From Bacteroidota bacterium (GTDB lineage: Bacteria; Bacteroidota; Bacteroidia; Flavobacteriales; Schleiferiaceae), in assembly GCA_024742495.1 (NCBI GenBank), contig JANSYJ010000003.1:62001-126000 (forward strand): DNA of 64,000 nucleotides, written 5' to 3'. The notes below the pieces were generated by a model. It saw only the letters and a program-made list of their open reading frames with translations, was not told where the DNA came from and made no database searches. Within the stretch, counting starts at the first letter, position 1. Each line of letters begins with the position of its first letter. This document shows positions 1-64,000 of this stretch, piece by piece. A program made the position numbers and the translations under genes.

Positions 1-1081
1 CTGCGCCGTAATCCACAGCACAGCTTGAGCTACCATTATTTCCTGCGGAAAATACGTGGAGCATATTGGGATTGTCATAGGCATCTTTGTCTAGCTGCTG
101 AGACCAAGTACTATAACCGCCATTACATCCATTTGAAAAGGAATTGGAGGTTAAACGCGCATTGATGCTGGTATACACATTGTCCGCATCATTGAGGTTT
201 GCAGGATAGGCTCTGTAGAACATATCAGCACCTGGCGCCATGCCACGACCATATGGATTGGCATTTCCAGCGGCGGAGATAGTTCCGGCGGTGTGATCAC
301 CATGATCCGAACCAGCAGTACCGGCATTCTGTGAAAAACGTCCTTTAAAATCAATGTGCTCGGTAATACCACCGGCATCATTATGTGCCACCATGATCCC
401 ACTTCCATCATAATTTAAACCGCCATTAAAAGCTGCTTGCTGAAGGTAATTAACACGGTGATTTGTTGCGGCCGTATAGTTTTCAGGCTCACCTGGAGCA
501 TAGCGTTCTTCAATGTATTGGATGGCTCCTAAGGAAAGAAGCTCTTCCATACGTTCTGGGTCTAATATCACTTCAAAGCGACGATCGGCAGCGCGGTCAT
601 TAAGAATAGTAATTCCCTTTAGGCTTAAAGATTGTAGAACTTGATAATGCGAAATTCCACGGTAGTATTGTATCCAAAGCACCAGGCTCTGACCATCTTC
701 GGCCCAAGCCCATTCATTGTAATTTGCTGTATGCAAGGGTTTAGAAAGACGCCAAGCATCTCTTAAATTTAATACTCGGCCACCAGCATTTTCGATGGCT
801 TCCTTCGAAGATTCAAATTGATTTTCAGCAACGCGTGCGAAAGCGGCATTGTGAGGAACATAATCCAAAGTCTGAAAACCAAAAAAATCGGACTGAATTT
901 TTAATTCGGGATGTTGAACAAGAACGTAACGAAAGTTTCCAAATTCGCTGATCCTTCCATCGTTCTCGGCATTTAGGCCCACTGTCTCATTTAGGAATAA
1001 GATCGGTTTTAGGCTTTCGGCATTTTGTCCAAAGGTGATTTGAGCAAAAAATACCAAGCCCAGAAGTAACATTTTCTTCAT
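1..1081 (-). CDS. S8 family (subtilisin-like) serine peptidase, N-terminal 360 residues
   Basis: Partial gene: it starts at the ATG at 1081 and is still open at base 1, so the 3' end lies outside the window. The product opens with a signal peptide (MKKMLLLGLVFFAQITFG, then Q). A pre-region of about 200 residues precedes the catalytic domain. The catalytic Asp lies in VAHNDAGG (about D235) and the His in SDHGDHTAGT (about H260); SAGNNG appears near the edge. The catalytic Ser would lie off-window. Such exported Bacteroidota subtilases usually end in a type IX secretion sorting domain, which cannot be checked here. The gene is divergent from the deacetylase at 1362. Family is firm from the two catalytic motifs; the substrate is unknown. 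Confidence 0.93.
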   Translation of the reverse strand, partial: MKKMLLLGLVFFAQITFGQNAESLKPILFLNETVGLNAENDGRISEFGNFRYVLVQHPELKIQSDFFGFQTLDYVPHNAAFARVAENQFESSKEAIENAGGRVLNLRDAWRLSKPLHTANYNEWAWAEDGQSLVLWIQYYRGISHYQVLQSLSLKGITILNDRAADRRFEVILDPERMEELLSLGAIQYIEERYAPGEPENYTAATNHRVNYLQQAAFNGGLNYDGSGIMVAHNDAGGITEHIDFKGRFSQNAGTAGSDHGDHTAGTISAAGNANPYGRGMAPGADMFYRAYPANLNDADNVYTSINARLTSNSFSNGCNGGYSTWSQQLDKDAYDNPNMLHVFSAGNNGSSSCAVDYGA

Positions 1082-1334
1082 TAGGGATTTTTTAGGGTCC
1101 GTAAATATAGGGTATAAGAATTAACATTTCTTTCACCTTAAATAGATAATTGATTAAAGCCTCATCTATGGCAACTATCAATATATTTTCATCATCTGTT
1201 GTCATAGACGCTAATCCCCTAAAAGCCTTACACATAAGAATTCAGCAAAGCTGAAAATTTAGAATAACCATGAAATTGATGATGACATTTAGCCTTCCTA
1301 TATCATTCTAAACTAATAACTCAAAAAGCCTTAG

Positions 1335-1342
1335 TAGATTTG
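1335..1342 (+). promoter_or_regulatory. Candidate -7 promoter element for the deacetylase operon
   Basis: Exact match (TAGATTTG) to the Bacteroidota consensus TAnnTTTG, 19 bases before the ATG at 1362. No clear -33 TTTG was seen at the usual spacing. The rest of the 280-bp divergent region (1082-1361) holds a short inverted repeat (TTCAGC/GCTGAA at about 1239-1253) and no convincing gene. Confidence 0.4.
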
Positions 1343-1361
1343 GAATCCTCAAAAACAGTAC

Positions 1362-3830
1362 ATGCGAAATAAAAGTCCTTTCCTAATCCTGATGCTTTTA
1401 GCACAGGTCATTTTTGGTCAAGGTGTAAGCTCTTCAGAGCTATTACATCAATTGCATCAAAGCCAAAATCCCTTAAGAGTACTCTATTTAGCCGCGCATC
1501 CCGATGATGAGAATACTAGAATGATTTCGTGGCTGGCTAATGATATCGGGGCCCAAACCGCTTATCTGAGTCTCACCCGAGGTGATGGCGGTCAAAACTT
1601 AATTGGTACTGAATTAGGGGCTAAACTGGGAGTGCTTAGAACCCAGGAGTTGATGCAGGCCAGAGCCATTGATGGGGGCCAACAGTTTTTTAGCCGGGCC
1701 GTGGATTTTGGCTACAGTAAAAATGCTGATGAGACTTTTCAGCAATGGGATCGAAATTTAGTCTTAAGCGATGTGGTGCGCGTCATCAGAACTTTTAAAC
1801 CACAAATTATCATCACCCGCTTTCCGCCAGATGGGAGAGGTGGACATGGACATCATACCGCAAGTGCCATGCTAGCCTTGGAAGCTTATGAAGTGGCTGC
1901 AGATCCGAAGGCCTTCCCGGAGCAGAATTTGGAAGCCTGGCAAGTGAACCGCATTTTTTGGAATCACAGTGCTTGGTGGGAACCTAAAATCGACAGCCTG
2001 GCCGCAGCAGATCCCACCTATTTTGTTGAGGAAGTAGGTTCTTATATACCAGAAATGGGATTGTCATGTAATGAGTTGGCCAGCTATAGTCGCAGTCAAC
2101 ATAAGAGCCAAGGTTTTGGAGTAGCCGTTGCCCGAGGAGCTCAGAAGGAATATTTGAAGTTATTGAAGGGCGAAGTTCCTGGAAAAAGCATTTTTAGCGG
2201 TCTTAATCAAAGCTGGAAGCAAAACGGCAGGGATGATATTGAGAAGGCATTGGCCTCTATTGAAGCTAATTATAATTTGCGTAAACCCTATAAGTCGGCT
2301 GATGAACTTTTAAAACTGTATCAAAGCATCGGCCCCGATGACGAAAGTTTACAGTGGTTAAGAGAAGTTCTCTCACATCTTATTGCCCAATCTTTGGGAC
2401 TTAAAGTGGAGGTTTTAGCTAAAGCTGAATACGCTACCTATGGTTCGGAAATCGACTTAGTGCTTAAGGCCATTCATAGAAGTCCAATGGATGTGTCTGT
2501 TCTAAACCTGGCAAAACAGATGGAAGTTGGATTGGATGCTGAAGTGGAATACAATGAAGCTTTAAAGGAGAATGAAGTTTTTGAACTAAGCTTTAAATAC
2601 ACTCTAGGTGATGATGCCTATTCGCAACCATATTGGCTAAAAAAGCCTTATGATGCCATGTTTAAAGTGGATGATCCTTTGCTTATTGGCAAACCAGAGA
2701 ACGATCCATCAGTGCAATTTGCCATTTGGGTGCACTTAGAACAAGGGTCATTTAAATTGATGGTACCGGTGCGTTATAAGTTCTCGGATCGTGTGGAAGG
2801 GGAAATTGAACGTCCGCTTATGGTAGTACCGCCCTTAACAGTAAAGAGTAGAATAAATAAACTTTTCTTTTTAGATAATACGGCGCAAAGCTTAGATCTT
2901 GATTTTAAGGCCTTTGAAGCAGGGGCTTACGAGGTGTATTTAGATACAGAGGCTTGGCAAATTGAACCTGCCCAATTTGTGATGGAGTTCACCGAATCGG
3001 CCCAAGTGCTAAGCAAAAGAATTACGGTTAGCCCTAAAATGGGCGCTGCCCCAGGTAGCTTGTATGTGATGCTTAAAAAAGAAGACGGCTCCAGCGAAGC
3101 GCTAAAAAGCTTGGTGGAAATTGATTATCCCCATATTGATAAAAGGATGATTCTTGAAGATCCCGCAATTCGATTAATTCCAATGCAATTGGAAAAACGC
3201 GGAAATCGTGTGGCCTATATCATTGGAGCTGGTGATAAAGTTCCGGATGCCATTAACCAAATGGGCTATGATGTAGATATTCTGGATGAACAAGCACTAA
3301 GAGAAAGCAATCTTGATCAGTATCAGGCGGTGATTCTAGGGATCCGAGCCTATAATACCCAGTCATGGCTTTTTAATCGAAAGGATCAGTTATTGGATTA
3401 TGTGAAAGGAGGGGGCAATATGATTGTGCAATACAATACGCGTTCACGTTCCTTTCAAGGAGATGATTTTGCACCTTATCCTTTTAAAATTAGTCGCGAA
3501 CGTGTAACGGAAGAGAATGCTCCTGTACGCTTTAATTTACCTGATCATCCGGTACTTAATGAACCGAACAAATTAAGCAAGGTCGACTTTAATGACTGGG
3601 TACAAGAGCGCGGATTGTATTTTGCCAGTGAATGGGATCCCGCCTATGCTGCACCTTTAGCATGGCACGATAAAGATGAGCCCGATCGCTTAGGAGGTTT
3701 ATTAATTGCCGACTATGGCGAGGGAGCTTTCATTTACACCGGAATTTCTTTCTTTCGGGAATTACCAGCAGGCGTGCCGGGGGCCTATCGACTTTTAGCC
3801 AATTTGATATCTTACGAGCATGAAAAGTAG
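1362..3830 (+). CDS. PIG-L (LmbE-like) family deacetylase, exported, with C-terminal accessory domains
   Basis: An 822-residue exported protein with a signal peptide ending near residue 19 (VIFGQ). The PIG-L zinc site is visible as AAHPDDEN (H46, D48, D49, E50), with the second histidine group in GRGGHGHHTAS (H162-H165). PIG-L enzymes are zinc-dependent N-deacetylases of sugar or lipid-linked substrates. The remaining 550 residues are beta-rich, and the last 180 or so (from about VAYIIGAGDKVPDAINQMGY) resemble a ThuA/glutamine-amidotransferase-like fold. That long architecture is typical of Bacteroidota members. The stop overlaps the start of a small membrane peptide, and a symporter follows directly, suggesting cleavage and uptake of an amino-sugar-like product (inference). 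Confidence 0.92.
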   Translation: MRNKSPFLILMLLAQVIFGQGVSSSELLHQLHQSQNPLRVLYLAAHPDDENTRMISWLANDIGAQTAYLSLTRGDGGQNLIGTELGAKLGVLRTQELMQARAIDGGQQFFSRAVDFGYSKNADETFQQWDRNLVLSDVVRVIRTFKPQIIITRFPPDGRGGHGHHTASAMLALEAYEVAADPKAFPEQNLEAWQVNRIFWNHSAWWEPKIDSLAAADPTYFVEEVGSYIPEMGLSCNELASYSRSQHKSQGFGVAVARGAQKEYLKLLKGEVPGKSIFSGLNQSWKQNGRDDIEKALASIEANYNLRKPYKSADELLKLYQSIGPDDESLQWLREVLSHLIAQSLGLKVEVLAKAEYATYGSEIDLVLKAIHRSPMDVSVLNLAKQMEVGLDAEVEYNEALKENEVFELSFKYTLGDDAYSQPYWLKKPYDAMFKVDDPLLIGKPENDPSVQFAIWVHLEQGSFKLMVPVRYKFSDRVEGEIERPLMVVPPLTVKSRINKLFFLDNTAQSLDLDFKAFEAGAYEVYLDTEAWQIEPAQFVMEFTESAQVLSKRITVSPKMGAAPGSLYVMLKKEDGSSEALKSLVEIDYPHIDKRMILEDPAIRLIPMQLEKRGNRVAYIIGAGDKVPDAINQMGYDVDILDEQALRESNLDQYQAVILGIRAYNTQSWLFNRKDQLLDYVKGGGNMIVQYNTRSRSFQGDDFAPYPFKISRERVTEENAPVRFNLPDHPVLNEPNKLSKVDFNDWVQERGLYFASEWDPAYAAPLAWHDKDEPDRLGGLLIADYGEGAFIYTGISFFRELPAGVPGAYRLLANLISYEHEK

Positions 3831-3927
3831 CAGTGAGATGAAATGGCGCCAAGTATATAGTGGTGTCCTGATATTTCTTTTCCTCCAAATTGTCTTGTAT
3901 TACCTTATTACCGCCTATTACGCCTAG
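3820..3927 (+). CDS. Small single-pass membrane peptide (35 aa) ahead of the symporter
   Basis: An ATG at 3820 opens a 35-codon frame ending in TAG at 3925-3927. It overlaps the last 11 bases of the deacetylase gene, and its stop abuts the ATG of the symporter (TAGATG). The peptide has a charged N-terminus (MKSSSEMKWRQVY) and one hydrophobic helix (GVLIFLFLQIVLYYLITAYY). The tight coupling on both sides and the clean topology argue for a real gene. It looks like a small accessory subunit of the sodium/solute symporter, as known for other symporters with short partner peptides; that role is inference. I cannot name the family. Confidence 0.72.
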   Translation: MKSSSEMKWRQVYSGVLIFLFLQIVLYYLITAYYA

Positions 3928-5652
3928 ATGAGCACTATAGACTGGATCGTACTTTTTGGAACCCTATTCGCCATTGTTGCTTATGGCACTTGGCGCACGC
4001 GGCAGTCAAGGAATTTGGATGATTACCTCCGCGGTGGCAATGAAATGAAATGGCTCACCATCGGGCTTTCAGTAATGGCCACCCAGGCGAGCGCCATAAC
4101 CTTCCTTAGCGCGCCGGGTTTAGGTTATGAATCTGGACTGCGCTTTGTACAGTTTTACTTCGGCTTGCCAATCGCTTTAGTTATTATTTCGGCCTTTATA
4201 ATTCCCATATACTATCGCCTAAAGGTGTATACGGCTTATGAGTATTTGGAATCTCGTTTCGACCTGAAAACAAGATTGCTGGCGGCATTTTTATTTTTAG
4301 TTCAAAGAGGCTTGGCGGCGGGACTAACCATTTTTGCACCGGCCATTATCTTATCTACCATTTTAGGCTGGAATTTGCAGTTCACCAACTTGTTTGTGGG
4401 CTTCTTAGTAATCGTATATACCGTTACCGGCGGTAGCAAGGCGGTTAGCATTACCCAGAAATTACAGATGGGCATCATTCTTTTAGGCATGGCCCTCGCC
4501 TTTATCATCTTAGCCATTCGTATTCAAGACCATGTTGATCTTGGCACTGCCTTTAAGTTAGCGGGATCGGCGGGTAGAATGGAAATTTTAGATTTCAATT
4601 TTGATCTCAATGAACGCTACACTGTTTGGAGTGGCCTTACGGGTGGTTTGTTTTTAGCCTTGTCCTATTTCGGAACCGATCAGAGTCAAGTTCAGCGCTA
4701 TTTAACCGGAAAGAACATCCGCGAAAGCAGACTGGGTTTGATGTTTAATGCCATGCTTAAAATACCCATGCAGCTCTTTATTCTATTAACTGGGGTGCTA
4801 GTATTTGTTTTTTACTTGTACATCAAGCCGCCGGTCTTTTTTAATGAGGTGGCCCTAGAAGGATTAGAGAATACAGAGTACGAGACGGAGCTGAATGAAA
4901 TTAAGGCACGATATGATCTAAATTATTCTGAATTGCAATCCAGCCGATCGGAGTTTGAGCTGGCTTTAGCATCCGATAATTTTCGTTCGGAACGAATTGC
5001 ACGTGATTTATTTGTGAAGCGGCTTGAAGAAGATCGTGAAATTAGAGATGAGGTAAAGGGATTGTTGCTTACTGCCGACCCAAAGTTTAAAGTGAAGGAT
5101 ACCAATTATGTGTTTCTAAACTTCGTGATGGATTTTATGCCCATAGGAATCGTAGGTCTTATTATAGCATTGATTTTCTCAGCGGCCATGTCCAGTACCT
5201 CCAGCGAGCTCAATGCTTTGGCAACCACCACTTCCGTGGATTTTTACAATCGCCTTTTCCGCCGAGACGCTAGTGAAAGAGAGCGTTTATTCGTGTCGAA
5301 ATTACTCACGGTATTCTGGGGATTATTGGCGATTAGTTTTGCTTTAGTTGCGAATCTTTTCGACAACCTCATTGAAATGGTCAATGTTTTGGGCTCCCTT
5401 TTTTACGGAACCATCCTCGGGATTTTCATGGTGGCCTTTTTCTTCAAACGCATCAAAGGAGGAGGGGTGTTTTATGCGGCATTAATTGCAGAGACCGTTA
5501 TTCTTCTCATTCATTTTGCCCAGGTATATCATTGGCCGCTTATTGGTGAACTGCAAGTGGAATACCTTTGGTATAATGTTATTGGCTGTGCTTTAGTAGT
5601 GCTTCTGGTGCATATTTTCCATTGGCTAAGCCCAAATCCTAAAGGAGCTTGA
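3928..5652 (+). CDS. Sodium:solute symporter (SSS family)
   Basis: A 574-residue inner-membrane transporter with about 13 hydrophobic helices. SSS hallmarks are visible: RGGNEMKWLTIGLSVMAT near the start, TVTGGSKAVSITQKLQMGII, and SAAMSSTSSELNALATTTSVD. It would use the sodium gradient to import a small solute. A charged, helix-rich insertion of roughly 75 residues (about 308-385, rich in E, R and K) interrupts the helices before the SAAMSS segment. The gene begins directly after the small membrane peptide's stop and is downstream of the PIG-L deacetylase, so the substrate may be that enzyme's product (inference). The substrate cannot be read from sequence. Confidence 0.93.
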   Translation: MSTIDWIVLFGTLFAIVAYGTWRTRQSRNLDDYLRGGNEMKWLTIGLSVMATQASAITFLSAPGLGYESGLRFVQFYFGLPIALVIISAFIIPIYYRLKVYTAYEYLESRFDLKTRLLAAFLFLVQRGLAAGLTIFAPAIILSTILGWNLQFTNLFVGFLVIVYTVTGGSKAVSITQKLQMGIILLGMALAFIILAIRIQDHVDLGTAFKLAGSAGRMEILDFNFDLNERYTVWSGLTGGLFLALSYFGTDQSQVQRYLTGKNIRESRLGLMFNAMLKIPMQLFILLTGVLVFVFYLYIKPPVFFNEVALEGLENTEYETELNEIKARYDLNYSELQSSRSEFELALASDNFRSERIARDLFVKRLEEDREIRDEVKGLLLTADPKFKVKDTNYVFLNFVMDFMPIGIVGLIIALIFSAAMSSTSSELNALATTTSVDFYNRLFRRDASERERLFVSKLLTVFWGLLAISFALVANLFDNLIEMVNVLGSLFYGTILGIFMVAFFFKRIKGGGVFYAALIAETVILLIHFAQVYHWPLIGELQVEYLWYNVIGCALVVLLVHIFHWLSPNPKGA

Positions 5653-5743
5653 TCGCCAGTATTGAATAATTGTGCTGCATATTTGACTTCCTTCTAATCA
5701 GCCAATTGGACTATTAAAGATCTAAATAGGAGGCAATTTGCCT

Positions 5744-6682
5744 TTAAATCTTTTCCCAAATTTGATTGCGAAAGAGTTTCTGCTCATCGCTAAATTCTCT
5801 CTTGATTTTAAAGCCATGTCGACTAGCAAGCTTTTGTAAGTCTGAGGCTCCGTATTTGCGAGAAGTCTCCGTGTGTATGGCCTCATGCGCCTCAAAATGG
5901 AAGCTCTGATTTGCAGCTTTGATAAATACTTCTTGTTCCTCTTTAGAGATTAAGTAAGAACGACTTTCACCGCTATGAGGGTCGTAATTATTGTAATAGC
6001 TAAATTTTTGGAGATCGAAGTTTCCACCTAAATCGGCATTAATTCGTTTTAGGCTGTTAAAGTTAAAAGCGGCGGTAATGCCTCGACTATCGTTATAGGC
6101 GGCTAAAATTCGATTGGGATCTTTTTTCTTGTCAACCCCTAGGAGAAATAAATCCCCAGGCCTTAAGCTATCACTAAGCTTGGCAATAAAGGTATCCACA
6201 TTATCGCGACGGAAATTTCCAATATTACTTCCTAAAAAGAGCACCACCAATGGAATATCTGATAGTTGAGCCAGGGTACTTAGAGCCTCGAAATATTCTT
6301 GAGCAAGTCCTTTAATCTTTAAACTAGGTAAAGCTTTTTCAAGCTTAGCTTTTAAGATGTTTAATACATTCGGTGATATATCAATTGGGAAGTACTCAAA
6401 TTTAGACTTTGCTTTCAATGCCGCTTCAAGTAGATATCTTGTTTTTGTGCCATCACCAGCACCCAATTCGGCAATTCGGTAGTTATTTGAAGGAAACTCA
6501 GCGCAAATGTCCGCTGCATGGATTTGAAAAATTTCCTTTTCAGCACGAGTGAGGTAATACTCATCGAGCTCCATAATTTCTTGAAATAGGCGATCACCTT
6601 CCTCATTATAAAAGTAGCGGGACAGTAGGTACTTATCTTCCGATTTCAAGCCTTTGATAACATCCTGTAAATACTGATTCAT
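5744..6682 (-). CDS. egtD: L-histidine N-alpha-methyltransferase EgtD
   Basis: A 312-residue methyltransferase (family length about 320). It carries out the first step of ergothioneine synthesis, trimethylating histidine with S-adenosylmethionine to give hercynine. Visible signatures are the N-terminal YFYNEEGDRLFQEIMELDEYYLTRAE block, the SAM motif IAELGAGDGTKTRYLLEA, and LFLGSNIGNF. It lies 4 bp downstream of egtB on the same strand, so the two are cotranscribed. A small perfect inverted repeat (AGGCAA/TTGCCT) lies just beyond the stop at about 5730-5742, without a clear U-tract. Confidence 0.95.
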   Translation of the reverse strand: MNQYLQDVIKGLKSEDKYLLSRYFYNEEGDRLFQEIMELDEYYLTRAEKEIFQIHAADICAEFPSNNYRIAELGAGDGTKTRYLLEAALKAKSKFEYFPIDISPNVLNILKAKLEKALPSLKIKGLAQEYFEALSTLAQLSDIPLVVLFLGSNIGNFRRDNVDTFIAKLSDSLRPGDLFLLGVDKKKDPNRILAAYNDSRGITAAFNFNSLKRINADLGGNFDLQKFSYYNNYDPHSGESRSYLISKEEQEVFIKAANQSFHFEAHEAIHTETSRKYGASDLQKLASRHGFKIKREFSDEQKLFRNQIWEKI

Positions 6683-6686
6683 TAGT

Positions 6687-7856
6687 CTAAAGGTTTTTTG
6701 CTAGCCTGAGTCCATTAAACTGCCATCTAAAATGTGGGTGGAAGAAATTGCGATAACTTGGTCGAGAGTGATTTGTAGGGCTCGCAATGGAGGCCCCACG
6801 TAATACCATTTGATTAATCATAAACTTGGCATTGTACTCTTTAGCGGGGCCATCATATTCCTTAAAACCAGGGTAGGGCAAATAAGCGCTATTGGTCCAT
6901 TCCCAGCGCTCACCCCAATGAAAATGATTTTGGGCTACTTCCCACTCGGCCTCGGTTGGCAACCTTAAGCCTTTCCATTGTGCATAGGCCGATGCCTCGT
7001 AAAAACTAATATGACAAAGGGCGGCATCGGGCCTAATGCTTTTTAAACCGGAAAGACTAAACTGCATCCATTCACCCTGCTCTTTTAGCCAGTACAGCGG
7101 GGCGCACACCGCTTCCTTTTTTAGCCATTCCCAGCCTTCCATATGCCAGTACTCTGGCTTTTCATATCCACCGTCTTCCATAAATTCTTGCCAATCGGCA
7201 TTGCTTACAAGCTCGCTGCTTATGGCATAATCGTTTAGGTAAACTTTATGTCGAGGTCCTTCATTATCAAAATGAAATTCATTTCCTCCACAGCCAATAT
7301 CGTAAAGTCCAGCTTTTATTTCAATCCATTGTGCAGACTGAATTAATCGATGATCTTCCACGAAATCACTTCGGTACACCGGGAAAAATGCTTGTTGTCC
7401 CAAGGCTTTTTTAAAGTCGGTAAGAAAAAGCTCCTGATGCTGTTGCTCGTGATTTAGCCCTAATTCTAAAGTTGATAATAAGTCTTCAGGCCATGGGCCA
7501 TCATCAATAAAATCTAAAACTTCTTTATCGACATAATCGCGGTAGGCATGGATTTCACTCAAAGACGGACGGCTAAGACTGGCTCTTGCAGCGCGATCGA
7601 TTCTCGGACCTAAAGCCTCATAATAAGAATTGAAGTAAAAAGCATATTGGGGATTATAAACCTGGTAATTCTGCTTAGAGGGCTTCAGTATTAAAGTTTC
7701 GAAAAACCAAGTGGTATGACCTAGATGCCATTTCGGTGGACTTGCTTCTGCGCTGCTCTGTGCTAAATGATCTTCGGGACTAAGGCCCGCCATTAAATTC
7801 AAGGTTTCTGAACGTACAGAATTATAGCGTTCCCTTAAGATTAACTGTCTTTTCAA
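6687..7856 (-). CDS. egtB: Ergothioneine biosynthesis sulfoxide synthase EgtB (DinB_2 + FGE-sulfatase domain)
   Basis: A 389-residue non-heme iron enzyme joining a sulfur donor to hercynine with oxygen. The N-terminal DinB-like half has the iron ligands in WHLGHTTWFFE (H47) and NHEQQHQE (H136, H140). The C-terminal formylglycine-generating-enzyme-like half ends in the typical SYRNFFHPHFRWQFNGLRLA. The start is a TTG at 7856: a stop lies just upstream in frame and no ATG precedes the conserved N-terminus. No egtA, egtC or egtE is nearby, so a cysteine-using EgtB is possible; this is inference because those genes could lie elsewhere. Confidence 0.94.
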   Translation of the reverse strand: MKRQLILRERYNSVRSETLNLMAGLSPEDHLAQSSAEASPPKWHLGHTTWFFETLILKPSKQNYQVYNPQYAFYFNSYYEALGPRIDRAARASLSRPSLSEIHAYRDYVDKEVLDFIDDGPWPEDLLSTLELGLNHEQQHQELFLTDFKKALGQQAFFPVYRSDFVEDHRLIQSAQWIEIKAGLYDIGCGGNEFHFDNEGPRHKVYLNDYAISSELVSNADWQEFMEDGGYEKPEYWHMEGWEWLKKEAVCAPLYWLKEQGEWMQFSLSGLKSIRPDAALCHISFYEASAYAQWKGLRLPTEAEWEVAQNHFHWGERWEWTNSAYLPYPGFKEYDGPAKEYNAKFMINQMVLRGASIASPTNHSRPSYRNFFHPHFRWQFNGLRLAKNL

Positions 7857-8002
7857 GCTTATAATTTCGAAGGAAGGAAGTTAAACTTATGCTGGTGAAT
7901 AGCCAACAAATTAAGATTAGATTATTAATAAATCTCGAATACATTGATCCATAATAGCTAAGGGAGGTATTGGGTGGATCTAAGCTTTAGACCTACAAAG
8001 GA

Positions 8003-8030
8003 AAACCCCGACTCTTGCAAGCCGGGGTTT
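8003..8030 (-). terminator. Rho-independent-like terminator after the small lipoprotein gene
   Basis: An 8-bp perfect stem (AAACCCCG/CGGGGTTT) with a 12-base loop lies 5 bases beyond the stop of the 8036-8191 gene. The arms supply the A/T tracts on both sides, so it may act on either strand. Confidence 0.75.
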
Positions 8031-8035
8031 AAAAA

Positions 8036-8191
8036 TTAATCGAGATTTACTCGTATTTCATCGTCGATGGGAACATCGTTTACGTGATCTATAACTTTTG
8101 CTTCTGGTTCTTTTAGCATTTCACGATCATCGTTCTTGGAGCAGCCTACCACAAACAGGGCTAAGGCAAGCAAGGCAATTAGTTTTTTCAT
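8036..8191 (-). CDS. Small predicted lipoprotein, 51 aa
   Basis: A short gene from the ATG at 8191 to TAA at 8036. The product has a lipoprotein signal peptide (MKKLIALLALALFVVGCSK, lipobox VVGC with Cys17). Its mature part is about 34 acidic residues ending in DDEIRVNLD. It is followed at once by a strong hairpin terminator, which supports it as a real transcription unit. It lies 74 bp downstream of the response regulator/reductase gene on the same strand. Function is unknown; similar tiny lipoproteins are common in Bacteroidota and rarely annotated. Confidence 0.8.
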   Translation of the reverse strand: MKKLIALLALALFVVGCSKNDDREMLKEPEAKVIDHVNDVPIDDEIRVNLD

Positions 8192-8265
8192 CTTCTCTAG
8201 TTTTAGTTTAGGCTAAGCTAGAAGATGACCGGCAGAAGTACTTGTCAGTTTTTGCGCCTAAACTC

Positions 8266-9933
8266 TTAAACTTCAGTTAAATACTTGTGTGTGTAGCTAA
8301 TAGACATCGCTCCTTCGCCTACTGCAGAGGCTACTCGATTCATTGCGCCAGAGCGCACATCACCGGCGGCAAAGATGCCGGGAATAGAGGTTTCCAAGGA
8401 GTAAGGGATACGATCTGAATGCCAATACTGCGCACTTTCTTTCTCCTCTAGAATGTCGTTACCAGTTTTAATAAAGCCCTTGGCGTCTTTAGCTATTTCT
8501 TGCGGTAGCCAATCGGTATAAGGCTTGGCGCCAATAAAAATAAAGAGGGCAGCGGCTGCATGCTCTACTAAACTTTTATCGCGGTTGTTCCTAAGACTTA
8601 AACTTTGCAATTGCTCACTTCCCTTAGCTTCTTCAATTTCGGTGCAGGCTAGAATGGAAATATTTTCCGTTGCTTTAATTTGATCGATAAGATAGGCCGA
8701 CATGGTACTACTAAGATCTTCCCTTCTAATGATGATTTTCACCGACTGAGCAAAGCGCGACAAGTACATCGCTGCCTGTCCGGCCGAATTCCCACCGCCC
8801 ACAACAAAAACAGGTCTATCGGTGCAGGCCGAAGCCTCGGTAGAAGCTGCTCCGTAATATACGCCCTTACCAGTGAGTGCTTGCAAGCCCTTAGTTTCAA
8901 GTTGGCGATAGTTTACACCACTGGCAATTACAATGGAGCGGCTTATGACTTCCTTACCATCTTTAAGTTTTAGAACTTTATGTTGATCTTCCACTTTAAT
9001 GGCTTCCACTTCCGCTGGAGTAAGAAATTCCGCTCCCAGTCTGCTAGCTTGGCTAAGGGCCCTTCTGGCAAGGTCAGAGCCACTTAAACCATTCGGGAAG
9101 CCTAAATAATTTTCAATTCTTGAGCTTGTACCTGCCTGGCCGCCTGGGGCATGTTTTTCAACCATCAAGGTTTTTAGTCCTTCGCTAGCACCATAAACGG
9201 CTGCCGCTAAGCCAGCAGGACCAGCGCCAATTATAACGGTATCGTAGAGTTGGGATTTAAGTTTGGTTGGAAGACCAACTTTTTCGGCCACCTCCGCTTT
9301 ACTTGGTCTTTTTAGTAATTGCCCATCAGCTAAAATAAGCGCCGGGAGGTCTTCAAAGCCGAGCTGATTCTCGCTCATGAGGATCTTCCCTTCCTGATCT
9401 TTTTCCACATCGTGCCAGCGGTAGGGGAAGAGATTACCTGCTAGAAAGTCTTTGAGATCGTGGCTTAATTGCGAATATTGAAAGCCAATAACCCGAAGGC
9501 CTTGAAAATTCGGACGATGGCTCGCTTGCCAATCGAGTAATAAATCATCAATTATGGGATAAAGCTTTTCTTCAGGTGGATCCCAAGGTTTCATTAGGTA
9601 GTGATCCAATTGTACCTCGTTGATGGCTTGAATTGCAGCATTGGTATCGGAGTAGGCCGTTAGCAAAGCTCTTTTAGCCTTTGGGAAAACTTCCATAGCT
9701 TCCTGCAAAAAGGCTACCCCCTCTAATTGCGGCATGCGCTGATCACTCAGAAAAAGGGCTATTTCCGCATTTTGATTTTTCAGTTCGGTTAAGCTTTCAC
9801 GAGCTTCTTTAGGATCGCTGGTTGAAAGAATCTTATAATCCTCTTTATAACGTGAGCGCAGATCAGTACGAATGGCCCTCAAAACTTGAGGATCATCGTC
9901 GATAGCGAATATTATGGCTTTGTTTTTTTTCAT
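8266..9933 (-). CDS. Response regulator receiver fused to a thioredoxin-reductase-like FAD oxidoreductase
   Basis: A 555-residue fusion starting at the ATG at 9933, which makes a 4-base ATGA overlap with the upstream kinase gene; a longer TTG start at 9951 is possible but less likely. Domains: receiver (about 5-125) with acidic pocket IDDD, phospho-acceptor D64 in SDQRMP, T92 and K115; a glutaredoxin/thioredoxin-like segment (about 145-215) lacking cysteines; then a TrxR-type flavoprotein with FAD motif VIIGAGPAGLAAA (about 233-245), VVGGGNSAGQAAM for NADPH, and GIFAAGDVRSGAMNRVASA. The CxxC redox pair of thioredoxin reductase is absent. The protein should therefore move electrons from NADPH/FAD to something other than thioredoxin. 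It is paired with the kinase at 9930-11333. Confidence 0.93.
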   Translation of the reverse strand: MKKNKAIIFAIDDDPQVLRAIRTDLRSRYKEDYKILSTSDPKEARESLTELKNQNAEIALFLSDQRMPQLEGVAFLQEAMEVFPKAKRALLTAYSDTNAAIQAINEVQLDHYLMKPWDPPEEKLYPIIDDLLLDWQASHRPNFQGLRVIGFQYSQLSHDLKDFLAGNLFPYRWHDVEKDQEGKILMSENQLGFEDLPALILADGQLLKRPSKAEVAEKVGLPTKLKSQLYDTVIIGAGPAGLAAAVYGASEGLKTLMVEKHAPGGQAGTSSRIENYLGFPNGLSGSDLARRALSQASRLGAEFLTPAEVEAIKVEDQHKVLKLKDGKEVISRSIVIASGVNYRQLETKGLQALTGKGVYYGAASTEASACTDRPVFVVGGGNSAGQAAMYLSRFAQSVKIIIRREDLSSTMSAYLIDQIKATENISILACTEIEEAKGSEQLQSLSLRNNRDKSLVEHAAAALFIFIGAKPYTDWLPQEIAKDAKGFIKTGNDILEEKESAQYWHSDRIPYSLETSIPGIFAAGDVRSGAMNRVASAVGEGAMSISYTHKYLTEV

Positions 9934-11333
9934 GCTTTTAAGGGAATGCAAATACGGAAGATGGTAGGATTAGCGGCAGACTCAAGCTCGAGTTTACCTT
10001 GATGTTGCTCAACAATGTTTCGGGAAATATCGAGGCCCATACCAGTACCTTCACCAATGCCTTTAGTGGTAAAGAAAGGGTCGAAAATGGAACTCTGCAT
10101 ATCTTCAGGAATTCCAGGGCCATTATCAATTATTTGAATGTAAGCTAAATCGTGTTTAGCAAAAGTTCGAATGGTAATTTTGGCATCATCCTGATCTTTC
10201 AGAACATCGATGGCATTGTCGAGAATGTTGGTGAAAACCTGATTGAGTTGGCCCGCATAAATTGGAACTTTACCCATCTGAGCATCATAATCCTTAATTA
10301 TCTGCACCTTAGTATTCCGAATTTTATGCTCCAATATTTTAAGAGTAGAATCGATTCCTTCCGAGAGAAGGGCCGGCGCCTTATCTTGGGCCGAGTCCAT
10401 ATGGGTGAAGTTCTTAATACTGGCCACTAAATCTGAAATACGAACCGCTGCGGTTTCAATATCTCCAAGAAGTTCCTGCCTTCCAAGTTCAAACTCCAAA
10501 TACTTTAAAAGGGCTTCTCTGCTTTCGGGAGCGATATCTTCAAAGGCCTCTTCAATAAAATCACTTTCAATATCATACTCTATTAAATACTCAATCAACT
10601 CGCTTTCGCTTGATAGACCGAGATCCTCAAAAAAGTCTTCCCAATCGTCTTCGCGCGATTGACGCTCCAGCAGGCTCAACTCTTGCTTCTCATTTTTCAA
10701 AACCTTTTGCAAGAGCGCATTGGCAATTTCTAAGTATTGAAGTGGCTGCGGTAGCTGCACTATTTTCCTCATAAGGGCCATGCCCGAAGTACCCTTAGCA
10801 CTTAATGTTTTAGAACTTCGCGCTATGGCGGCGGTAGGATTATTGAGCTCGTGGGCCAATCCCGCCGATAGCTTACCCAAGGCAATCATCCGCTCATTCT
10901 GCTGGCGTAGGGTGGTGAAAGTGCGGGTCCGACTAACCATTAAGTGAACTAAACTTTCGGTGAGTTCATAGTGCTGCGTGATTAGGGTGTGCAGTTTTTC
11001 CCTAGGGAATTGAAGCGCCCATCCATTCTCGGTAGCTTGGGCATTTGCGCTGGCTTTTTTCATCCGTGAAAACGGCAGCAAGCCCGTTATATCCCCAGCT
11101 TGGATTTCAGTAACTAAATTTTGATTTCCTTTTTGGACTAAGAAAATCCGAAAATGACCTTCAAGAATAAAAGTCATAAAATCAGCCGGTTCTTCTGCCT
11201 TAAAAAGGAAAGAGTCTTGAGGGTATTCTATTAAACTTCCTTCATCGATTAAAAACTGAACTTGGCTGGAAGGAACGTCAGCTAAGGCTTCAAAGCGATC
11301 TTGAACTAAACTTACCGTGAGCTTTTCATGCAT
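9930..11333 (-). CDS. Sensor histidine kinase with N-terminal cyclic-nucleotide-binding-like domain
   Basis: A 467-residue soluble kinase with no signal peptide or membrane helix. Residues about 25-115 form a cNMP-binding/CAP-like domain ([31 protein letters not shown]). The phospho-acceptor H161 lies in [17 protein letters not shown] helical linker follows, then the ATPase core: N box [13 protein letters not shown]1 DNGPGIP, and [21 protein letters not shown]. It is cotranscribed with the receiver-reductase fusion (4-base overlap), which is its likely phosphorylation target. The signal may be a cyclic nucleotide or another small ligand; this is inference. Confidence 0.93.
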
Positions 11334-11355
11334 GCTCTAAGTAAGGGAAATTCTG

Positions 11356-13773
11356 TTAAAATTGCACGATAATTCCGAGAGAAGGAATGCGTGTACCATT
11401 GCCATTTTCCAAGAGCTTAGTATCATACCGCTGAAGCTCTGCTGGGTCCATTGGGTTTAAGATAATTGGATTGCCTTGGGCATCGCGGTTTAAGGATAAC
11501 AATGGTTCTCCATCTACAGATTGGCCCAGCAAATTCTGTACATCGAAGTATAAATTGAGGGCCCAATTTTCAAAGAACCATTTCTTATCCACTCGTACAT
11601 TCAGTCGGTTAAAATTATCAAAGCGCACCGAATTCAATCGATTCCAATCGGGCAAACCGCGGCGGTTTACATTGTAAACTTGAACCAAAGAACTATTTGC
11701 AATATCGGTCGGGGTATATGGAGCGCCGCCTAGGAATTGATATTGCACACCGGCTTCCCAGTTCTTTCCAAATTTCTTCCCACCGGTTAAAGTGATTATG
11801 TGTTGATTGTCCCAGGAGGAAGGCACAAGATTGGCGTTTTGGTCTTCAAACTCCGATTTCACCAAAGTATAGGCCAAGGTGCCAAACCAACCATCAAAGA
11901 GTTTTTGTTGATAAAGAAATTCTAAACCATAGGCTCTACCCGATGAAGTGGAAGTCGCAGGTTCATTGCCGATTACGCCAAAGTCACTACCCAAATTAGC
12001 GAGGGTAACACCACGTTCGGTTAAGAAGGGATAGTTATCATAAATCTTGTAAAACCCTTCCACCGAAATTTTGGCATTAAACGGAAGGTAATAAGCAAAT
12101 CCCGCAACAATGTGCTGGGTATTGACATAAGTGAGATCAGCATTTACAAGGGCCCCAGTGGTATCTCTAAAACCTAAACTGGTGAAGGGAGGAAGCTGAT
12201 TGTAAATCGAGTAATTAGCATTGAAGCTTAAGTCGGAGCTTATATTGTAAGTCACCGCGATTTTAGGCGAAAGCTGATTAAGTGGATTGGCGGTATTGGC
12301 GTTAAAACTATTTCCTTCTAGGCGCAAGCCAATATTCACATTCACCTTTTCATCTAAAAAGCTACGATTGATATTACCAAAAGCAAAGTATTGATAAAGC
12401 GTTAAATCGGTTTCATAATTTCGAGCAGCGCCGCCGGGAGCCACGCGTAGGTCGAATTCGGAGGTTATGTATTTAATTTGCTCGAAGCCTCCACCACTGG
12501 TTATTCTCCAACCGTCTTTACGATAAAAGTTTTCGATTCTCAATTTATTCTCAATCTCCTGTGATAGGTAGTCTAGGAGCTGTCTTCCGTTTTCCTCATC
12601 ATTATCCTCAAATTTGAAGGCGGAATTATTGAGCATAAAACGACTGAGGATAAAATTGGTGTAGGAGTTTTCCCCAAAGCGCGTGTATTTAGCGCCAATA
12701 GAGTAATTCCATTGCTCGTTAACCGGCAGTACCGCTAATTGAAATTGTTGAGCCTCTGTTTCATTGGCATCGAGGTTCAGCTTAAATTGATCAATGGCAC
12801 CAATACCGATTAAGGTTAGTTGGTTTTTAGTATCAAACTTATGCTTGATTTTAAACTGAAAGTCATTGTAGGTAGGTAGGAACGGTAATTCTAAAACTGA
12901 AAATAGAAACTGTAAATAGCTCCTTCTGGCACTGGCTAAGAAAGTGGTTTTTTCATTAATCGGACCTTCCATGGTCAGACCAACTTCCGAGGCTCCTACT
13001 TGAAAGATGCCCCCAATTTTATCACTTCGTCCGTCTTTTAGCTTGATATCTAAAACGGAGCTAAGGGCATTGGCCTTTTCTACTGGGAAGGCGGATGTAT
13101 ATAAATCTACTTCGCGAATAAAGTTCACATTGATAAGCCCTACCGGACCTCCAGAACTTCCCTGGGTAGCAAAGTGATTTATCGATGGTATTTCAATGCC
13201 ATCCAAAAAGAAGCTATTCTCATTAGGCGCGCCACCACGAATAATAATGTCGTTCCTGAAATTCGGCGTAGAGGCCACCCCGGGTAGAGATTGAATTACC
13301 AAGGATATATCCTGATTACCACCGGGGTTTCTTTGAATCTCATTTATACCGAGCGTACTAACTGAAACTGGGCTTTCCTGCTTACGGGTAATGCGATCTT
13401 GGGCGCTTACTTCCACCGTGGCTAGGGTCTGACTGCCTTCACTTAATGCAAAATCTATAAGATAAGGTCGAGAAGGGCTTACTTGAACTTCATATTCCGT
13501 CTTGTTTACATAGCCTACAAAGGAAGCAGTAACATTATACAAGCCGGGCTTAACCTCTAAGCTGTACTTACCATCAATGTCGGTGGTGGTTCCAATGGTA
13601 GTACCTTCAATAATTACGTTAGCAAAGGGCAGGGGCTCATTATTGATCTCATCATAAACTCGACCTTTAATAATTCCTTTTTGGGCAAAAATTGTTGAAG
13701 AGCTTAATAGTGCTAGAGCAAGAAGAAGTTTAGGGAAGTTCAATTTTGACTTTCTTTTGTTGATGTATGTCAA
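11356..13773 (-). CDS. TonB-dependent outer-membrane receptor with CarboxypepD_reg-like domain
   Basis: An 805-residue outer-membrane receptor. After a signal peptide ending near STIFAQKG comes a CarboxypepD_reg-like beta domain (about 33-120, GIIKGRVYDEINNEPLPFANV). A plug follows (NPGGNQDISLVIQSLPGVA, NDIIIRGGAPNENSFFLDGI), then a barrel ending in aromatic F (LGIIVQF). The imported ligand is unknown. No ATG is available: the frame opens with TTG at 13773, whose bases are the end of a terminator's U-tract. A second TTG at 13743 would give a cleaner signal peptide (NFPKLLLALALLSSSTIFAQ), so the true start is uncertain. Confidence 0.93.
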   Translation of the reverse strand: MTYINKRKSKLNFPKLLLALALLSSSTIFAQKGIIKGRVYDEINNEPLPFANVIIEGTTIGTTTDIDGKYSLEVKPGLYNVTASFVGYVNKTEYEVQVSPSRPYLIDFALSEGSQTLATVEVSAQDRITRKQESPVSVSTLGINEIQRNPGGNQDISLVIQSLPGVASTPNFRNDIIIRGGAPNENSFFLDGIEIPSINHFATQGSSGGPVGLINVNFIREVDLYTSAFPVEKANALSSVLDIKLKDGRSDKIGGIFQVGASEVGLTMEGPINEKTTFLASARRSYLQFLFSVLELPFLPTYNDFQFKIKHKFDTKNQLTLIGIGAIDQFKLNLDANETEAQQFQLAVLPVNEQWNYSIGAKYTRFGENSYTNFILSRFMLNNSAFKFEDNDEENGRQLLDYLSQEIENKLRIENFYRKDGWRITSGGGFEQIKYITSEFDLRVAPGGAARNYETDLTLYQYFAFGNINRSFLDEKVNVNIGLRLEGNSFNANTANPLNQLSPKIAVTYNISSDLSFNANYSIYNQLPPFTSLGFRDTTGALVNADLTYVNTQHIVAGFAYYLPFNAKISVEGFYKIYDNYPFLTERGVTLANLGSDFGVIGNEPATSTSSGRAYGLEFLYQQKLFDGWFGTLAYTLVKSEFEDQNANLVPSSWDNQHIITLTGGKKFGKNWEAGVQYQFLGGAPYTPTDIANSSLVQVYNVNRRGLPDWNRLNSVRFDNFNRLNVRVDKKWFFENWALNLYFDVQNLLGQSVDGEPLLSLNRDAQGNPIILNPMDPAELQRYDTKLLENGNGTRIPSLGIIVQF

Positions 13774-13801
13774 AAAAAAACCCTGACGAGCAGTCAGGGT
13801 T
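13772..13801 (-). terminator. Strong intrinsic terminator/attenuator between the SRPBCC gene and the TonB receptor
   Basis: Read on the minus strand: a perfect 9-bp stem (AACCCTGAC/GTCAGGGTT), a 5-base loop and a run of nine Ts. It lies 21 bases past the stop of the 13823-14842 gene and runs directly into the apparent start of the receptor gene. Confidence 0.85.
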
Positions 13802-13822
13802 CACGAGAATGTAAAATAATTT

Positions 13823-14842
13823 TTATTCCACGGTTGGGTAATACACTTTAGTAAGCCATTTACTGGTATCTGCTTCAGCAGCCGGATCCGTAACGTAGAA
13901 CTCAATGCTAAAGGGTCCTAGGTCAATATTATTGGCTTGCGCATATTCTTGAATTTGGATGTGCGCCTTTCCTGTTAAGGCATAAGGCCCTAGGAAGTTA
14001 ACTTCTAAACCCTCGCTTGCGCTTAGCACACGTCTCTTAATGTCATCTCCTGGCTCTTTATCCGCCATTGATGGAATGGAAAATTCTATGGTAGTTTGAC
14101 GGGTTTCCTCATTCCACTCATGGAAAATAGCAAAAGGAGCGCCGGTGATAAGGCTATCCGCTTTTTTGCCCAAGAGCTTTAAGATTCTTCCATAATTGCG
14201 AGCGAAAATCTGGGAGCCAGATTCTGCCATATCGGTCATGGAGATGGTTTCGGTAATACTGTAGTAGCGTATAGAATCTTTAGAAACCGTATTTACGGGT
14301 AATTCAATGATATCGTTTTTCTGACTTTCCACGATATACTTAATATTTCCAAGTCCAGTTTCAAAACTACCCGCTACTTGACCCTCCATAAACAAACCGA
14401 AGATTCGCTCGAAGAAGCCAAATTCCCCGGTAAAACCCCAGGTTACTTGGGTTCGGCCTTTTCCAACTTCATTAAAATACCAATAGCCCTTGGCGGGATT
14501 CATTCCTTCAAAGTTAATGGCCGTGCGCAGGGTATCCATGCCCCTTACATCGGTAATTTGCATATTTCCATTGCCCATTTCTTGGGATTTCCAGCTGTAA
14601 CTGGCACCCTTTCCTTTGGTTTGATCGGCATATCTAAAAGTCATGGTACTATCCTCTGCTAGCCATGGCGACCAAGATTCCCATTTCTTAAAATCATTTA
14701 CCTGAGCGAAAACTGCTCGTTTAGGTCCATTGATATTGATGGTTCTAGAAATATCAAAACTAGAGGGTAGAAAAAGTGAGATCAAGAGGTATAAGCCAAT
14801 CAAGATCAATAAGATGATAAGAATAATTTTAAGGATGCGCAT
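13823..14842 (-). CDS. Membrane-anchored SRPBCC + GyrI-like ligand-binding protein
   Basis: A 339-residue protein with an N-terminal membrane helix (ILKIILIILLILIGLYLLISLF). An SRPBCC/polyketide-cyclase-like domain follows (about 30-170; FAQVNDFKKWESWSPW, GKGASYSWKSQEMGNGNMQI). The C-terminal part (about 185-335) resembles the GyrI-like small-molecule-binding domain (ALTGKAHIQIQEYAQANNI, GPFSIEFYVTDP). Such two-domain proteins are common in Bacteroidota and are thought to bind hydrophobic ligands; no enzymatic residue can be named. It is followed by a strong terminator and is divergent from guaA. Confidence 0.85.
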   Translation of the reverse strand: MRILKIILIILLILIGLYLLISLFLPSSFDISRTININGPKRAVFAQVNDFKKWESWSPWLAEDSTMTFRYADQTKGKGASYSWKSQEMGNGNMQITDVRGMDTLRTAINFEGMNPAKGYWYFNEVGKGRTQVTWGFTGEFGFFERIFGLFMEGQVAGSFETGLGNIKYIVESQKNDIIELPVNTVSKDSIRYYSITETISMTDMAESGSQIFARNYGRILKLLGKKADSLITGAPFAIFHEWNEETRQTTIEFSIPSMADKEPGDDIKRRVLSASEGLEVNFLGPYALTGKAHIQIQEYAQANNIDLGPFSIEFYVTDPAAEADTSKWLTKVYYPTVE

Positions 14843-14967
14843 GGTTTCAAATTGGTTGAGGTGGGCAAGTTAGAAAATCAGAAAATAGTTTCAGAATTTA
14901 TCACAATCATTGTTGAAATAATATGGAAAAGGCTTTGAGATGGATTTCGCCAAAGAAGGAAAAGAAA

Positions 14968-14975
14968 TATCTTTG
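14968..14975 (+). promoter_or_regulatory. Candidate -7 promoter element of guaA, leaderless or nearly so
   Basis: TATCTTTG matches TAnnTTTG exactly and ends only 5 bases before the guaA ATG. With a normal start point, transcription would begin at or next to the start codon. Confidence 0.5.
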
Positions 14976-14980
14976 CGCCC

Positions 14981-16510
14981 ATGCAAGAAAAGATTCTGAT
15001 TCTGGATTGCGGATCGCAATACACCCAGCTTATTGCCCGTAGAGTTCGTGAACTTAATGTTTACTGTGAAATTCACCCTTACAATGCCATTCCAGCGCTG
15101 GATTCCAGTATTAAAGGCTTAATAATAAGTGGCTCGCCATTTTCGGTTAATGACCTCGATGCGCCACAGATAGATTTATCAGAATTCAGATCTAAAATGC
15201 CCGTTTTAGGGGTTTGCTACGGCGCCCAATACATGGCAAGTAAAGATGGAGGTAGAGTAGAAGCTTCTGAAACAAGAGAATATGGCCGGGCCAAATTGGA
15301 AGAAGTAGAAAGCGCTTCTCCCTTATTAAAAGATATTCCCTTGAATTCGCAGGTATGGATGAGCCATGGCGATACCATCCTTAAAATTCCAGAAAACTTT
15401 GAAATTGTTGCGAGCACTAAAGATGTGCGCGTAGCGGCTTATCATGTCCAAGGGGAGGATACTTATGGCATTCAATTTCACCCAGAGGTATATCATAGCA
15501 AAGATGGCTTGCAGCTCATTGCAAACTTTCTAGTGGACATTTGCGCTTGCAAGCAAGATTGGACTCCAGTATCTTTTGTGGAAGACTCTATTGCCCAAAT
15601 GCGGCAAAAGCTGGGAAATGACAAAGTTGTTTTAGGATTAAGTGGGGGAGTAGATAGCACCGTTACCGCCGTTTTATTATCGGAAGCCATTGGTGAAAAC
15701 CTACACTGCATTTTTGTGAATAATGGACTTCTTCGCAAGAATGAGTTCGAATCCGTATTGGATCAGTATAAGGATATGGGCCTTAATGTTAAGGGGGTGG
15801 ATTCCTCTAAACGTTTTTTAGATGCCCTTGCCGGAGTGAGTGACCCCGAGCAAAAAAGAAAGATAATCGGAAGGGTATTTATAGAAGTATTTGACGATGA
15901 AGCTACGGCAATTCAGGATGTGAAGTGGCTAGCGCAGGGCACCATTTATCCTGATGTGATTGAATCGGTATCAGTAAAAGGGCCATCAGCTACTATTAAA
16001 TCCCATCACAATGTGGGCGGTTTGCCCGATTTTATGAAACTAAAGGTGGTGGAACCCATGAATACCTTATTTAAAGATGAGGTTCGCCGCGTGGGAAATG
16101 CTCTAGGTATTCATCCAGACCTTTTAGGCCGACATCCTTTCCCTGGCCCAGGATTGGCTATTCGAATTTTAGGAGACATTAGCCAAGCCAAAGTGGATAT
16201 CCTCCAGGAAGTGGATGCCATCTTTATTTCTGGCCTTAAAGAGCATGGACTTTATGATTCGGTTTGGCAAGCAGGCGCCATCTTATTACCGGTTCAATCG
16301 GTAGGTGTTATGGGCGATGAACGCACTTATGAACAGGTGGTTGCCCTAAGAGCGGTGGAGAGTACCGATGGGATGACGGCAGATTGGGTACATTTACCCT
16401 ATAATTTCCTTGCGGAGATTTCAAACAAAATAATTAATCGGGTAAAAGGCGTTAACCGAGTGGTTTACGACATTAGTTCTAAGCCGCCGGCAACTATCGA
16501 ATGGGAATAA
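14981..16510 (+). CDS. guaA: GMP synthase (glutamine-hydrolysing)
   Basis: A 509-residue two-domain enzyme converting XMP to GMP with ATP and glutamine. The class I glutamine amidotransferase domain has C79 in LGVCYGAQY and H167/E169 in QFHPEVYHS. The ATP pyrophosphatase domain has the P-loop [10 protein letters not shown] (about 220-229). The C-terminal dimerisation part ends [13 protein letters not shown], the standard GuaA terminus. Length is normal. The downstream LysM gene starts inside its last codons (10-base overlap), so the two are translationally coupled although unrelated in function. Confidence 0.98.
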
Positions 16511-18714
16511 AAGGAAGGAAATTAGTCGCAATTTTAATACTCATCTTTTCCAGTATTCAGGTATTTGGACAAGGAGAGGGTAGGATCCATGAGGTTCAGA
16601 AAAAGGAAACCCTCTATGGCATTGCCCGTCAGTATAATTTCACCATCGACGACCTAATCTATTTTAATCCGGATTTAAAAACCCAGGAATTAAAAGAGGG
16701 AATGAAATTGGTGATTCCCAGCGATAAAAAAATCGCGGAAATCAAGGCCGAGCGCATCCGAGCCCGCCAGGATTCATCCAAATACATTTACCATAAAGTA
16801 ATAAAAGGTGAAACCCAGTTTGCCTTAACCCAGCGCTATAATGTTGGTGTTCGCGAATTGCGAAAGCTAAACCCAATTTTGGAAGAACAAGGGGCTATTC
16901 GGGTGGGGCAAATTATTCGTGTTCCACGAAATCCAGAAGCACACAAAGGCTTTCAGAATGATATGGCAGCCTTGGATACTGGCACCTATAAAAAAGACGC
17001 CAATTGGTTTTATCATCGCGTGCAGTCTAAAGAAACGGCATACTCCCTATCCAAGCGGTATAATATAAGCTTAGACAGTTTGTATCTGCTAAACCCTGGT
17101 GCCAATGAGGGTTTGCGTTTAGGTCAATGGATAAAGCTTCCCCTAAATCGTAAAGATTTACGTCCTTTGATTATGGACGTGGAATTTGGCGAGGTTCCCG
17201 GGAAAGGTCGCAAGGCACGGAAGGAAAGGGAGCGAATAGACGAGATTAAAAATAGGGTGGATACCTCCTATATCGAGGGCGATATCTCGAACAGCGACTA
17301 CTTTCTTTACAAAGTAAAAAAGGGCGATACTTTCTTCAGTTTAAAGCAGCGCTTCGACGCCAATCAAGAGGAACTTCTAGCCCTTAATAAGGAACTTAGA
17401 AAAGGCCTAGTGGTAGGAAAGTATATCGTTGTGCCCAAGAAGAACGGTTCTAGAGAATTAACCTGGCTCGACAAAATTTTAAAGGAAAGAGAGGCAGAGG
17501 AAAGACGCAAGGAAATTGCCGAAAACTACCGTCGCGAGCAAAACAAACCGAAAGAGGTAAAAGAGGAAAAACCCAAGGAGGATACCACATTGGTGGATAT
17601 CAATAAAACCTATCGCGTGGCTATGGTATTGCCTTTCCGCAGTAAAATGTATGCCGACACCATGGGTCTTCGCGATTTCAATCCTCATCGGGATACCGAG
17701 ATGGCTAGTCAATACTACTTTGGCTTTTTAATGGCTGCCGATTCGGTTAAAGCCATGGGTATGGATTTGAGGCTGAAGGTTTATGATAGCCATGCCAATC
17801 AACGTTTGGTGAAATATATCGCTGCCAGCATAGATTCCATGGAAGCGGACTTAGTGGTTGGGCCGGCTTACGGTCGCATTGTAGAAGATATGGCCGATCA
17901 ATTAGCCGCCAAGGATATTCCAGTTATTAGTCCATTAGGTGCAGGCGTTGACGTTAATAATAGGCCCAACCTTATTCAGGTAATTCCGCCAGCCAACAGT
18001 CGATTTGTGCAAATAGCCAATCTTATTAATGATCATTATGCCGAGGCCAATGTAATATTTGCACATTGTGGTACGGAGAAGGAAGTGCAGCAAGTGCGCT
18101 TAATAAAATCGCGTTTAAACCCTCGTGAAGGGACTGAGTTTATGACATCCATCGTAAACTGCGAGGATCTGCAAAGTCGCTGGACCTTAAGGGATCGATT
18201 AGCACAGATTAAGGGACAAAAATTGGTAGTCCTCTTAGGTGATGATCCAGTATTTTTAAGTGATATCGTTTCTAAACTTTATGTAATTAGAGATACCAGC
18301 ATCCATGTTGTGGGCAGTCCTAGATTATTGAATTACCCTACTATGGAGTTAAGCTATCTCAATGCCTTAAACTACCATACCTGCGAATTCAGAAATGTGA
18401 ATTACCAAGATTCTTCAACTCAGGAATTTATTAAGGAATTCCGCGCTCGATTTAATGTTGAGCCTGGCCCCTTTGCTTTTCAAGCTTATGATGCTGGACT
18501 TTATTTCCTACCCAAACTTTGGCGCTATGGATACCGATTTAAGGAGCATTTAAAAGCGGAAGAAAAAGGAAGCACCGGTTATGAGTTTGAAGGCATACCC
18601 AATGGGGGAATCGAGAACACACACCTTTTCATAAATCAGTTGCTCGATTACCAAGCCGTTAGAAGAACGAAAAAGGAGGAAGCCCCTCGAATGGTTGAGA
18701 TTGAAAAAAACTAA
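16501..18714 (+). CDS. LysM-repeat protein with C-terminal periplasmic-binding-protein-like domain
   Basis: A 737-residue exported protein. After the signal peptide ([12 protein letters not shown]) come four LysM peptidoglycan-binding repeats, recognisable as [45 protein letters not shown] and [16 protein letters not shown] charged linker (about 325-360) leads to a region of about 370 residues with the fold pattern of amino-acid-type substrate-binding proteins ([53 protein letters not shown]). The architecture suggests a cell-wall-bound protein with a ligand-sensing or structural domain; no transporter is nearby. It overlaps guaA by 10 bases and is closed by a hairpin. Confidence 0.88.
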
Positions 18715-18752
18715 GGGAGTCCTCTAGAGATAGAGCAATAGAGAAAGTATGT

Positions 18753-18781
18753 AGCCCATCCAATTAGGGATGGGCTTTTTA
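18753..18781 (+). terminator. Intrinsic terminator of the guaA-LysM operon
   Basis: Perfect 9-bp stem (AGCCCATCC/GGATGGGCT), a 6-base loop and a T-run, 38 bases beyond the LysM gene stop, in a convergent junction. Confidence 0.88.
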
Positions 18782-18782
18782 T

Positions 18783-20252
18783 TTAAATTTCCCCGCTTCG
18801 CAGATAAGAGCTAAATAGGTCGGCGAAGTTAAATCCTTCATCTATTCGCTCCTTGTTTAATCGAGAATGTTCCGCTAAGGCCCAAAGCACTAATTCCATT
18901 AAAAAGTATTTGCTCTTGGGCTCGGCTTCCGCCTGATAGGCTTCTTGTAATTGCACCAAAGGGCTCACTCCATCCAAGTGGCTGCGGTACTCCTTATCGG
19001 TCCAGTTAAAATGCATATCCAGGGTTTTCCCAGAACCAAACCAATCCACTAAAGCTTTATAAGGACTTTTCTCATCGCCCGACTTTAAGTCTTCCAATGC
19101 CGGGAAGTATTCCGGTAGAAGGCTTCGAACCGCGGAGCCGATTAAATTTTCTGCCACAATTCCTGCTCCTTCCTGCTCGCCCTCATAAACCAGCTCTACC
19201 TTACCCGTAATGGCCGGGATAATACCCATGAAGTCAAGCAGTCGCAGTTCGGTTTCGCCAGCACCATCGATAAGGGCGCGACGCTCGGCGGTGCTCACTA
19301 AGTTTTCAAGGGCAGATATAGTTAAGCGAGTGGAAACGCCGCTTTTAGCGTCTATGAATTCGTTTTCTCTTGCTTCAAAGGAAATTTGTTCTAATAGTTC
19401 CATGGCTACCTCGGGAACAAATACCCTAGAAGCTTGATCGGGCTTAATGCGCGCTTCTTGCTGGGTAATTTTCTTAGCCGTTTTTCTATCCTTAGGATAG
19501 TGTGTTAGTATTTGACTGCCTATGCGATCCTTCAATGGTGTTACGATTGAACCACGATTGGTATAATCTTCTGGGTTGGCGGTAAATACAAATTGTACGT
19601 CGATAGGCAAGCGTAGCTTGAAGCCTCTAATTTGTAGGTCTCCTTCTTGCAAGATGTTAAATAGGGCAACTTGGATACGAGCCTGCAAATCCGGTAATTC
19701 ATTTATTACGAATATGCTTCGGTGTGCTCTTGGAATCATGCCGAAATGCAAGGTGCGCTCATCCGAATAAGGCAACTTCATGGTAGCCGCTTTAATCGGA
19801 TCCACATCACCAATTAAGTCGGCAATACTTACATCCGGGGTAGCCAACTTTTCGTAGTAACGCTCCTCGCGACCAATCCATTCAATCGGACAATCATCAC
19901 CTAGTTCGGCGATAAGGTCCTTGCCTTGTTTTGAAATAGGATTTAAAGGGTCGTCACTTAAATCACTGCCTTTAATTGCGGGAATGAACTCATCTAGTAA
20001 GCCCACCATTTGCCGTGCTAAACGGGTTTTTGCTTGCCCTCTTAAGCCAAGGAAATTAATATTGTGACCAGCTAATAATGCGCGCTCCACATCGGGAATA
20101 ACGCTGTTTTCATATCCGTGGATTCCCTTAAAGACGGTTTCTCCGGATTTTAGTTTTGCAATGAGGTTTTCTCGAATTTCACTCTTAATACTCTTCGAGG
20201 TGTAGCCGCTTTTCTTTAAAGCGCCTAAAGTTGAAATTTTGGCAATATCCAT
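18783..20252 (-). CDS. BchI/MoxR-like AAA+ ATPase
   Basis: A 489-residue ATPase of the magnesium-chelatase-subunit-I/MoxR type. The Walker A motif is FLGLRGQAKTRLARQM. The Walker B position reads IFVINELPDL, with Asn where most AAA+ proteins have Asp. Sensor and arginine-finger region: VFTANPEDYTNRGSIVTPLKDRIG. Its VWA partner is encoded 2 bp upstream. MoxR-VWA pairs are thought to act as chaperone or metal-insertion machines; no chlorophyll or B12 genes are nearby, so chelatase function is unlikely. The client is unknown. Confidence 0.9.
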   Translation of the reverse strand: MDIAKISTLGALKKSGYTSKSIKSEIRENLIAKLKSGETVFKGIHGYENSVIPDVERALLAGHNINFLGLRGQAKTRLARQMVGLLDEFIPAIKGSDLSDDPLNPISKQGKDLIAELGDDCPIEWIGREERYYEKLATPDVSIADLIGDVDPIKAATMKLPYSDERTLHFGMIPRAHRSIFVINELPDLQARIQVALFNILQEGDLQIRGFKLRLPIDVQFVFTANPEDYTNRGSIVTPLKDRIGSQILTHYPKDRKTAKKITQQEARIKPDQASRVFVPEVAMELLEQISFEARENEFIDAKSGVSTRLTISALENLVSTAERRALIDGAGETELRLLDFMGIIPAITGKVELVYEGEQEGAGIVAENLIGSAVRSLLPEYFPALEDLKSGDEKSPYKALVDWFGSGKTLDMHFNWTDKEYRSHLDGVSPLVQLQEAYQAEAEPKSKYFLMELVLWALAEHSRLNKERIDEGFNFADLFSSYLRSGEI

Positions 20253-20254
20253 GC

Positions 20255-21361
20255 TTAATTAATTCTTCGCTTGCGATTGTTTTCGTAATCCTGAAATATG
20301 AAATCTCCCAATCCATTCAGTCCGGTGTAAAAGGCCTTACCCTTATTTGCTTGGGTAAAGTTTTCTACAAATTGCTGAAGATAGGGGTCTTGGGCAATCA
20401 TAAAAGTGGTAATTGGAATTTGAGCTCTACGACAGGCGGCAGCTCGGTTGTAGCATTTGCCAACAATTAGGTCATCTAAGCCAAAGCTGTTCTTATAATA
20501 AGTACCATCGGGCTCATGTAAGCAGCTCGGCTTGCCGTCGGTAATCATAAAAATCTGCTTGTTACTGTTTTTCTTTTTCCGCAATAGGTCCATGGCCAAA
20601 TCCAAGCCGGCTACGGTATTGGTGTGATAGGGACCTACTTTTAGGTAGGGCAATTCTTCCAGTTCAATTTGCCAAGCATCGTTTCCAAAAACTATAATAT
20701 CCAGGGTGTCCTTGGGGTAACGGCTCTTAATAAATTCGGCTAGGGCCAAGGCTACACGTTTAGCCGGTGTAATGCGATCCTCGCCGTACAGAATCATGGA
20801 ATGGCTAATGTCAATCATTAGGACCGTGCTCAGCTGGGCTTTATAAAATTGCTCGTTTACTACTAAGTCACTTTGAGACAGACTAAAGTCATCAATGCCG
20901 CTGTTGGCATAGGCATTCTTAACGCTTTGCTGCATGTCAATTTGATCCAAGCTATCGCCAAATTGATAGGGACGATGGTCGCTGCTGCTTTCATCGCCAG
21001 GGCCACTTTGTTTAGTGCTATGATTCCCTTGTTGACTTTTTTTGAGCTTGCCAAATACTTGCTCCAAGGCGCGATTGCGGATGGCTCGCTCGGTTTTGGC
21101 GGTCATGCTTAGGCCACCCGGTCCATCAGGCCCGTCAATTTCCTCTCGGAGGAAACCTTTTCTTTTAAGGTCCTCTAAGAAATCATCAATAGTATAATCT
21201 TTGGTGCTCAGGCCATACTCCTTGTCTAGCTCCCGAAGCCAATCAATAGCTTCATCCACATCACCGCTGGTGTGCAGTAGAAGCTCATTGAATATGTCTA
21301 AAAGCTTTTGAAAGGTTGACTTAGCCTTACCACTAAATTCTGAAAAGCGTATTCCTTGCAT
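20255..21361 (-). CDS. VWA-domain protein, partner of the BchI-like ATPase
   Basis: A 368-residue soluble protein. Residues about 1-130 are helical with a low-complexity S/G/D/H-rich linker. The VWA domain follows with a complete MIDAS: DISHS (DxSxS) in VLMIDISHSMILYGEDRITPAK, Thr in HTNTVAGLDLAMDLL, and Asp in FMITDGKPSCL. This resembles ChlD/CoxE-type proteins that work with an AAA+ ATPase. The spacing of 2 bp to the ATPase gene indicates a single complex. Confidence 0.9.
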   Translation of the reverse strand: MQGIRFSEFSGKAKSTFQKLLDIFNELLLHTSGDVDEAIDWLRELDKEYGLSTKDYTIDDFLEDLKRKGFLREEIDGPDGPGGLSMTAKTERAIRNRALEQVFGKLKKSQQGNHSTKQSGPGDESSSDHRPYQFGDSLDQIDMQQSVKNAYANSGIDDFSLSQSDLVVNEQFYKAQLSTVLMIDISHSMILYGEDRITPAKRVALALAEFIKSRYPKDTLDIIVFGNDAWQIELEELPYLKVGPYHTNTVAGLDLAMDLLRKKKNSNKQIFMITDGKPSCLHEPDGTYYKNSFGLDDLIVGKCYNRAAACRRAQIPITTFMIAQDPYLQQFVENFTQANKGKAFYTGLNGLGDFIFQDYENNRKRRIN

Positions 21362-21424
21362 AGGGGGAAATTCACCAAAATAACGCTCAGATGCAAGGAA
21401 GGTTTTAAAAGCTTTTGGAAAGCT

Positions 21425-21679
21425 TTAGTTAATGGAACCCATTACGCGCTCCATGAAATTATTTAGCGCCTCTTTGCGTGTGCTGCCGTTCTTTATCGCC
21501 TTATGCACTTCGAGGGCACCATAAAAGTTCGACATTAATTCGCCAATGGTTTCAAGCTCTTCATCTTTTAAACCTTTGGCTTCAGCCATGTGTTCCAATA
21601 ATTCTATGGTTTCATTTACCCAATCTTCATCATTGGCTTCAATAAAATCTACAGTGTGTTTAATGATTGGTAGTCGCAT
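21425..21679 (-). CDS. Small conserved Bacteroidota protein (DUF6952-like)
   Basis: An 84-residue all-helical protein (MRLPIIKHTVDFIEANDEDW..., ending NNFMERVMGSIN). The sequence pattern agrees with a small family I know only from Flavobacteriales (probably DUF6952). It lacks a signal peptide, cysteines and known catalytic residues. An exact -7 element lies 16 bases upstream. Function is unknown. Confidence 0.82.
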   Translation of the reverse strand: MRLPIIKHTVDFIEANDEDWVNETIELLEHMAEAKGLKDEELETIGELMSNFYGALEVHKAIKNGSTRKEALNNFMERVMGSIN

Positions 21680-21695
21680 GATTCTTAATTTGCCA

Positions 21696-21703
21696 CAAAT
21701 ATA
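21696..21703 (-). promoter_or_regulatory. Candidate -7 promoter element for the 84-aa protein
   Basis: Minus strand TATATTTG matches TAnnTTTG exactly, 16 bases before the ATG at 21679, in a very AT-rich divergent region shared with the osmC-like gene. Confidence 0.45.
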
Positions 21704-21783
21704 ATATTACCAACGACTATTGCATTTTAAATTTAATAGTCAATACTTATAATTTTATACAATTTCAATTAAACTACAGTAAT

Positions 21784-22197
21784 ATGCCATTAACCAGTAA
21801 AGTCATCTATCAGGGAAACCTGCGTAATCAGGCGGAGCATTTAAAGTCGGGACAAGTTATTTTAAATGATGCGCCACTAGACAATAATGGCAAGGGTGAA
21901 GCCTTTTCGCCAACTGATATGGTAGCAACCGCATTAGCTACTTGCGCTTTAACCGTAATGGGTATTCGAGCGAAACAAGAGGGCTTCGATTTGGAGGAAA
22001 CCAGTGCCAGCGTTGTGAAAGAAATGGCCAGTGATCCTAGGCGAATAGGTACTATTGCTATTAGTATAAGTATCAAAGCAAATTGCAGCGAAAAAATGCA
22101 GAAAATCCTCGAAGGTGTTGGTCGAAATTGCCCGGTATCAAAAAGCCTATCCAGCGACTTAAAGCAAGAGTTTGAGTTTAATTGGACGGGGGCATAG
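21784..22197 (+). CDS. OsmC/Ohr family protein
   Basis: A 137-residue cytosolic peroxidase-like protein. The two conserved redox cysteines are present: C54 in ALATCALTVMG and C116 in GRNCPVSKSLS. OsmC/Ohr proteins reduce organic hydroperoxides through this pair. It ends one base before the stop of the convergent radical SAM gene. It is more OsmC-like than Ohr-like by motif, but the split is not certain from sequence alone. Confidence 0.93.
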   Translation: MPLTSKVIYQGNLRNQAEHLKSGQVILNDAPLDNNGKGEAFSPTDMVATALATCALTVMGIRAKQEGFDLEETSASVVKEMASDPRRIGTIAISISIKANCSEKMQKILEGVGRNCPVSKSLSSDLKQEFEFNWTGA

Positions 22198-22198
22198 C

Positions 22199-23275
22199 CT
22201 AATCGAAAAGTCGAAACTGCCCTTTTTGGATTCGCTGAAATTGACTGAGGTCATAGCGGTGCTTTCTTGTATTCTTAAAATACTTTCTTCGCGCCAGCTC
22301 AATACTTTGCTTTACTTGCTCAGCAATGGCTCCGTTTCCGCGCATTCGACGTCCAAATTGCGAATCATTTAAATTGCCGCCATGGGTTTCGGCGACTAGG
22401 TTTAAGACTTTATGCAGCCGATCGGGAAAGTTGCTTTGCAGCCAAGACTTAAACAATTCTGCCACTTGGCCATTTAGGCGCAACATGGTATAATTGATAT
22501 CGATGGCCCCAGCCTCATGCGCTTCCTTGGCAATGGCCAGCACTTCGTGACTATTAAGCCCGGGGATTATTGGGGCAATCATCACCTTAACTGGAATCCT
22601 GTTTTGACTGAGGTTTTTTACCGCCGCCAGCCGCCTTTTAACACTGGCGGTTCGCGGTTCCATCGGTCGCCTCAAATCTTCATTTAAGGTATTAATGCTA
22701 AAGGCTACCTGAACGAGATTTTTCGCTGCTAGTTTTTTCAGGAGGTCTATGTCCCTTTCAATAAGCGCATTCTTAGTGATGATGCCCACAGGATTGCCAT
22801 AGGCTAAAAATACCTCTAGGCATTGTCGTGTAATCTTAAGATGTCGTTCTAAAGGTTGATAGCAATCCGTGTTGCCCGAAAGCATAATGGGCGCTGCTTG
22901 CCAGCTTTTTTTTTCCAGGTGTTTTGAAAGGAGGGCCGCGGCATTTTCTTTGACTAGTATTTTTCTTTCAAAGTCAAGACCGGCATCCATAGCCCAATAG
23001 CTATGACTATTTCGAGCATAACAATAGGAACAACCATGCTCACAGCCCTGATAAGGGTTTAAACTCCATTTATGTCCGATATCAGGACTGTTAACCGCAT
23101 TCACGATCGACTTAGCCTCTACGCTTATCCATTGGGTAGCTTCATCGGCAAGCGGATTTTCACCATTCTTTAATTGCCAATTTAAAAACTCAGTTTCAGC
23201 GCGATAGCTTTGACTTTCAAAAGGGTTATCAACGCGGTGTGTACTGCCACGACCTCGCCTTTTGCCATTAATCAC
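22199..23275 (-). CDS. PA0069-type radical SAM protein (spore photoproduct lyase-like)
   Basis: A radical SAM enzyme of about 358 residues from COG1533. The [4Fe-4S] motif is CEHGCSYC (C79, C83, C86 in the longer numbering), within NPYQGCEHGCSYCYAR. Family motifs MLSGNTDCYQPLE and PVGIITKNALIERD are present, and the N-terminus has the typical GRGS. The start is GTG at 23275 or TTG at 23278; both lie inside the end of the S24 regulator gene, so translation is coupled. The reaction of this subgroup is not established; the relatives that are understood split UV thymine photoproducts. Confidence 0.9.
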   Translation of the reverse strand: MINGKRRGRGSTHRVDNPFESQSYRAETEFLNWQLKNGENPLADEATQWISVEAKSIVNAVNSPDIGHKWSLNPYQGCEHGCSYCYARNSHSYWAMDAGLDFERKILVKENAAALLSKHLEKKSWQAAPIMLSGNTDCYQPLERHLKITRQCLEVFLAYGNPVGIITKNALIERDIDLLKKLAAKNLVQVAFSINTLNEDLRRPMEPRTASVKRRLAAVKNLSQNRIPVKVMIAPIIPGLNSHEVLAIAKEAHEAGAIDINYTMLRLNGQVAELFKSWLQSNFPDRLHKVLNLVAETHGGNLNDSQFGRRMRGNGAIAEQVKQSIELARRKYFKNTRKHRYDLSQFQRIQKGQFRLFD

Positions 23276-24059
23276 CAATGCGCGATTTTAACTGACTGAG
23301 CTCATCTTTAAGGTCATTTATGCCCTGCAGCATGCGCTGATATTGCTGGTCTTTAAGATCATTCTCATTAGGCATTTGGAAACTTAAGATTCCTTTAGCC
23401 TTCCAAACTTCTAAAACTTCTAAAGCATCTAAATAGTAAGGCTTGTAATCGGTATTATCAGACTTTAACAAAAGTCGATTCTTAGCATTTAGCTCATTCT
23501 CCACCCGTTTATAAACGATGCCATCATTAAGGGTGAGTAAAATATAACAGCCGTTGTTTTTGAGCGTCTCCCAATTTTCTACAAATTCGCCAATAACATA
23601 GGCACCTGGTTGAACTGGAAGCATGGAGTCTCCTTCAATTTGAAAAATTCTTAAGGTTCCACTTTGCTGAAGCTCGGGAAGAGGTAGGCTAATGGATTTT
23701 AAACCCTCAATATACTCAGTATCAGAATAGCCTCGGGTATATCCGGCTGCGGCCTTTTGAGGAATTAAACTGATTAGTTCTTTCCCGGATGGTTCTACGG
23801 CGACGGGTAACACCCGCAAAGGATAATCAGACTTGCGGAGGCTCGGGGTTTTCTGATCTAACTTTTTATAAAGTAATTCCTCCAAGGAAACCGAAAACAA
23901 ATGACAAAATAGCTGCAGTGTATCTAAGCGCGGTTCCGATCTTCCTTCTTCATAAGCGCCTATTAAGCTGCGGTTTACTTGTAACTTTTCGGCTAGTTGC
24001 GCTTGTGTCCAGCTTTTAGCTTTGCGCAGATATCGAATATTGGGGCCTAATTGCTTCAA
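23268..24059 (-). CDS. XRE-family repressor with LexA/S24 peptidase domain
   Basis: A 263-residue regulator. The N-terminal helix-turn-helix (about 5-60, WTQAQLAEKLQVNRSLIGAYEEGRSEPRL) is joined to an S24 self-cleaving domain. That domain has the candidate cleavage bond A105-G106 in QKAAAGYTRG, the nucleophile S145 in IEGDSMLP, and K184 in IVYKRVENE. A C-terminal coiled coil follows. The start codon is TTG at 24059; no in-frame ATG precedes the domain. The LexA-like chemistry suggests derepression under DNA damage or a similar stress. It overlaps the radical SAM gene, a likely target. Confidence 0.88.
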   Translation of the reverse strand: MKQLGPNIRYLRKAKSWTQAQLAEKLQVNRSLIGAYEEGRSEPRLDTLQLFCHLFSVSLEELLYKKLDQKTPSLRKSDYPLRVLPVAVEPSGKELISLIPQKAAAGYTRGYSDTEYIEGLKSISLPLPELQQSGTLRIFQIEGDSMLPVQPGAYVIGEFVENWETLKNNGCYILLTLNDGIVYKRVENELNAKNRLLLKSDNTDYKPYYLDALEVLEVWKAKGILSFQMPNENDLKDQQYQRMLQGINDLKDELSQLKSRIGD

Positions 24060-24177
24060 GGGTAAAATATTTAAGGCTAAAATAAAAAGAATGCTAATTA
24101 ATTAAGAACTTTAATTATTAAAGGCTTAAAAACTTTTAAACAATTAGCTTCTTTTAAGGTCATTTAAAAAAAAAACA

Positions 24178-25029
24178 ATGATGCGAAAAATAAAGGCAGT
24201 AAAAAATGCGATGGCCGCTCATATGCCCGGTTTAAAAACTTGGCGCGCCATGCCTATTCCAGGATTGGAAATGGTAGATCCTTATATTCTAATGAATCAC
24301 CACGGCCCTGAGCATTTTGCACCAAATAGCCAGGGGCTTCCTTTTGGTCCTCATCCGCATCGCGGTTTTGAGACTTTAACTTTCATCGTGAAAGGGGAAT
24401 TAGTTCATAAGGATAGTCAAGGATTTGAAAGTAGAATAACCGAAGGAGGTGTGCAGTGGATGACCGCTGGCTCGGGTATAATCCACTCCGAAACTTCCTC
24501 TGAAGAATTTCAGCGGGAAGGCGGTGATATGGAAATATTGCAATTATGGATAAACCTTCCGGCCCGTCTCAAGGCATCGGCTCCAAATTATCAAGGTTTC
24601 CAGAAAGAAGAGATTCCTGAAATAGAGATACAGGAGGGGGTCGTATTAAATCTTATCAGCGGCAGCTTTAATAGTGCTGAGGGCCCGGTACGAAGTCCTT
24701 ATCCCCAATTTATGAGCACCATCAAGGCGAAGGGAGGGCAAAGTTTTGAGCTAGAATCCAGCGAAGACCAACTTTACTTCTATGTAATTTCAGGAAGTCT
24801 GGAAGTAAACGGCACTTTGGTGAACAAAAGACAAACCATCCTATTTGAGGAAGAAGCGGATAAGTTGGAAATAAAGGTTTTTGCGGATAGCCTCATTATT
24901 TTTGGGCAAGCTCCGCTAATTCGGGAACCGATGGTGTCGCACGGACCATTTGTTATGAATACGGAGGAAGAAATTCATCAGGCCATAGCCGACTACCAAG
25001 CCGGTAAAATGGGACTTTGGAAAGATTAA
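24178..25029 (+). CDS. Pirin family protein
   Basis: A 283-residue bicupin. The N-terminal cupin has the metal-binding pattern GPHPHRGFETLTFIVKGELVHKDS, preceded by LMNHHGPEHF and followed by WMTAGSGIIHSE. The C-terminal cupin is more divergent. Pirins bind iron and some act as quercetinases or redox sensors. Two ATGs in tandem (24178 and 24181) are possible starts. The 118-bp AT-rich region shared with the divergent S24 regulator contains imperfect TTAATTA inverted repeats and may be that regulator's operator. Confidence 0.92.
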   Translation: MMRKIKAVKNAMAAHMPGLKTWRAMPIPGLEMVDPYILMNHHGPEHFAPNSQGLPFGPHPHRGFETLTFIVKGELVHKDSQGFESRITEGGVQWMTAGSGIIHSETSSEEFQREGGDMEILQLWINLPARLKASAPNYQGFQKEEIPEIEIQEGVVLNLISGSFNSAEGPVRSPYPQFMSTIKAKGGQSFELESSEDQLYFYVISGSLEVNGTLVNKRQTILFEEEADKLEIKVFADSLIIFGQAPLIREPMVSHGPFVMNTEEEIHQAIADYQAGKMGLWKD

Positions 25030-25532
25030 TTTCTTTCGGGTGGTAAAATTCCTCCAGCCTCGATCCATAGCGAATCTACTTGATTCATAAATTGCTCAAT
25101 AAGCGGTAGACTGTCATTGGAGTTCATGAGCACGGAGTGATTACCATTATCCTTGCTGATGATTAAATGGTGATTGCAACCATCGTAGGGAAGTCCACCC
25201 GAATTATAGGTATAGCTTTGGAAAGCGCTCATATCAAGACTAGCGTATAAAGCGTTTAACCAACTTATGGGTGTGCCAAAGCTAGTATCGATAATCGTGT
25301 CTTGTCCTATGCCGAAGCCCTTTACCATTTGATAAAGATGCACACTATCGGCTTTAATTTGAAAGGTATCGGCTCGGGAATACCAACCGCAGGTATAGCT
25401 GTACTCGAGATCGAAGTTTGCTACAATTATGGGCTCATCGATTAAGAATGATGAATCATCGGAAGATTTAGAGCAGGCTCCAATAACTAGGATAGAGCAG
25501 CTGGCCAAAATAAATCGTATCGCATTCCTCAT
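25026..25532 (-). CDS. Predicted lipoprotein of unknown function
   Basis: A 168-residue protein with a lipoprotein signal (FILASCSILVIGACSKSSDD; lipobox IGAC). The mature region has paired cysteines (YSYTCGWYSRAD and LPYDGCNHHLIISKD). No family recognised. Its stop overlaps that of pirin by 4 bases (TTAA, convergent). Confidence 0.82.
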   Translation of the reverse strand: MRNAIRFILASCSILVIGACSKSSDDSSFLIDEPIIVANFDLEYSYTCGWYSRADTFQIKADSVHLYQMVKGFGIGQDTIIDTSFGTPISWLNALYASLDMSAFQSYTYNSGGLPYDGCNHHLIISKDNGNHSVLMNSNDSLPLIEQFMNQVDSLWIEAGGILPPERN

Positions 25533-25576
25533 ATTTGCAAGGTATTTGTTTATTACACTATTTATAAGACGCCCCT

Positions 25577-27463
25577 ATGCTTCGATTCGTTGGAACGCTT
25601 TTTTTAATTTTTGCCTTTTCTGCTTTGCATGCCCAAACTAAGGATGCCTTAAAGCACATGGCCAAAGCGCGCGAATTAGTGAAGAAGCAAGATTTTGAAA
25701 GTGCTTTAGAAGAATTAGACGCTGCCCTTGAAGAGGACCGCACTTTTGTGGATGCTTATCTCTTTAAAGCGGACATTTTCAATCGTTTTGAACAAGCCGA
25801 CAGCGCGCTTTCCCAATACCAAATGGCTCGGAAATATGATTTCCCCTATTACCTCGATTACTTTCAGGGACGGCAATTATACAGCATGAAGCGCTATGAG
25901 GAAAGCATTCCTTTTTTAGAAACTTATCTCCAGCATCCACGAGCTAATGCGCGTTATAAGGATGAAATAGAAAACATGATTGCCAGCGCCAATTTTGCGA
26001 TGGAGGCCATTAAACATGAAATTGCCTATAACCCTAAAAATTTGGGCTCCGAAGTAAATAGCTCTGAATTAGAGTACTTCCCTAGTATCTCGGCAAATGC
26101 GCGAACCCTGGTATTTACGCATAGAAAGGAAAAAGGAGAGAAGCAGGACGAGGATTTTTGGTTTACTTCTAGAGACAGCAGTGGAGCGCCCTGGAAGTCC
26201 GCACAAAAGTTGCCAGGCCAATTAAATACCATTGGTAATGAAGGGGCACAAAGCCTTAGCGCCGATGGGAAAATTATCTTCTTTGCCGCTTGCCAGCGAC
26301 CAGATGGAAGGGGGAGTTGCGATATTTATGCTTCCTTTTTAATGCCCAATGGAGCATGGTCGAAGGCGGTAAATTTAGGTCCGGCCATTAACTCGGTACT
26401 TTGGGAAAGTCAGCCATCAATAGCGCCAGATGGGCGCACTTTATACTTTGTGCGCGGTAAAAGTGGCGATGATCCTAATATGGACATTTACTACAGTGAG
26501 CTGGAAGGCCGCCGCTGGTCGAAGGCCAAAAAGATTCCGGGTAATGTAAATACGCCCTTTCAAGAGACTTCACCCTATATTCATTTTGATAATGAGCATT
26601 TATACTTCAGTAGTAATGGTCATCCGGGGATGGGAGATCTTGATTTCTTCGTTTCTGAGCGAAGTGCTGATGGCTCTTGGGGTGAACCCGAAAACTTAGG
26701 CCACCCCATAAATACTGCCTACCAGGAGTTTAGCTTAATTGTTGCCCCCGATGGCAGAACGGGGTTTTTTAGTTCGGATGCTTTAGAGGAGGGATTAGGC
26801 AAATTGGATCTTTATGAATTTACTTTGCCATTTGCGGCGCAAGCGAGGCCCATTGCTTATGTAGAAGGAAAGGTAATTGACAAAGAAAGTCGCAAGGCCT
26901 TGGATGCTCCTTTAAAGTTTAGTGATTTGGACGACAGCACGAAGGTGGTGCTGGGTAGTAGTGATAAGGAAGGGCGGTTTTATGCAGTTTTACCAGCGAG
27001 TAGCGATTATGGACTTTCTGTGGCGCGTAAGTCTTATCTTTTTTATTCCCACAATTTCGCATTAGCCGAACAAAATCGTGAACAAGCTTTGGAATTGTTA
27101 GTGGAACTTATTCCAATTAAATCGGGGCAAAAGGTAATTTTAGAAAATATTTTCTTCGATTTTGATTCGTACAATTTGAATAAACGAAGTGATCAGGAGT
27201 TAAAAGAAATTTTTCGCTTTTTAAGTTTAAATCCCGAGCTTCGAATTCGTCTCGAAGGCCACACCGACAATGAAGGAAGTGCTACTTATAACGCGAAATT
27301 GAGCGCCGATCGGGCCAAAGCTGTTTATGATAAACTGCTTGAAATGGGGATTTCTAAGGATAGAATGGAGTATAAAGGTTTTGGCAGCAGTGCACCTTTG
27401 GTTCCCAATGATTCGGATAAGAATAAAGCCCGAAATAGAAGAACAGAATTACATGTTCTTTAA
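25577..27463 (+). CDS. OmpA-family protein with TPR and PD40 beta-propeller repeats
   Basis: A 628-residue exported protein. After the signal peptide (FLIFAFSALHAQ), TPR-like helices run to about 140. A PD40/WD40-like propeller follows at about 150-415 (SLSADGKIIFFAA, SIAPDGRTLYFVRG, IVAPDGRTGFFSSD). A small carboxypeptidase-regulatory-like domain (about 425-500) precedes the OmpA peptidoglycan-binding domain with LEGHTDNEGSATYNAKLSADRA. This architecture is typical of Bacteroidota envelope proteins, including relatives of gliding/T9SS PorE-like proteins. A weak 8-bp hairpin (27466-27498) lies past the stop. Confidence 0.93.
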   Translation: MLRFVGTLFLIFAFSALHAQTKDALKHMAKARELVKKQDFESALEELDAALEEDRTFVDAYLFKADIFNRFEQADSALSQYQMARKYDFPYYLDYFQGRQLYSMKRYEESIPFLETYLQHPRANARYKDEIENMIASANFAMEAIKHEIAYNPKNLGSEVNSSELEYFPSISANARTLVFTHRKEKGEKQDEDFWFTSRDSSGAPWKSAQKLPGQLNTIGNEGAQSLSADGKIIFFAACQRPDGRGSCDIYASFLMPNGAWSKAVNLGPAINSVLWESQPSIAPDGRTLYFVRGKSGDDPNMDIYYSELEGRRWSKAKKIPGNVNTPFQETSPYIHFDNEHLYFSSNGHPGMGDLDFFVSERSADGSWGEPENLGHPINTAYQEFSLIVAPDGRTGFFSSDALEEGLGKLDLYEFTLPFAAQARPIAYVEGKVIDKESRKALDAPLKFSDLDDSTKVVLGSSDKEGRFYAVLPASSDYGLSVARKSYLFYSHNFALAEQNREQALELLVELIPIKSGQKVILENIFFDFDSYNLNKRSDQELKEIFRFLSLNPELRIRLEGHTDNEGSATYNAKLSADRAKAVYDKLLEMGISKDRMEYKGFGSSAPLVPNDSDKNKARNRRTELHVL

Positions 27464-27517
27464 TAGGGAAAAATCCGCCGTTGACATAGGTTTTTCCCCT
27501 GAATGCTTCTAAAAGCT

Positions 27518-27525
27518 TAAATTTG
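27518..27525 (+). promoter_or_regulatory. Candidate -7 promoter element of the envelope operon
   Basis: TAAATTTG matches TAnnTTTG exactly, 64 bases before the ATG at 27590. No clear -33 TTTG. Confidence 0.4.
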
Positions 27526-27589
27526 CCTCAAGTATTTCGCATATTTGTGAAAGCAAATTATTGTAACTCAATCATATCTCCCCTGTAAT

Positions 27590-29047
27590 ATGAGAAAAAG
27601 CGGCCATCTGGTCATTCTGGCAATTCTAATTTTTTCTGCTTGTAGCAAGAAGGAATTAGACTTCGACATGATTGACGATCTTGAGGTGAAAAGCTCTGCT
27701 ACCATACCTCTAGCCTCATTAACCTTAAGTCTCGAAGATCTTGTTGCCGATATTGAAGATTCAACTTTAGTGGTTGATCAAGATAATGCCCTTAGAATTT
27801 ATTACCGTCAGGATTCGGTATTTACTTACTCTATCAACGATATCCTTACTATTCCAGATCAGGACCCTTTGCCATTACCGGTTGACAAAACCCAACCCAA
27901 TTTCGATTTGAATGTGGCACTTGGTACCATCGCTGGAGCACAGCTCTATAATGCGGTTTTTTCGTCAGGTAGGATTGCGGTTGACATTAGTGCGGTTGAC
28001 ACCGTTCTGAGTGATGTACGTTTGGCCTTTACCTTTAAGAATGCAACTTTAAATAGTGTGCAGTATCGCGATACCTTCGTTCTTGCTGCCGGCACCAGAA
28101 CTTTATTAGATACCTCCATAATTAACGGTTTAGATTTTGATTTCACCGATGGTGGTAACTCCGTAAATGCACTAAGCATAGGTTTAGAGTTGATTGATAC
28201 GGCCAATGTAGATGCGGGAAACATTATTGTTTGTGGGGTAGCCCTCGAAAACCTCTCAGTTGAAGTAGCTACTGGCTTTTTTGGCGATCGTATTCAATCG
28301 GCGCCTCCCGGTGACTTTGAGTTTAATATTAACGGTATTGACCAATTTGCCGGTGGATTTTACCTAACGGATCCAAACTTGACTTTAATTACCCGCTCCA
28401 CCGTTGGTTTACCATTGGAAATTACAACCGAGTTTATAGGTGAAAACGCGGAGCTCAATCGCGTTTCCTTGGATAATGCGCCTTTCCAGGTTCAAGGTTC
28501 TCCTTCACCCGGTGTGGTCGCTTCTTCCAACTTAAGTATTAATGCCAATAATTCGCAGATTACTGAATTCTTGGCCAATATTCCTCAGAAGATCTATTAC
28601 AGCGGAGCAGTTCAAATTAACCCACAGGGTATGACGGGAACTCCGAACTTTATATCCAATACCTCTAATGTAGTGGTTGACTTTGAAGTGGATGTTCCCA
28701 TGGAATTCCGCTTGGAGGATATGCGTTTGGATGAAGTGGTTGAGGATATCGGGGCCGATTTAGAGAACTTGGATAATCTCGATGAGCTAACCGTATTTTT
28801 CCGTTCAGAGAATAGATTACCTTTTGACTTAAACCTTAGTGTTTCCTTTATAAATGCAGCGGGTGATAGTATTAATGGTTTTGAACTTCCCCTTTTAGCG
28901 GCGGCCCCAGTTGATGCCAATGGCCGGGTTAGTAACGCAAATGTTCAAGAAATACCGGTAGTATTTGATGGACCTTTAATTGATGCCTTTTTACTAACAC
29001 AAGACCTTCGTTTCGTTGCTTCGGCTAATACCACTAATAATGGATAA
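27590..29047 (+). CDS. Predicted lipoprotein of unknown function, apparently truncated by an in-frame stop
   Basis: A 485-residue beta-rich lipoprotein (signal HLVILAILIFSACSKKE; lipobox FSAC). It has repeated beta-sandwich-like segments and an acidic surface. No named family recognised. The TAA at 29045-29047 is followed in the same frame by 28 sensible codons (beginning TAVKLFTDYDLKIQT) and a second TAA at 29132-29134. That second TAA overlaps the ATG of the next gene as TAATG. The natural product therefore probably had 514 residues, and the present stop looks like a nonsense change, a sequencing error or a readthrough site. It is the first gene of an operon with a DUF5723 barrel. Confidence 0.85.
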   Translation: MRKSGHLVILAILIFSACSKKELDFDMIDDLEVKSSATIPLASLTLSLEDLVADIEDSTLVVDQDNALRIYYRQDSVFTYSINDILTIPDQDPLPLPVDKTQPNFDLNVALGTIAGAQLYNAVFSSGRIAVDISAVDTVLSDVRLAFTFKNATLNSVQYRDTFVLAAGTRTLLDTSIINGLDFDFTDGGNSVNALSIGLELIDTANVDAGNIIVCGVALENLSVEVATGFFGDRIQSAPPGDFEFNINGIDQFAGGFYLTDPNLTLITRSTVGLPLEITTEFIGENAELNRVSLDNAPFQVQGSPSPGVVASSNLSINANNSQITEFLANIPQKIYYSGAVQINPQGMTGTPNFISNTSNVVVDFEVDVPMEFRLEDMRLDEVVEDIGADLENLDNLDELTVFFRSENRLPFDLNLSVSFINAAGDSINGFELPLLAAAPVDANGRVSNANVQEIPVVFDGPLIDAFLLTQDLRFVASANTTNNG

Positions 29048-29133
29048 ACGGCAGTTAAGCTCTTTACAGATTATGATCTTAAGATTCAAACGGCGATGCA
29101 AGTGAAAGGGAACTATAAAATTTCTGGAGAATA

Positions 29134-30534
29134 ATGAAAAAGTTAATATATACCTTCTTCGGTCTTCTCTTAAGCCTTGGAGCCATTGCTCAAAGTGATC
29201 TTACGCTTTACAATTTTAACGCTATTCCACAAGTACATCATACTAATCCTGCTTATCCACAGCAAACAAAATGGTATATCGGTTTGCCGGCCATTTCTGG
29301 ATTTAGCACCCACTATCATAATTCGGGCTTTAATTTGGCCGATATTTTTGAAGCGGGAACCGACATCAATCAAAATCTCGCTACCCTAAGCAATAACCTT
29401 GATGCAAGTAGCCAGCTTAATCTCAATAACCGTGTTGAGCTATTAGGAGTTGGATTTAGAACTGGAAAGGGCTTTGTGACCTTAGGAGCATTGCAGCAAA
29501 TCGATTATAAAATGGATTTGCCCTTTCAATTGTTCCAGATCCTTTTTAGCGGAAGTGGCAGCATTACTAATTTAGATTTGAACACCTTCGACTTGGAGGT
29601 GATGAACAGAACAGATCTCTATTTAGGTTATCAGCATAAGCTCCTTAACGACCGCTTAACGCTGGGAGTAAAGGCAAAATATATCTTTGTGCAAACCCAT
29701 GCTTATATAGAGCGCATGAATCTGAGTTTGCGAAATGATGGAAATTACAATATTCGCGCAGTATCGGATATCTTAGTTCGCACCGCTGGTCCCAGCGCTT
29801 TTGAATCATTTGATCAAGAAGAGATTTTAGATATCGCCATGCCCGACAATACCGGTTTGGCCTTTGATTTTGGTATTCATTATAAAATTAGTGACAAGTT
29901 TGATATAAGCGCATCATTCTTAGATTTCGGAACTATCAATTACAATTCTTACAATCGTGACTATGTGAGCGAAGGGGAGTTTGAATTTGAAGGAGTAGAG
30001 TTGGATTTAAGTGATGATGACTTCAGCAATGCTGGACAATCTACAATAGATAGCCTAGAGAAGGCTTTTAACTTTCAAGAAGTAGATGGCAACTCATACA
30101 GCCGTCCCCTGATGAACCGCGCTTTTGCCTCTTTCAATTATAATATCAGTCCTAAGCATTCCCTTGGTTTACTTTATCATACCCGTATTTGGAATGGAGA
30201 GATGTACAATGACTACAGCGTAAATTACGTTGGTCGAATTTCTAGGACTTTCCAATTTACCACCGCGTATTCTTTGATAAACGGAACACAGCATAATATC
30301 GGAGCTGGATTTGATCTTAAACTTGGTGCTTTCCAGCTATACCTGATGACGGATAACGCTATGGCCGCAGATTATGCTGTTTTGCAAACGACCAATCTTC
30401 GTTTTGGCATTAACCTTACTTTCTACGGACGCCGTGAAAAGAATAAGGATAAGCAGGAAGAAGCCATTGAAGAAGATAGCACTGAGGCCTCGATTTCCGC
30501 TGATAATACTCCCTTAAATTTTTATAACTTTTAA
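29134..30534 (+). CDS. DUF5723-type outer-membrane beta-barrel protein
   Basis: A 466-residue exported protein: signal peptide (FFGLLLSLGAIAQ), then LYNFNAIPQVHHTNPAYPQQ and a series of amphipathic strands typical of DUF5723 barrels. The C-terminus is charged (EEAIEEDSTEASIS) and ends LNFYNF. It likely sits in the outer membrane; transport or assembly function is unknown. Its ATG overlaps the probable original stop of the upstream lipoprotein, and the downstream lipoprotein starts 18 bp after its stop. Confidence 0.87.
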   Translation: MKKLIYTFFGLLLSLGAIAQSDLTLYNFNAIPQVHHTNPAYPQQTKWYIGLPAISGFSTHYHNSGFNLADIFEAGTDINQNLATLSNNLDASSQLNLNNRVELLGVGFRTGKGFVTLGALQQIDYKMDLPFQLFQILFSGSGSITNLDLNTFDLEVMNRTDLYLGYQHKLLNDRLTLGVKAKYIFVQTHAYIERMNLSLRNDGNYNIRAVSDILVRTAGPSAFESFDQEEILDIAMPDNTGLAFDFGIHYKISDKFDISASFLDFGTINYNSYNRDYVSEGEFEFEGVELDLSDDDFSNAGQSTIDSLEKAFNFQEVDGNSYSRPLMNRAFASFNYNISPKHSLGLLYHTRIWNGEMYNDYSVNYVGRISRTFQFTTAYSLINGTQHNIGAGFDLKLGAFQLYLMTDNAMAADYAVLQTTNLRFGINLTFYGRREKNKDKQEEAIEEDSTEASISADNTPLNFYNF

Positions 30535-30552
30535 TTCTAAATCCCATCTCAA

Positions 30553-31464
30553 ATGAGAAAATTAAATTACAAACTCCTGGGCCTAGCGGCAATTGCCGTG
30601 GCTTTTACTGCCTGTGAAGAGGGTGACCTTACCGCAAGTGGTGATGTTGAAGCTGCAATGGGCGAGCTTTATGTTAGTGCCGAAGGTACGGCTAGCCGTA
30701 TGTTTAAGCATGCAGATGAAGCAATGCGTAAATTGGATAATGGCGATGCTCTCCCTTATACTATTAACGAAGGAACTTTTGACGTAGATCCTAATAATGC
30801 CAACCGTTACATTTTAGATTATGGCGTAGGTAAAACTCCAGGAGGAGTGCTTACCGAAGGTAAATTAATCGTAGAGCGCACTGGTACGAATTATCTAACT
30901 GCAGGTAGTTCTGTTTTAATTGGTTTCGATGAGTATAAAGAAGATGGTCAACCGATCACGGGTTCTATCGATGTAAACAATGTAAGCGACGCAAGTACAA
31001 CTATTTTCGATCTTGATGTTACTAACCTTACCCTTATGGAAGAAACTTCCGAAACAGATGGTGATGGTAATGCAATCGTGAATGATTTCGTGCTTAACAC
31101 CGCTAAAACCCTTACTTGGACAGACGGAAGTGCCACTCTTGCCGACATTACCGACGACAAGTACACCATTTCTGATCAGGCGGGTTCATCAACTACCGCT
31201 GCTTACAAGAATGGCGATTACAACTTTAATGTAAGCATTATGTCGCCATTAAAAATTGCTAATGACTGTGACTATCGTTTAACCGAAGGGGTTATTGATT
31301 TGGTAATTTCAACTGATATTGATCCAAGTCCATTGACTTTCACCAATGCCAATATCGACTTTATTGGGGATGACGGTTGTGACAAGTTTTTCACTATCGA
31401 TCTTGAGAATACCGATACTGGTACTAAGATTACCGATCTTACCCGTCAGTTTGGTGGATTCTAA
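30553..31464 (+). CDS. Predicted lipoprotein of unknown function, third gene of the barrel operon
   Basis: A 303-residue protein with a lipoprotein signal (LLGLAAIAVAFTACEEGD; lipobox FTAC). The mature part is rich in D, T and N with beta patterns and a cysteine pair near the C-terminus (NDCDYRL, GDDGCDKFF). No family recognised. Lipoprotein-barrel-lipoprotein order suggests a surface complex. Its TAA overlaps the stop of rarA (CTAA, convergent). Confidence 0.83.
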   Translation: MRKLNYKLLGLAAIAVAFTACEEGDLTASGDVEAAMGELYVSAEGTASRMFKHADEAMRKLDNGDALPYTINEGTFDVDPNNANRYILDYGVGKTPGGVLTEGKLIVERTGTNYLTAGSSVLIGFDEYKEDGQPITGSIDVNNVSDASTTIFDLDVTNLTLMEETSETDGDGNAIVNDFVLNTAKTLTWTDGSATLADITDDKYTISDQAGSSTTAAYKNGDYNFNVSIMSPLKIANDCDYRLTEGVIDLVISTDIDPSPLTFTNANIDFIGDDGCDKFFTIDLENTDTGTKITDLTRQFGGF

Positions 31465-32744
31465 TCTTCCTTCTTAGGATAATATTTAGGCCAGCGTTGT
31501 TGCAAAACTTCGCTGGTTTTTTTTTCGGCCGTATTGCCACTTGGTTGGTAAAAAACCTGACCTCTAATTTCATCTGGTAGGTATTCCTGATTTACAAAGT
31601 TGCCCGGGAAATCGTGACTGTATTTGTAATCTGACCCATAGTCTAGTTCCTTCATCAATTGAGTAGGAGCATTGCGTAAATGCAAGGGCACCGATAAATT
31701 TCCTTCTTCCTTTACATGCGCTTGCGCTTGATTGATGGCCATATAGGCTGAATTACTCTTTGGTGAATTGGCCAAATAAATGGTGCACTGTGCCAAGGGT
31801 ATTCGTCCTTCTGGCCAACCAATTTTGTGAACACTTTCAAAACAGGCATTGGCAATAAGCAAAGCATTGGGATTGGCCAGTCCAATATCTTCTGAGGCCA
31901 GTATGATCAATCTTCGGGCGATAAATCGCGCTTCCTCGCCTCCTTCTATCATTCGGGCTAACCAATACACCGCTGCATTAGGGTCGCTACCTCTTACCGA
32001 TTTTATAAAGGCCGAAATAGTATCATAGTGTTGCTCACCGCCTTTATCGTAGCCTACATTATGGCTTTTTAATATCTGACTAACCAGCTCATTTGTAAGT
32101 ACTCCATTTTCTCCTATTTGGCCGGCCACTAATTCTAGATTGTTCAACATCTTCCGCGCATCACCGCCACTATAGCGCATTAGGGCTTCGTCTTCTTCAA
32201 GTTTTAGCTTATAGCCTTTTAGCCAAGGATCCTTTTCTAAGGCTCTATTTAGGAGAAGACGGAGTTCCTCTTTATTAAGTCCCTTAAGCACGTATATCTG
32301 GCAACGCGATCGGAGGGCTGGTATAACCTCAAAACTGGGGTTTTCGGTGGTCGCTCCAATTAAGGTTACTATGCCCTTTTCAACCGCATGCAACAGAGAA
32401 TCTTGCTGGGATTTACTGAAGCGATGAATTTCATCAATAAATAAAATGGGCGATTTCCCTTGAGCAAATAGGCCCTGACTTTGCGCCTTTTGAACCGCTT
32501 CCCGCACATCCTTAACTCCGCTGTTAATAGCCGAAAGAGTGAAGAATTTACGTTGCGATTTTTCGGCAATTAGTTGCGCTAAGGTAGTTTTCCCCACTCC
32601 TGGTGGACCCCAGAAAATTAGAGAGGGAACAAGGTCCCTTTCAATCAATAAACGAAGTTGGCCATTTTGCCCTAAAAGTTCATCCTGGCCAATTACTTCA
32701 TCAAAGTTTTTAGGGCGTAAGCGTTCAGCGAGCGGTGTGTTCAT
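31461..32744 (-). CDS. rarA: Replication-associated recombination protein A (RarA/MgsA)
   Basis: A 427-residue AAA+ clamp-loader-like ATPase acting at stalled replication forks. Walker A is [15 protein letters not shown], Walker B is [15 protein letters not shown], and sensor 1 is [11 protein letters not shown]. The C-terminal oligomerisation region has [21 protein letters not shown] and [19 protein letters not shown]. Normal length and starts with ATG. A stand-alone gene, convergent with the operon to its left. Confidence 0.97.
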
Positions 32745-32790
32745 ACTTGGTGGAGATCCTTCTTTATGGAATGAGCGATAATATATTTTT

Positions 32791-32798
32791 TAAATTTG
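32791..32798 (+). promoter_or_regulatory. Candidate -7 promoter element for the T9SS cargo gene
   Basis: TAAATTTG, an exact TAnnTTTG match, 30 bases before the ATG at 32829 in the divergent spacer with rarA. Confidence 0.42.
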
Positions 32799-32828
32799 CT
32801 TTAAACATTTTAATTTAACCTGATTCGC

Positions 32829-33731
32829 ATGAAAAAATTCGCTTTACTTGGCCTTCTGGCCTTTGTTAGTCTTGAACTATCGGCCCAATATTATTGGAGT
32901 AAACAACCTGGTCCGGTCGATGGGATGGATGCCCAGCTGCGATTTCAGTATCCAAATCAAAATGCTGAGCAAATGAAAGACTTCAAAGCTATTAAATGGA
33001 CCTGTGGTGCTCCTTGTGGTAGCCGAGGTTTATTAAAGTTTGATTTAAGTGCATTGATTGATTCTGCAGCTATAGTAGACAGTGCATTTCTTTTTCTTTA
33101 TCACAACCCCACTTCATCAGATCAGGGCCATTCCACACTTTCTGGCAGTAATGCAACATTTTTGAGGAGGGTAACTTCGGCTTGGGATGAAACTACGGTG
33201 ACTTTAAATACCCAGCCAACTTATGATACTACCGGTGAGTATAAAATTCCCAGTACTACTTCTGGAACGGAGAATTATAGGATTCCAGTAAAGGACATGG
33301 TTCAGCTTATGCTGGATACTACTGAAGGCAACCACGGTTGGATTCTGATGCTGGAAAATGAAACGGCTTATCGTTCCATGATTTTCGCTTCAAGCGATAA
33401 TTTGGACCAAACAATTCGGCCTCGCTTGGATATTTATTATCGCGTTTCCGGGCTATCTACACAGGAGCAAGCATTGGTTTTAAATCAAGACTTAAAATTG
33501 TTCCCTAACCCTGCTAATACAAAAGTGAGCCTAGAGTGGTCACATGCCATTGATTCTGATGCGAAATTGTTTTTAAGGGATATTCAAGGAAGAGTTCTAA
33601 AGAGAATAGAAATTGGTCCAGGTCAAAAATCAGTGGATTTGGACTTAAAGGAAATCCCGAATGGCAATTATATAGTTCAAGTTTCTGGAGATGGTTTCAG
33701 AATGCAATCTAAACTTGTGGTTATAAAATAA
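32829..33731 (+). CDS. DNRLRE-type protein with type IX secretion C-terminal domain
   Basis: A 300-residue secreted protein. The signal peptide ends FVSLELSAQ. Residues about 20-205 form a DNRLRE-like beta domain (RGLLKFDLSALIDSAAIVDSAFLFLY, TSAWDETTVTLNTQP, RPRLDIYY). A type A T9SS sorting domain (about 220-300) has LKLFPNPANTKVSLEW, LFLRDIQGRVLKR and IPNGNYIVQVSGDGFRMQSKLVVIK. Export by T9SS to the surface or medium is expected. The role is unknown. Confidence 0.92.
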   Translation: MKKFALLGLLAFVSLELSAQYYWSKQPGPVDGMDAQLRFQYPNQNAEQMKDFKAIKWTCGAPCGSRGLLKFDLSALIDSAAIVDSAFLFLYHNPTSSDQGHSTLSGSNATFLRRVTSAWDETTVTLNTQPTYDTTGEYKIPSTTSGTENYRIPVKDMVQLMLDTTEGNHGWILMLENETAYRSMIFASSDNLDQTIRPRLDIYYRVSGLSTQEQALVLNQDLKLFPNPANTKVSLEWSHAIDSDAKLFLRDIQGRVLKRIEIGPGQKSVDLDLKEIPNGNYIVQVSGDGFRMQSKLVVIK

Positions 33732-33770
33732 CTGCCATTTAAACAGACCTAATGTCTAAATGACTTATAA

Positions 33771-33799
33771 AAGCTCCATTTCATTAAATGGGGCTTTTT
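33771..33799 (+). terminator. Intrinsic terminator after the T9SS cargo gene
   Basis: An 11-bp stem (AAGCTCCATTT/AAATGGGGCTT, one G-T pair), a 4-base loop and a T-run, 40 bases past the stop. Confidence 0.85.
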
Positions 33800-33815
33800 T
33801 TGTGCTCTTAATTTT

Positions 33816-34553
33816 ATGTCACAAAATTTTGACTTAAAACCTAAACCATTATGGCGTCAGGCCTACTTTTGGATTCCTAGTTTTTTAGTATTAGCAATTG
33901 CTTTTATTCACCTCTTAGATCAAGCTTTTAATCTAAAGCTCTACGAGTTTGGACTATATCCACGAAAAAATGAAGGTTTACTTGGCTTAATAACTGCGCC
34001 ATTAATCCATGGCGATTGGGATCACTTGCGAAATAATAGCATCTCGCTTTTTGCCCTCAGCGCTGGTCTTATCTATTTTTATCCGAGGAAGGCGGCCCCA
34101 GTTTTTTTTATTGCTTATTTCCTGTCGGGCATTGGGGTTTGGTTTTGGGGTCGTGATAGTTTCCACGTTGGGGCCTCTGGATTAATTTATGCTTTAGCGG
34201 CCTTTATTTTCATCAGCGGTGTATTGCGCGCTCATCCTAATTTGCTAGCCCTCAGTATGCTGGTTGTTTTCCTTTATGGAAGTATGATTTGGGGTTTGGT
34301 TCCTTCCGATCCGCGTATCAGCTATGAAGCTCATCTTTCGGGAGCGGTAATTGGTGCCCTTTTAGCAGTTTACTTTCGCAACTCACCGCCAAGGCATTTC
34401 CCAAAAGCTTTTTCCTACGATGATATTGACGATGACCTTAGCGCTGAAATAGAGCGCTTCGGAAATGATTATTGGAAGCAGAATACTGACGATCAAAATG
34501 CTAAATTGAAGGTTCATTATCATTATCGGCAAAAAGAAGAAAATGAGGAATAA
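33816..34553 (+). CDS. Rhomboid family intramembrane serine protease
   Basis: A 245-residue membrane protein with about six helices. The catalytic serine is S121 in HVGASGLIYALAAF and the histidine is H173 in YEAHLSGAVIGALLAV. The loop PLIHGDWDHLRNNSISLF matches the family's L1/H region. A hydrophilic C-terminal tail of about 55 residues follows. It cleaves membrane proteins within or near the bilayer; the substrate is unknown. The next gene overlaps by 11 bases. Confidence 0.94.
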   Translation: MSQNFDLKPKPLWRQAYFWIPSFLVLAIAFIHLLDQAFNLKLYEFGLYPRKNEGLLGLITAPLIHGDWDHLRNNSISLFALSAGLIYFYPRKAAPVFFIAYFLSGIGVWFWGRDSFHVGASGLIYALAAFIFISGVLRAHPNLLALSMLVVFLYGSMIWGLVPSDPRISYEAHLSGAVIGALLAVYFRNSPPRHFPKAFSYDDIDDDLSAEIERFGNDYWKQNTDDQNAKLKVHYHYRQKEENEE

Positions 34554-35040
34554 ACCCTGCAGCTTGGCTCTTATATTATTACTGCCCTTTATGGCCTTCA
34601 GCCAATCTTACCTTTATTTGGAAAGAAGCGGAGAGGTCCCCGATCAACGCTGGAAGCAAGGTGATAAAATTGAGATATTGCTTTTTAATGGTGAGGAGGA
34701 GGTTTGGAAACAAGGTTACTTTATGGGTGGCGATAGTTCTGGCTTAAGCCTAGGGACTCGGTTTATTGAGTTTAATAGAATTCAAGGTATTCGATATGCG
34801 AATGGCATAATGCCACTGCTGGGTAAAGCTGCGCTTTATGGCTCCTTTATGTTTACCGGAGTTTTTATAGTGAATGGCGTAATTAATAACGATAGTCCTA
34901 TCATTAGACCAGAGCCACTTATTACCGGTGGCATTTTATTGGGCTTGGGTTTAATTTCCAAACCATATTGGTATACGGAAAGACGAATGGAGGAGGGCTA
35001 CCGTTTTAAGATTATTAATATGGCTCACATGGAGCCTTAA
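34543..35040 (+). CDS. Exported protein of unknown function, coupled to rhomboid
   Basis: A 165-residue protein with a signal peptide (LALILLLPFMAFSQ). A beta-rich first half (WKQGDKIEILLFNGEEEVWKQG) is followed by two hydrophobic stretches (LLGKAALYGSFMFTGVFIVNGV and LITGGILLGLGLIS). No named family recognised. It overlaps the rhomboid gene by 11 bases, so the two are probably made together. Confidence 0.82.
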   Translation: MRNKPCSLALILLLPFMAFSQSYLYLERSGEVPDQRWKQGDKIEILLFNGEEEVWKQGYFMGGDSSGLSLGTRFIEFNRIQGIRYANGIMPLLGKAALYGSFMFTGVFIVNGVINNDSPIIRPEPLITGGILLGLGLISKPYWYTERRMEEGYRFKIINMAHMEP

Positions 35041-35077
35041 ATGCTTTTAGACTAAATTATACGGATTGAAAGATAAA

Positions 35078-35722
35078 ATGAAAACAGCGGTAATTCTTGG
35101 TGGCTCGGGCCTGGTAGGCTCCTTTTTATTAGATGCACTTTTGGAGGATGAGCGCATTGGAGAGGTACATTCTTTTGCACGCACGGCCTTAGATCAAGAG
35201 AATGCCAAACTAAGCCAGCATTTGGGAGATTTAACAAATACCGATTTCTGGAATTTGAAGCTTAAGGCCGACTTGCTGTTTGTTTGCATTGGAACAACAA
35301 AAAGTAAAACACCTGATCCCGATTTATATTTCAAGATTGACCACGATATCCCTGTCTTAGCCGCTGAATGGGCGGCGAAAAATGGCCTTTCACGATTCTT
35401 GCTTGTATCATCTTTAGGGGCGGATCCTGGAGCTCGAAACTCCTACTTAAGAATAAAGGGAAAAATGGAAAGGGATGTAAGAGCAGCCTTCCCAGATACT
35501 GTGGCCTTCAGGCCTTCTATGATTCTTGGTCCACGCAAGGAAAGCCGATTTTTGGAATCTATCGGTAAGGGCTTATTTAAGGCTTTAGGACCTCTTATTC
35601 CAAAGGCTTACCAAGGGGTGGAAGCCGAAGATATTGCCCGGGCAATGTTGCGTATTAGTATGGCCGACAAAGCACCAGAACTAGTTCCATCGGAGGATAT
35701 AAGGCCCATAGCCAAAGCTTAG
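35078..35722 (+). CDS. NAD(P)-binding short-chain/epimerase-like oxidoreductase
   Basis: A 214-residue Rossmann-fold protein. The dinucleotide motif is VILGGSGLVGSFLL at the N-terminus. RFLLVSSLGADPGARNSYLRIKGKMER contains the Ser, Tyr and Lys expected of extended SDR/HTATIP2-like proteins, and AFRPSMILGPR follows. I prefer the ATG at 35078 over a TTG at 35066 because it begins directly at the first beta strand. The substrate is unknown. The stop overlaps that of the convergent TIGR02757 gene (TTAG). Confidence 0.9.
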   Translation: MKTAVILGGSGLVGSFLLDALLEDERIGEVHSFARTALDQENAKLSQHLGDLTNTDFWNLKLKADLLFVCIGTTKSKTPDPDLYFKIDHDIPVLAAEWAAKNGLSRFLLVSSLGADPGARNSYLRIKGKMERDVRAAFPDTVAFRPSMILGPRKESRFLESIGKGLFKALGPLIPKAYQGVEAEDIARAMLRISMADKAPELVPSEDIRPIAKA

Positions 35723-36474
35723 AATTTTTCATAAACGCCTAAGCCAAAAAGAGCAAAATCATATTTAACCGGATCACTTTCGTCTAAGGATACTAAGGCC
35801 AATCTTAATTCTTCGGCCGCCTTCCAATCATTGGCCTGCCTAGTAAGCAAAGCAAGCTTTCGCGCTACCCTTCCACTATGCACATCTAAAGGGCAGTAGA
35901 GATCGGACGGCTTAATTTTTTTCCATAGCCCGAAATCAACACCCTTACTGGCTGGGCGAACCATCCAACGCAAATACATATTAATGCGCTTTGCAGCCGA
36001 GTTTTTTGCTGGATTGGCCAAATGCTTTTCACTTCTCTTGGCATGGGGTGTTTCCAGCATCCAATTACGCCATTGTTCAATCCCTTGTTTTAATCCTTCT
36101 TTATGGTAGAAGGCATTTTCCAAACCGCCTTTAGTTAGGTAAATGTTTTGCATGGCTTGTAGAAAAAACTGTAAATCTTCACGCATGAAGGTTCGATGTA
36201 CAAAATGGGGAAGAGCTTTTAAGTCTGAGTCACAGTGCTCCTTTACAAATTGAGCGGGTTGATAATCGAGAAACTCCGCAATCTTTGTCGCCGATTTAAT
36301 GATGCTCTTTCGGTTCCCCCAAGCAATAGTGGCAGCGAGTAAAGCGATGATTTCAATATCTTCTTTAGCACTAAAAAGATGGGGGATTTTGATGGGATCA
36401 TCCTCAATAAAGCTCAAGGATTCATAGTGCGCAGCCTTGGCATTTAAGAAGTCCTGTAACTCACTATGATTCAA
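35719..36474 (-). CDS. TIGR02757 family protein
   Basis: A 251-residue helical protein. The pattern FSAKEDIEIIALLAATIAWGNRKSI near the start, with RINMYLRWMVRP and PLDVHSGRVARKLALL later, is characteristic of TIGR02757. That family resembles endonuclease III/AlkA-type helix-hairpin-helix folds but has no proven activity. The start is TTG at 36474, inside the last codons of kdsB (11-base overlap), so translation is coupled. Confidence 0.88.
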   Translation of the reverse strand: MNHSELQDFLNAKAAHYESLSFIEDDPIKIPHLFSAKEDIEIIALLAATIAWGNRKSIIKSATKIAEFLDYQPAQFVKEHCDSDLKALPHFVHRTFMREDLQFFLQAMQNIYLTKGGLENAFYHKEGLKQGIEQWRNWMLETPHAKRSEKHLANPAKNSAAKRINMYLRWMVRPASKGVDFGLWKKIKPSDLYCPLDVHSGRVARKLALLTRQANDWKAAEELRLALVSLDESDPVKYDFALFGLGVYEKF

Positions 36475-37210
36475 GGTCCAGGATGATTTTTCGTACTTGT
36501 TCTAAATCTTCAGGGGTATCTACCGATAAACTTTCATGCTGACTAAAGCCAACATGGATCTGCTCTCCATTCTCCAACCATCGATTTTGCTCCAAGGCTT
36601 CAGCTTTTTCTAAACTGCTTATGGGGAGCCTGGCAAATTTCTCTAATGCCTTTGGGCGATAGGCGTATAAACCGATATGCTTGTAAAAGGTATGTGAATC
36701 GAGCCATTGATTATAGGGAAGATCCCTAAGGAATGGAATTAACTGCCTTGAGAAATAAAGTGCTTTGTGCTTCTTTGTGATGGTCACAAAACATCCGCTG
36801 CGATTGTCGAGTTCTTCCTGATTTTCAATAGCTTTTACTAAGGTTCCCAATTCACAATCGGGATTTTCGAAAAGGGCCGCTAAGCTTTTCAACTCCGAGG
36901 GCTCCAATAGCGGTTCATCTCCCTGAATGTTTACTATCACATCAGCTTCAATTCCTGACTTCTGATAGGCTTCTAAACAGCGATTGGTGCCCGTGGGGTG
37001 ATCTTTAGAGGTCATAATAACCTTGCCCTTGAAGCTCAGGACTTCTTCTTCAATACGCTGATCATCAGTTGCCACTAAAACCTCATCTAAAACTAAGGAT
37101 GCTTTTTCATAGACCCTCTGAATCATGCTTTTACCATTAATATCTGCCAAAGGCTTAGCCGGTAATCGAGAGCTTTGATAACGAGCGGGAATTATACCTA
37201 AAATTTTCAA
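36464..37210 (-). CDS. kdsB: 3-deoxy-manno-octulosonate cytidylyltransferase KdsB
   Basis: A 248-residue nucleotidyltransferase that activates Kdo as CMP-Kdo for lipopolysaccharide. The signature GIIPARYQSSRLPAKPLADI is at the N-terminus, with HPTGTNRCLEAY and VNIQGDEPLLEP following, and YKHIGLYAYR later. Normal length. The start must be TTG at 37210, since a stop codon lies two codons upstream and no ATG precedes the signature. Confidence 0.96.
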   Translation of the reverse strand: MKILGIIPARYQSSRLPAKPLADINGKSMIQRVYEKASLVLDEVLVATDDQRIEEEVLSFKGKVIMTSKDHPTGTNRCLEAYQKSGIEADVIVNIQGDEPLLEPSELKSLAALFENPDCELGTLVKAIENQEELDNRSGCFVTITKKHKALYFSRQLIPFLRDLPYNQWLDSHTFYKHIGLYAYRPKALEKFARLPISSLEKAEALEQNRWLENGEQIHVGFSQHESLSVDTPEDLEQVRKIILDLES

Positions 37211-37273
37211 AACTTATTTTTTTCCAAATTAAGGAATGTAGTCCATTCACTGTGAATATTCTTAAATTGCGAC

Positions 37274-37495
37274 ATGGCTTCAGACAAGGATAAAATCATG
37301 CATGGTTTGCGTTTTATGGCAATTGCTTTGCCCTTAATATTTAGCGGACCAGCACTATACGTGGCCTTAGGATTACCGGCGGCTCAAAGTGGCAATTACC
37401 TCTGGATGGTGATCTCAATTTTGCTAATGCTCGTAGCCGTTTTCTTTACGGTTAAAGGCCTTCGCACGGTATTAAAGGGTTTTTTTAATGATTAA
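37274..37495 (+). CDS. Small two-helix membrane protein (DUF6095-like)
   Basis: A 73-residue protein with two membrane helices (LRFMAIALPLIFSGPALYVALG and YLWMVISILLMLVAVFFTVKG) and a charged tail. The pattern agrees with DUF6095 of Flavobacteriales. It overlaps the convergent rlmD by 11 bases and is divergent from kdsB. Function is unknown. Confidence 0.85.
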   Translation: MASDKDKIMHGLRFMAIALPLIFSGPALYVALGLPAAQSGNYLWMVISILLMLVAVFFTVKGLRTVLKGFFND

Positions 37496-38933
37496 TTTTT
37501 TCAAAAAGGGCCACGCTTTCTATATGAGCGGTATGCGGAAACTGATCCACTAAAGAGAACTTCTTTAGCCGGTAGCCAAACTCCGATAAAATCTGAATGT
37601 CCCTAGCTTGAGTAGCGGGATTACAACTGATATAAACAATTCGCTCCGCACCCAAGCGAATAACTTTTCGCAGTGTTTTGGGGGCAATACCTGCTCGAGG
37701 GGGATCGAGGGTAATGGTGTGTATTCTTCCTTGATACTCTGGATGCTCAAGTAGGAATTTACCTACATCAGCCGCAAAGAATTTTAAATCTTCAAATCCG
37801 TTTGCTTTGGCCGATCGCCTGGCATCCTTCACTGCTTCTTCCACAATTTCAACCCCTATTACTTCAGCTTCTGGCACCGCCTGGGCTAAAAGTTGACTTA
37901 TGGTTCCGGTACCTGCAAATAAATCCATTAGCACCGGCTTGGACTCTGGATGATCTTCCTTCACATAATCCAAGGCCTTTTGATAGAGTAATTCTGCCGA
38001 AGCTGGATTGGTTTGGAAAAAGCTCTCTACGCTAATCTCAAACTTTAATCCATGGATGGATTCCATCAAGGTTTCGGTGCCCGCTAAAAGTCGACGTTCT
38101 CCGGCACTTGCTTTGGGTCGATCGCTGATATCATCATTAATGGTATGAATAAGCCCACCTAGTCGATCTCCAAATTCATCTTGAAAAAGCTTAGTGAAGG
38201 CATCTACATCAAAAGCTTCTAGCTCGGTGGCGGAACTCACAAAATTGACCAAGATTTTGTCTTCACTAAAACTTTTACGCACTGCTAGCATTCGGCAAAA
38301 TCCTTCATGCGTTTTACCATGCCATGCACTATGCCCGCGTTCTTGAAACCAAGTGGAAATTGTAGGCAAAAAGTTTTCAAATTGCGCGTCAAACATTCCG
38401 GAGTCACCACTCAAAGGTTCTACGGCTAGCCACTGACCTCTTTTCTTAAATCCGAGGGCAAAGCCATCTAAAAACTGATTTTCACCGGGTTCAACATATA
38501 CTGCGCCGAAGGAATATTCCATCTTATTGCGATAGTGCAAAAGCCGAGGCGATTCAATGTATTCATCGAATAAATGAGCGACTTCCTCTATTTTCCCGAT
38601 TCGTTTAAAAAGCTCTAGGCTCGTTTCCTGTTTGTATTCGCGCTGTTTTTCTATTGGAAGACTTAAGTAGGGTGCTCCAGGGATAAGAGCGTAGGAATGT
38701 GCTTCTTCCAGTTCCGAAGCTTCTAATATGCGAATTAGTTTAGCTTCGGCATAGGCATTCTTAACCTTAACCATGCGGCACTCCACTAATTGCCCCGGAA
38801 TGGTATTGGGAATGAAAACGACATAGCGCCCTTTCTCATTATCGATTTTCGCAATGCCTTTACCTTCAAAGGCCATATCTGTAATTCGTAAACTACAAAT
38901 TTGACCGCGGTGATATATTTTTTTACTTGCCAT
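37485..38933 (-). CDS. rlmD: 23S rRNA (uracil-1939-C5)-methyltransferase RlmD type
   Basis: A 482-residue RNA m5U methyltransferase. An N-terminal TRAM domain (GQICSLRITDMAFEGKGIAKI) is followed by the catalytic domain with SAM site MDLFAGTGTISQLLA, DPPRAGIAPKTL, and the catalytic Cys in VYISCNPATQARD. The ATG at 38933 is preferred over upstream in-frame codons because it places TRAM at the start and an exact -7 element lies 8 bases upstream. The four iron-sulfur cysteines of E. coli RlmD are absent: residues 84-97 read IPGAPYLSLPIEKQ. The target could therefore be a different uridine. Confidence 0.93.
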   Translation of the reverse strand: MASKKIYHRGQICSLRITDMAFEGKGIAKIDNEKGRYVVFIPNTIPGQLVECRMVKVKNAYAEAKLIRILEASELEEAHSYALIPGAPYLSLPIEKQREYKQETSLELFKRIGKIEEVAHLFDEYIESPRLLHYRNKMEYSFGAVYVEPGENQFLDGFALGFKKRGQWLAVEPLSGDSGMFDAQFENFLPTISTWFQERGHSAWHGKTHEGFCRMLAVRKSFSEDKILVNFVSSATELEAFDVDAFTKLFQDEFGDRLGGLIHTINDDISDRPKASAGERRLLAGTETLMESIHGLKFEISVESFFQTNPASAELLYQKALDYVKEDHPESKPVLMDLFAGTGTISQLLAQAVPEAEVIGVEIVEEAVKDARRSAKANGFEDLKFFAADVGKFLLEHPEYQGRIHTITLDPPRAGIAPKTLRKVIRLGAERIVYISCNPATQARDIQILSEFGYRLKKFSLVDQFPHTAHIESVALFEKINH

Positions 38934-38941
38934 AGAGCGCG

Positions 38942-38949
38942 CAAAAATA
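38942..38949 (-). promoter_or_regulatory. Candidate -7 promoter element of rlmD, leaderless or nearly so
   Basis: Minus strand TATTTTTG matches TAnnTTTG exactly, 8 bases before the ATG at 38933. Confidence 0.48.
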
Positions 38950-38999
38950 CCTAATTTGCGGGCTGCCTTAGCAATTATCTTAATTCCAAAATAGACGCT

Positions 39000-40280
39000 A
39001 TGATTGACAATCCACAAACCTTGTCCTCACAGGACTTGATGGACTTAGAAAATAAACACGGAGCCCATAATTATCACCCTTTACCAGTTGTATTAGATCG
39101 CGGAGAAGGAGTTTATGTTTGGGACGTAGAAGGGAAGCGGTACTTTGATTTCCTCTCGGCTTATTCGGCGGTAAATCAAGGACATTGCCACCCGGATATC
39201 ATCAACACCTTAAAAGAGCAAGCGGAAAAAATAACCCTTACCTCAAGGGCCTTTTATAATTCAAAGCTTGGAGAATACAACAAGTTCATTACCGAGTATT
39301 TTGGTTTTGATAAGGTTTTACCCATGAACACCGGTGCGGAAGCGGTAGAAACGGCGATTAAGATTTGCCGTAAATGGGGGCAAGAGAAGAAGGGTTACCC
39401 AGAAGCGAATACCAAAATTTTAGTCGCGGCAAACAACTTTCATGGTCGTACTACTACCATTATTTCATTTTCTGATGATGCGGTGGCAAAAAATGGCTTT
39501 GGTCCTTATACTCCCGGCTTTGAGGCTATTCCCTACAATGACTTAGATGCCTTAGAAGCGGCCTTGAAGGATGACCATGTAGCCGGTTTCTTAGTGGAGC
39601 CTATTCAAGGTGAAGCGGGAGTTGTTACCCCCGATTCAGATTATCTGCGCAAAGCAGCAGACCTTTGTCGTAAGCACGATGTATTATTTATTGCGGATGA
39701 AATACAAACTGGAGTTGCCCGAACGGGTTCTTTGCTAGCGGTTTGTGGATCATGCAGCTGTGAAGGTCATTGCGAGCGTCAAGCTAGTTCTTATGTTCGT
39801 CCAGATATTTTAATTCTTGGTAAAGCCCTTAGTGGTGGTGCTTATCCGGTTTCGGCAGTATTAGCCGATGATGAGGTTATGCACGTAATAAAGCCGGGCT
39901 CACATGGATCTACTTTTGGCGGCAATCCACTGGGAGTAGCTGTGGCCATGACTGCCTTGGATGTTGTTAGAAATGAGAAATTGGCTCAAAATGCACGTCG
40001 CCTGGGAGAGCTTTTCCGTGCGAAGATGAATGAATACATCGACGAAAGTAAAATTGTTAAACTGGTAAGAGGAAGAGGATTATTAAATGCTATTGTAATT
40101 GACGATTCTCCCGAAAGTGATACCGCTTGGAATATTTGTCTTCGCTTAAGAGATCATGGATTATTGGCCAAGCCTACCCATGGTAATATCATTCGCTTTG
40201 CGCCACCTTTGGTGATGACGGAAGAACAGATTTTAGAATGTATCGCCATTATCATTCGCACCCTAAAGGAATTCGAATAG
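39000..40280 (+). CDS. rocD: Ornithine--oxo-acid transaminase
   Basis: A 426-residue class III PLP aminotransferase interconverting ornithine and glutamate semialdehyde. Visible motifs are [63 protein letters not shown] and the PLP lysine in [13 protein letters not shown] cysteine-rich insertion ([13 protein letters not shown]) stands between RTGSLLAV and [11 protein letters not shown], where most family members have a few residues. Its stop abuts the stop of the convergent gene at 40281. Confidence 0.95.
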
Positions 40281-40793
40281 TTAGCGGCGTCTCCTTTGTA
40301 AAGTTTTGGCACTTAGCTGAGGCTGATAGGGAACAATATCCATATTTATAGCCCGGGATAAGAGCATTGCCTCTTCCTGGGCTTTTTCTTTGGTGCTAAA
40401 ACTGGCGATAAGCATCTTCTTTCTATGATTGCCATTTAGAAGGTTTATATCGAAGGTACTGCTGCTACTGGTTTCGGTTTCAACCATGGCTCGGCTAATG
40501 GCTTTAGTACTGCGTTTTACTTTTAAGATGCAAATGAATTTATATTCCTTTAGGCTTTGCCAATGCCCTAAATGGAATCCCAGAAAATTGTTGTAGCTAC
40601 GGAATAATTCATTTTCAGGGTCCACCGCAATGCCAGTTTTGGCTAAGGCTACAAAGGCACCACCAAGGGCAAATAGTGGGCCGATGAAAGGATTTATCAG
40701 GCTAGACAATAGGCCCAAGCCCATAATCACATAGCCGGCAAAAACCATAGAGGGCGGAAATGTTTTTCCTTGATCAAAGTGATAATGTTCCAT
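40281..40793 (-). CDS. Two-helix membrane protein of unknown function
   Basis: A 170-residue protein starting at the ATG at 40793 (MEHYHFDQGKTFPPSM), just after the upstream stop; longer in-frame starts would overlap the TPR gene. Two hydrophobic helices near the N-terminus (VFAGYVIMGLGLLSSL and PFIGPLFALGGAFVALAKTGI) are followed by a soluble beta-rich part ending in RRRR. No family recognised. Confidence 0.8.
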   Translation of the reverse strand: MEHYHFDQGKTFPPSMVFAGYVIMGLGLLSSLINPFIGPLFALGGAFVALAKTGIAVDPENELFRSYNNFLGFHLGHWQSLKEYKFICILKVKRSTKAISRAMVETETSSSSTFDINLLNGNHRKKMLIASFSTKEKAQEEAMLLSRAINMDIVPYQPQLSAKTLQRRRR

Positions 40794-40794
40794 A

Positions 40795-42162
40795 TTAATC
40801 CTCGCCAAAACTATTTCGTAAGCTATTGAATGAGAGGTCAATATTAAAGTATAATTCTACACTATTCCCGGCGGCATCGATACATTTTTGCAAATCGTAG
40901 CTATGACCACCATCATGAACTAAAGCCTGACCTTGGCTACGCAATCCTAAATAGGAAAGAAGTTCATATTGATCGGAAGTACTTGTAACTATATAAGCAG
41001 TAGCGTAATCCAATCCATCGCCGCTGGCAATTATGGCCATAATATGACCTAAATAAAGGCTATACAAGCTTTTAAATTTGGCGAAATTCCCCAGTTGGAA
41101 ATTGGCAATTGCCAACTTATAGATTAGGGATAAATCAAGGGGATTTGATTCCCAAATTAAACTGTCCATTGAGGCCAACGCGCTAAAGTTTTCATTTTGC
41201 CAATATTCTCGAACTTCCTCACTGCGCTTAAGTCCATAAGGCTGATAATCGCCTTCATTGCTCTGACCTAGATAAAACTTTAGATATTCATTGAGGGCCA
41301 AAATTTCACCCTCCTGAAGTTTGCTTTTTAGCGAAGGGTATTCCTTTTTAAATTCTTTTGCCAATTGCCAAGTTTGATCGGAACTATAAGTCGAAAATGC
41401 AAAGCGTCCTGAGGGCAACCGCTTTATAAGCTTGTCATCACATAAATCTAAAAATGTAGCTTCAATCTCTAGTCGATAGGCATAAAATAAACTAGAGTCT
41501 TTGCTTAATGCATTCATAGCATGGGCTTTTGCGCTAGCAAAGTTTCCACGGTCGATTTCAATTCGACTGAATAAAAGATCGAAATCTACATCCATGGGAA
41601 ACTTATCTATGGCCTTTCGCAGCGTGAGCAAGGAATTGAGCGTGTCCTCTTGGGATAGATATTCTTGGATTAAGTAAAAATGAATCGAGGCGTCGTTGCT
41701 ATCAATGCCATAGGCTTTTTCCAGTAGGCTTAAGGGAGATTCTGAGCCGCCTGTAATGCGAAAGATACTGGCCAAGCGCATCAAAGCATTAGCATCCTCG
41801 GGGTTGTTATCGCTGTATAGCTTAAAATACAAGGCAGCTGAATCTAAACTACCGCCTTCCTCCATGGTATGTCCCAAATTGTATAAGGCCGGACCGTAAT
41901 TCGGATCTATGGCTAGAGCTGCCTTATAGTTGGCCTGAGCTTCTGGTAATTGGTTTAATTCGAGATAGCAGTTTCCCCGCATCTTAAGCACCTCTGGCTC
42001 GGCTTCAGCGTTTTGCAGATATGCATCTATCCTTTCAATGCATTCCGCATAGCTTCCACTTTCATATAGTCCTTTGGCTTGCTGCAGAGCTAGGCTATCA
42101 TTTTGAGCGTGAAGGGTAATGCTGATGAATAGGCCGAATAAAATTTGATAGTGTCTTTTCAT
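40795..42162 (-). CDS. Exported TPR-repeat protein
   Basis: A 455-residue protein with a signal peptide (ILFGLFISITLHAQ). TPR repeats cover about 25-230 (ALQQAKGLYESGSYAECIERI, LYNLGHTMEEGGSLDSAALYF). The C-terminal half is helical without a recognised domain. It lies between a transglutaminase-like protein and a membrane protein on the same strand, 26 bp after the former. Confidence 0.88.
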   Translation of the reverse strand: MKRHYQILFGLFISITLHAQNDSLALQQAKGLYESGSYAECIERIDAYLQNAEAEPEVLKMRGNCYLELNQLPEAQANYKAALAIDPNYGPALYNLGHTMEEGGSLDSAALYFKLYSDNNPEDANALMRLASIFRITGGSESPLSLLEKAYGIDSNDASIHFYLIQEYLSQEDTLNSLLTLRKAIDKFPMDVDFDLLFSRIEIDRGNFASAKAHAMNALSKDSSLFYAYRLEIEATFLDLCDDKLIKRLPSGRFAFSTYSSDQTWQLAKEFKKEYPSLKSKLQEGEILALNEYLKFYLGQSNEGDYQPYGLKRSEEVREYWQNENFSALASMDSLIWESNPLDLSLIYKLAIANFQLGNFAKFKSLYSLYLGHIMAIIASGDGLDYATAYIVTSTSDQYELLSYLGLRSQGQALVHDGGHSYDLQKCIDAAGNSVELYFNIDLSFNSLRNSFGED

Positions 42163-42188
42163 TAAACAGGCTTAGAGAGTAATTGGTC

Positions 42189-43205
42189 TTAAGGCTTATA
42201 AACAGTAAGAGTGTAGGAAGCAAGTACATCCGTGTTGGCTAATATATGCACATCATAAATTCCACTTTTTTCAAACACATGATTAAATCGTAAAGAATTT
42301 TCGGAGCTAGCAAGATTGCGAAGTTCAATTTCGCGACTATTAAAGCCATTGCTAATTAGGATGTAAAAGTCTTGAGATTCTAGCTTCTTCAAACTTTGAA
42401 AGTTGAAATAAATACTATCCCTTCGAGCACATTCTCGTATCATTTTTTCACCACTATCCGGAAATATCTGATGCTTAAAAGCAGCTCCGTATACCAGGGG
42501 TCCGTCTTGGTTATAAGACTTGTTTAAGCTGGTATCGAGCAGCCATTTTGGATTTTGAGGAATATGGTTTAAAGCGAAATATTTTGGTGGGCATAAGAAA
42601 TAGCCTTCATTATAATCGGTTTCAAAATAAGCTAGGGATCCTTGCACATAACTGTAACCACTGCTCCAAGTTGGATCGCATAGTTGCCATTTACCATCTA
42701 GCTTCACTGCATTCCAAGAGTGATTTGGAAAATCGCTAGAACGATCTTCACTATTAGCGGTGCGCGCATAGCCATTGATAATCTTGCATTCAATACCAAT
42801 TATTTCCGCCATGCTAGCCAATAGATAGGCATAGCCGGTGCAAACGGTTCTTTTTGTTTGATGCAATTTTATGATGGTCAATGGGCCCTGCACTCGATCA
42901 TATTCATTCAGTTTAAGGCTATCGAAGCGCAAGCGGTAGCGGCTTTTTTCAATGCGTTTAAACTGTAAATGATCCACCTCAATATTATGGCAAACCCAGC
43001 TATATAGTGCCCTAAACTTTTCTTTATCATTGCTAAGGTCTTTAGTAAGGTCAACCGCCAATAAACTAAGGTTATGCAGATCTCTACCAAAATGAAGAGC
43101 GGCAATGCTATCGGCTTTCTTATAATTTTGGCCGCTAAGGGAAAAACATAAGCTAAGAAATGAAAGTATAAAGGCTATTGAAACATTGCTTTGAATCGAC
43201 GCCAT
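42189..43205 (-). CDS. Exported transglutaminase-like protein
   Basis: A 338-residue protein with signal peptide (FILSFLSLCFSLSGQ). Transglutaminase-core residues are in place: Cys in KRTVCTGYAYLLASM, His in FPNHSWNAVKLDGKW, Asp in LCDPTWSSGY. Together they make a papain-like Cys-His-Asp triad, so peptidase or amide-transfer activity is possible. A C-terminal beta domain (about 245-338) ends in LTVYKP. It overlaps the upstream CarboxypepD_reg gene by 31 bases. Confidence 0.9.
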   Translation of the reverse strand: MASIQSNVSIAFILSFLSLCFSLSGQNYKKADSIAALHFGRDLHNLSLLAVDLTKDLSNDKEKFRALYSWVCHNIEVDHLQFKRIEKSRYRLRFDSLKLNEYDRVQGPLTIIKLHQTKRTVCTGYAYLLASMAEIIGIECKIINGYARTANSEDRSSDFPNHSWNAVKLDGKWQLCDPTWSSGYSYVQGSLAYFETDYNEGYFLCPPKYFALNHIPQNPKWLLDTSLNKSYNQDGPLVYGAAFKHQIFPDSGEKMIRECARRDSIYFNFQSLKKLESQDFYILISNGFNSREIELRNLASSENSLRFNHVFEKSGIYDVHILANTDVLASYTLTVYKP

Positions 43206-43888
43206 AAGCTGCTATTACTTTTATGCACTTCTGGGGTAGAAACTTCACCAACAACCACCAATCCCCCGAGAATGGCATTGCTAGAATCCATTTTCACCAC
43301 GATGTTTTCGGCATCCTGAACAACAAAACTATTTTTTTCATAGCCTATAAAAGTCACCTGAATGGTATCACCCTTTTTTAATGAATGAGGGAACTGAAAA
43401 TTCCCGTCGAGATCGGTCGAACAGCCAATTCTTTCGCTGGGTATAAATACATTTGCAAAGGGTATGGTTTCCCCGCTACTAGCATCTACCACCTTACCTT
43501 TAGACCCTTCCTTCTTATTTATTTGAATTTCTTCTGAGGTCTCGGTACTCTGTTGTTCAACAGGCGCTGGTTTAGGTTTTACCTGAGCTTTTAGCTCGCT
43601 AAAGGGCAATAAGGACAATAAGGGAATGGAGAAAAGGGCCAATCTTCTTCCCCAAAATGAGACTTCTTTTTGGCTGGGGTAAGTTCGCAGTTGTTCTTTA
43701 TGAAAACGACCACAAACCTTCTTGCTATTGTTTTCGAAAAAGGCTTTTATTTCGGCATCACTCTTTTGGCTAAAATCAATTACCGTAGTTTGACAAGCGC
43801 CACAAAAGCCTCCTTCCGGACGCGGACTAAAATCCTCGAATTTTTCACCGCAAGGCTTGGGAATATTAATTTTAAGATCAGACTTCAT
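43175..43888 (-). CDS. Membrane protein with cysteine-rich N-terminus and CarboxypepD_reg-like domain
   Basis: A 237-residue protein. The cytosolic N-terminus holds a four-cysteine pattern (PKPCGEKFEDF, GGFCGACQTTVIDFS, KKVCGRFHKEQ) that looks metal-binding. A membrane helix follows (RLALFSIPLLSLLPFSELKA). The C-terminal CarboxypepD_reg-like beta domain (about 130-210) has GKVVDASSGETIPFANVFIP and GDTIQVTFIGYEK. This layout recurs in Bacteroidota; the function is not known. First gene of the run down to 40281. Confidence 0.87.
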   Translation of the reverse strand: MKSDLKINIPKPCGEKFEDFSPRPEGGFCGACQTTVIDFSQKSDAEIKAFFENNSKKVCGRFHKEQLRTYPSQKEVSFWGRRLALFSIPLLSLLPFSELKAQVKPKPAPVEQQSTETSEEIQINKKEGSKGKVVDASSGETIPFANVFIPSERIGCSTDLDGNFQFPHSLKKGDTIQVTFIGYEKNSFVVQDAENIVVKMDSSNAILGGLVVVGEVSTPEVHKSNSSLWRRFKAMFQ

Positions 43889-43978
43889 AGCACTCAGAAT
43901 TGGTTCTACTATTATAGACCGCCTAAAAAAAAATGGGTTGCCTTCTGAAGCTAATTTTGTCGAGGATCCTTAAAAATA

Positions 43979-44626
43979 TTAGAGTGATTTCAAGATAGAA
44001 CCGATGCAAGACTTATTCTCGAAATCGTTGTATTCATCCAGGTTCTCATTTTTACGACCGGTCATTATAGCTAAAACACCATGATCACTTTCGGTGGCGT
44101 AAAACACAAACTGAGCAAGGTACTTCCCTTTAAATCCGTTTACATCTTCGGTGGTTTCGAAATGAGCACGGGCCGTGAAATGTGTTTCACCATCAATCAA
44201 TTCATCACCCATCTCCATATCTTTAAAATCAATTCCTAGCTGTCTAAATTGACCGGCTAGATTTTCAATTAATGAAGCTTTTGTTAGGCCTAGCATATTA
44301 TTTATTGCACCATCATCCCCACTTTCGGAAACACCATAATAATACCCAATATTAATGGCTTGCTCAATAAGCGAGTCGCTATCATAATCCACAAAACTCA
44401 CGAAATTGCTTGATTGATAATCCTCTTGGGTTTCCATCGCAAAACTCTCCGGATATTTTACCGTAAAAGTTTCTACCCTTAATCCGTATTGATTGCAATA
44501 ATCTTCATCAACGGTAAATTCTTTTATAGCGCCACAATCTTTGCTTGACGGTTTTTCTGAACTGTCGCAAGCACTTAAAAATAAGGCAATAAGGGCAGAG
44601 AGAATGGTTATTTTGGACTTATTCAT
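43979..44626 (-). CDS. Predicted lipoprotein of unknown function
   Basis: A 215-residue protein with lipobox LSAC (ILSALIALFLSACDSSE). The mature domain contains an early cysteine pair (KDCGAIKEF, DEDYCNQYG) and one near the end (NKSCIGS). No family recognised. It begins 11 bp after the acyltransferase gene, as the last gene of the LytTR operon. Confidence 0.8.
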   Translation of the reverse strand: MNKSKITILSALIALFLSACDSSEKPSSKDCGAIKEFTVDEDYCNQYGLRVETFTVKYPESFAMETQEDYQSSNFVSFVDYDSDSLIEQAINIGYYYGVSESGDDGAINNMLGLTKASLIENLAGQFRQLGIDFKDMEMGDELIDGETHFTARAHFETTEDVNGFKGKYLAQFVFYATESDHGVLAIMTGRKNENLDEYNDFENKSCIGSILKSL

Positions 44627-44637
44627 TTTATTGGTTA

Positions 44638-45810
44638 TTAGGGTTTTGGCGAAAGTAAGTCTTCTTTTTTTAATAACCTTTTTAAGCGTCGAGAATCCCT
44701 TATACGGGTGCTTGGAATTTCAAAATATTTGTAGAGTAAAGTGGATAGCCCAAGGGTAATAATCCAAAACAAGGCATATTGTGTTAGAGCGGAAATTATT
44801 GGATCCTCGATGATTCTATCCCAATTTATCTTGCGGATAATAAATCCTTGTACCAAAGAAAGATTAATCAAGTACATGGAATAGGAGATGAGACTAATGC
44901 GACTTAGGTTTCGGTAGAGCCAGCCATCACCAGATTTGAGGCTATTGAGGTAGGGCAGCAGGAGAGCGGTGGCTAGAGAAATAAGGCTAAAGGAGAAGGT
45001 AGTTTTATAAAGTCCATTAAAAGGAATAAGCTCCGCTACAAATAGAATCTTATTAAAGAGGAATAGTGAAAGCCCTAAAGCAAACAATAATTTTGGCCTC
45101 AATTTCCAAAGCTGCTGCTGATAGAACTTTAAGTAGGCTGCTCCCACACCAAACATTAAACTGTCCATGCGAGTGCTAACTTGTTTTCTGAAAAAATTGG
45201 CCCAATCCACTTTAGTTTGAATGTCCAATGAATGAAATCGCCAAAAGCGATAAAGTAAGCTGGCGATGATAATAAAGAGCACGAGGCTTAAAACCGCTTG
45301 CTTGGTATTAACCTTTAAGAACTTTAGCAAAATGACTAAGCTCAAAGGAATAATTAAGTAGAACCACTCTTCGATACTGAGGCTCCAAGCTTCTGGGAAA
45401 TAGGGGGGATGGGGCCAATTGAAATTTTGTAGGAAAACAAAATAGAGTTTAAACTCCCCAAGTTTCACTTCGGGGTAAAACAGCAAATGAAGCAGGATTA
45501 AAACCGCTAATATCAAGAAGTAATTGGGTAAAGTTCTAAACCAGCGTCGCAGCCAAAAATGACCCAATAGCTTAAAACCAGCTTTATTATTTTCAAACTG
45601 TTTAATGAGTATCCCTCCAATGAGGAAGCCACTTAAAACAAAGAAGATCGAGACCCCTTCAAATACGAAGTAGCGATGCCAAGCGCGCAGGTTTTCGGGA
45701 AGCAGTAAAGCGCCATGTCCCAATACCACAAAGAGTATTGCGCTGGCTCTTAGTATATCAAGTCCATAAATGCGATTCGGTGCAATGCTAAGTTGAAAAG
45801 GGTTTTTCAT
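44638..45810 (-). CDS. Acyltransferase family 3 membrane protein
   Basis: A 390-residue membrane protein with about ten helices. The family start is clear: NRIYGLDILRASAILFVVLGHGAL, with FEGVSIFFVLSGFLIGGILI next. The conserved His in VVLGHG and RxxR-like WLRRWFRTLP are present. Such proteins acylate sugars of surface polysaccharides or peptidoglycan. It starts 5 bp after the LytTR regulator gene. Confidence 0.92.
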   Translation of the reverse strand: MKNPFQLSIAPNRIYGLDILRASAILFVVLGHGALLLPENLRAWHRYFVFEGVSIFFVLSGFLIGGILIKQFENNKAGFKLLGHFWLRRWFRTLPNYFLILAVLILLHLLFYPEVKLGEFKLYFVFLQNFNWPHPPYFPEAWSLSIEEWFYLIIPLSLVILLKFLKVNTKQAVLSLVLFIIIASLLYRFWRFHSLDIQTKVDWANFFRKQVSTRMDSLMFGVGAAYLKFYQQQLWKLRPKLLFALGLSLFLFNKILFVAELIPFNGLYKTTFSFSLISLATALLLPYLNSLKSGDGWLYRNLSRISLISYSMYLINLSLVQGFIIRKINWDRIIEDPIISALTQYALFWIITLGLSTLLYKYFEIPSTRIRDSRRLKRLLKKEDLLSPKP

Positions 45811-45815
45811 GCAGG

Positions 45816-46487
45816 CTAAACCCTTTCAAATTGTTGTTTGATTTTCTCGCGATAAGATTGACCGATGGGTATCATTTGATCTTTTATTTTGATTTGATTC
45901 CCTTCCAAGTAGATCACCTTTGAGATTGAAATAATATAACTTTTATGACAACGAATAAACTGGGCGGGTAGTAGCGATTCAAGCCTTTTTAAAGTATCAC
46001 TAATGATAAGACTTCGTCCTTCTTGGAGGATGACCTTAACAAAATCGCCATGTGATTCGAGATAGCAAATTTGCCCGTAATCAACTTTATGCATGCGCTT
46101 ATCGACTTTGAGCATAATAAAGCCTGCATCATTCCCCGCTTCAATTTTTAATTTGTGAACTGCCTTTTCGAAGCGCTCGAAGGAAAAGGGTTTTAGAAGG
46201 TAATCCACGGCCTCCAATTCAAAGCCATCTAGGGCAAATTCGGCATAGGCAGTGGTGAAAATCACCTTTGGCCTATTAACCAATGTTTTGTAAAAATTAA
46301 GGCCTGAAATTTCGGGGAGGTTAATATCCAGGAATATCAAATCTACCCTTTGCTTTTCCAAAAATTCCTTGGCCTCTTTTGCCCGGCGGCAATTGGCAAG
46401 CAGTTTAAGGTTTGGGATTTCAGCAATGTAAGACTCAAGAACCTCTTGGGCCAGAGGCTCATCTTCTATAATCAAACAATTAAGCAT
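45816..46487 (-). CDS. LytTR-family response regulator
   Basis: A 223-residue regulator. The receiver (1-120) has acidic residues in LIIEDEPLAQE and phospho-acceptor Asp in LIFLDINLPEISG, with TTAYAEFAL and DYLLKPFSFERF. The LytTR DNA-binding domain covers about 130-223 (ICYLESHGDFVKVIL, FIRCHKSYIISISKV). It overlaps its kinase gene by 8 bases. Confidence 0.96.
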   Translation of the reverse strand: MLNCLIIEDEPLAQEVLESYIAEIPNLKLLANCRRAKEAKEFLEKQRVDLIFLDINLPEISGLNFYKTLVNRPKVIFTTAYAEFALDGFELEAVDYLLKPFSFERFEKAVHKLKIEAGNDAGFIMLKVDKRMHKVDYGQICYLESHGDFVKVILQEGRSLIISDTLKRLESLLPAQFIRCHKSYIISISKVIYLEGNQIKIKDQMIPIGQSYREKIKQQFERV

Positions 46488-47499
46488 TTCCTCTTATTCC
46501 TAATTCCACCTTAAACTCTTCTTCACTTTCGCTAATTCGAAGGTCGGCTTTTTCTGGATAAATTAAAGCCAGTCGCTTACGAACATTCTCAAGTCCAATT
46601 CCGCCAAATTTTCCTTTTTCAGGATCCTCGGTTTCACTTTTGTTATTGCTTATTTCAAAGTGTAAATCGCCCTTGTCAAGACTTAAATATATGTGTACGA
46701 AGTTGCCCTGATTGGACTTTAAGCCATGTTTAAAACTGTTTTCCACCAAGGGGAGAAATAGCAAGGGTGCAATGGCTGCCCTTTCATCATCAATGTGCTT
46801 TTCAAACTTTACATCAACATCTGGATCAAGCCTTAGCTTCTGTAGCTTTATATAATGCTCCAGGGCATCAAGCTCCGTTTGCATGGGTACCGTATCATCA
46901 GCAAGCTCGTAAATCATATAGCGCATTAAGGCCGAAAGTTCTAAAATGCTGCTTGGGGTTTTATCACTCTTTTTGAGGCTTAAGGCATAAATACTATTTA
47001 AGCTATTAAAAAGGAAGTGTGGGTTTATTTGCATCTTAAGTGCATTGAGTTCAAGGCTCAGTTTTTCCTTTTCTACCTCTTGCAGGGCATACCAGGAATG
47101 CGAAATCTTTAATAAGGTACTTAGCAGTAGGTAAACCGTGAAAATGGCAAAGAGCACCGTGGGTTCTGTAAAAGACACCAGGTAAAACTCTTGGCTTGCC
47201 ATTGGAATGATGTAATTGAACACAAGCTCATGTACGGCATAGGCCAATATTAAGTTTAGCAGACTGAGGAAGCCGAAACTTAGATACTTCTGCTGGCCTA
47301 GAAAGCGCGGTACCAATAGGCGTATATTGATATACACCAGCAAGAGCAGTGGAATGTGAAAAAATCCCGAGTAGATAAAGTCGATGAACTTTAAAAAATT
47401 GGATATTGAAAAGTAGCTCCCAATACCGTAGAGGGACAGGCTCCAAAAGGCGAGGTGCTGGAGCCAATTGCTTTTTAAAAAGCCAATTAGGTATTTCAT
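46480..47499 (-). CDS. LytS/YehU-type membrane sensor histidine kinase
   Basis: A 339-residue kinase with four N-terminal membrane helices (about 15-135). A coiled coil leads to the His_kinase domain with H in QINPHFLFNSLNSIYAL. An ATPase region follows (LFLPLVENSFKHGLKS, GKFGGIGLENVRKRLALIYP). It pairs with the LytTR regulator. The 4-base overlap with the upstream lipoprotein gene suggests that lipoprotein may be a sensory partner (inference). Confidence 0.95.
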   Translation of the reverse strand: MKYLIGFLKSNWLQHLAFWSLSLYGIGSYFSISNFLKFIDFIYSGFFHIPLLLLVYINIRLLVPRFLGQQKYLSFGFLSLLNLILAYAVHELVFNYIIPMASQEFYLVSFTEPTVLFAIFTVYLLLSTLLKISHSWYALQEVEKEKLSLELNALKMQINPHFLFNSLNSIYALSLKKSDKTPSSILELSALMRYMIYELADDTVPMQTELDALEHYIKLQKLRLDPDVDVKFEKHIDDERAAIAPLLFLPLVENSFKHGLKSNQGNFVHIYLSLDKGDLHFEISNNKSETEDPEKGKFGGIGLENVRKRLALIYPEKADLRISESEEEFKVELGIRGNA

Positions 47500-48131
47500 G
47501 ATTCTACTCTTTGATAGATTTCAGTGTCTTCAAACACCCTTTCATCCTTAGCATAACGTTCAATGAACTGCTGAAGCTCCTCAGTTTGCGCTGTGATTAG
47601 AATTGTACCATCTACCGCCTCATGCCTTAGTCTAATAAGATTACTATTAAATAATTCACTCAATTTTTGTAGGTCAAAGCGGGTGATTTTGAGTTCATTT
47701 TTTGAGGCCTCCAATTTGAAAAAGGAATGCATGCCCATAAAGTTGTCGCTCATGGTCTCGTTTCCAAATTCGGATGTAGGGAAAATATCAAGAAAATAAT
47801 CATCGCCCAATTGAACCATGTGCGCCTCATAGCGCTGTACTTGCGACGAAACCGACTGATCATAAATATCTAAAAAATACAGCTTTTCACGATCAATAGA
47901 ACTGCTCGAGCCATGAGGATGCATCAGCAGGCCGATACCGCTTTTGGTTTTTTCAATGTCGTCGGGCCTCTGAAATAACAAGTAAGAACCATCATCATCA
48001 ACCGCCCACTTCCCAAGGAGTTCCTCCTTAAAAACAACGGTTTCCTCCGAATAAAGTGGAAAAAGGGAATAAACACAAGAGCTTAAGCTTAAGCTGAGAA
48101 CTAGGATAATTAATGCTGCTTTACGTTTCAT
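47496..48131 (-). CDS. Predicted lipoprotein, first gene of the LytTR operon
   Basis: A 211-residue protein with lipobox SSC (LVLSLSLSSCVYSLFPLYSEE). The mature domain begins ELLGKWAVDDDGSYLLFQ, a pattern like lipocalin-type proteins that report envelope state. A TAnnTTTG element lies 18 bases upstream. ATGA overlap with the kinase gene. Confidence 0.85.
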   Translation of the reverse strand: MKRKAALIILVLSLSLSSCVYSLFPLYSEETVVFKEELLGKWAVDDDGSYLLFQRPDDIEKTKSGIGLLMHPHGSSSSIDREKLYFLDIYDQSVSSQVQRYEAHMVQLGDDYFLDIFPTSEFGNETMSDNFMGMHSFFKLEASKNELKITRFDLQKLSELFNSNLIRLRHEAVDGTILITAQTEELQQFIERYAKDERVFEDTEIYQRVES

Positions 48132-48149
48132 AGTGATTGAATTTTAGTC

Positions 48150-48157
48150 CAAACCTA
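48150..48157 (-). promoter_or_regulatory. Candidate -7 promoter element of the LytTR operon
   Basis: Minus strand TAGGTTTG, an exact TAnnTTTG match, 18 bases before the ATG at 48131. Confidence 0.45.
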
Positions 48158-48252
48158 GACTAGCACTACGCAATCTAAAACTAATCTCGATGAAGACCTT
48201 AAAACAAGGGTTCATCAAGGCAAAAATCAAGATGACTTTTATAATCCAATGA

Positions 48253-51057
48253 TTATTCTCCTACGCTAGAGCGCCGCACCTTTCTTGAACGTAACCATAC
48301 AAATAAACCAAAAAGTAAAGCGATAATATACCATTCAGGTTCCGACATGGCTAGGGTTTCCTCGCCGGCATCAAGCGATTTTTTACCCGCTAAAACTTCA
48401 GCCTGTTTCCGCTTAAGCATTTCCTTTTGCGCCTCGTTTTCTACCACTAAAAAGGAGGTATAGGGATTCATGATTTGCGCCTTAAAACTCTGCATAACCA
48501 GATTCCGCCAGTTTTCATCGGATAGTACCTTTAAAAGGCCCGCGCGCCATTGCCCCTCCATTTTTAATCCAGATAGCCATGCCTTAGTTTCAATTTGCTC
48601 GGCCTCAAGTCGGACTTGCTCGTCCACTAAAACAATGCTATTTTGTTGATTATCGGGGATATAATGAGTTCCTCCCTTTTGGTCATCATAGCCTAGGACG
48701 GGTAGAGGCTTGTTTGGACTTATCTCTTCATCCTGCGCTAAATAGGGCGATTGAATTAAGGAATGGGCGATGAGCGATTGATCAGCATTCAGGTGAAAAA
48801 AGTATGGCATCTCTGGGAAGCAGAATGAATAATCTTTATAGCCATTATCAAGCAGCGCTTCATTAATGCTATCACTTAAGACCACAAATACCGGAAAGTC
48901 ATTTGTCTGACGATTATAGTGTTTTATCAATTCCTGTTTAATGGCACGATCTAGATTAAATCCCCCAGATGTTTCTGCACTGGCAGACCAATCGTCATCC
49001 CAGTTAAAGGTTTTTACGTAGGCATTTACTAGACTAATTTTAGCATTGGGCATTAAGTTGGGATATTGATCTGCTAGCTGCTCTAGGTTTTTTTGATAGT
49101 GGCGATCTTCACCTCTACTTTGATCGAGGATAAAGTGGAAATAGGGCTTACGTTTAATTGGTCTTAAGCGCTTTTTATCTTCTGCACTTATAAAGGCTAT
49201 GCCCTCGCTTTCAATTCCCCTTGGCGGGTGCAGAGAATCATTCCCGAATTGGAGATCATAATTATCCAGCTTTAAATTAAAGGCGGTTTTATGTTTAAAC
49301 TCAATGCCTGTTTTCCTGATTTCGCCTCGGGCAAAGGGAAAAACCCGGAAACCAATATCACGAGCGTTTTTATAATATAAAATCCCGGGATCTCTTCGAT
49401 AGCTTCTTATTTGTGAGTAAATCCATAATGCTGCTTTTTTCTCGGCTAAAATTCCCATTTCCTTACGGTCGCCAACGTATAAATAATAGTCACTTATATA
49501 GCATCCTTCAGGCAGGTATAAATTGGTGGCATACTCCCTTTGCCATGATATCAGATCCTTATTGGTGATCTCGAGTTCGAGCCAAGAGGTCCAGCTTTCG
49601 CTGAGGCTATCATAGCGGCTGCTGATATTAAGATTACTAATCTGAACAGAATCGTTTACCGCCGTGGGAATAGAATTGCTGACGATAGGAACTTCATCAA
49701 AAAACACGCATTCCAACTTATTGATCTTGGCATCAGAAATCGTCAGGTTATCCAATACAAGCCAATTGTAGTAAGTACTGAGGTAGGGCGTTTGCTGTCC
49801 AAAAAGACCGAAGCCTCTGCTTTGTTTTTGGTCTTTTAGAACGGATAAGCTATGCTGAAGCGCCTCGGTGTTAATGGCATATTCCTCTTCAAAATTTGAA
49901 TTAGAGATATAATCCAAAGCTTCATGTAGGGTGCGTTTTTCAAAAAGTAAGTTGAGGCTAAATAAAAGCGGAAGAAGAATAAACCCCAGGCTCCCTAAGA
50001 TTCTGAGTTTGGATGCACCGAATTGAGGTTTCAGGAAATTAAAATCTTGACTTAACTGATGGGCTTGTAGGCCAAAGAGCAGGAGAGGTGCTAGCAGCAA
50101 TAGTCCCACGCCGAAAGCCAAAATGGCCATTACCGAAAAGGGTAGGAAGGGTAGAAATACGATGAAGAAGTAGGTGGTATAGGAGAATAGGGAGATACTT
50201 GCTGCGAATCGTAATAAACGTAGTTTGACATTTTTGAAATCAGGTAAACAAATAAGTAGCCCATTGACTATGGTTAAAATCGGAAACCAAACTGAACCAT
50301 AATTTCCAAGGATATGCTTATCACTTAAGTGCCAATTTTCAATTATAAATCCTTGATTTACAGCCAAGCCTAATAGGGGTAAAAGCAAGCTTATCGGGAT
50401 TTTCCAAGCTAGGCTATACTTCGACCATTGCTCGCCTCTATTAGCGAACAAAGAGAACAAGCCTCGAACTAAAAAGAATAGAAAGCATAAGGTGCCAAGG
50501 ATACTAAGTACCACCAAAACATGATCTTTAAAAAGATAGGAGGTGGGCTGCCAAAGGGGAATAATAAGCTCTACACTGAGGTAAGCCAGAATAGGTACCA
50601 ATGCGGCAAAGCCAAAATTTTTCCAAGTGCTGGTTTTTAAGTCAACCGGACTTAAATGCAAAACAATAGCCAGTAATGAATGAGCAAGGCTGGGCATCAA
50701 AAAGCTTCCTAGGTGGAGAATGGCAAAGTCATCCACCATCCAAGCGGGGATATTAAAAAGGCTAAAGTGATCGATGAAGTTATAGTATAAATAGGCAAAA
50801 GCTAGATAGGCAATAAGGGAAGAGAGAGCATAAATAAGGCTGATGCTTTTTCCTTTGGCAATGCCATAAAGGCTATAGCTTAAACTTAATAGGGCAAGTA
50901 TAATAAGCACCGAAGCAAAACTTATCCAGTAGCCAAGGCTTTCTTCCGGCAACATGGTTTTTATGAGCGTATACTCGGAGTACTTTAGAAAGAATAAGAT
51001 TCCGATGGGTAAACTATTAGCTAATAGTATCCATTGTGGCTTAAGTAGTTTTTGCAT
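48253..51057 (-). CDS. MSEP-CTERM-type multi-pass VIT-domain protein, exosortase substrate
   Basis: A 934-residue protein. The first 370 residues hold about eleven membrane helices. A VIT-like domain (about 480-620; YLPEGCYISDYYLYVGDRKEM, AEKKAALWIYSQI, DIGFRVFPFARGEIR) precedes a divergent VWA-like region (YFHFILDQSRGED). The C-terminus is a sorting signal: MSEP at 904-907, a hydrophobic helix (WYIIALLFGLFVWL), then the basic cluster RSRKVRR. That is the tripartite exosortase signal. The exosortase is encoded just upstream with a 17-base overlap, making this its dedicated substrate. The role after processing is unknown. Confidence 0.92.
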   Translation of the reverse strand: MQKLLKPQWILLANSLPIGILFFLKYSEYTLIKTMLPEESLGYWISFASVLIILALLSLSYSLYGIAKGKSISLIYALSSLIAYLAFAYLYYNFIDHFSLFNIPAWMVDDFAILHLGSFLMPSLAHSLLAIVLHLSPVDLKTSTWKNFGFAALVPILAYLSVELIIPLWQPTSYLFKDHVLVVLSILGTLCFLFFLVRGLFSLFANRGEQWSKYSLAWKIPISLLLPLLGLAVNQGFIIENWHLSDKHILGNYGSVWFPILTIVNGLLICLPDFKNVKLRLLRFAASISLFSYTTYFFIVFLPFLPFSVMAILAFGVGLLLLAPLLLFGLQAHQLSQDFNFLKPQFGASKLRILGSLGFILLPLLFSLNLLFEKRTLHEALDYISNSNFEEEYAINTEALQHSLSVLKDQKQSRGFGLFGQQTPYLSTYYNWLVLDNLTISDAKINKLECVFFDEVPIVSNSIPTAVNDSVQISNLNISSRYDSLSESWTSWLELEITNKDLISWQREYATNLYLPEGCYISDYYLYVGDRKEMGILAEKKAALWIYSQIRSYRRDPGILYYKNARDIGFRVFPFARGEIRKTGIEFKHKTAFNLKLDNYDLQFGNDSLHPPRGIESEGIAFISAEDKKRLRPIKRKPYFHFILDQSRGEDRHYQKNLEQLADQYPNLMPNAKISLVNAYVKTFNWDDDWSASAETSGGFNLDRAIKQELIKHYNRQTNDFPVFVVLSDSINEALLDNGYKDYSFCFPEMPYFFHLNADQSLIAHSLIQSPYLAQDEEISPNKPLPVLGYDDQKGGTHYIPDNQQNSIVLVDEQVRLEAEQIETKAWLSGLKMEGQWRAGLLKVLSDENWRNLVMQSFKAQIMNPYTSFLVVENEAQKEMLKRKQAEVLAGKKSLDAGEETLAMSEPEWYIIALLFGLFVWLRSRKVRRSSVGE

Positions 51058-51586
51058 GCCTAGGGAGATTTAGCAACCAGCTAAGGCCGAGATAAATTAG
51101 AATGAGGAAAGACAAATTGGTGATTACACCCAGCGCCTGGTGAATGATGGCATCGGAATAAGGCAACAAATCGTTAAAGACTGAAAGCTGGATAGAGACG
51201 CTTATTCGGGCAATATTTACCACTAAGGCTAGAAGATAGGAAAGCGCCAATAGGCCAATAAAGCTTAAAGCTTTCTGCCAATGATTTCGCCCGTAAGGAA
51301 TTACTAAAAAGCTGAGGGTGAGGTAACAGATCATCCAAAAATTAAAGCCCGAGCAAGACTTTTCGATATTAATAAAAAGATCTGGATGGATATAGCCCTT
51401 TTCTGGACTGTAAACCGCGAGGCTATTATAACTGAATTCCAAATAGGCGCTAATGGGACGAAGGAGAAAAGTCAAATCCGCGGTTTCGGATTGATGATAG
51501 AGTAATTTGGCGATTATGAAAATGCCAAGACTTAAAAAAAAGTAGGGAAGGTTTTTACGCTCCTTAAAAGGATTTTCCTTGGTCAT
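51041..51586 (-). CDS. Exosortase family protein (XrtK-like)
   Basis: A 181-residue membrane protein with about five helices. The exosortase catalytic residues are present: C78 in NIEKSCSGFNFW, R127 in LVVNIARISVSI and H149 in DAIIHQALGVITN. It should cut and process the C-terminal signal of the coupled MSEP protein. From the MSEP tail I favour exosortase K over exosortase N, the other Bacteroidota type with a VIT partner; this subtype is inference. Confidence 0.9.
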   Translation of the reverse strand: MTKENPFKERKNLPYFFLSLGIFIIAKLLYHQSETADLTFLLRPISAYLEFSYNSLAVYSPEKGYIHPDLFINIEKSCSGFNFWMICYLTLSFLVIPYGRNHWQKALSFIGLLALSYLLALVVNIARISVSIQLSVFNDLLPYSDAIIHQALGVITNLSFLILIYLGLSWLLNLPRHAKTT

Positions 51587-51753
51587 GTGGTTCCTAATGT
51601 GACAAGAACGCGGATTTGAGCTTTATTGTATTTCTAAAAAAGTTCAAAGGCATTTCCTCTTTTCATAATCATCGGCCTGGTCGTTAAGATGCCTGCTTCT
51701 AACATGTTAATATTTAGGGAGCCGGGAATAGTATGTATCGGATTTTTCCTTCT

Positions 51754-52257
51754 TTAATTTCTTTGGCAAGAGAAGCTAAAGTTAAGTTCCTGAACAAATT
51801 CAAAATCGTTTATCCATCTGACTCCCACGTTATCGCAGTCATTTGGGATTTTCACTTTGGATGAATTTGCTTGTGTAATTTTTTCCTCCTTTGTAAGTAC
51901 AACAGAATTTGTGTCCATCGCATGAGCAATGACCCAAGGGTCTGCTAAAGAACGATTCTTTGTATTGTCAACTATTTTTAAATGAGCAGGTGTCCTATAG
52001 ATTTCTTTTAAGCTTGCAATTACAGATTCATTTGCTTTTCTCACTGGAATTTTACTACCCTTAAGCCATGAGGCTAAATCATCCTCTGTTTTTACTACTT
52101 CTTCATACACTTCTTGGCAAATAAAGATGCGGCTTTCATCACCTAATCCATCTAACAACTTCCAATAGTCAGGACATAAAATAGGGGAATAATATTTTTG
52201 CCAAGCTTGAATGAGAACGTTTGCATCCAAACAATATGTGTCTGAAAACTCCCTCAT
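51754..52257 (-). CDS. DUF4411 (PIN-like) protein, probable toxin
   Basis: A 167-residue PIN-like protein: acidic residues in YCLDANVLIQAW, FICQEVYEEVVKTEDDL and SLADPWVIAHAMDTN match the PIN nuclease pocket, with VVLTKEEK after them. It begins in an ATGA overlap with the ImmA/IrrE-XRE gene. DUF4411 next to such a regulator is a recurring toxin-antitoxin-like pair on mobile regions. RNase activity is inference. Confidence 0.88.
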   Translation of the reverse strand: MREFSDTYCLDANVLIQAWQKYYSPILCPDYWKLLDGLGDESRIFICQEVYEEVVKTEDDLASWLKGSKIPVRKANESVIASLKEIYRTPAHLKIVDNTKNRSLADPWVIAHAMDTNSVVLTKEEKITQANSSKVKIPNDCDNVGVRWINDFEFVQELNFSFSCQRN

Positions 52258-53432
52258 TTATATAATTGTGCTTCTAGTTTCGGGAACTTATTAATTTGAA
52301 CATTTAGAAGCTTACTAGCAAGCGTAGGTTCTATGATTCCGCCCCTGAATGAGTCAAGTACGGTTTGAGTAAACAACCTACTATTTCTATTTAATTGCAA
52401 TAAAAAATAGTCAGGCCCGCCCGAATTTTCATTAGCCTTTTGTTTAGCTTTTTTTTCCGCTTCATTTCTAAGGTGTTCTTCAAAGTCGAGCTCGGCTTCA
52501 GCTTTCAACCTGCTGTATACTGGAAGCGTAATGATATTTAAATTTAAAGCTCTAACTAGAAATGAGAAAGAACTAACCCCTATCGACCTTGCAGCACTAA
52601 AGAGTCTCTTTGAATCCTTAAATGCACTTCTATCAAAGTTCTCAATGATAGTCTCGGGAATCAGAACATTGGCAGCAATTTCATTGCAAAACAATTCAAC
52701 CTTGTTAAAGTCAGAGGCCGTTTTAATATCTAGTTCCGTGCTGTTTGAAATTCCTGTTTCTGCAATCCATATATGAGCTAGTTCATGAACTAGTGTGAAC
52801 AATTGTGCGGTGCCCCAATCATCCGAATTAATAAAGACGAAAGGAGCGTAAGGGTCCGCAATAGCGAAGCCTTGTAATTCGCCTGAGTCAAGCCTAAGTC
52901 TTGAATGAATAAAACTAGTTCTGGAAATAAAAATCCCTTTGGCTTCTGCTTTTGCGATCCATTCTTTCATAGGGTTATTAGACTTATAATTCCCAGCTAT
53001 GATTCCTAAGGTTTGAAGTATGTCATTAGCTATTACCTTCGGATTATCCATTAGAGAGTACCTGCCCACAAAAGGAAGTTTATTTTCTCCACCCTCCCGA
53101 TTAGTTTCACTAATCCAAGACTGTTTCTGTTGAATCTCACGGATAATAAAAATCGAAGACGTGCTTAAAGATTTAGAGCCATTCTTGCGGAAATCTTGTA
53201 AAGGCTGAAAATCCCTTGGTATTTCTGGAAGAAACAGAATGGAGAATGGTCGTTTGTATGCCTTAGCTAAAATTTGTGCTTGCCTAATTGTTGGTTGTTT
53301 ATCTCCTTTTTCCCATTCTACCAGCTTGTCTACTGAAACCGAAACTTTAGATGCAGCAATTTCTTCGGTCATCCTTGCCGATTCTCTTGCCCATTTTAAA
53401 ACATTTGGAGTTATATATGCTCTGGTTGCCAT
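52254..53432 (-). CDS. XRE + ImmA/IrrE (DUF955) metallopeptidase protein, probable antitoxin/regulator
   Basis: A 392-residue protein. A helix-turn-helix (about 8-68; EEIAASKVSVSVDKLVEWEKGDKQPT) is followed by the ImmA/IrrE domain with zinc motif LVHELAHIW (HExxH at 216-220) and ELFCNEIAANVLIP as third-ligand helix. It precedes the DUF4411 gene with a 4-base overlap. Such proteins are antitoxins or protease regulators of the module. Together with the flanking gene fragment, this looks like a small acquired island between the exosortase and a glycosyltransferase. Confidence 0.92.
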   Translation of the reverse strand: MATRAYITPNVLKWARESARMTEEIAASKVSVSVDKLVEWEKGDKQPTIRQAQILAKAYKRPFSILFLPEIPRDFQPLQDFRKNGSKSLSTSSIFIIREIQQKQSWISETNREGGENKLPFVGRYSLMDNPKVIANDILQTLGIIAGNYKSNNPMKEWIAKAEAKGIFISRTSFIHSRLRLDSGELQGFAIADPYAPFVFINSDDWGTAQLFTLVHELAHIWIAETGISNSTELDIKTASDFNKVELFCNEIAANVLIPETIIENFDRSAFKDSKRLFSAARSIGVSSFSFLVRALNLNIITLPVYSRLKAEAELDFEEHLRNEAEKKAKQKANENSGGPDYFLLQLNRNSRLFTQTVLDSFRGGIIEPTLASKLLNVQINKFPKLEAQLYK

Positions 53433-53438
53433 TTCAAT

Positions 53439-53578
53439 TCAAAAGTACAAACTATTAAATCTTATCATTTCTATTTGCTTTCTTAGCGAATGATCTCCAA
53501 TAATAGCAACAAATCTAGTCCAGTCTAGCCGACCCTCATTGATGGCCCTTCTTATTGCGCATAATATAGCCTTACCGT
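53439..53578 (-). pseudogene. Fragment of a broken gene at the edge of the toxin-antitoxin island
   Basis: Between the glycosyltransferase stop and the XRE/ImmA start, one minus-strand frame reads about 46 protein-like residues (AIDGKAILCAIRRAINEG, RLDWTRFVAIIGDHSLRKQ, IEMIRFNSLYF) ending in TGA at 53441-53439. No start codon is available in frame before it enters the glycosyltransferase gene. It looks like the C-terminal remnant of a gene cut by insertion of the island. It is faintly like small helical antitoxin-type domains with an RAIxxG/YG-like pattern, but I cannot name a family. Confidence 0.4.
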
Positions 53579-54289
53579 CTATCGCAAACGATAAAGTAGT
53601 CGTTTATAAATCCTTTGGATTTTAAAAGAAAGCACATTCATTTTCCCTAAACGCTTTTTCCCCAATTCGGATTGAAAGCTACCCATTAAACTACCTTGAA
53701 CGGCAATGGTAGGATGGGCCCAATAAACATCAATTAAACCTTTGCGGGCACAATGACTTTGGTAATGATCTACAGGAGTGCCAATTTTATGAGTATAGCA
53801 CTCTTCCAACATGGCCTTAGCGGCTTTTTTATCCATTAGGTAACATCCGGCAAAACGATCCGCTTGTTTCTTGTACAGAAGTTGACCTTTAACTCTTTCC
53901 GAGCCTTTTACATAACGTAGAATTGAGTCGTCTAAGGAAATTATAAAACCCTCTAACTTTCGGGCTTTAGCCTCGGCGATTACCTTCTTTATTTGCTTGG
54001 TGAAATTCTTGTTTAAATGAATGTCATCTTCCAGAATGAGAGCCATTTCATCCTTTTCAACTAAATTTTCAAATGCTCTAAGATGCTTATAGACACATGA
54101 AGCACCTGCGGCTTTAGCATGCATTCTACCCTTAAAGTAACGATCTAAAATCGTATCGTTTAAATCGGCAATATCACCTTCCAAAATAAATTGTGGATCA
54201 AGAAAAGGATTGTTAGCCAAGTGCTTATCCAATTGTTTTCGCCTTTCTGTAAAGGAAGCCACGTGAACGATATAGGTCTTTAGAAGCAT
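53579..54289 (-). CDS. Glycosyltransferase family 25-like protein
   Basis: A 236-residue enzyme. Family features: TYIVHVASFTERRKQL at the N-terminus, AGASCVYKHLRAFENLVEKDE and LILEDDIHLNKNF (the acidic DxD-like motif), then GCYLMDKKAAKAML. GT25 enzymes add galactose or similar sugars to lipopolysaccharide. Normal length. The acquired island lies directly beyond its stop. Confidence 0.9.
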   Translation of the reverse strand: MLLKTYIVHVASFTERRKQLDKHLANNPFLDPQFILEGDIADLNDTILDRYFKGRMHAKAAGASCVYKHLRAFENLVEKDEMALILEDDIHLNKNFTKQIKKVIAEAKARKLEGFIISLDDSILRYVKGSERVKGQLLYKKQADRFAGCYLMDKKAAKAMLEECYTHKIGTPVDHYQSHCARKGLIDVYWAHPTIAVQGSLMGSFQSELGKKRLGKMNVLSFKIQRIYKRLLYRLR

Positions 54290-54341
54290 AGAATTTAATC
54301 TAGAGTCGACTAAATTACATTTAAATTAAAGGGCATAAAGA

Positions 54342-55541
54342 TTATTGGTCAGACAATTCCTCTTTAATAAGGCCTTGTAACTTTTCCAAGCTTCTCAGTT
54401 GCTCTGGCGTTTTAATAAGTGGTCGAGCTTCCTGAATAAAACGATCGGATGTTTTATAATCTTTTTGCAGATAAGCGATGTAGGCCTCTAGCATTTTCGC
54501 TCGAAAGGATGCTAGTTTCTGATCTGAGGCATTGGCCATTTTTAAAGCGGAACTTAGGGCAGAAGCACTATTGAAGTTCTCTACAATTTCATAAGCCTCG
54601 TCGAATAAAAAATCGGCAGCGGTGCTGGGCGCCTCCTTTTGATGATGTTGGATGAATGCTTCCGTATACAATCCAAATTTTTCACTTTGCATGGCAAACT
54701 CACGATGCAAGGCTAATCGGGCATAGCTGAAACTATCTTTCTTTACCAAAGGCTCAACTAATAAATTCTGGCAAATTGTTTCTACCATGGAGGAGTCGCC
54801 ACTGATAATCGCTCGATCGAGATTGTACTCTATGGCCAAATCTAGGAAGTCTTCTAGATTGAAATTACTGGCATTTTGCTTTACTAAACTAGCGTTGGAG
54901 ATTGTCAATTGCGGATAGCTTGTTTCTAAATTTACGCCGTATTGGGCTAATAAGGGAGCATATGGCTTTTGCAGTAGATCCGCTTCATTATGCTCATTAA
55001 AGAACTCCTGAGCCAAGCGCACGGTTTGGGCATAGTCGAAGTTTAAGGCATATAATTCTAAAATTTCTATCCACTCCTTATCGCTTAGGCTATGCTGATT
55101 GTATTTAACCAAAAGACTATCGTAGCGGTAAGGTTCTTTACTAGCGTCTCCAAGTGCTTTTTGCAAATCATTACTTGATTGATAACCTTCTAAAACATCC
55201 ACCACAAATTCTTGATCATTCATGAGGAAAAAAGAAGGAAACTCGGAAATGGAAAAAATTTGGGAGAAGCGCGCGCCCATTGGCTCTTGAATGTTGATAG
55301 CCATTTTTAGATAGGGGGTAGCATTTTGCTGAACACCGGGATTATCAAAAATCCCATCCGAATACATTTTTCTAAAATTACCGCTGCCATCATGCAGGGC
55401 AACGAGTAACATTTGATTGGTTTGACGGGCACTTTTTAAAACCAATTCGTAATCTTCAATATCTCCAACTTGAAGGAATCGAATTTGTGCGGTTGCACCT
55501 AGGGTGGTAAGACTGAGGAGGAGCGCTAAAAGTTTTTTCAT
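54342..55541 (-). CDS. Exported thioredoxin-like-fold protein without redox cysteines
   Basis: A 399-residue protein beginning at the ATG at 55541 in an ATGA overlap with the CAP gene; the upstream GTG is less likely. Signal peptide ends LTTLGATAQ. Residues about 25-135 follow a thioredoxin pattern (NQMLLVALHDGSGNFRKMYSD, FSISEFPSFFLMNDQEFVVDVLEGYQS), but the CxxC position reads GSGN. The rest is alpha-helical with TPR-like repeats. A structural or chaperone role is more likely than disulfide exchange. Confidence 0.85.
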   Translation of the reverse strand: MKKLLALLLSLTTLGATAQIRFLQVGDIEDYELVLKSARQTNQMLLVALHDGSGNFRKMYSDGIFDNPGVQQNATPYLKMAINIQEPMGARFSQIFSISEFPSFFLMNDQEFVVDVLEGYQSSNDLQKALGDASKEPYRYDSLLVKYNQHSLSDKEWIEILELYALNFDYAQTVRLAQEFFNEHNEADLLQKPYAPLLAQYGVNLETSYPQLTISNASLVKQNASNFNLEDFLDLAIEYNLDRAIISGDSSMVETICQNLLVEPLVKKDSFSYARLALHREFAMQSEKFGLYTEAFIQHHQKEAPSTAADFLFDEAYEIVENFNSASALSSALKMANASDQKLASFRAKMLEAYIAYLQKDYKTSDRFIQEARPLIKTPEQLRSLEKLQGLIKEELSDQ

Positions 55542-56143
55542 TTTGTTCCAAAGTTTTGGCACAGGTATACATCAAAATTAGGGCCTTTTTTAAGTGGAAC
55601 CAATGGAGAAACTCCAACCCCCAGAAAATCAAAGGCTCCCAGTAAATTGGCACGGTGTCCGGGAGAGTTTAACCAATCCCTTACTGCTTCTTTACCAAGT
55701 TGACGATAGGTCTTATTTAAGATGCGATTTCCGAATTTATCCATCGGCATACCGCGCTCATCTATAAAATAGTACTCTCCGTCTCCTACATTAAGGATAA
55801 AGGTACGTGCAATGTTTTCACCCATGCCCCGAAAACCACCTCCAAAAGCCTTAATTCGCTTTCCAAGGTTTCCAAATCGTGCATCTCGGCGCCAGCTATG
55901 TTGCATGGCCAATTCCTGATGCATGCGATAGGCTTGATAATTGGCAGCGGTATCTAAAACGGGGTCGTTGTTTAATTTACTAAAGCCCAATGAATCACGA
56001 GCGTGATTTGTTTCTTCAAAAATGGCGTAGGCTAATAATCTGGGTTGAAAGTTCCTGGGGTTTATTTCGACATCAAGATTTGGCTGTCCTTTTACAAAAA
56101 TGGGACTGAGGCCAATAAGCAGATATAAAGCAAGGGCTTTCAT
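55538..56143 (-). CDS. Exported CAP (SCP/PR-1) domain protein
   Basis: A 201-residue exported protein (signal ALYLLIGLSPIFVKGQ). CAP-domain signatures are ETNHARDSLGFSKLNNDPVL, HSWRRDAR, GMGENIA and VRDWLNSPGHRANLLG, the last two being the core motifs. The role is unknown. It overlaps both neighbours by 4 bases (ATGA), in the operon after ostA. Confidence 0.94.
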   Translation of the reverse strand: MKALALYLLIGLSPIFVKGQPNLDVEINPRNFQPRLLAYAIFEETNHARDSLGFSKLNNDPVLDTAANYQAYRMHQELAMQHSWRRDARFGNLGKRIKAFGGGFRGMGENIARTFILNVGDGEYYFIDERGMPMDKFGNRILNKTYRQLGKEAVRDWLNSPGHRANLLGAFDFLGVGVSPLVPLKKGPNFDVYLCQNFGTK

Positions 56144-57669
56144 TTAAAAAGATCGACTTTGTTTAGAGGGCGTTCATCAAAACGCGGACTAAAACCTTCT
56201 AGTGTTTTTCGATCGTTGGGAATTTTATCCATGGGGTGCATCACCCCCTCAGGCTTTCCAATCCAGGTTAGTCTTTTAACTTCACTGTTCACTAGCCTTA
56301 TTAGTATTCGACTGCAGATACTGCGGTTCATTCCCAGGTAATCACCATCTTCCTCCTTGGGATAATATACCGCTTCACCATTGCCATTTACATAGACCTT
56401 ACGCAATTCCCCTTTTTGAAAATTGCCAATCATCAGGCGACCTTTTACCTGATTGTACCTAATGCTATCCGCGCGACTAACCATAAAGGCATTGCTCAGT
56501 ACTTTTAAAGTGTCTGGTTGATCATTTTTGGTAAGTAGGTAAATCGTGTCTCCAGTAATTTGGGTCGAATCATCCCATACAATGGGGTCGCGGTACATCT
56601 TAAATGTAGAATCGGTAGTGGAATAGCTCAAGGAATCGCATTTTCCTTGCATGTCTTTGCGGAAAAAGCGTACCTCATAAAAAATTAGCAATCGTCGGAA
56701 TTCATTTCCTAAACTATCGCTCACCATGCTGGAGTAAAGGGTATCGCCGTGGACATGGAGGGAGTCACCTTCTTCATCTACCACAGTATAAAGCGGATCT
56801 TCGGTAACATAAGCCGAATCTTTAGTCCCGAAATACTCGCCGTAATTCCCTGTAATTAGGTAATTATCCACTGTATCGTGAATCAATACATTTCTAAAAG
56901 CCTCGCCATATTCTCCATCCCGTTCATAGTAGAGGCTATCGCCGGTTAAAAAACGCGGACCATCATAGATGTAGGCGTTCTTATTAAACTGGGCAATATT
57001 GAGATCGGTATTGTAGCGCCCGTTTTCACAGTAAATTTTGCTACTATCACTAAATATAGTGGTGGGACCAAAGAAGTAAGCGACATGGGCCTCGCTATCA
57101 TAATCCATGGTATCGGTATTAATCACATAATCGGGATTATTTAAAACCACCGAATCTTTAAAGCTAAATACCTTGTAATTACTATTGTAGTAACCCTCTT
57201 CGCTGTAAAGAGTATTGTCATCATTAACCACCCGACCTCCGGTGGTATAGTAAGCAATGTTGGTATTTCTATCCAGTCGCAGCCTATCGGTAGTTAGAGT
57301 CATCTCAGTGTCTTCTAAAACCACTTCTTCGCCCGTTACTAGGGCCTGCCGGCTTTCGCCTGAATAATCTAACTGATCGCCACGTAAATGAAGGGTATCA
57401 CCCTGATTAATGCGAACTGAACGGAAAGCTTTAATCCTGTTTTCCGCTGAGTAGAGCCAGGCGGAATCACAATACATTAATGCCCCTTCATGCTCAAAAA
57501 CAACTTCACCAATTAAGCGCTGCTTTCCTTCTGCTTTGCTATAATATCCCTTGTCCGAATGACGGATATTAATTTTTTTCGTCTTCTTAGCCTCCTGTCC
57601 AAAACTGCAGGTGGCGACTAAAATCAAGAATAGGAAACTATACTTAAAGCGGTAATTTTTCAAGCTCAA
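56140..57669 (-). CDS. OstA/LptA-like LPS-transport protein
   Basis: An exported beta-jellyroll repeat protein of about 509 residues. OstA-like strand repeats run throughout (GEVVFEHEGALMYCDSAWLY, DTLHLRGDQLDYSGESRQAL, MTLTTDRLRLDRNTNIAYY, TTDSTFKMYRDPIVW). The signal peptide is KNYRFKYSFLFLILVATCSFGQ. The frame is open to an ATG at 57735, but that start would put 21 extra residues ahead of the signal peptide. I therefore prefer a TTG at 57669 or 57663, within the last codons of purA. It probably bridges LPS across the periplasm. Confidence 0.9.
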   Translation of the reverse strand: MSLKNYRFKYSFLFLILVATCSFGQEAKKTKKINIRHSDKGYYSKAEGKQRLIGEVVFEHEGALMYCDSAWLYSAENRIKAFRSVRINQGDTLHLRGDQLDYSGESRQALVTGEEVVLEDTEMTLTTDRLRLDRNTNIAYYTTGGRVVNDDNTLYSEEGYYNSNYKVFSFKDSVVLNNPDYVINTDTMDYDSEAHVAYFFGPTTIFSDSSKIYCENGRYNTDLNIAQFNKNAYIYDGPRFLTGDSLYYERDGEYGEAFRNVLIHDTVDNYLITGNYGEYFGTKDSAYVTEDPLYTVVDEEGDSLHVHGDTLYSSMVSDSLGNEFRRLLIFYEVRFFRKDMQGKCDSLSYSTTDSTFKMYRDPIVWDDSTQITGDTIYLLTKNDQPDTLKVLSNAFMVSRADSIRYNQVKGRLMIGNFQKGELRKVYVNGNGEAVYYPKEEDGDYLGMNRSICSRILIRLVNSEVKRLTWIGKPEGVMHPMDKIPNDRKTLEGFSPRFDERPLNKVDLFK

Positions 57670-58930
57670 TAGTTTGGGTACGATTGGGCCCCACGGATAA
57701 AATACTAATGGGAACGCCGATTTTTTGCTCCACATAGTTTAAATAGTCTTTTAATGCTTTAGGCGCATCTTCCAAATTATCTAAACCAGTTAAATCTTCT
57801 TTCCAACCGGGAATCTCCTCGTAAACGGGCTCAATTAAGGATTCGTCTATGCTGTAAGGCAAATGCTCAATTTCTGCTCCTTTATAACGATACTTTGTAC
57901 AAACCTTAATCGTATCAAAACCGCTCATTACATCGGCTTTCATCATTATAAGATTGGTAACCCCGTTTATGGCTACCGCATATTTAAGGGCGGGAATATC
58001 TAACCATCCACAACGACGTGGTCTGCCTGTTGTTGCTCCAAATTCATGACCCTTCTCTTGCAGGTATTTACCGTCATCGTTAAAGAGCTCGGTGGGGAAT
58101 GGCCCGGAGCCAACCCTGGTACAATAAGCCTTAAAAATCCCAAAAACTCTTTCAATTCTATTGGGGGCGATACCCAATCCCGTGCAGCTTCCCGCGCAGG
58201 TTGTAGTGCTTGAAGTAACAAAAGGGTAGGAGCCAAAGTCGATATCCAACAAGGAACCTTGAGCCCCTTCTGCCAATACCTTTTTTCCTTCTGCTAAGGC
58301 GGTATGCAAATAGTGTTCAGAATCAATTAATGTTAAGCTGCGTATTTGATCGATAGCCTCAAACCACGCCGGCTCTAATTCTGCCAATTGCGTTTCATAG
58401 TCATACTCGTAATGCGACAGAAGCTGGGCATGTTTGGCTTTAAGATTATCGTAGCGTTCTTTAAAATCTTCCAATTCAATATCGCCAACTCTTAAGCCGT
58501 TCCTACCGGTTTTGTCCATGTAGGTTGGGCCGATTCCTTTAAGGGTAGAGCCAATTTTATTTTTGCCTTTTGCGGCCTCCGAAGCGGCATCTAAAATGCG
58601 ATGCGTTGGTAAAATAAGATGCGCCTTTCGGCTGATGAGCAGGGCCTCTTTAACATCTACCTTATGTTCTTTTAATGCGGCCAGCTCCTTACAAAATATG
58701 CTTGGGTCAATTACCACACCATTGCCGATAAGGTTTTTTATGCCTTTGTGAAAAATCCCACTGGGGATGGTATGCAAAACGTGTTTTATGCCATCAAATT
58801 CCAAGGTGTGTCCCGCATTTGGTCCGCCTTGAAAACGTGCAATGATATCGTACTTACGCGTAAGTACATCAACAATTTTCCCTTTGCCTTCGTCGCCCCA
58901 TTGGAGGCCTAGTAGTACGTCTACCTTCAT
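57644..58930 (-). CDS. purA: Adenylosuccinate synthase
   Basis: A 428-residue enzyme joining IMP and aspartate with GTP, the first committed step to AMP. Signatures: GLQWGDEGKGKIVDVL, IARFQGGPNAGHTL, GSTLKGIGPTYMDKTGR, and ATTGRPRRCGWLDIPALKYA. Normal length. It begins 13 bp after the Fur-family gene. (p)ppGpp is a known inhibitor of PurA, and the synthetase gene is two genes upstream in the same run. Confidence 0.98.
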   Translation of the reverse strand: MKVDVLLGLQWGDEGKGKIVDVLTRKYDIIARFQGGPNAGHTLEFDGIKHVLHTIPSGIFHKGIKNLIGNGVVIDPSIFCKELAALKEHKVDVKEALLISRKAHLILPTHRILDAASEAAKGKNKIGSTLKGIGPTYMDKTGRNGLRVGDIELEDFKERYDNLKAKHAQLLSHYEYDYETQLAELEPAWFEAIDQIRSLTLIDSEHYLHTALAEGKKVLAEGAQGSLLDIDFGSYPFVTSSTTTCAGSCTGLGIAPNRIERVFGIFKAYCTRVGSGPFPTELFNDDGKYLQEKGHEFGATTGRPRRCGWLDIPALKYAVAINGVTNLIMMKADVMSGFDTIKVCTKYRYKGAEIEHLPYSIDESLIEPVYEEIPGWKEDLTGLDNLEDAPKALKDYLNYVEQKIGVPISILSVGPNRTQTIELEKLPL

Positions 58931-58943
58931 GAAAGTTTGCTAC

Positions 58944-59420
58944 TTATTTAGCTTGATTTGATGTTTCGGAATTGGATGCCTCTTGTTCTGCAATTCGGTT
59001 ACCATAAAGGTAAAGCGAATGCGAGTTTATCTCAATGCCAAAGATTTCGGCAACGGTTTCTTTGATTTGCTGAATCCGAGGATCGCAAAATTCTAAAACC
59101 TCACCGGTATCGGTTAAAATAATATGGTCGTGTTGTTTGTTGTAAAAGGATTTCTCGTAATAAGCCTGGTTTTGCCCAAACTGATGTTTACGAACTAGCT
59201 TCGAGTCTAATAAAAGCTCGATCGTATTGTACAAGGTAGCACGCGAAACCCGATAGTTTTTATTTTTCATCAAAATGTAAAGCGACTCAATATCAAAATG
59301 CTCTTCATTTTCATAAATCTCCTGCAGAATCGCATAGCGCTCTGGGGTTTTTCGCTGCTTATTTTTTTCCAGATAGTCTGTGAATACCTGTTTTACGGTC
59401 GCATATTCCTGCTCATTCAT
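58944..59420 (-). CDS. Fur-family transcriptional regulator lacking the CxxC zinc site
   Basis: A 158-residue regulator. The winged helix has [26 protein letters not shown] and [15 protein letters not shown]. The metal region reads [22 protein letters not shown]: the HDH is kept but the usual CxxC is replaced by TDTG, and no C-terminal CxxC appears. Fur and PerR roles cannot be separated. It lies between spoT and purA, 25 bp and 13 bp away. Confidence 0.93.
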
Positions 59421-59445
59421 AGCCTAAAACAATTGGCGAAGATAG

Positions 59446-61686
59446 TTAATCTCGCTCAGCAAAACGTCTTTCTACGGATGACACGCCTTCGATTTTTCGC
59501 AGTCGTTCAAATACCTTTTCTAAGTGGAGTTTATCCTGCACCACCACCGTTATTAAACCTTCAAACACTCCGTCATCTCCGGCTATGTTAATACTGCGAA
59601 TATTTACATTTAAATCATTGGAAATAATTTGAGTCACCTGGTTTACAAGGCCCACGGTGTCAATTCCTCGAATAACCAAAACAGAAGAATACTCTTTTTT
59701 CTTGGTGCTAACCCATTTTGCTCGCAATATGCGCTGGGCAAAATTAGATTGAAGGTAAACGGAGTTTGGACAATTCTTGTGATGCAGCTTAATCCCTTCG
59801 GTTGCGGTTACAAAACCAAAAACATCATCACCGGGAATGGGATTGCAACATTTGGCAATTTTATAATCGAGCTCCTGTTCATCTGCCCCAAAAACAACAA
59901 ATTTTTGGCCTTCCTTTTCCTGAGCTTCCTTCTCTTTTTTCTTGGCTTTGTTAAGATCATTTTTAGATCTCCCAATTATTCGCTTGCGCAGATAGGAGTA
60001 GAACCCTTGATTTTGATCCCGCATGAATTCCTTCAGCTGCGCATTATCAATAATCCGCATGCCAACCTTATAGTAAAGCTCAGAACTATTTTTTAGTCTG
60101 AAGTACTTCACCATTTCCTGGATCAGATTCTTGCTGGGCTTAACTTTTATATACTTGAGCTTTCGTTCTAGAATTACTTTTCCATCAGCTGCTATTTCTT
60201 TGCGCTCACTTTTTAAGGAACTCTTTATGTTATTGCGGGCCTTGCTGGTAACTACATAATTTAACCAGTCCTCTTTTGGTTTCTGTTTTTGAGAGGTAAT
60301 AATTTCTACTTGGTCGCCACTTTTTAAACGATAGTTTAAGGGTACTAAGCGACCATTAACCTTAGCGCCTAAGGTTTTTAAACCAACATCGGTATGAATA
60401 TTAAAACTAAAATCAAGCGGCGTAGAGCTTGAGGGTAAGATCATTAAATCCCCTTTCGGCGTAAAGAGATAAATCTCATCCGCCATGAGATTCATTTTAA
60501 ACTCATCTACAAAGTCAACCGCCGAGCCTTCGTTGTTTTCAAGTACTTCCCGGATGCGGTTAATCCACTGATCTAATTTGGATTGACCCGATGAATCTTC
60601 CTTATATTTCCAATGGGCCGCATAGCCTCGCTCGGCTACTTCATCCATTCGTTTAGATCGAATTTGAACTTCGACCCAATGTCCATCAGGCCCCATAACG
60701 GTAGTATGCAGGCTTTCATAACCATTGGCTTTTGGAGCTGAAATCCAATCCCGTAACCTTTCAGTATTGGGCCTAAAATGATCTGTTACAATCGAATAAA
60801 CTCGCCAGCAATCCGATTTCTCCGTTTCAGAGGTGGAGTGCACAATAATGCGAATGGCGAATTTGTCATAAATCTCATCGAAGCCAACGCCCTGGCTCAA
60901 CATCTTCTTTCGAATGCTGTAAATGCTTTTAGTGCGTTCCTTTATTTCAAAGTCAAATCCTTCTCCTTTTAAATATTGTTTCAGAAAATCGCTGAAATCA
61001 CTAAGATATTGATGCGCCTCATTTTCACTACTCTTTAATCGAAGGATTATATCGCGGTAAACTTCGGGCTCAGTGTACTTTAAGCTCAGGTCCTCAAGCT
61101 CTGTTTTTATATTGTAAAGTCCAATTCGATGAGCGAGCGGAGCGTAGAGGTATAGGGTTTCAGATGCAATTTTTAATTGCTTATGCTGAGGCATAGAATC
61201 CAAGGTCCGCATATTGTGCAGGCGGTCTGCAAGCTTTATTAGAATCACCCGAATATCATCGGATAAAGTCAAAAGCATTTTACGGAAATTCTCCGCCTGT
61301 TGGCTGATATCCATATCGAAGATGCCACTAATCTTCGTTAGGCCATCAATGATTTTTGCTATATCCTCATTAAAAAGTCGTTCTATGTCTTCTAGGGTAT
61401 AGTCGCTATCCTCAACAACATCATGGATTAATGCGCTAGCAACAGACTTTGGTCCCAAGCCAATTTCTTCGCTTACAATCCGGGCCACCTCAATAGGATG
61501 AAAGATATAGGGCTCTCCCGACTTGCGGCGCACATCGGCATGGGCATCGCGCGCCAAATTAAAGGCACGTTTAATTAGATCGCGGTCGTCGTCGTCCATG
61601 CGATCTTTCATCGATTTTAAGAGCTGCTTAAAACGATCTTTTATTTCCTTTTCTTCCGCTTCGAGTTCGGCTTCAGTCATATTCAT
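59446..61686 (-). CDS. spoT: Bifunctional (p)ppGpp synthetase/hydrolase (Rel/SpoT)
   Basis: A 746-residue long RSH enzyme. The HD hydrolase domain has IFHPIEVARI (H63) and SALIHDVVEDSDYTLED (H88, D89). The synthetase domain has YDKFAIRIIV, SAPKANGYESLHTTVMGP and RGYAAHWKYKE. TGS (about 400-460, YLFTPKGDLMILPSSSTPLDF), a conserved Cys/His region (KCCNPIPGDDVFGFV) and a C-terminal ACT domain (NVNIRSINIAGDDGVFEG) follow. Two starts, M1 or M3, are equally likely. It heads the run to 54342. Confidence 0.97.
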   Translation of the reverse strand: MNMTEAELEAEEKEIKDRFKQLLKSMKDRMDDDDRDLIKRAFNLARDAHADVRRKSGEPYIFHPIEVARIVSEEIGLGPKSVASALIHDVVEDSDYTLEDIERLFNEDIAKIIDGLTKISGIFDMDISQQAENFRKMLLTLSDDIRVILIKLADRLHNMRTLDSMPQHKQLKIASETLYLYAPLAHRIGLYNIKTELEDLSLKYTEPEVYRDIILRLKSSENEAHQYLSDFSDFLKQYLKGEGFDFEIKERTKSIYSIRKKMLSQGVGFDEIYDKFAIRIIVHSTSETEKSDCWRVYSIVTDHFRPNTERLRDWISAPKANGYESLHTTVMGPDGHWVEVQIRSKRMDEVAERGYAAHWKYKEDSSGQSKLDQWINRIREVLENNEGSAVDFVDEFKMNLMADEIYLFTPKGDLMILPSSSTPLDFSFNIHTDVGLKTLGAKVNGRLVPLNYRLKSGDQVEIITSQKQKPKEDWLNYVVTSKARNNIKSSLKSERKEIAADGKVILERKLKYIKVKPSKNLIQEMVKYFRLKNSSELYYKVGMRIIDNAQLKEFMRDQNQGFYSYLRKRIIGRSKNDLNKAKKKEKEAQEKEGQKFVVFGADEQELDYKIAKCCNPIPGDDVFGFVTATEGIKLHHKNCPNSVYLQSNFAQRILRAKWVSTKKKEYSSVLVIRGIDTVGLVNQVTQIISNDLNVNIRSINIAGDDGVFEGLITVVVQDKLHLEKVFERLRKIEGVSSVERRFAERD

Positions 61687-61767
61687 ACAGTAACCGAAAT
61701 TAAGAGAAAATAAGCGAGAAGAAGGAGCTAGGGCTCAGCTTTTTTTTTGAAAAGCGAGAGCCTAAGA

Positions 61768-62013
61768 CTAAGCGATATTTCTTTGATTGTTGGATTTGAA
61801 GCGATTAATCTCTTCGCCCCGTTTTTTACGATGTTTGGTGGCACGGCCTTGAACGCGTTTTCGCCACATTCTAAAGCTGGAGGCTTTCATTTCCTTGCGC
61901 ATCAACTCTATAACTTCCTGCTCTTTTAAGCCAAACTGAATTTGAATGGCGTCGAAGGGAGTGCGATCCTCCCAGGCCATTTCAATGATTCTATCGATGT
62001 CTGCTTCCTTCAT
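61768..62013 (-). CDS. TIGR03643 family small protein
   Basis: An 81-residue basic protein. The family pattern is clear: DIDRIIEMAWEDRTPFDAIQ, FGLKEQEVIELMRKEMK and SFRMWRKRVQGRATKHRKKR. I chose the ATG at 62013 over a TTG at 62025. The strongly basic C-terminal half suggests nucleic acid binding, which is inference. Confidence 0.9.
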   Translation of the reverse strand: MKEADIDRIIEMAWEDRTPFDAIQIQFGLKEQEVIELMRKEMKASSFRMWRKRVQGRATKHRKKRGEEINRFKSNNQRNIA

Positions 62014-62065
62014 AGATTTTTCCAAATAACTAGCATAGGCCTATTTTGTTTGCGAAATTGCGGCC

Positions 62066-62464
62066 ATGTTAAAAGATTTAAAATTTGATCCTGTAACTGG
62101 GGTGCAAGTGGCAATTGCCAAAACACCTGAAGACAACGGAGAAAGCACCTTTTACCTTTATCTGATTAATTCAAAGGAGGTTTCTTTGAAGAATGTCTTG
62201 CTTATGACGGAAGCGTCGGAAGAAGAGTCGGGCAAAGGCCGCAAAACATCTAAACTGCGTCACTTTTTTGAAAAGGTAGAAGCAGAACAATCGATTAAGG
62301 TTGAAACAGTGGATCCTTCGGTACTAAGTTTTTACAATCGCATTTGGTTGAGCTTTTATGTGGATGGTCAGGTTTATGACAAACGCTATATTATCGAGCC
62401 CTTCAAAGAGTGGGAACTCGAGCCCATTCAAGCACTGGGAATTGAGGGTAAGCTAGCATCATAG
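62066..62464 (+). CDS. Conserved small protein of unknown function
   Basis: A 132-residue soluble protein with a beta-sandwich-like pattern (TFYLYLINSKEVSLKNVLLMTEA, YNRIWLSFYVDGQVYDKRYIIEPF). No signal peptide, cysteines or catalytic motif. No named family recognised. It is divergent from the TIGR03643 gene and 41 bp ahead of a lipoprotein gene. Confidence 0.82.
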   Translation: MLKDLKFDPVTGVQVAIAKTPEDNGESTFYLYLINSKEVSLKNVLLMTEASEEESGKGRKTSKLRHFFEKVEAEQSIKVETVDPSVLSFYNRIWLSFYVDGQVYDKRYIIEPFKEWELEPIQALGIEGKLAS

Positions 62465-62505
62465 CAAACCGACTAATTGATTAATTCGTATTTATAGAAA
62501 AGATT

Positions 62506-63033
62506 ATGCGCAAATTATTTTTATTCATCATTCTCGCATTTACCTTCAACTCTTGCACTAGAGGCGAAAACGAGGTGAGCTTCCGATTAAAGTATGAGCA
62601 GCAATTTTCCATCGATAGCAGTATTGGGGTAAACTTCCCCATAAATTTAGAAGGCCCACCAGTAACTACTCAGTCGAGCCAAGCCTTTGCCAATAATAAT
62701 ACTGCCGCCAATTTAATAACTAGCGTAACAATGGATTATGCCGAATTGGTTTTAGACAATCCATCGGAAGAGGATTTTTCCTTTTTAAAATCGGTTGAAA
62801 TCTCAATTGAGGCGGAAGGTTTAGATCCATTGGTCTTGGCTTTTGCAGATCCCGTGCCCGATGAAACTACCAATACCTTGGTATTAACTACTAGTAATCG
62901 TCAGTTTCAAGACTATATTAAAGCGGATGAAATTGTGATTTCCACCCGCAGTGTTACTGATGAGTTTTTAACTCAAGATCACAGCTTCACTTTCAAGTGT
63001 GAGTTCCTTATAAAAGGTAATGTGCTGAACTAG
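62506..63033 (+). CDS. Predicted lipoprotein of unknown function
   Basis: A 175-residue protein with lipobox NSC (FLFIILAFTFNSCTRGE). The mature domain is beta-rich (AELVLDNPSEEDFSFLKSVEIS, EIVISTRSVTDEF). No family recognised. A hairpin at 63044-63071 follows. Confidence 0.82.
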   Translation: MRKLFLFIILAFTFNSCTRGENEVSFRLKYEQQFSIDSSIGVNFPINLEGPPVTTQSSQAFANNNTAANLITSVTMDYAELVLDNPSEEDFSFLKSVEISIEAEGLDPLVLAFADPVPDETTNTLVLTTSNRQFQDYIKADEIVISTRSVTDEFLTQDHSFTFKCEFLIKGNVLN

Positions 63034-63043
63034 ACTAAAAAAT

Positions 63044-63071
63044 AGGGCGCTGCAGCCTTTATTCGCGCCCT
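63044..63071 (+). terminator. Weak hairpin terminator after the lipoprotein gene
   Basis: Perfect 7-bp GC-rich stem (AGGGCGC/GCGCCCT) with a 14-base loop, 10 bases after the stop. The T content downstream is modest (GCTTCTTAATTTT). Confidence 0.55.
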
Positions 63072-63077
63072 GCTTCT

Positions 63078-63085
63078 TAATTTTG
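63078..63085 (+). promoter_or_regulatory. Candidate -7 promoter element of mdh
   Basis: TAATTTTG matches TAnnTTTG exactly, 31 bases before the mdh ATG at 63117 and right after the hairpin. Confidence 0.45.
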
Positions 63086-63116
63086 CCTTTTAGTTAAACT
63101 CAAATCTCAAAAAAGT

Positions 63117-64000
63117 ATGAAAGTTACCGTTGTTGGTGCAGGAGCCGTAGGTGCTAGTTGCGCGGAATACATTGCCATGAAGGATTTTGCCTCTGAAGTG
63201 GTTTTAGTAGACATCAAAGAAGGTTTTGCAGAAGGTAAGGCCATGGACTTAATGCAAACGGCGTCCTTAAATGGTTTCGACACCAAAATTACTGGTAGCA
63301 CAAACGACTATAGTAAGACCGCAAATAGCGATGTTGCTGTAATTACCTCCGGTATTCCCAGAAAGCCGGGCATGACTCGTGAAGAGCTTATTAGCACCAA
63401 TGCTGGTATAGTAAAAACAGTGGCGGAGAATCTTATTAAAGAATCCCCAGAAGTAATCATCATTGTGGTTTCCAATCCTATGGATACCATGACCTATTTA
63501 GCGCATCAGGCAACTGGCCTACCGAAGCACCGCATCATTGGTATGGGTGGAGCTTTAGATTCGGCTCGCTTTAAGTACCGCTTAGCAGAAGCAACTGAAG
63601 CTCCAATTAGTGATATTGATGGAATGGTAATTGGCGGGCATAGCGATACCGGTATGATTCCATTAACCCGTTTAGCGACTCGTAACTCTGTTCCGGTTTC
63701 GGCCTTTATTTCTGAGGACCGCATGCAGGAAGTTAAAGAGGCAACCAAAGTTGGAGGCGCAACGCTTACCAAGTTATTAGGTACTTCTGCTTGGTATGCT
63801 CCAGGTGCGGCGGTAGCGGCAATGGTGCACGCTATTGCTACTGATGCTCATAAAATGTTCCCTTGTTCTTGTCTTTTGGAAGGGGAATTTGGCTTAAATG
63901 ACATTTGCATTGGTGTTCCAGCTTTAATTGGAGCTAATGGAATTGAAAAGATTGTTGAGATTGATTTGGATGAAACTGAAAAATCAGAATTAACAAATTC
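63117..64000 (+). CDS. mdh: Malate dehydrogenase, truncated by the window edge
   Basis: The 294 residues visible of about 310 expected; the frame is open at the right edge. LDH-like malate dehydrogenase of the Flavobacteriales type. The Rossmann motif is VTVVGAGAVGASCAEYIAM, the substrate loop is SGIPRKPGMTREEL, and the catalytic His lies in IGGHSDTGMIPLTRLATR. SNPMDTMTYL and KVGGATLTKLLGTSAWYAPG are typical of the group. It oxidises malate to oxaloacetate with NAD in the TCA cycle. Confidence 0.96.
   Translation, partial: MKVTVVGAGAVGASCAEYIAMKDFASEVVLVDIKEGFAEGKAMDLMQTASLNGFDTKITGSTNDYSKTANSDVAVITSGIPRKPGMTREELISTNAGIVKTVAENLIKESPEVIIIVVSNPMDTMTYLAHQATGLPKHRIIGMGGALDSARFKYRLAEATEAPISDIDGMVIGGHSDTGMIPLTRLATRNSVPVSAFISEDRMQEVKEATKVGGATLTKLLGTSAWYAPGAAVAAMVHAIATDAHKMFPCSCLLEGEFGLNDICIGVPALIGANGIEKIVEIDLDETEKSELTN

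Follow-up and report, generated by a model that had tools for sequence, protein, structure and literature searches.

A predicted exosortase K and its presumed single MSEP-CTERM substrate in a Schleiferiaceae genome, with exchange of the sorting tail in Hymenobacter

The window analysed here, a stretch of 64,000 nucleotides from a genome of the Schleiferiaceae (contig JANSYJ010000003.1), contains two overlapping genes which appear to encode an exosortase K (XrtK) and its only substrate, an MSEP-CTERM protein. The pairing itself is not new, as databases already list the two proteins as a paired family and sorting enzymes with a single target have been in print as "dedicated systems" since 2011. 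The new result is an exchange within the genus Hymenobacter. Judged from the sequences, XrtK and the MSEP motif are jointly absent in one Hymenobacter clade, in which the same substrate body is found with a PID motif and exosortase X. This exchange supports a specificity between tail and enzyme.

The enzyme and its presumed substrate

In profile searches, XrtK exceeded the curated threshold of TIGR04287 (128.3 bits, cut-off 55) and that of TIGR04178 (31.5 bits, cut-off 23), and its AlphaFold2 model reached a pLDDT of 92.9 (Table 1). An earlier reading of this DNA from its sequence alone (the sequence-only reading) had assigned a Cys/Arg/His triad to C78, R127 and H149. This assignment was correct, and all three residues are invariant in 46 aligned XrtK proteins, as are P44 and G153. 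By its score, its triad residues and its MSEP-CTERM partner the enzyme is classified as exosortase K (TIGR04287), with a predicted peptidase or transpeptidase activity. A sequence search for a solved structural relative yielded none (E-values up to 1), and a Foldseek comparison of the model with known structures gave no match at E ≤ 0.001.

Table 1. Features of the xrtK-msep locus (window positions)
Feature	Position	Strand	Basis
xrtK, exosortase K, 181 aa	51041..51586	-	TIGR04287 and TIGR04178 matches, AlphaFold2 model
XrtK Cys78 codon, presumed nucleophile	51353..51355	-	invariant in 46 aligned XrtK proteins
XrtK Arg127 codon	51206..51208	-	invariant in 46 aligned XrtK proteins
XrtK His149 codon	51140..51142	-	invariant in 46 aligned XrtK proteins
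msep, 934 aa, MSEP-CTERM protein and presumed only XrtK substrate	48253..51057	-	TIGR04286, model
N-terminal membrane-helix bundle, residues 8-385	49903..51036	-	model helices, hydropathy
VIT domain, residues ~470-605	49243..49650	-	TIGR04477 match at 493-584; fold similarity with inter-alpha-inhibitor heavy chain 1
vWA-like domain, residues ~635-786, incomplete MIDAS metal site	48700..49155	-	fold matches, site residues
MSEP sorting motif, residues 904-907	48337..48348	-	conservation in 53 aligned proteins; low-confidence model segment
Hydrophobic helix near the C-terminus (909-922), then basic cluster RSRKVRR (923-929)	48271..48333	-	translation, model, charge counts

The msep protein matched TIGR04286 with 809.3 bits (cut-off 150), its residues 1-926 covering positions 1-917 of the 920 in the profile. 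Both family assignments are well beyond chance. Its structure model (pLDDT 85.7) includes an N-terminal bundle of 12 predicted helices of at least 13 residues, which together with hydropathy points to about 11 membrane spans. The description as a multi-helix VIT protein was right. The sequence signal of the VIT domain is weak (16.8 bits with Pfam VIT, below the cut-off of 26.5), but the domain is backed by the predicted structure, whose best fold match is inter-alpha-inhibitor heavy chain 1. A vWA-like domain, which that description did not include, follows at residues 635-786 and resembles vWA and integrin I domains in its fold (Z 8-9). A complete MIDAS comprises the DxSxS, T and D metal-site residues. 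Among 53 aligned proteins D645 is present in 52 and S647 in 50, while position 649 is not conserved, F replaces the threonine of the GGT in 46 and D729 is found in 33, which leaves the site incomplete.

The MSEP motif falls in a stretch that the model predicts with low confidence and that is probably flexible. In the same 53 proteins, which comprise only members with an MxE[PW] tail and exclude the exchanged PID-like tails of Hymenobacter, M904 and E906 are present in all and P907 in 52, with position 905 being S, D, T, A or P. The residues past the motif are hydrophobic and then basic (alignment and charge counts), and the last helix of the model spans residues 909-933, in line with the C-terminal order of MSEP, helix and RSRKVRR that had been read from the translation. 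Profile score, motif, hydrophobic helix and basic end all identify the protein as a member of TIGR04286. Its assignment as a VIT protein of the XrtN system (TIGR04477) was rejected at 40.1 bits (cut-off 250).

Pairing across genomes and the search for further substrates

The msep start codon (ATG at 51057) lies within the final codons of xrtK, whose end is at 51041, and this 17-base overlap bears out the overlap noted earlier. An exosortase gene was found directly upstream of the body gene in 52 of 65 loci, with an overlap in 42 and a distance of at most 352 bases. The other 13 loci comprise six cut at a contig edge, three from Hymenobacter with exchanged tails and four from Cytophagales, whose genomes encode an XrtK over the TIGR04287 cut-off elsewhere. 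Across a phylum sample of 392 genomes XrtK exceeded the cut-off in four, and all four contained the substrate. Distances among XrtK and substrate proteins correlated strongly in 40 pairs (Mantel r 0.90, compared to at most 0.31 in 2000 shuffles), which is, however, no proof of contact, as overlapping genes would be co-inherited by linkage alone. Two loci count against the best explanation: Thermoflexibacter (L067) carries MSEW instead of MSEP with XrtK still present, and a locus from Lentisphaeria (L095) has an adjacent exosortase but a tail reading APAPSA. A search of the open-licence literature for MSEP-CTERM or XrtK by name returned nothing relevant.

A conserved functional neighbourhood was considered for the window and rejected, as similar counterparts of its kinase and regulator occur in no more than a few loci and are distant; a 211-aa protein downstream of the pair recurs only in the closest relative (L031). 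Among the 65 loci, 53 of which hold at least 12 kb, recurrent neighbours were an HTH_34 regulator (14 loci), a protein of about 204 aa without Pfam match (14) and a DUF4153 protein (12). None of the compared window genes matches these families, and no function was therefore built on them.

The sequence-only reading had proposed a dedicated system with a single substrate, a view that many other proteins with the same tail would have contradicted. The source genome contains seven other M-S-E-P codon strings, none of which forms a C-terminal tail with a membrane helix after it. Of 29 XrtK-bearing genomes, 28 yielded the MSEP protein in a tail-profile search, with no convincing second tail among the matches listed; this profile relies mainly on the hydrophobic part and would miss a substrate with another motif. 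Fourteen weak candidates were read in the DNA, namely 13 touching the motif and the best of the matches lying behind it, and all were taken as chance. Two of them covered the whole motif, one (G431) being a frame of 64 codons whose end is hydrophilic and the other (G436) a frame that runs antisense to a long gene. A Thermoflexibacter candidate with IEP and a hydrophobic and basic end is a 39-codon stretch, without a surrounding frame of at least 60 aa and without any tRNA found. These results support the reading of one substrate for XrtK. For the cognate MSEP-type tail, the window pair agrees with what passages of Haft and Varghese (2011; PMC3237569) term a dedicated system, a sorting enzyme with a single target per genome. 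The contrast to bulk PEP-CTERM systems drawn earlier was true, but systems of this kind are already described there.

Exchange of the sorting tail in Hymenobacter

Of 120 Hymenobacter genomes 41 encode the substrate body. All 15 bodies with an adjacent XrtK end in an M[ST]EP tail, whereas all 26 without one carry a PID-CTERM-like motif and none of them M[ST]EP. On a quickly built tree (LG+G4), for which several rows drew warnings on composition or long branches and in which six outgroup rows with MSE[PW] tails were not counted as a state, this split is a single switch inherited by many descendants. Because the exchange is one event, the 15/26 split does not represent 41 independent tests. It would be conceivable that the tail decayed by drift after loss of XrtK and resembles PID-CTERM by chance. 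Such a view agrees with the single event, with two of four scored PID-like tails being below the NF046080 cut-off and with one broken body (G492), but we regard it as very unlikely: P-[ILV]-[DN] is kept in 26 of 26 PID-tailed bodies, and 25 of these 26 genomes encode exosortase X, compared to 4 of the 15 with XrtK and 54 of the 79 that lack the body.

The occurrence of the same body with the tail of another sorting enzyme in relatives lacking XrtK suggests that the processing itself matters. In these 25 genomes exosortase X (NF046081) is the inferred handler of the body. Unlike XrtK it is not dedicated, with 3-10 PID-CTERM matches (NF046080) per genome in four such Hymenobacter genomes, three of which include the body itself among these matches. 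The exchange from MSEP to PID with absence of XrtK was not found in the open-licence literature. It is a further case of VIT/vWA proteins carrying different sorting tails in different species, as noted already in 2011 in passages of PMC3237569.

Related systems, proposed mechanism and alternatives

The window locus is a member of the XrtK/MSEP-CTERM family, as the earlier mention of a database pairing implied: both proteins are far over the cut-offs of TIGR04287 and TIGR04286, the genes are adjacent as in the 52 loci, and no essential difference was seen. In the XrtN loci read (TIGR04476 and TIGR04477, both over cut-off) the gene of a single VIT protein with a related body is directly followed by that of an exosortase, and these VIT targets match TIGR04286 weakly (84 and 71 bits, cut-off 150). 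However, the tail there is AVPEPHEW and the exosortase has 413-456 aa. A VIT/vWA protein as the only target of a dedicated enzyme, with tails differing between homologues, is also described in passages of PMC3237569 for a Gram-negative LPXTG sortase and for GlyGly-CTERM/rhombosortase, whose enzymes are unrelated to XrtK and recognise other motifs. With inter-alpha-inhibitor heavy chain 1 (6fpy) the msep protein shares the VIT and vWA fold (Foldseek E 6e-9; VIA Z 9.9 over 299 residues at 9.8 Å rmsd). According to passages of PMC7170535 such a heavy chain is covalently joined to polysaccharide via a C-terminal peptide. Heavy chain 1 is soluble, lacks a membrane bundle and uses another chemistry; the likeness in C-terminal joining is only an analogy.

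Pairing, invariant triad, motif, the lack of a detectable second tail and the Hymenobacter pattern, all read from sequence, make it quite probable that XrtK acts in the inner membrane as a cysteine transpeptidase or protease which serves one client by cutting its MSEP tail. We infer the following topology and order of events. The client would be held by its N-terminal helices and expose the VIT-vWA module to the periplasm. A flexible linker would lead from there to MSEP and the last membrane helix, and the basic end would lie in the cytoplasm. XrtK would recognise M-x-E-P where this helix reaches the periplasmic face, Cys78 would attack there with assistance from Arg127 and His149, and the helix with its basic end would be removed. 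The new C-terminus may be left free or joined to an amine-bearing lipid or glycan, so that the cut would free or re-attach the far end of the module. Release could not be its purpose, because the client stays anchored by the N-terminal bundle. Cleavage at MSEP is most likely, and joining of the new end to an acceptor may perhaps follow.

That XrtK is a protease only, whose removal of the last helix allows the VIT-vWA module to change its conformation or partner with nothing being attached, appears possible, albeit somewhat doubtful. About 11 helices already hold the client, which leaves a new anchor unneeded, and apart from the pair no gene family recurs around it in more than 14 of the 65 loci and no acceptor-making gene stands out there. 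Passages of PMC11980579, on the other hand, state that exosortases, archaeosortases and rhombosortases appear to leave their substrates anchored, with a new moiety at the C-terminus as the possible means. Further XrtK substrates with other tail motifs, and thus no true one-to-one relation, seem improbable. The variability of position 905, the W that can replace P907 and one PID-CTERM protein encoded in the source genome would fit them, but XrtF, the second exosortase of this genome, is the likelier partner of that protein, and among the 392 phylum genomes XrtK over the cut-off never occurred without an MSEP client. An equally tight gene coupling would also be expected if the tail were an ordinary last membrane helix and XrtK an assembly partner instead of an enzyme acting on it. 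The invariance of Cys/Arg/His, that of M-x-E within an otherwise variable tail and the motif exchange to the exosortase X type that accompanies the absence of XrtK make this very unlikely.

Returning to the proposed cleavage of the MSEP tail by XrtK, a speculative and rather unlikely extension would be that C-terminal processing is a conserved function of this polytopic VIT-vWA protein for which the enzyme is replaceable, with loss of XrtK being compensated by exosortase X via tail exchange. The mature protein would then be membrane-held at its N-terminus and covalently attached to a lipid or glycan at its C-terminus, in plan like the inter-alpha-inhibitor heavy chains. To our knowledge, it has not been established which acceptor molecule the exosortases of Gram-negative bacteria use. 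The Hymenobacter exchange offers matched natural pairs of one body with two tails and two enzymes, and a system of one enzyme and one client would be the simplest place to seek this acceptor, because the effects of an xrtK deletion should trace to a single protein.

The xrtK-msep locus and the anatomy of the substrate

The sequence-only reading had regarded the pairing of the exosortase with its overlapping neighbor as a known database family. Indeed, exosortase K (XrtK) and the MSEP-CTERM protein form a curated family, of which the locus in the window is a member, with an overlap of 17 bases between both genes. The catalytic residues of XrtK had also been named correctly: C78, R127 and H149 do not vary across an alignment of 46 XrtK proteins, nor do P44 and G153. 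The two overlapping genes upstream of xrtK constitute a toxin-antitoxin-like pair. Of the genes following msep, the one encoding a probable lipoprotein adjoins msep again in L031, the closest relative, at 51% identity.

Locations of the genes discussed (G000, genome of the window; L, locus handles; positions without prefix are those of the window)
Feature	Location	Strand	Model match
xrtK, exosortase K, 181 aa, upstream gene	51041-51586	-	TIGR04287, 128.3 bits (cut-off 55)
msep, MSEP-CTERM protein, 934 aa, downstream gene	48253-51057	-	TIGR04286, 809.3 bits (cut-off 150)
DUF4411/PIN-like protein (167 aa), overlapping a 392-aa protein with HTH and IrrE-like M78 peptidase domains	51754-53432	-	
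211-aa probable lipoprotein, histidine kinase, LytTR response regulator	45816-48131	-	PF06580 (kinase)
XrtF	G000:C21:90405-90671		129 bits (cut-off 90)
PID-CTERM protein, 60 aa	L254:305-487		
Substrate of Thermoflexibacter ruber	L067:9998-12883		

An AlphaFold2 model of the substrate (53 sequences, mean pLDDT 85.7) exhibits 12 helices of at least 13 residues within residues 8-385, which together with hydropathy predict about 11 membrane spans at the N-terminal end. A helical linker connects to a VIT domain (~470-605), which is followed by a vWA-like domain (~635-786). Residues 875-890 form a further helix, confidence is low over residues 900-908, and the last helix starts at 909. Among solved structures, the closest match was to inter-alpha-inhibitor heavy chain 1 (VIA Z 9.9, 299 residues, 9.8 A rmsd; Foldseek E 6e-9), ahead of single vWA and integrin I domains (Z 8-9). 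Judged by the letters of the MIDAS motif, the metal site of the vWA-like domain is incomplete in the alignment of 53 substrates: D645 is kept in 52 and S647 in 50, position 649 is not conserved, the usual threonine is replaced by F in 46 and D729 is found in 33. Within the same alignment, which holds only members with MxE[PW] tails, M904 and E906 of the sorting motif are present in all 53 sequences and P907 in all but one of them; the helix that follows the motif is variable.

One exosortase and one detectable tail

The genome of the window contains one XrtK. The general exosortase model found two places there, XrtK and XrtF; the same genome encodes a 60-aa PID-CTERM protein on another contig, and both this protein and XrtF lie outside the window. 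A search for codon patterns of M-S-E-P yielded 16 places, of which eight, including the window's own, spell the motif, and in none of the seven others do a membrane helix and a nearby stop come next. Twenty-nine genomes were searched with a profile built from 40 tails. In 28 of them the best match falls in a frame of 828-980 aa, the MSEP protein (E 3e-7 or better); in the 29th, Thermoflexibacter, which carries an MSEW tail, the own MSEP-type protein was absent among the matches listed.

The remaining matches listed begin at E 2e-4. Two of them span the full motif (E 0.4 and 0.66) and 11 begin at its last two positions (E of 0.05 or worse); all others begin beyond it, within the hydrophobic part. 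The DNA was inspected for the 13 matches touching the motif and the best one behind it, and all 14 were taken as chance. Of the two full-motif matches, one is a frame of 64 codons whose end is hydrophilic and the other is a frame lying antisense to a long gene; a Thermoflexibacter match reads IEP followed by hydrophobic and then basic residues, but in a 39-codon stretch without a surrounding 60-aa frame. The proposal of a dedicated one-substrate system thus held up: a second cognate tail was not detectable by the motif search in the own genome or among the profile matches listed for the 29 genomes.

Distribution of the pair and the tail exchange in Hymenobacter

Among 39 relatives, the substrate exceeded the cut-off in four and XrtK in three; the fourth substrate-bearing relative, G008, has an adjacent divergent exosortase (40 bits). 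The pair was found in three of the seven genomes of the own genus (G000-G006) and its distribution is therefore patchy. In 392 genomes of the phylum, the substrate was over the cut-off in five and XrtK in four of these five. Weaker matches, below the cut-offs, occur in additional genomes for both models (for the substrate, 83 of 392 genomes at E <= 0.001, most of them listed over the VIT part only; for the exosortase, 12 of 392).

A pattern-based, non-exhaustive scan of the genome collection returned 65 loci, mostly from Bacteroidota, with a few labelled Spirochaetes, Fibrobacteres, Lentisphaerae or Gammaproteobacteria, many of these being MAGs. An exosortase lies directly upstream of the substrate body in 52 loci (overlapping in 42, distance <=352 bases). 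Of the other 13, six end at a contig edge (L044, L074, L079, L084, L091, L094), three are Hymenobacter loci with exchanged tails and four are from Cytophagales with XrtK elsewhere in the genome (L067, L070, L077 and L080; 102, 111, 121 and 92 bits, over the TIGR04287 cut-off). The 63 visible tails comprise 56 MxEP, one MSEW, three PID-like and three VPEPG or APAPSA tails, these last three on the Lentisphaerae bodies L091, L094 and L095. The body of L095 adjoins a divergent exosortase which passes the general exosortase model only. The MSEW tail, from Thermoflexibacter ruber with XrtK on another contig, amounts to one natural substitution at the otherwise conserved proline. An HTH_34 regulator, a ~204-aa protein without Pfam match and a DUF4153 membrane protein are encoded near the pair in 14, 14 and 12 of the 65 loci, in differing order (L041, L042, L043, L045, L046, L054, L056, L059, L061, L062, L074, L075, L076, L086, L087).

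Distances between XrtK proteins correlate with those between substrates (r 0.90, 40 pairs), and substrate bodies of a Marivirga MAG and two Flavobacteriia are 87-88% identical. Such near-copies in distant lineages suggest that both genes are transferred together between lineages, although a contaminated MAG could look the same.

The fifth substrate genome of the phylum sample, G201, is a Hymenobacter with an exchanged tail. The genus was recognised from the named Hymenobacter loci L071, L078 and L090, whose genomes (G428, G429 and G430) have their hits at the same places as G531, G457 and G551 of the genus of G201. In this genus, 120 genomes were searched, and all 41 bodies found were inspected. 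In 15 genomes XrtK lies directly upstream and all 15 tails read M[ST]EP, whereas the 26 bodies without an adjoining XrtK-like gene all carry P-[ILV]-[DN] in the motif position. One of the latter (G492, L240) is the sole multi-piece body, its last piece stopping right after the motif. Four PID-like tails were scored, of which two pass the PID-CTERM cut-off of 26 bits (28.9 and 26.8) and two do not (19.6 and 14.0). Exosortase X was over its cut-off in 25 of the 26 PID-type genomes versus four of the 15 XrtK genomes (Fisher p 5e-6), and it reached E <= 0.001 in 54 of 79 body-less genomes (25/26 versus 54/79, p 0.003), with related genomes treated as independent in both tests. One protein from each of 25 genomes matched the exosortase X model NF046081 at E <= 1e-50; the exception, G540, is 90% complete, 6% contaminated and split into ~600 contigs. 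All places listed for the general exosortase model in the 26 PID-type genomes are exosortase X places, with none listed for G540. As this model missed two of the 15 XrtK genes (G485 and G543, both found by a custom profile alone), a distant XrtK is only likely to be absent from the 26 PID-type and the 79 body-less genomes.

A tree of the bodies, trimmed of their last 70 residues and built from 40 Hymenobacter rows (without G492) and six outgroup rows, requires a single tail change, and a branch with full support sets the PID rows apart. On this tree the exchange took place once and was retained by 25 intact descendants. As the outgroups carry MSE[PW] tails, its direction was most likely from MSEP to PID.

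Possible role of the putative processing

Both the concept of a dedicated sorting enzyme and the variation of tails among VIT/vWA proteins are already described in PMC3237569, and the phylum contains a further pair of this kind, XrtN with its VIT target (AVPEPHEW tail). The present analysis adds the genome-wide search for further tails, a domain anatomy drawn from the structure model and the tail exchange in Hymenobacter. No phenotype for XrtK was met among the papers listed by literature searches; mutants of XrtF in Flavobacterium johnsoniae have been linked to colonization and biofilm (PMC10936215).

Established at the level of sequence are the pairing, the triad, the motif, the lack of a detectable second tail and the linked difference of enzyme and tail. 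From exosortase biology, Cys78 would be expected to cut the client near MSEP, leaving either a free C-terminal end or a new covalent partner; exosortase-type enzyme classes are treated as possible transpeptidases in PMC11980579. In inter-alpha-inhibitor heavy chains, the nearest fold to the client, C-terminal peptides join the protein to a polysaccharide (PMC7170535), which is an analogy and not evidence for the client. Because about 11 predicted membrane helices lie at the client's other end, processing cannot serve its release from the membrane. This leaves two options: the end of the VIT-vWA module would be set free or be attached anew.
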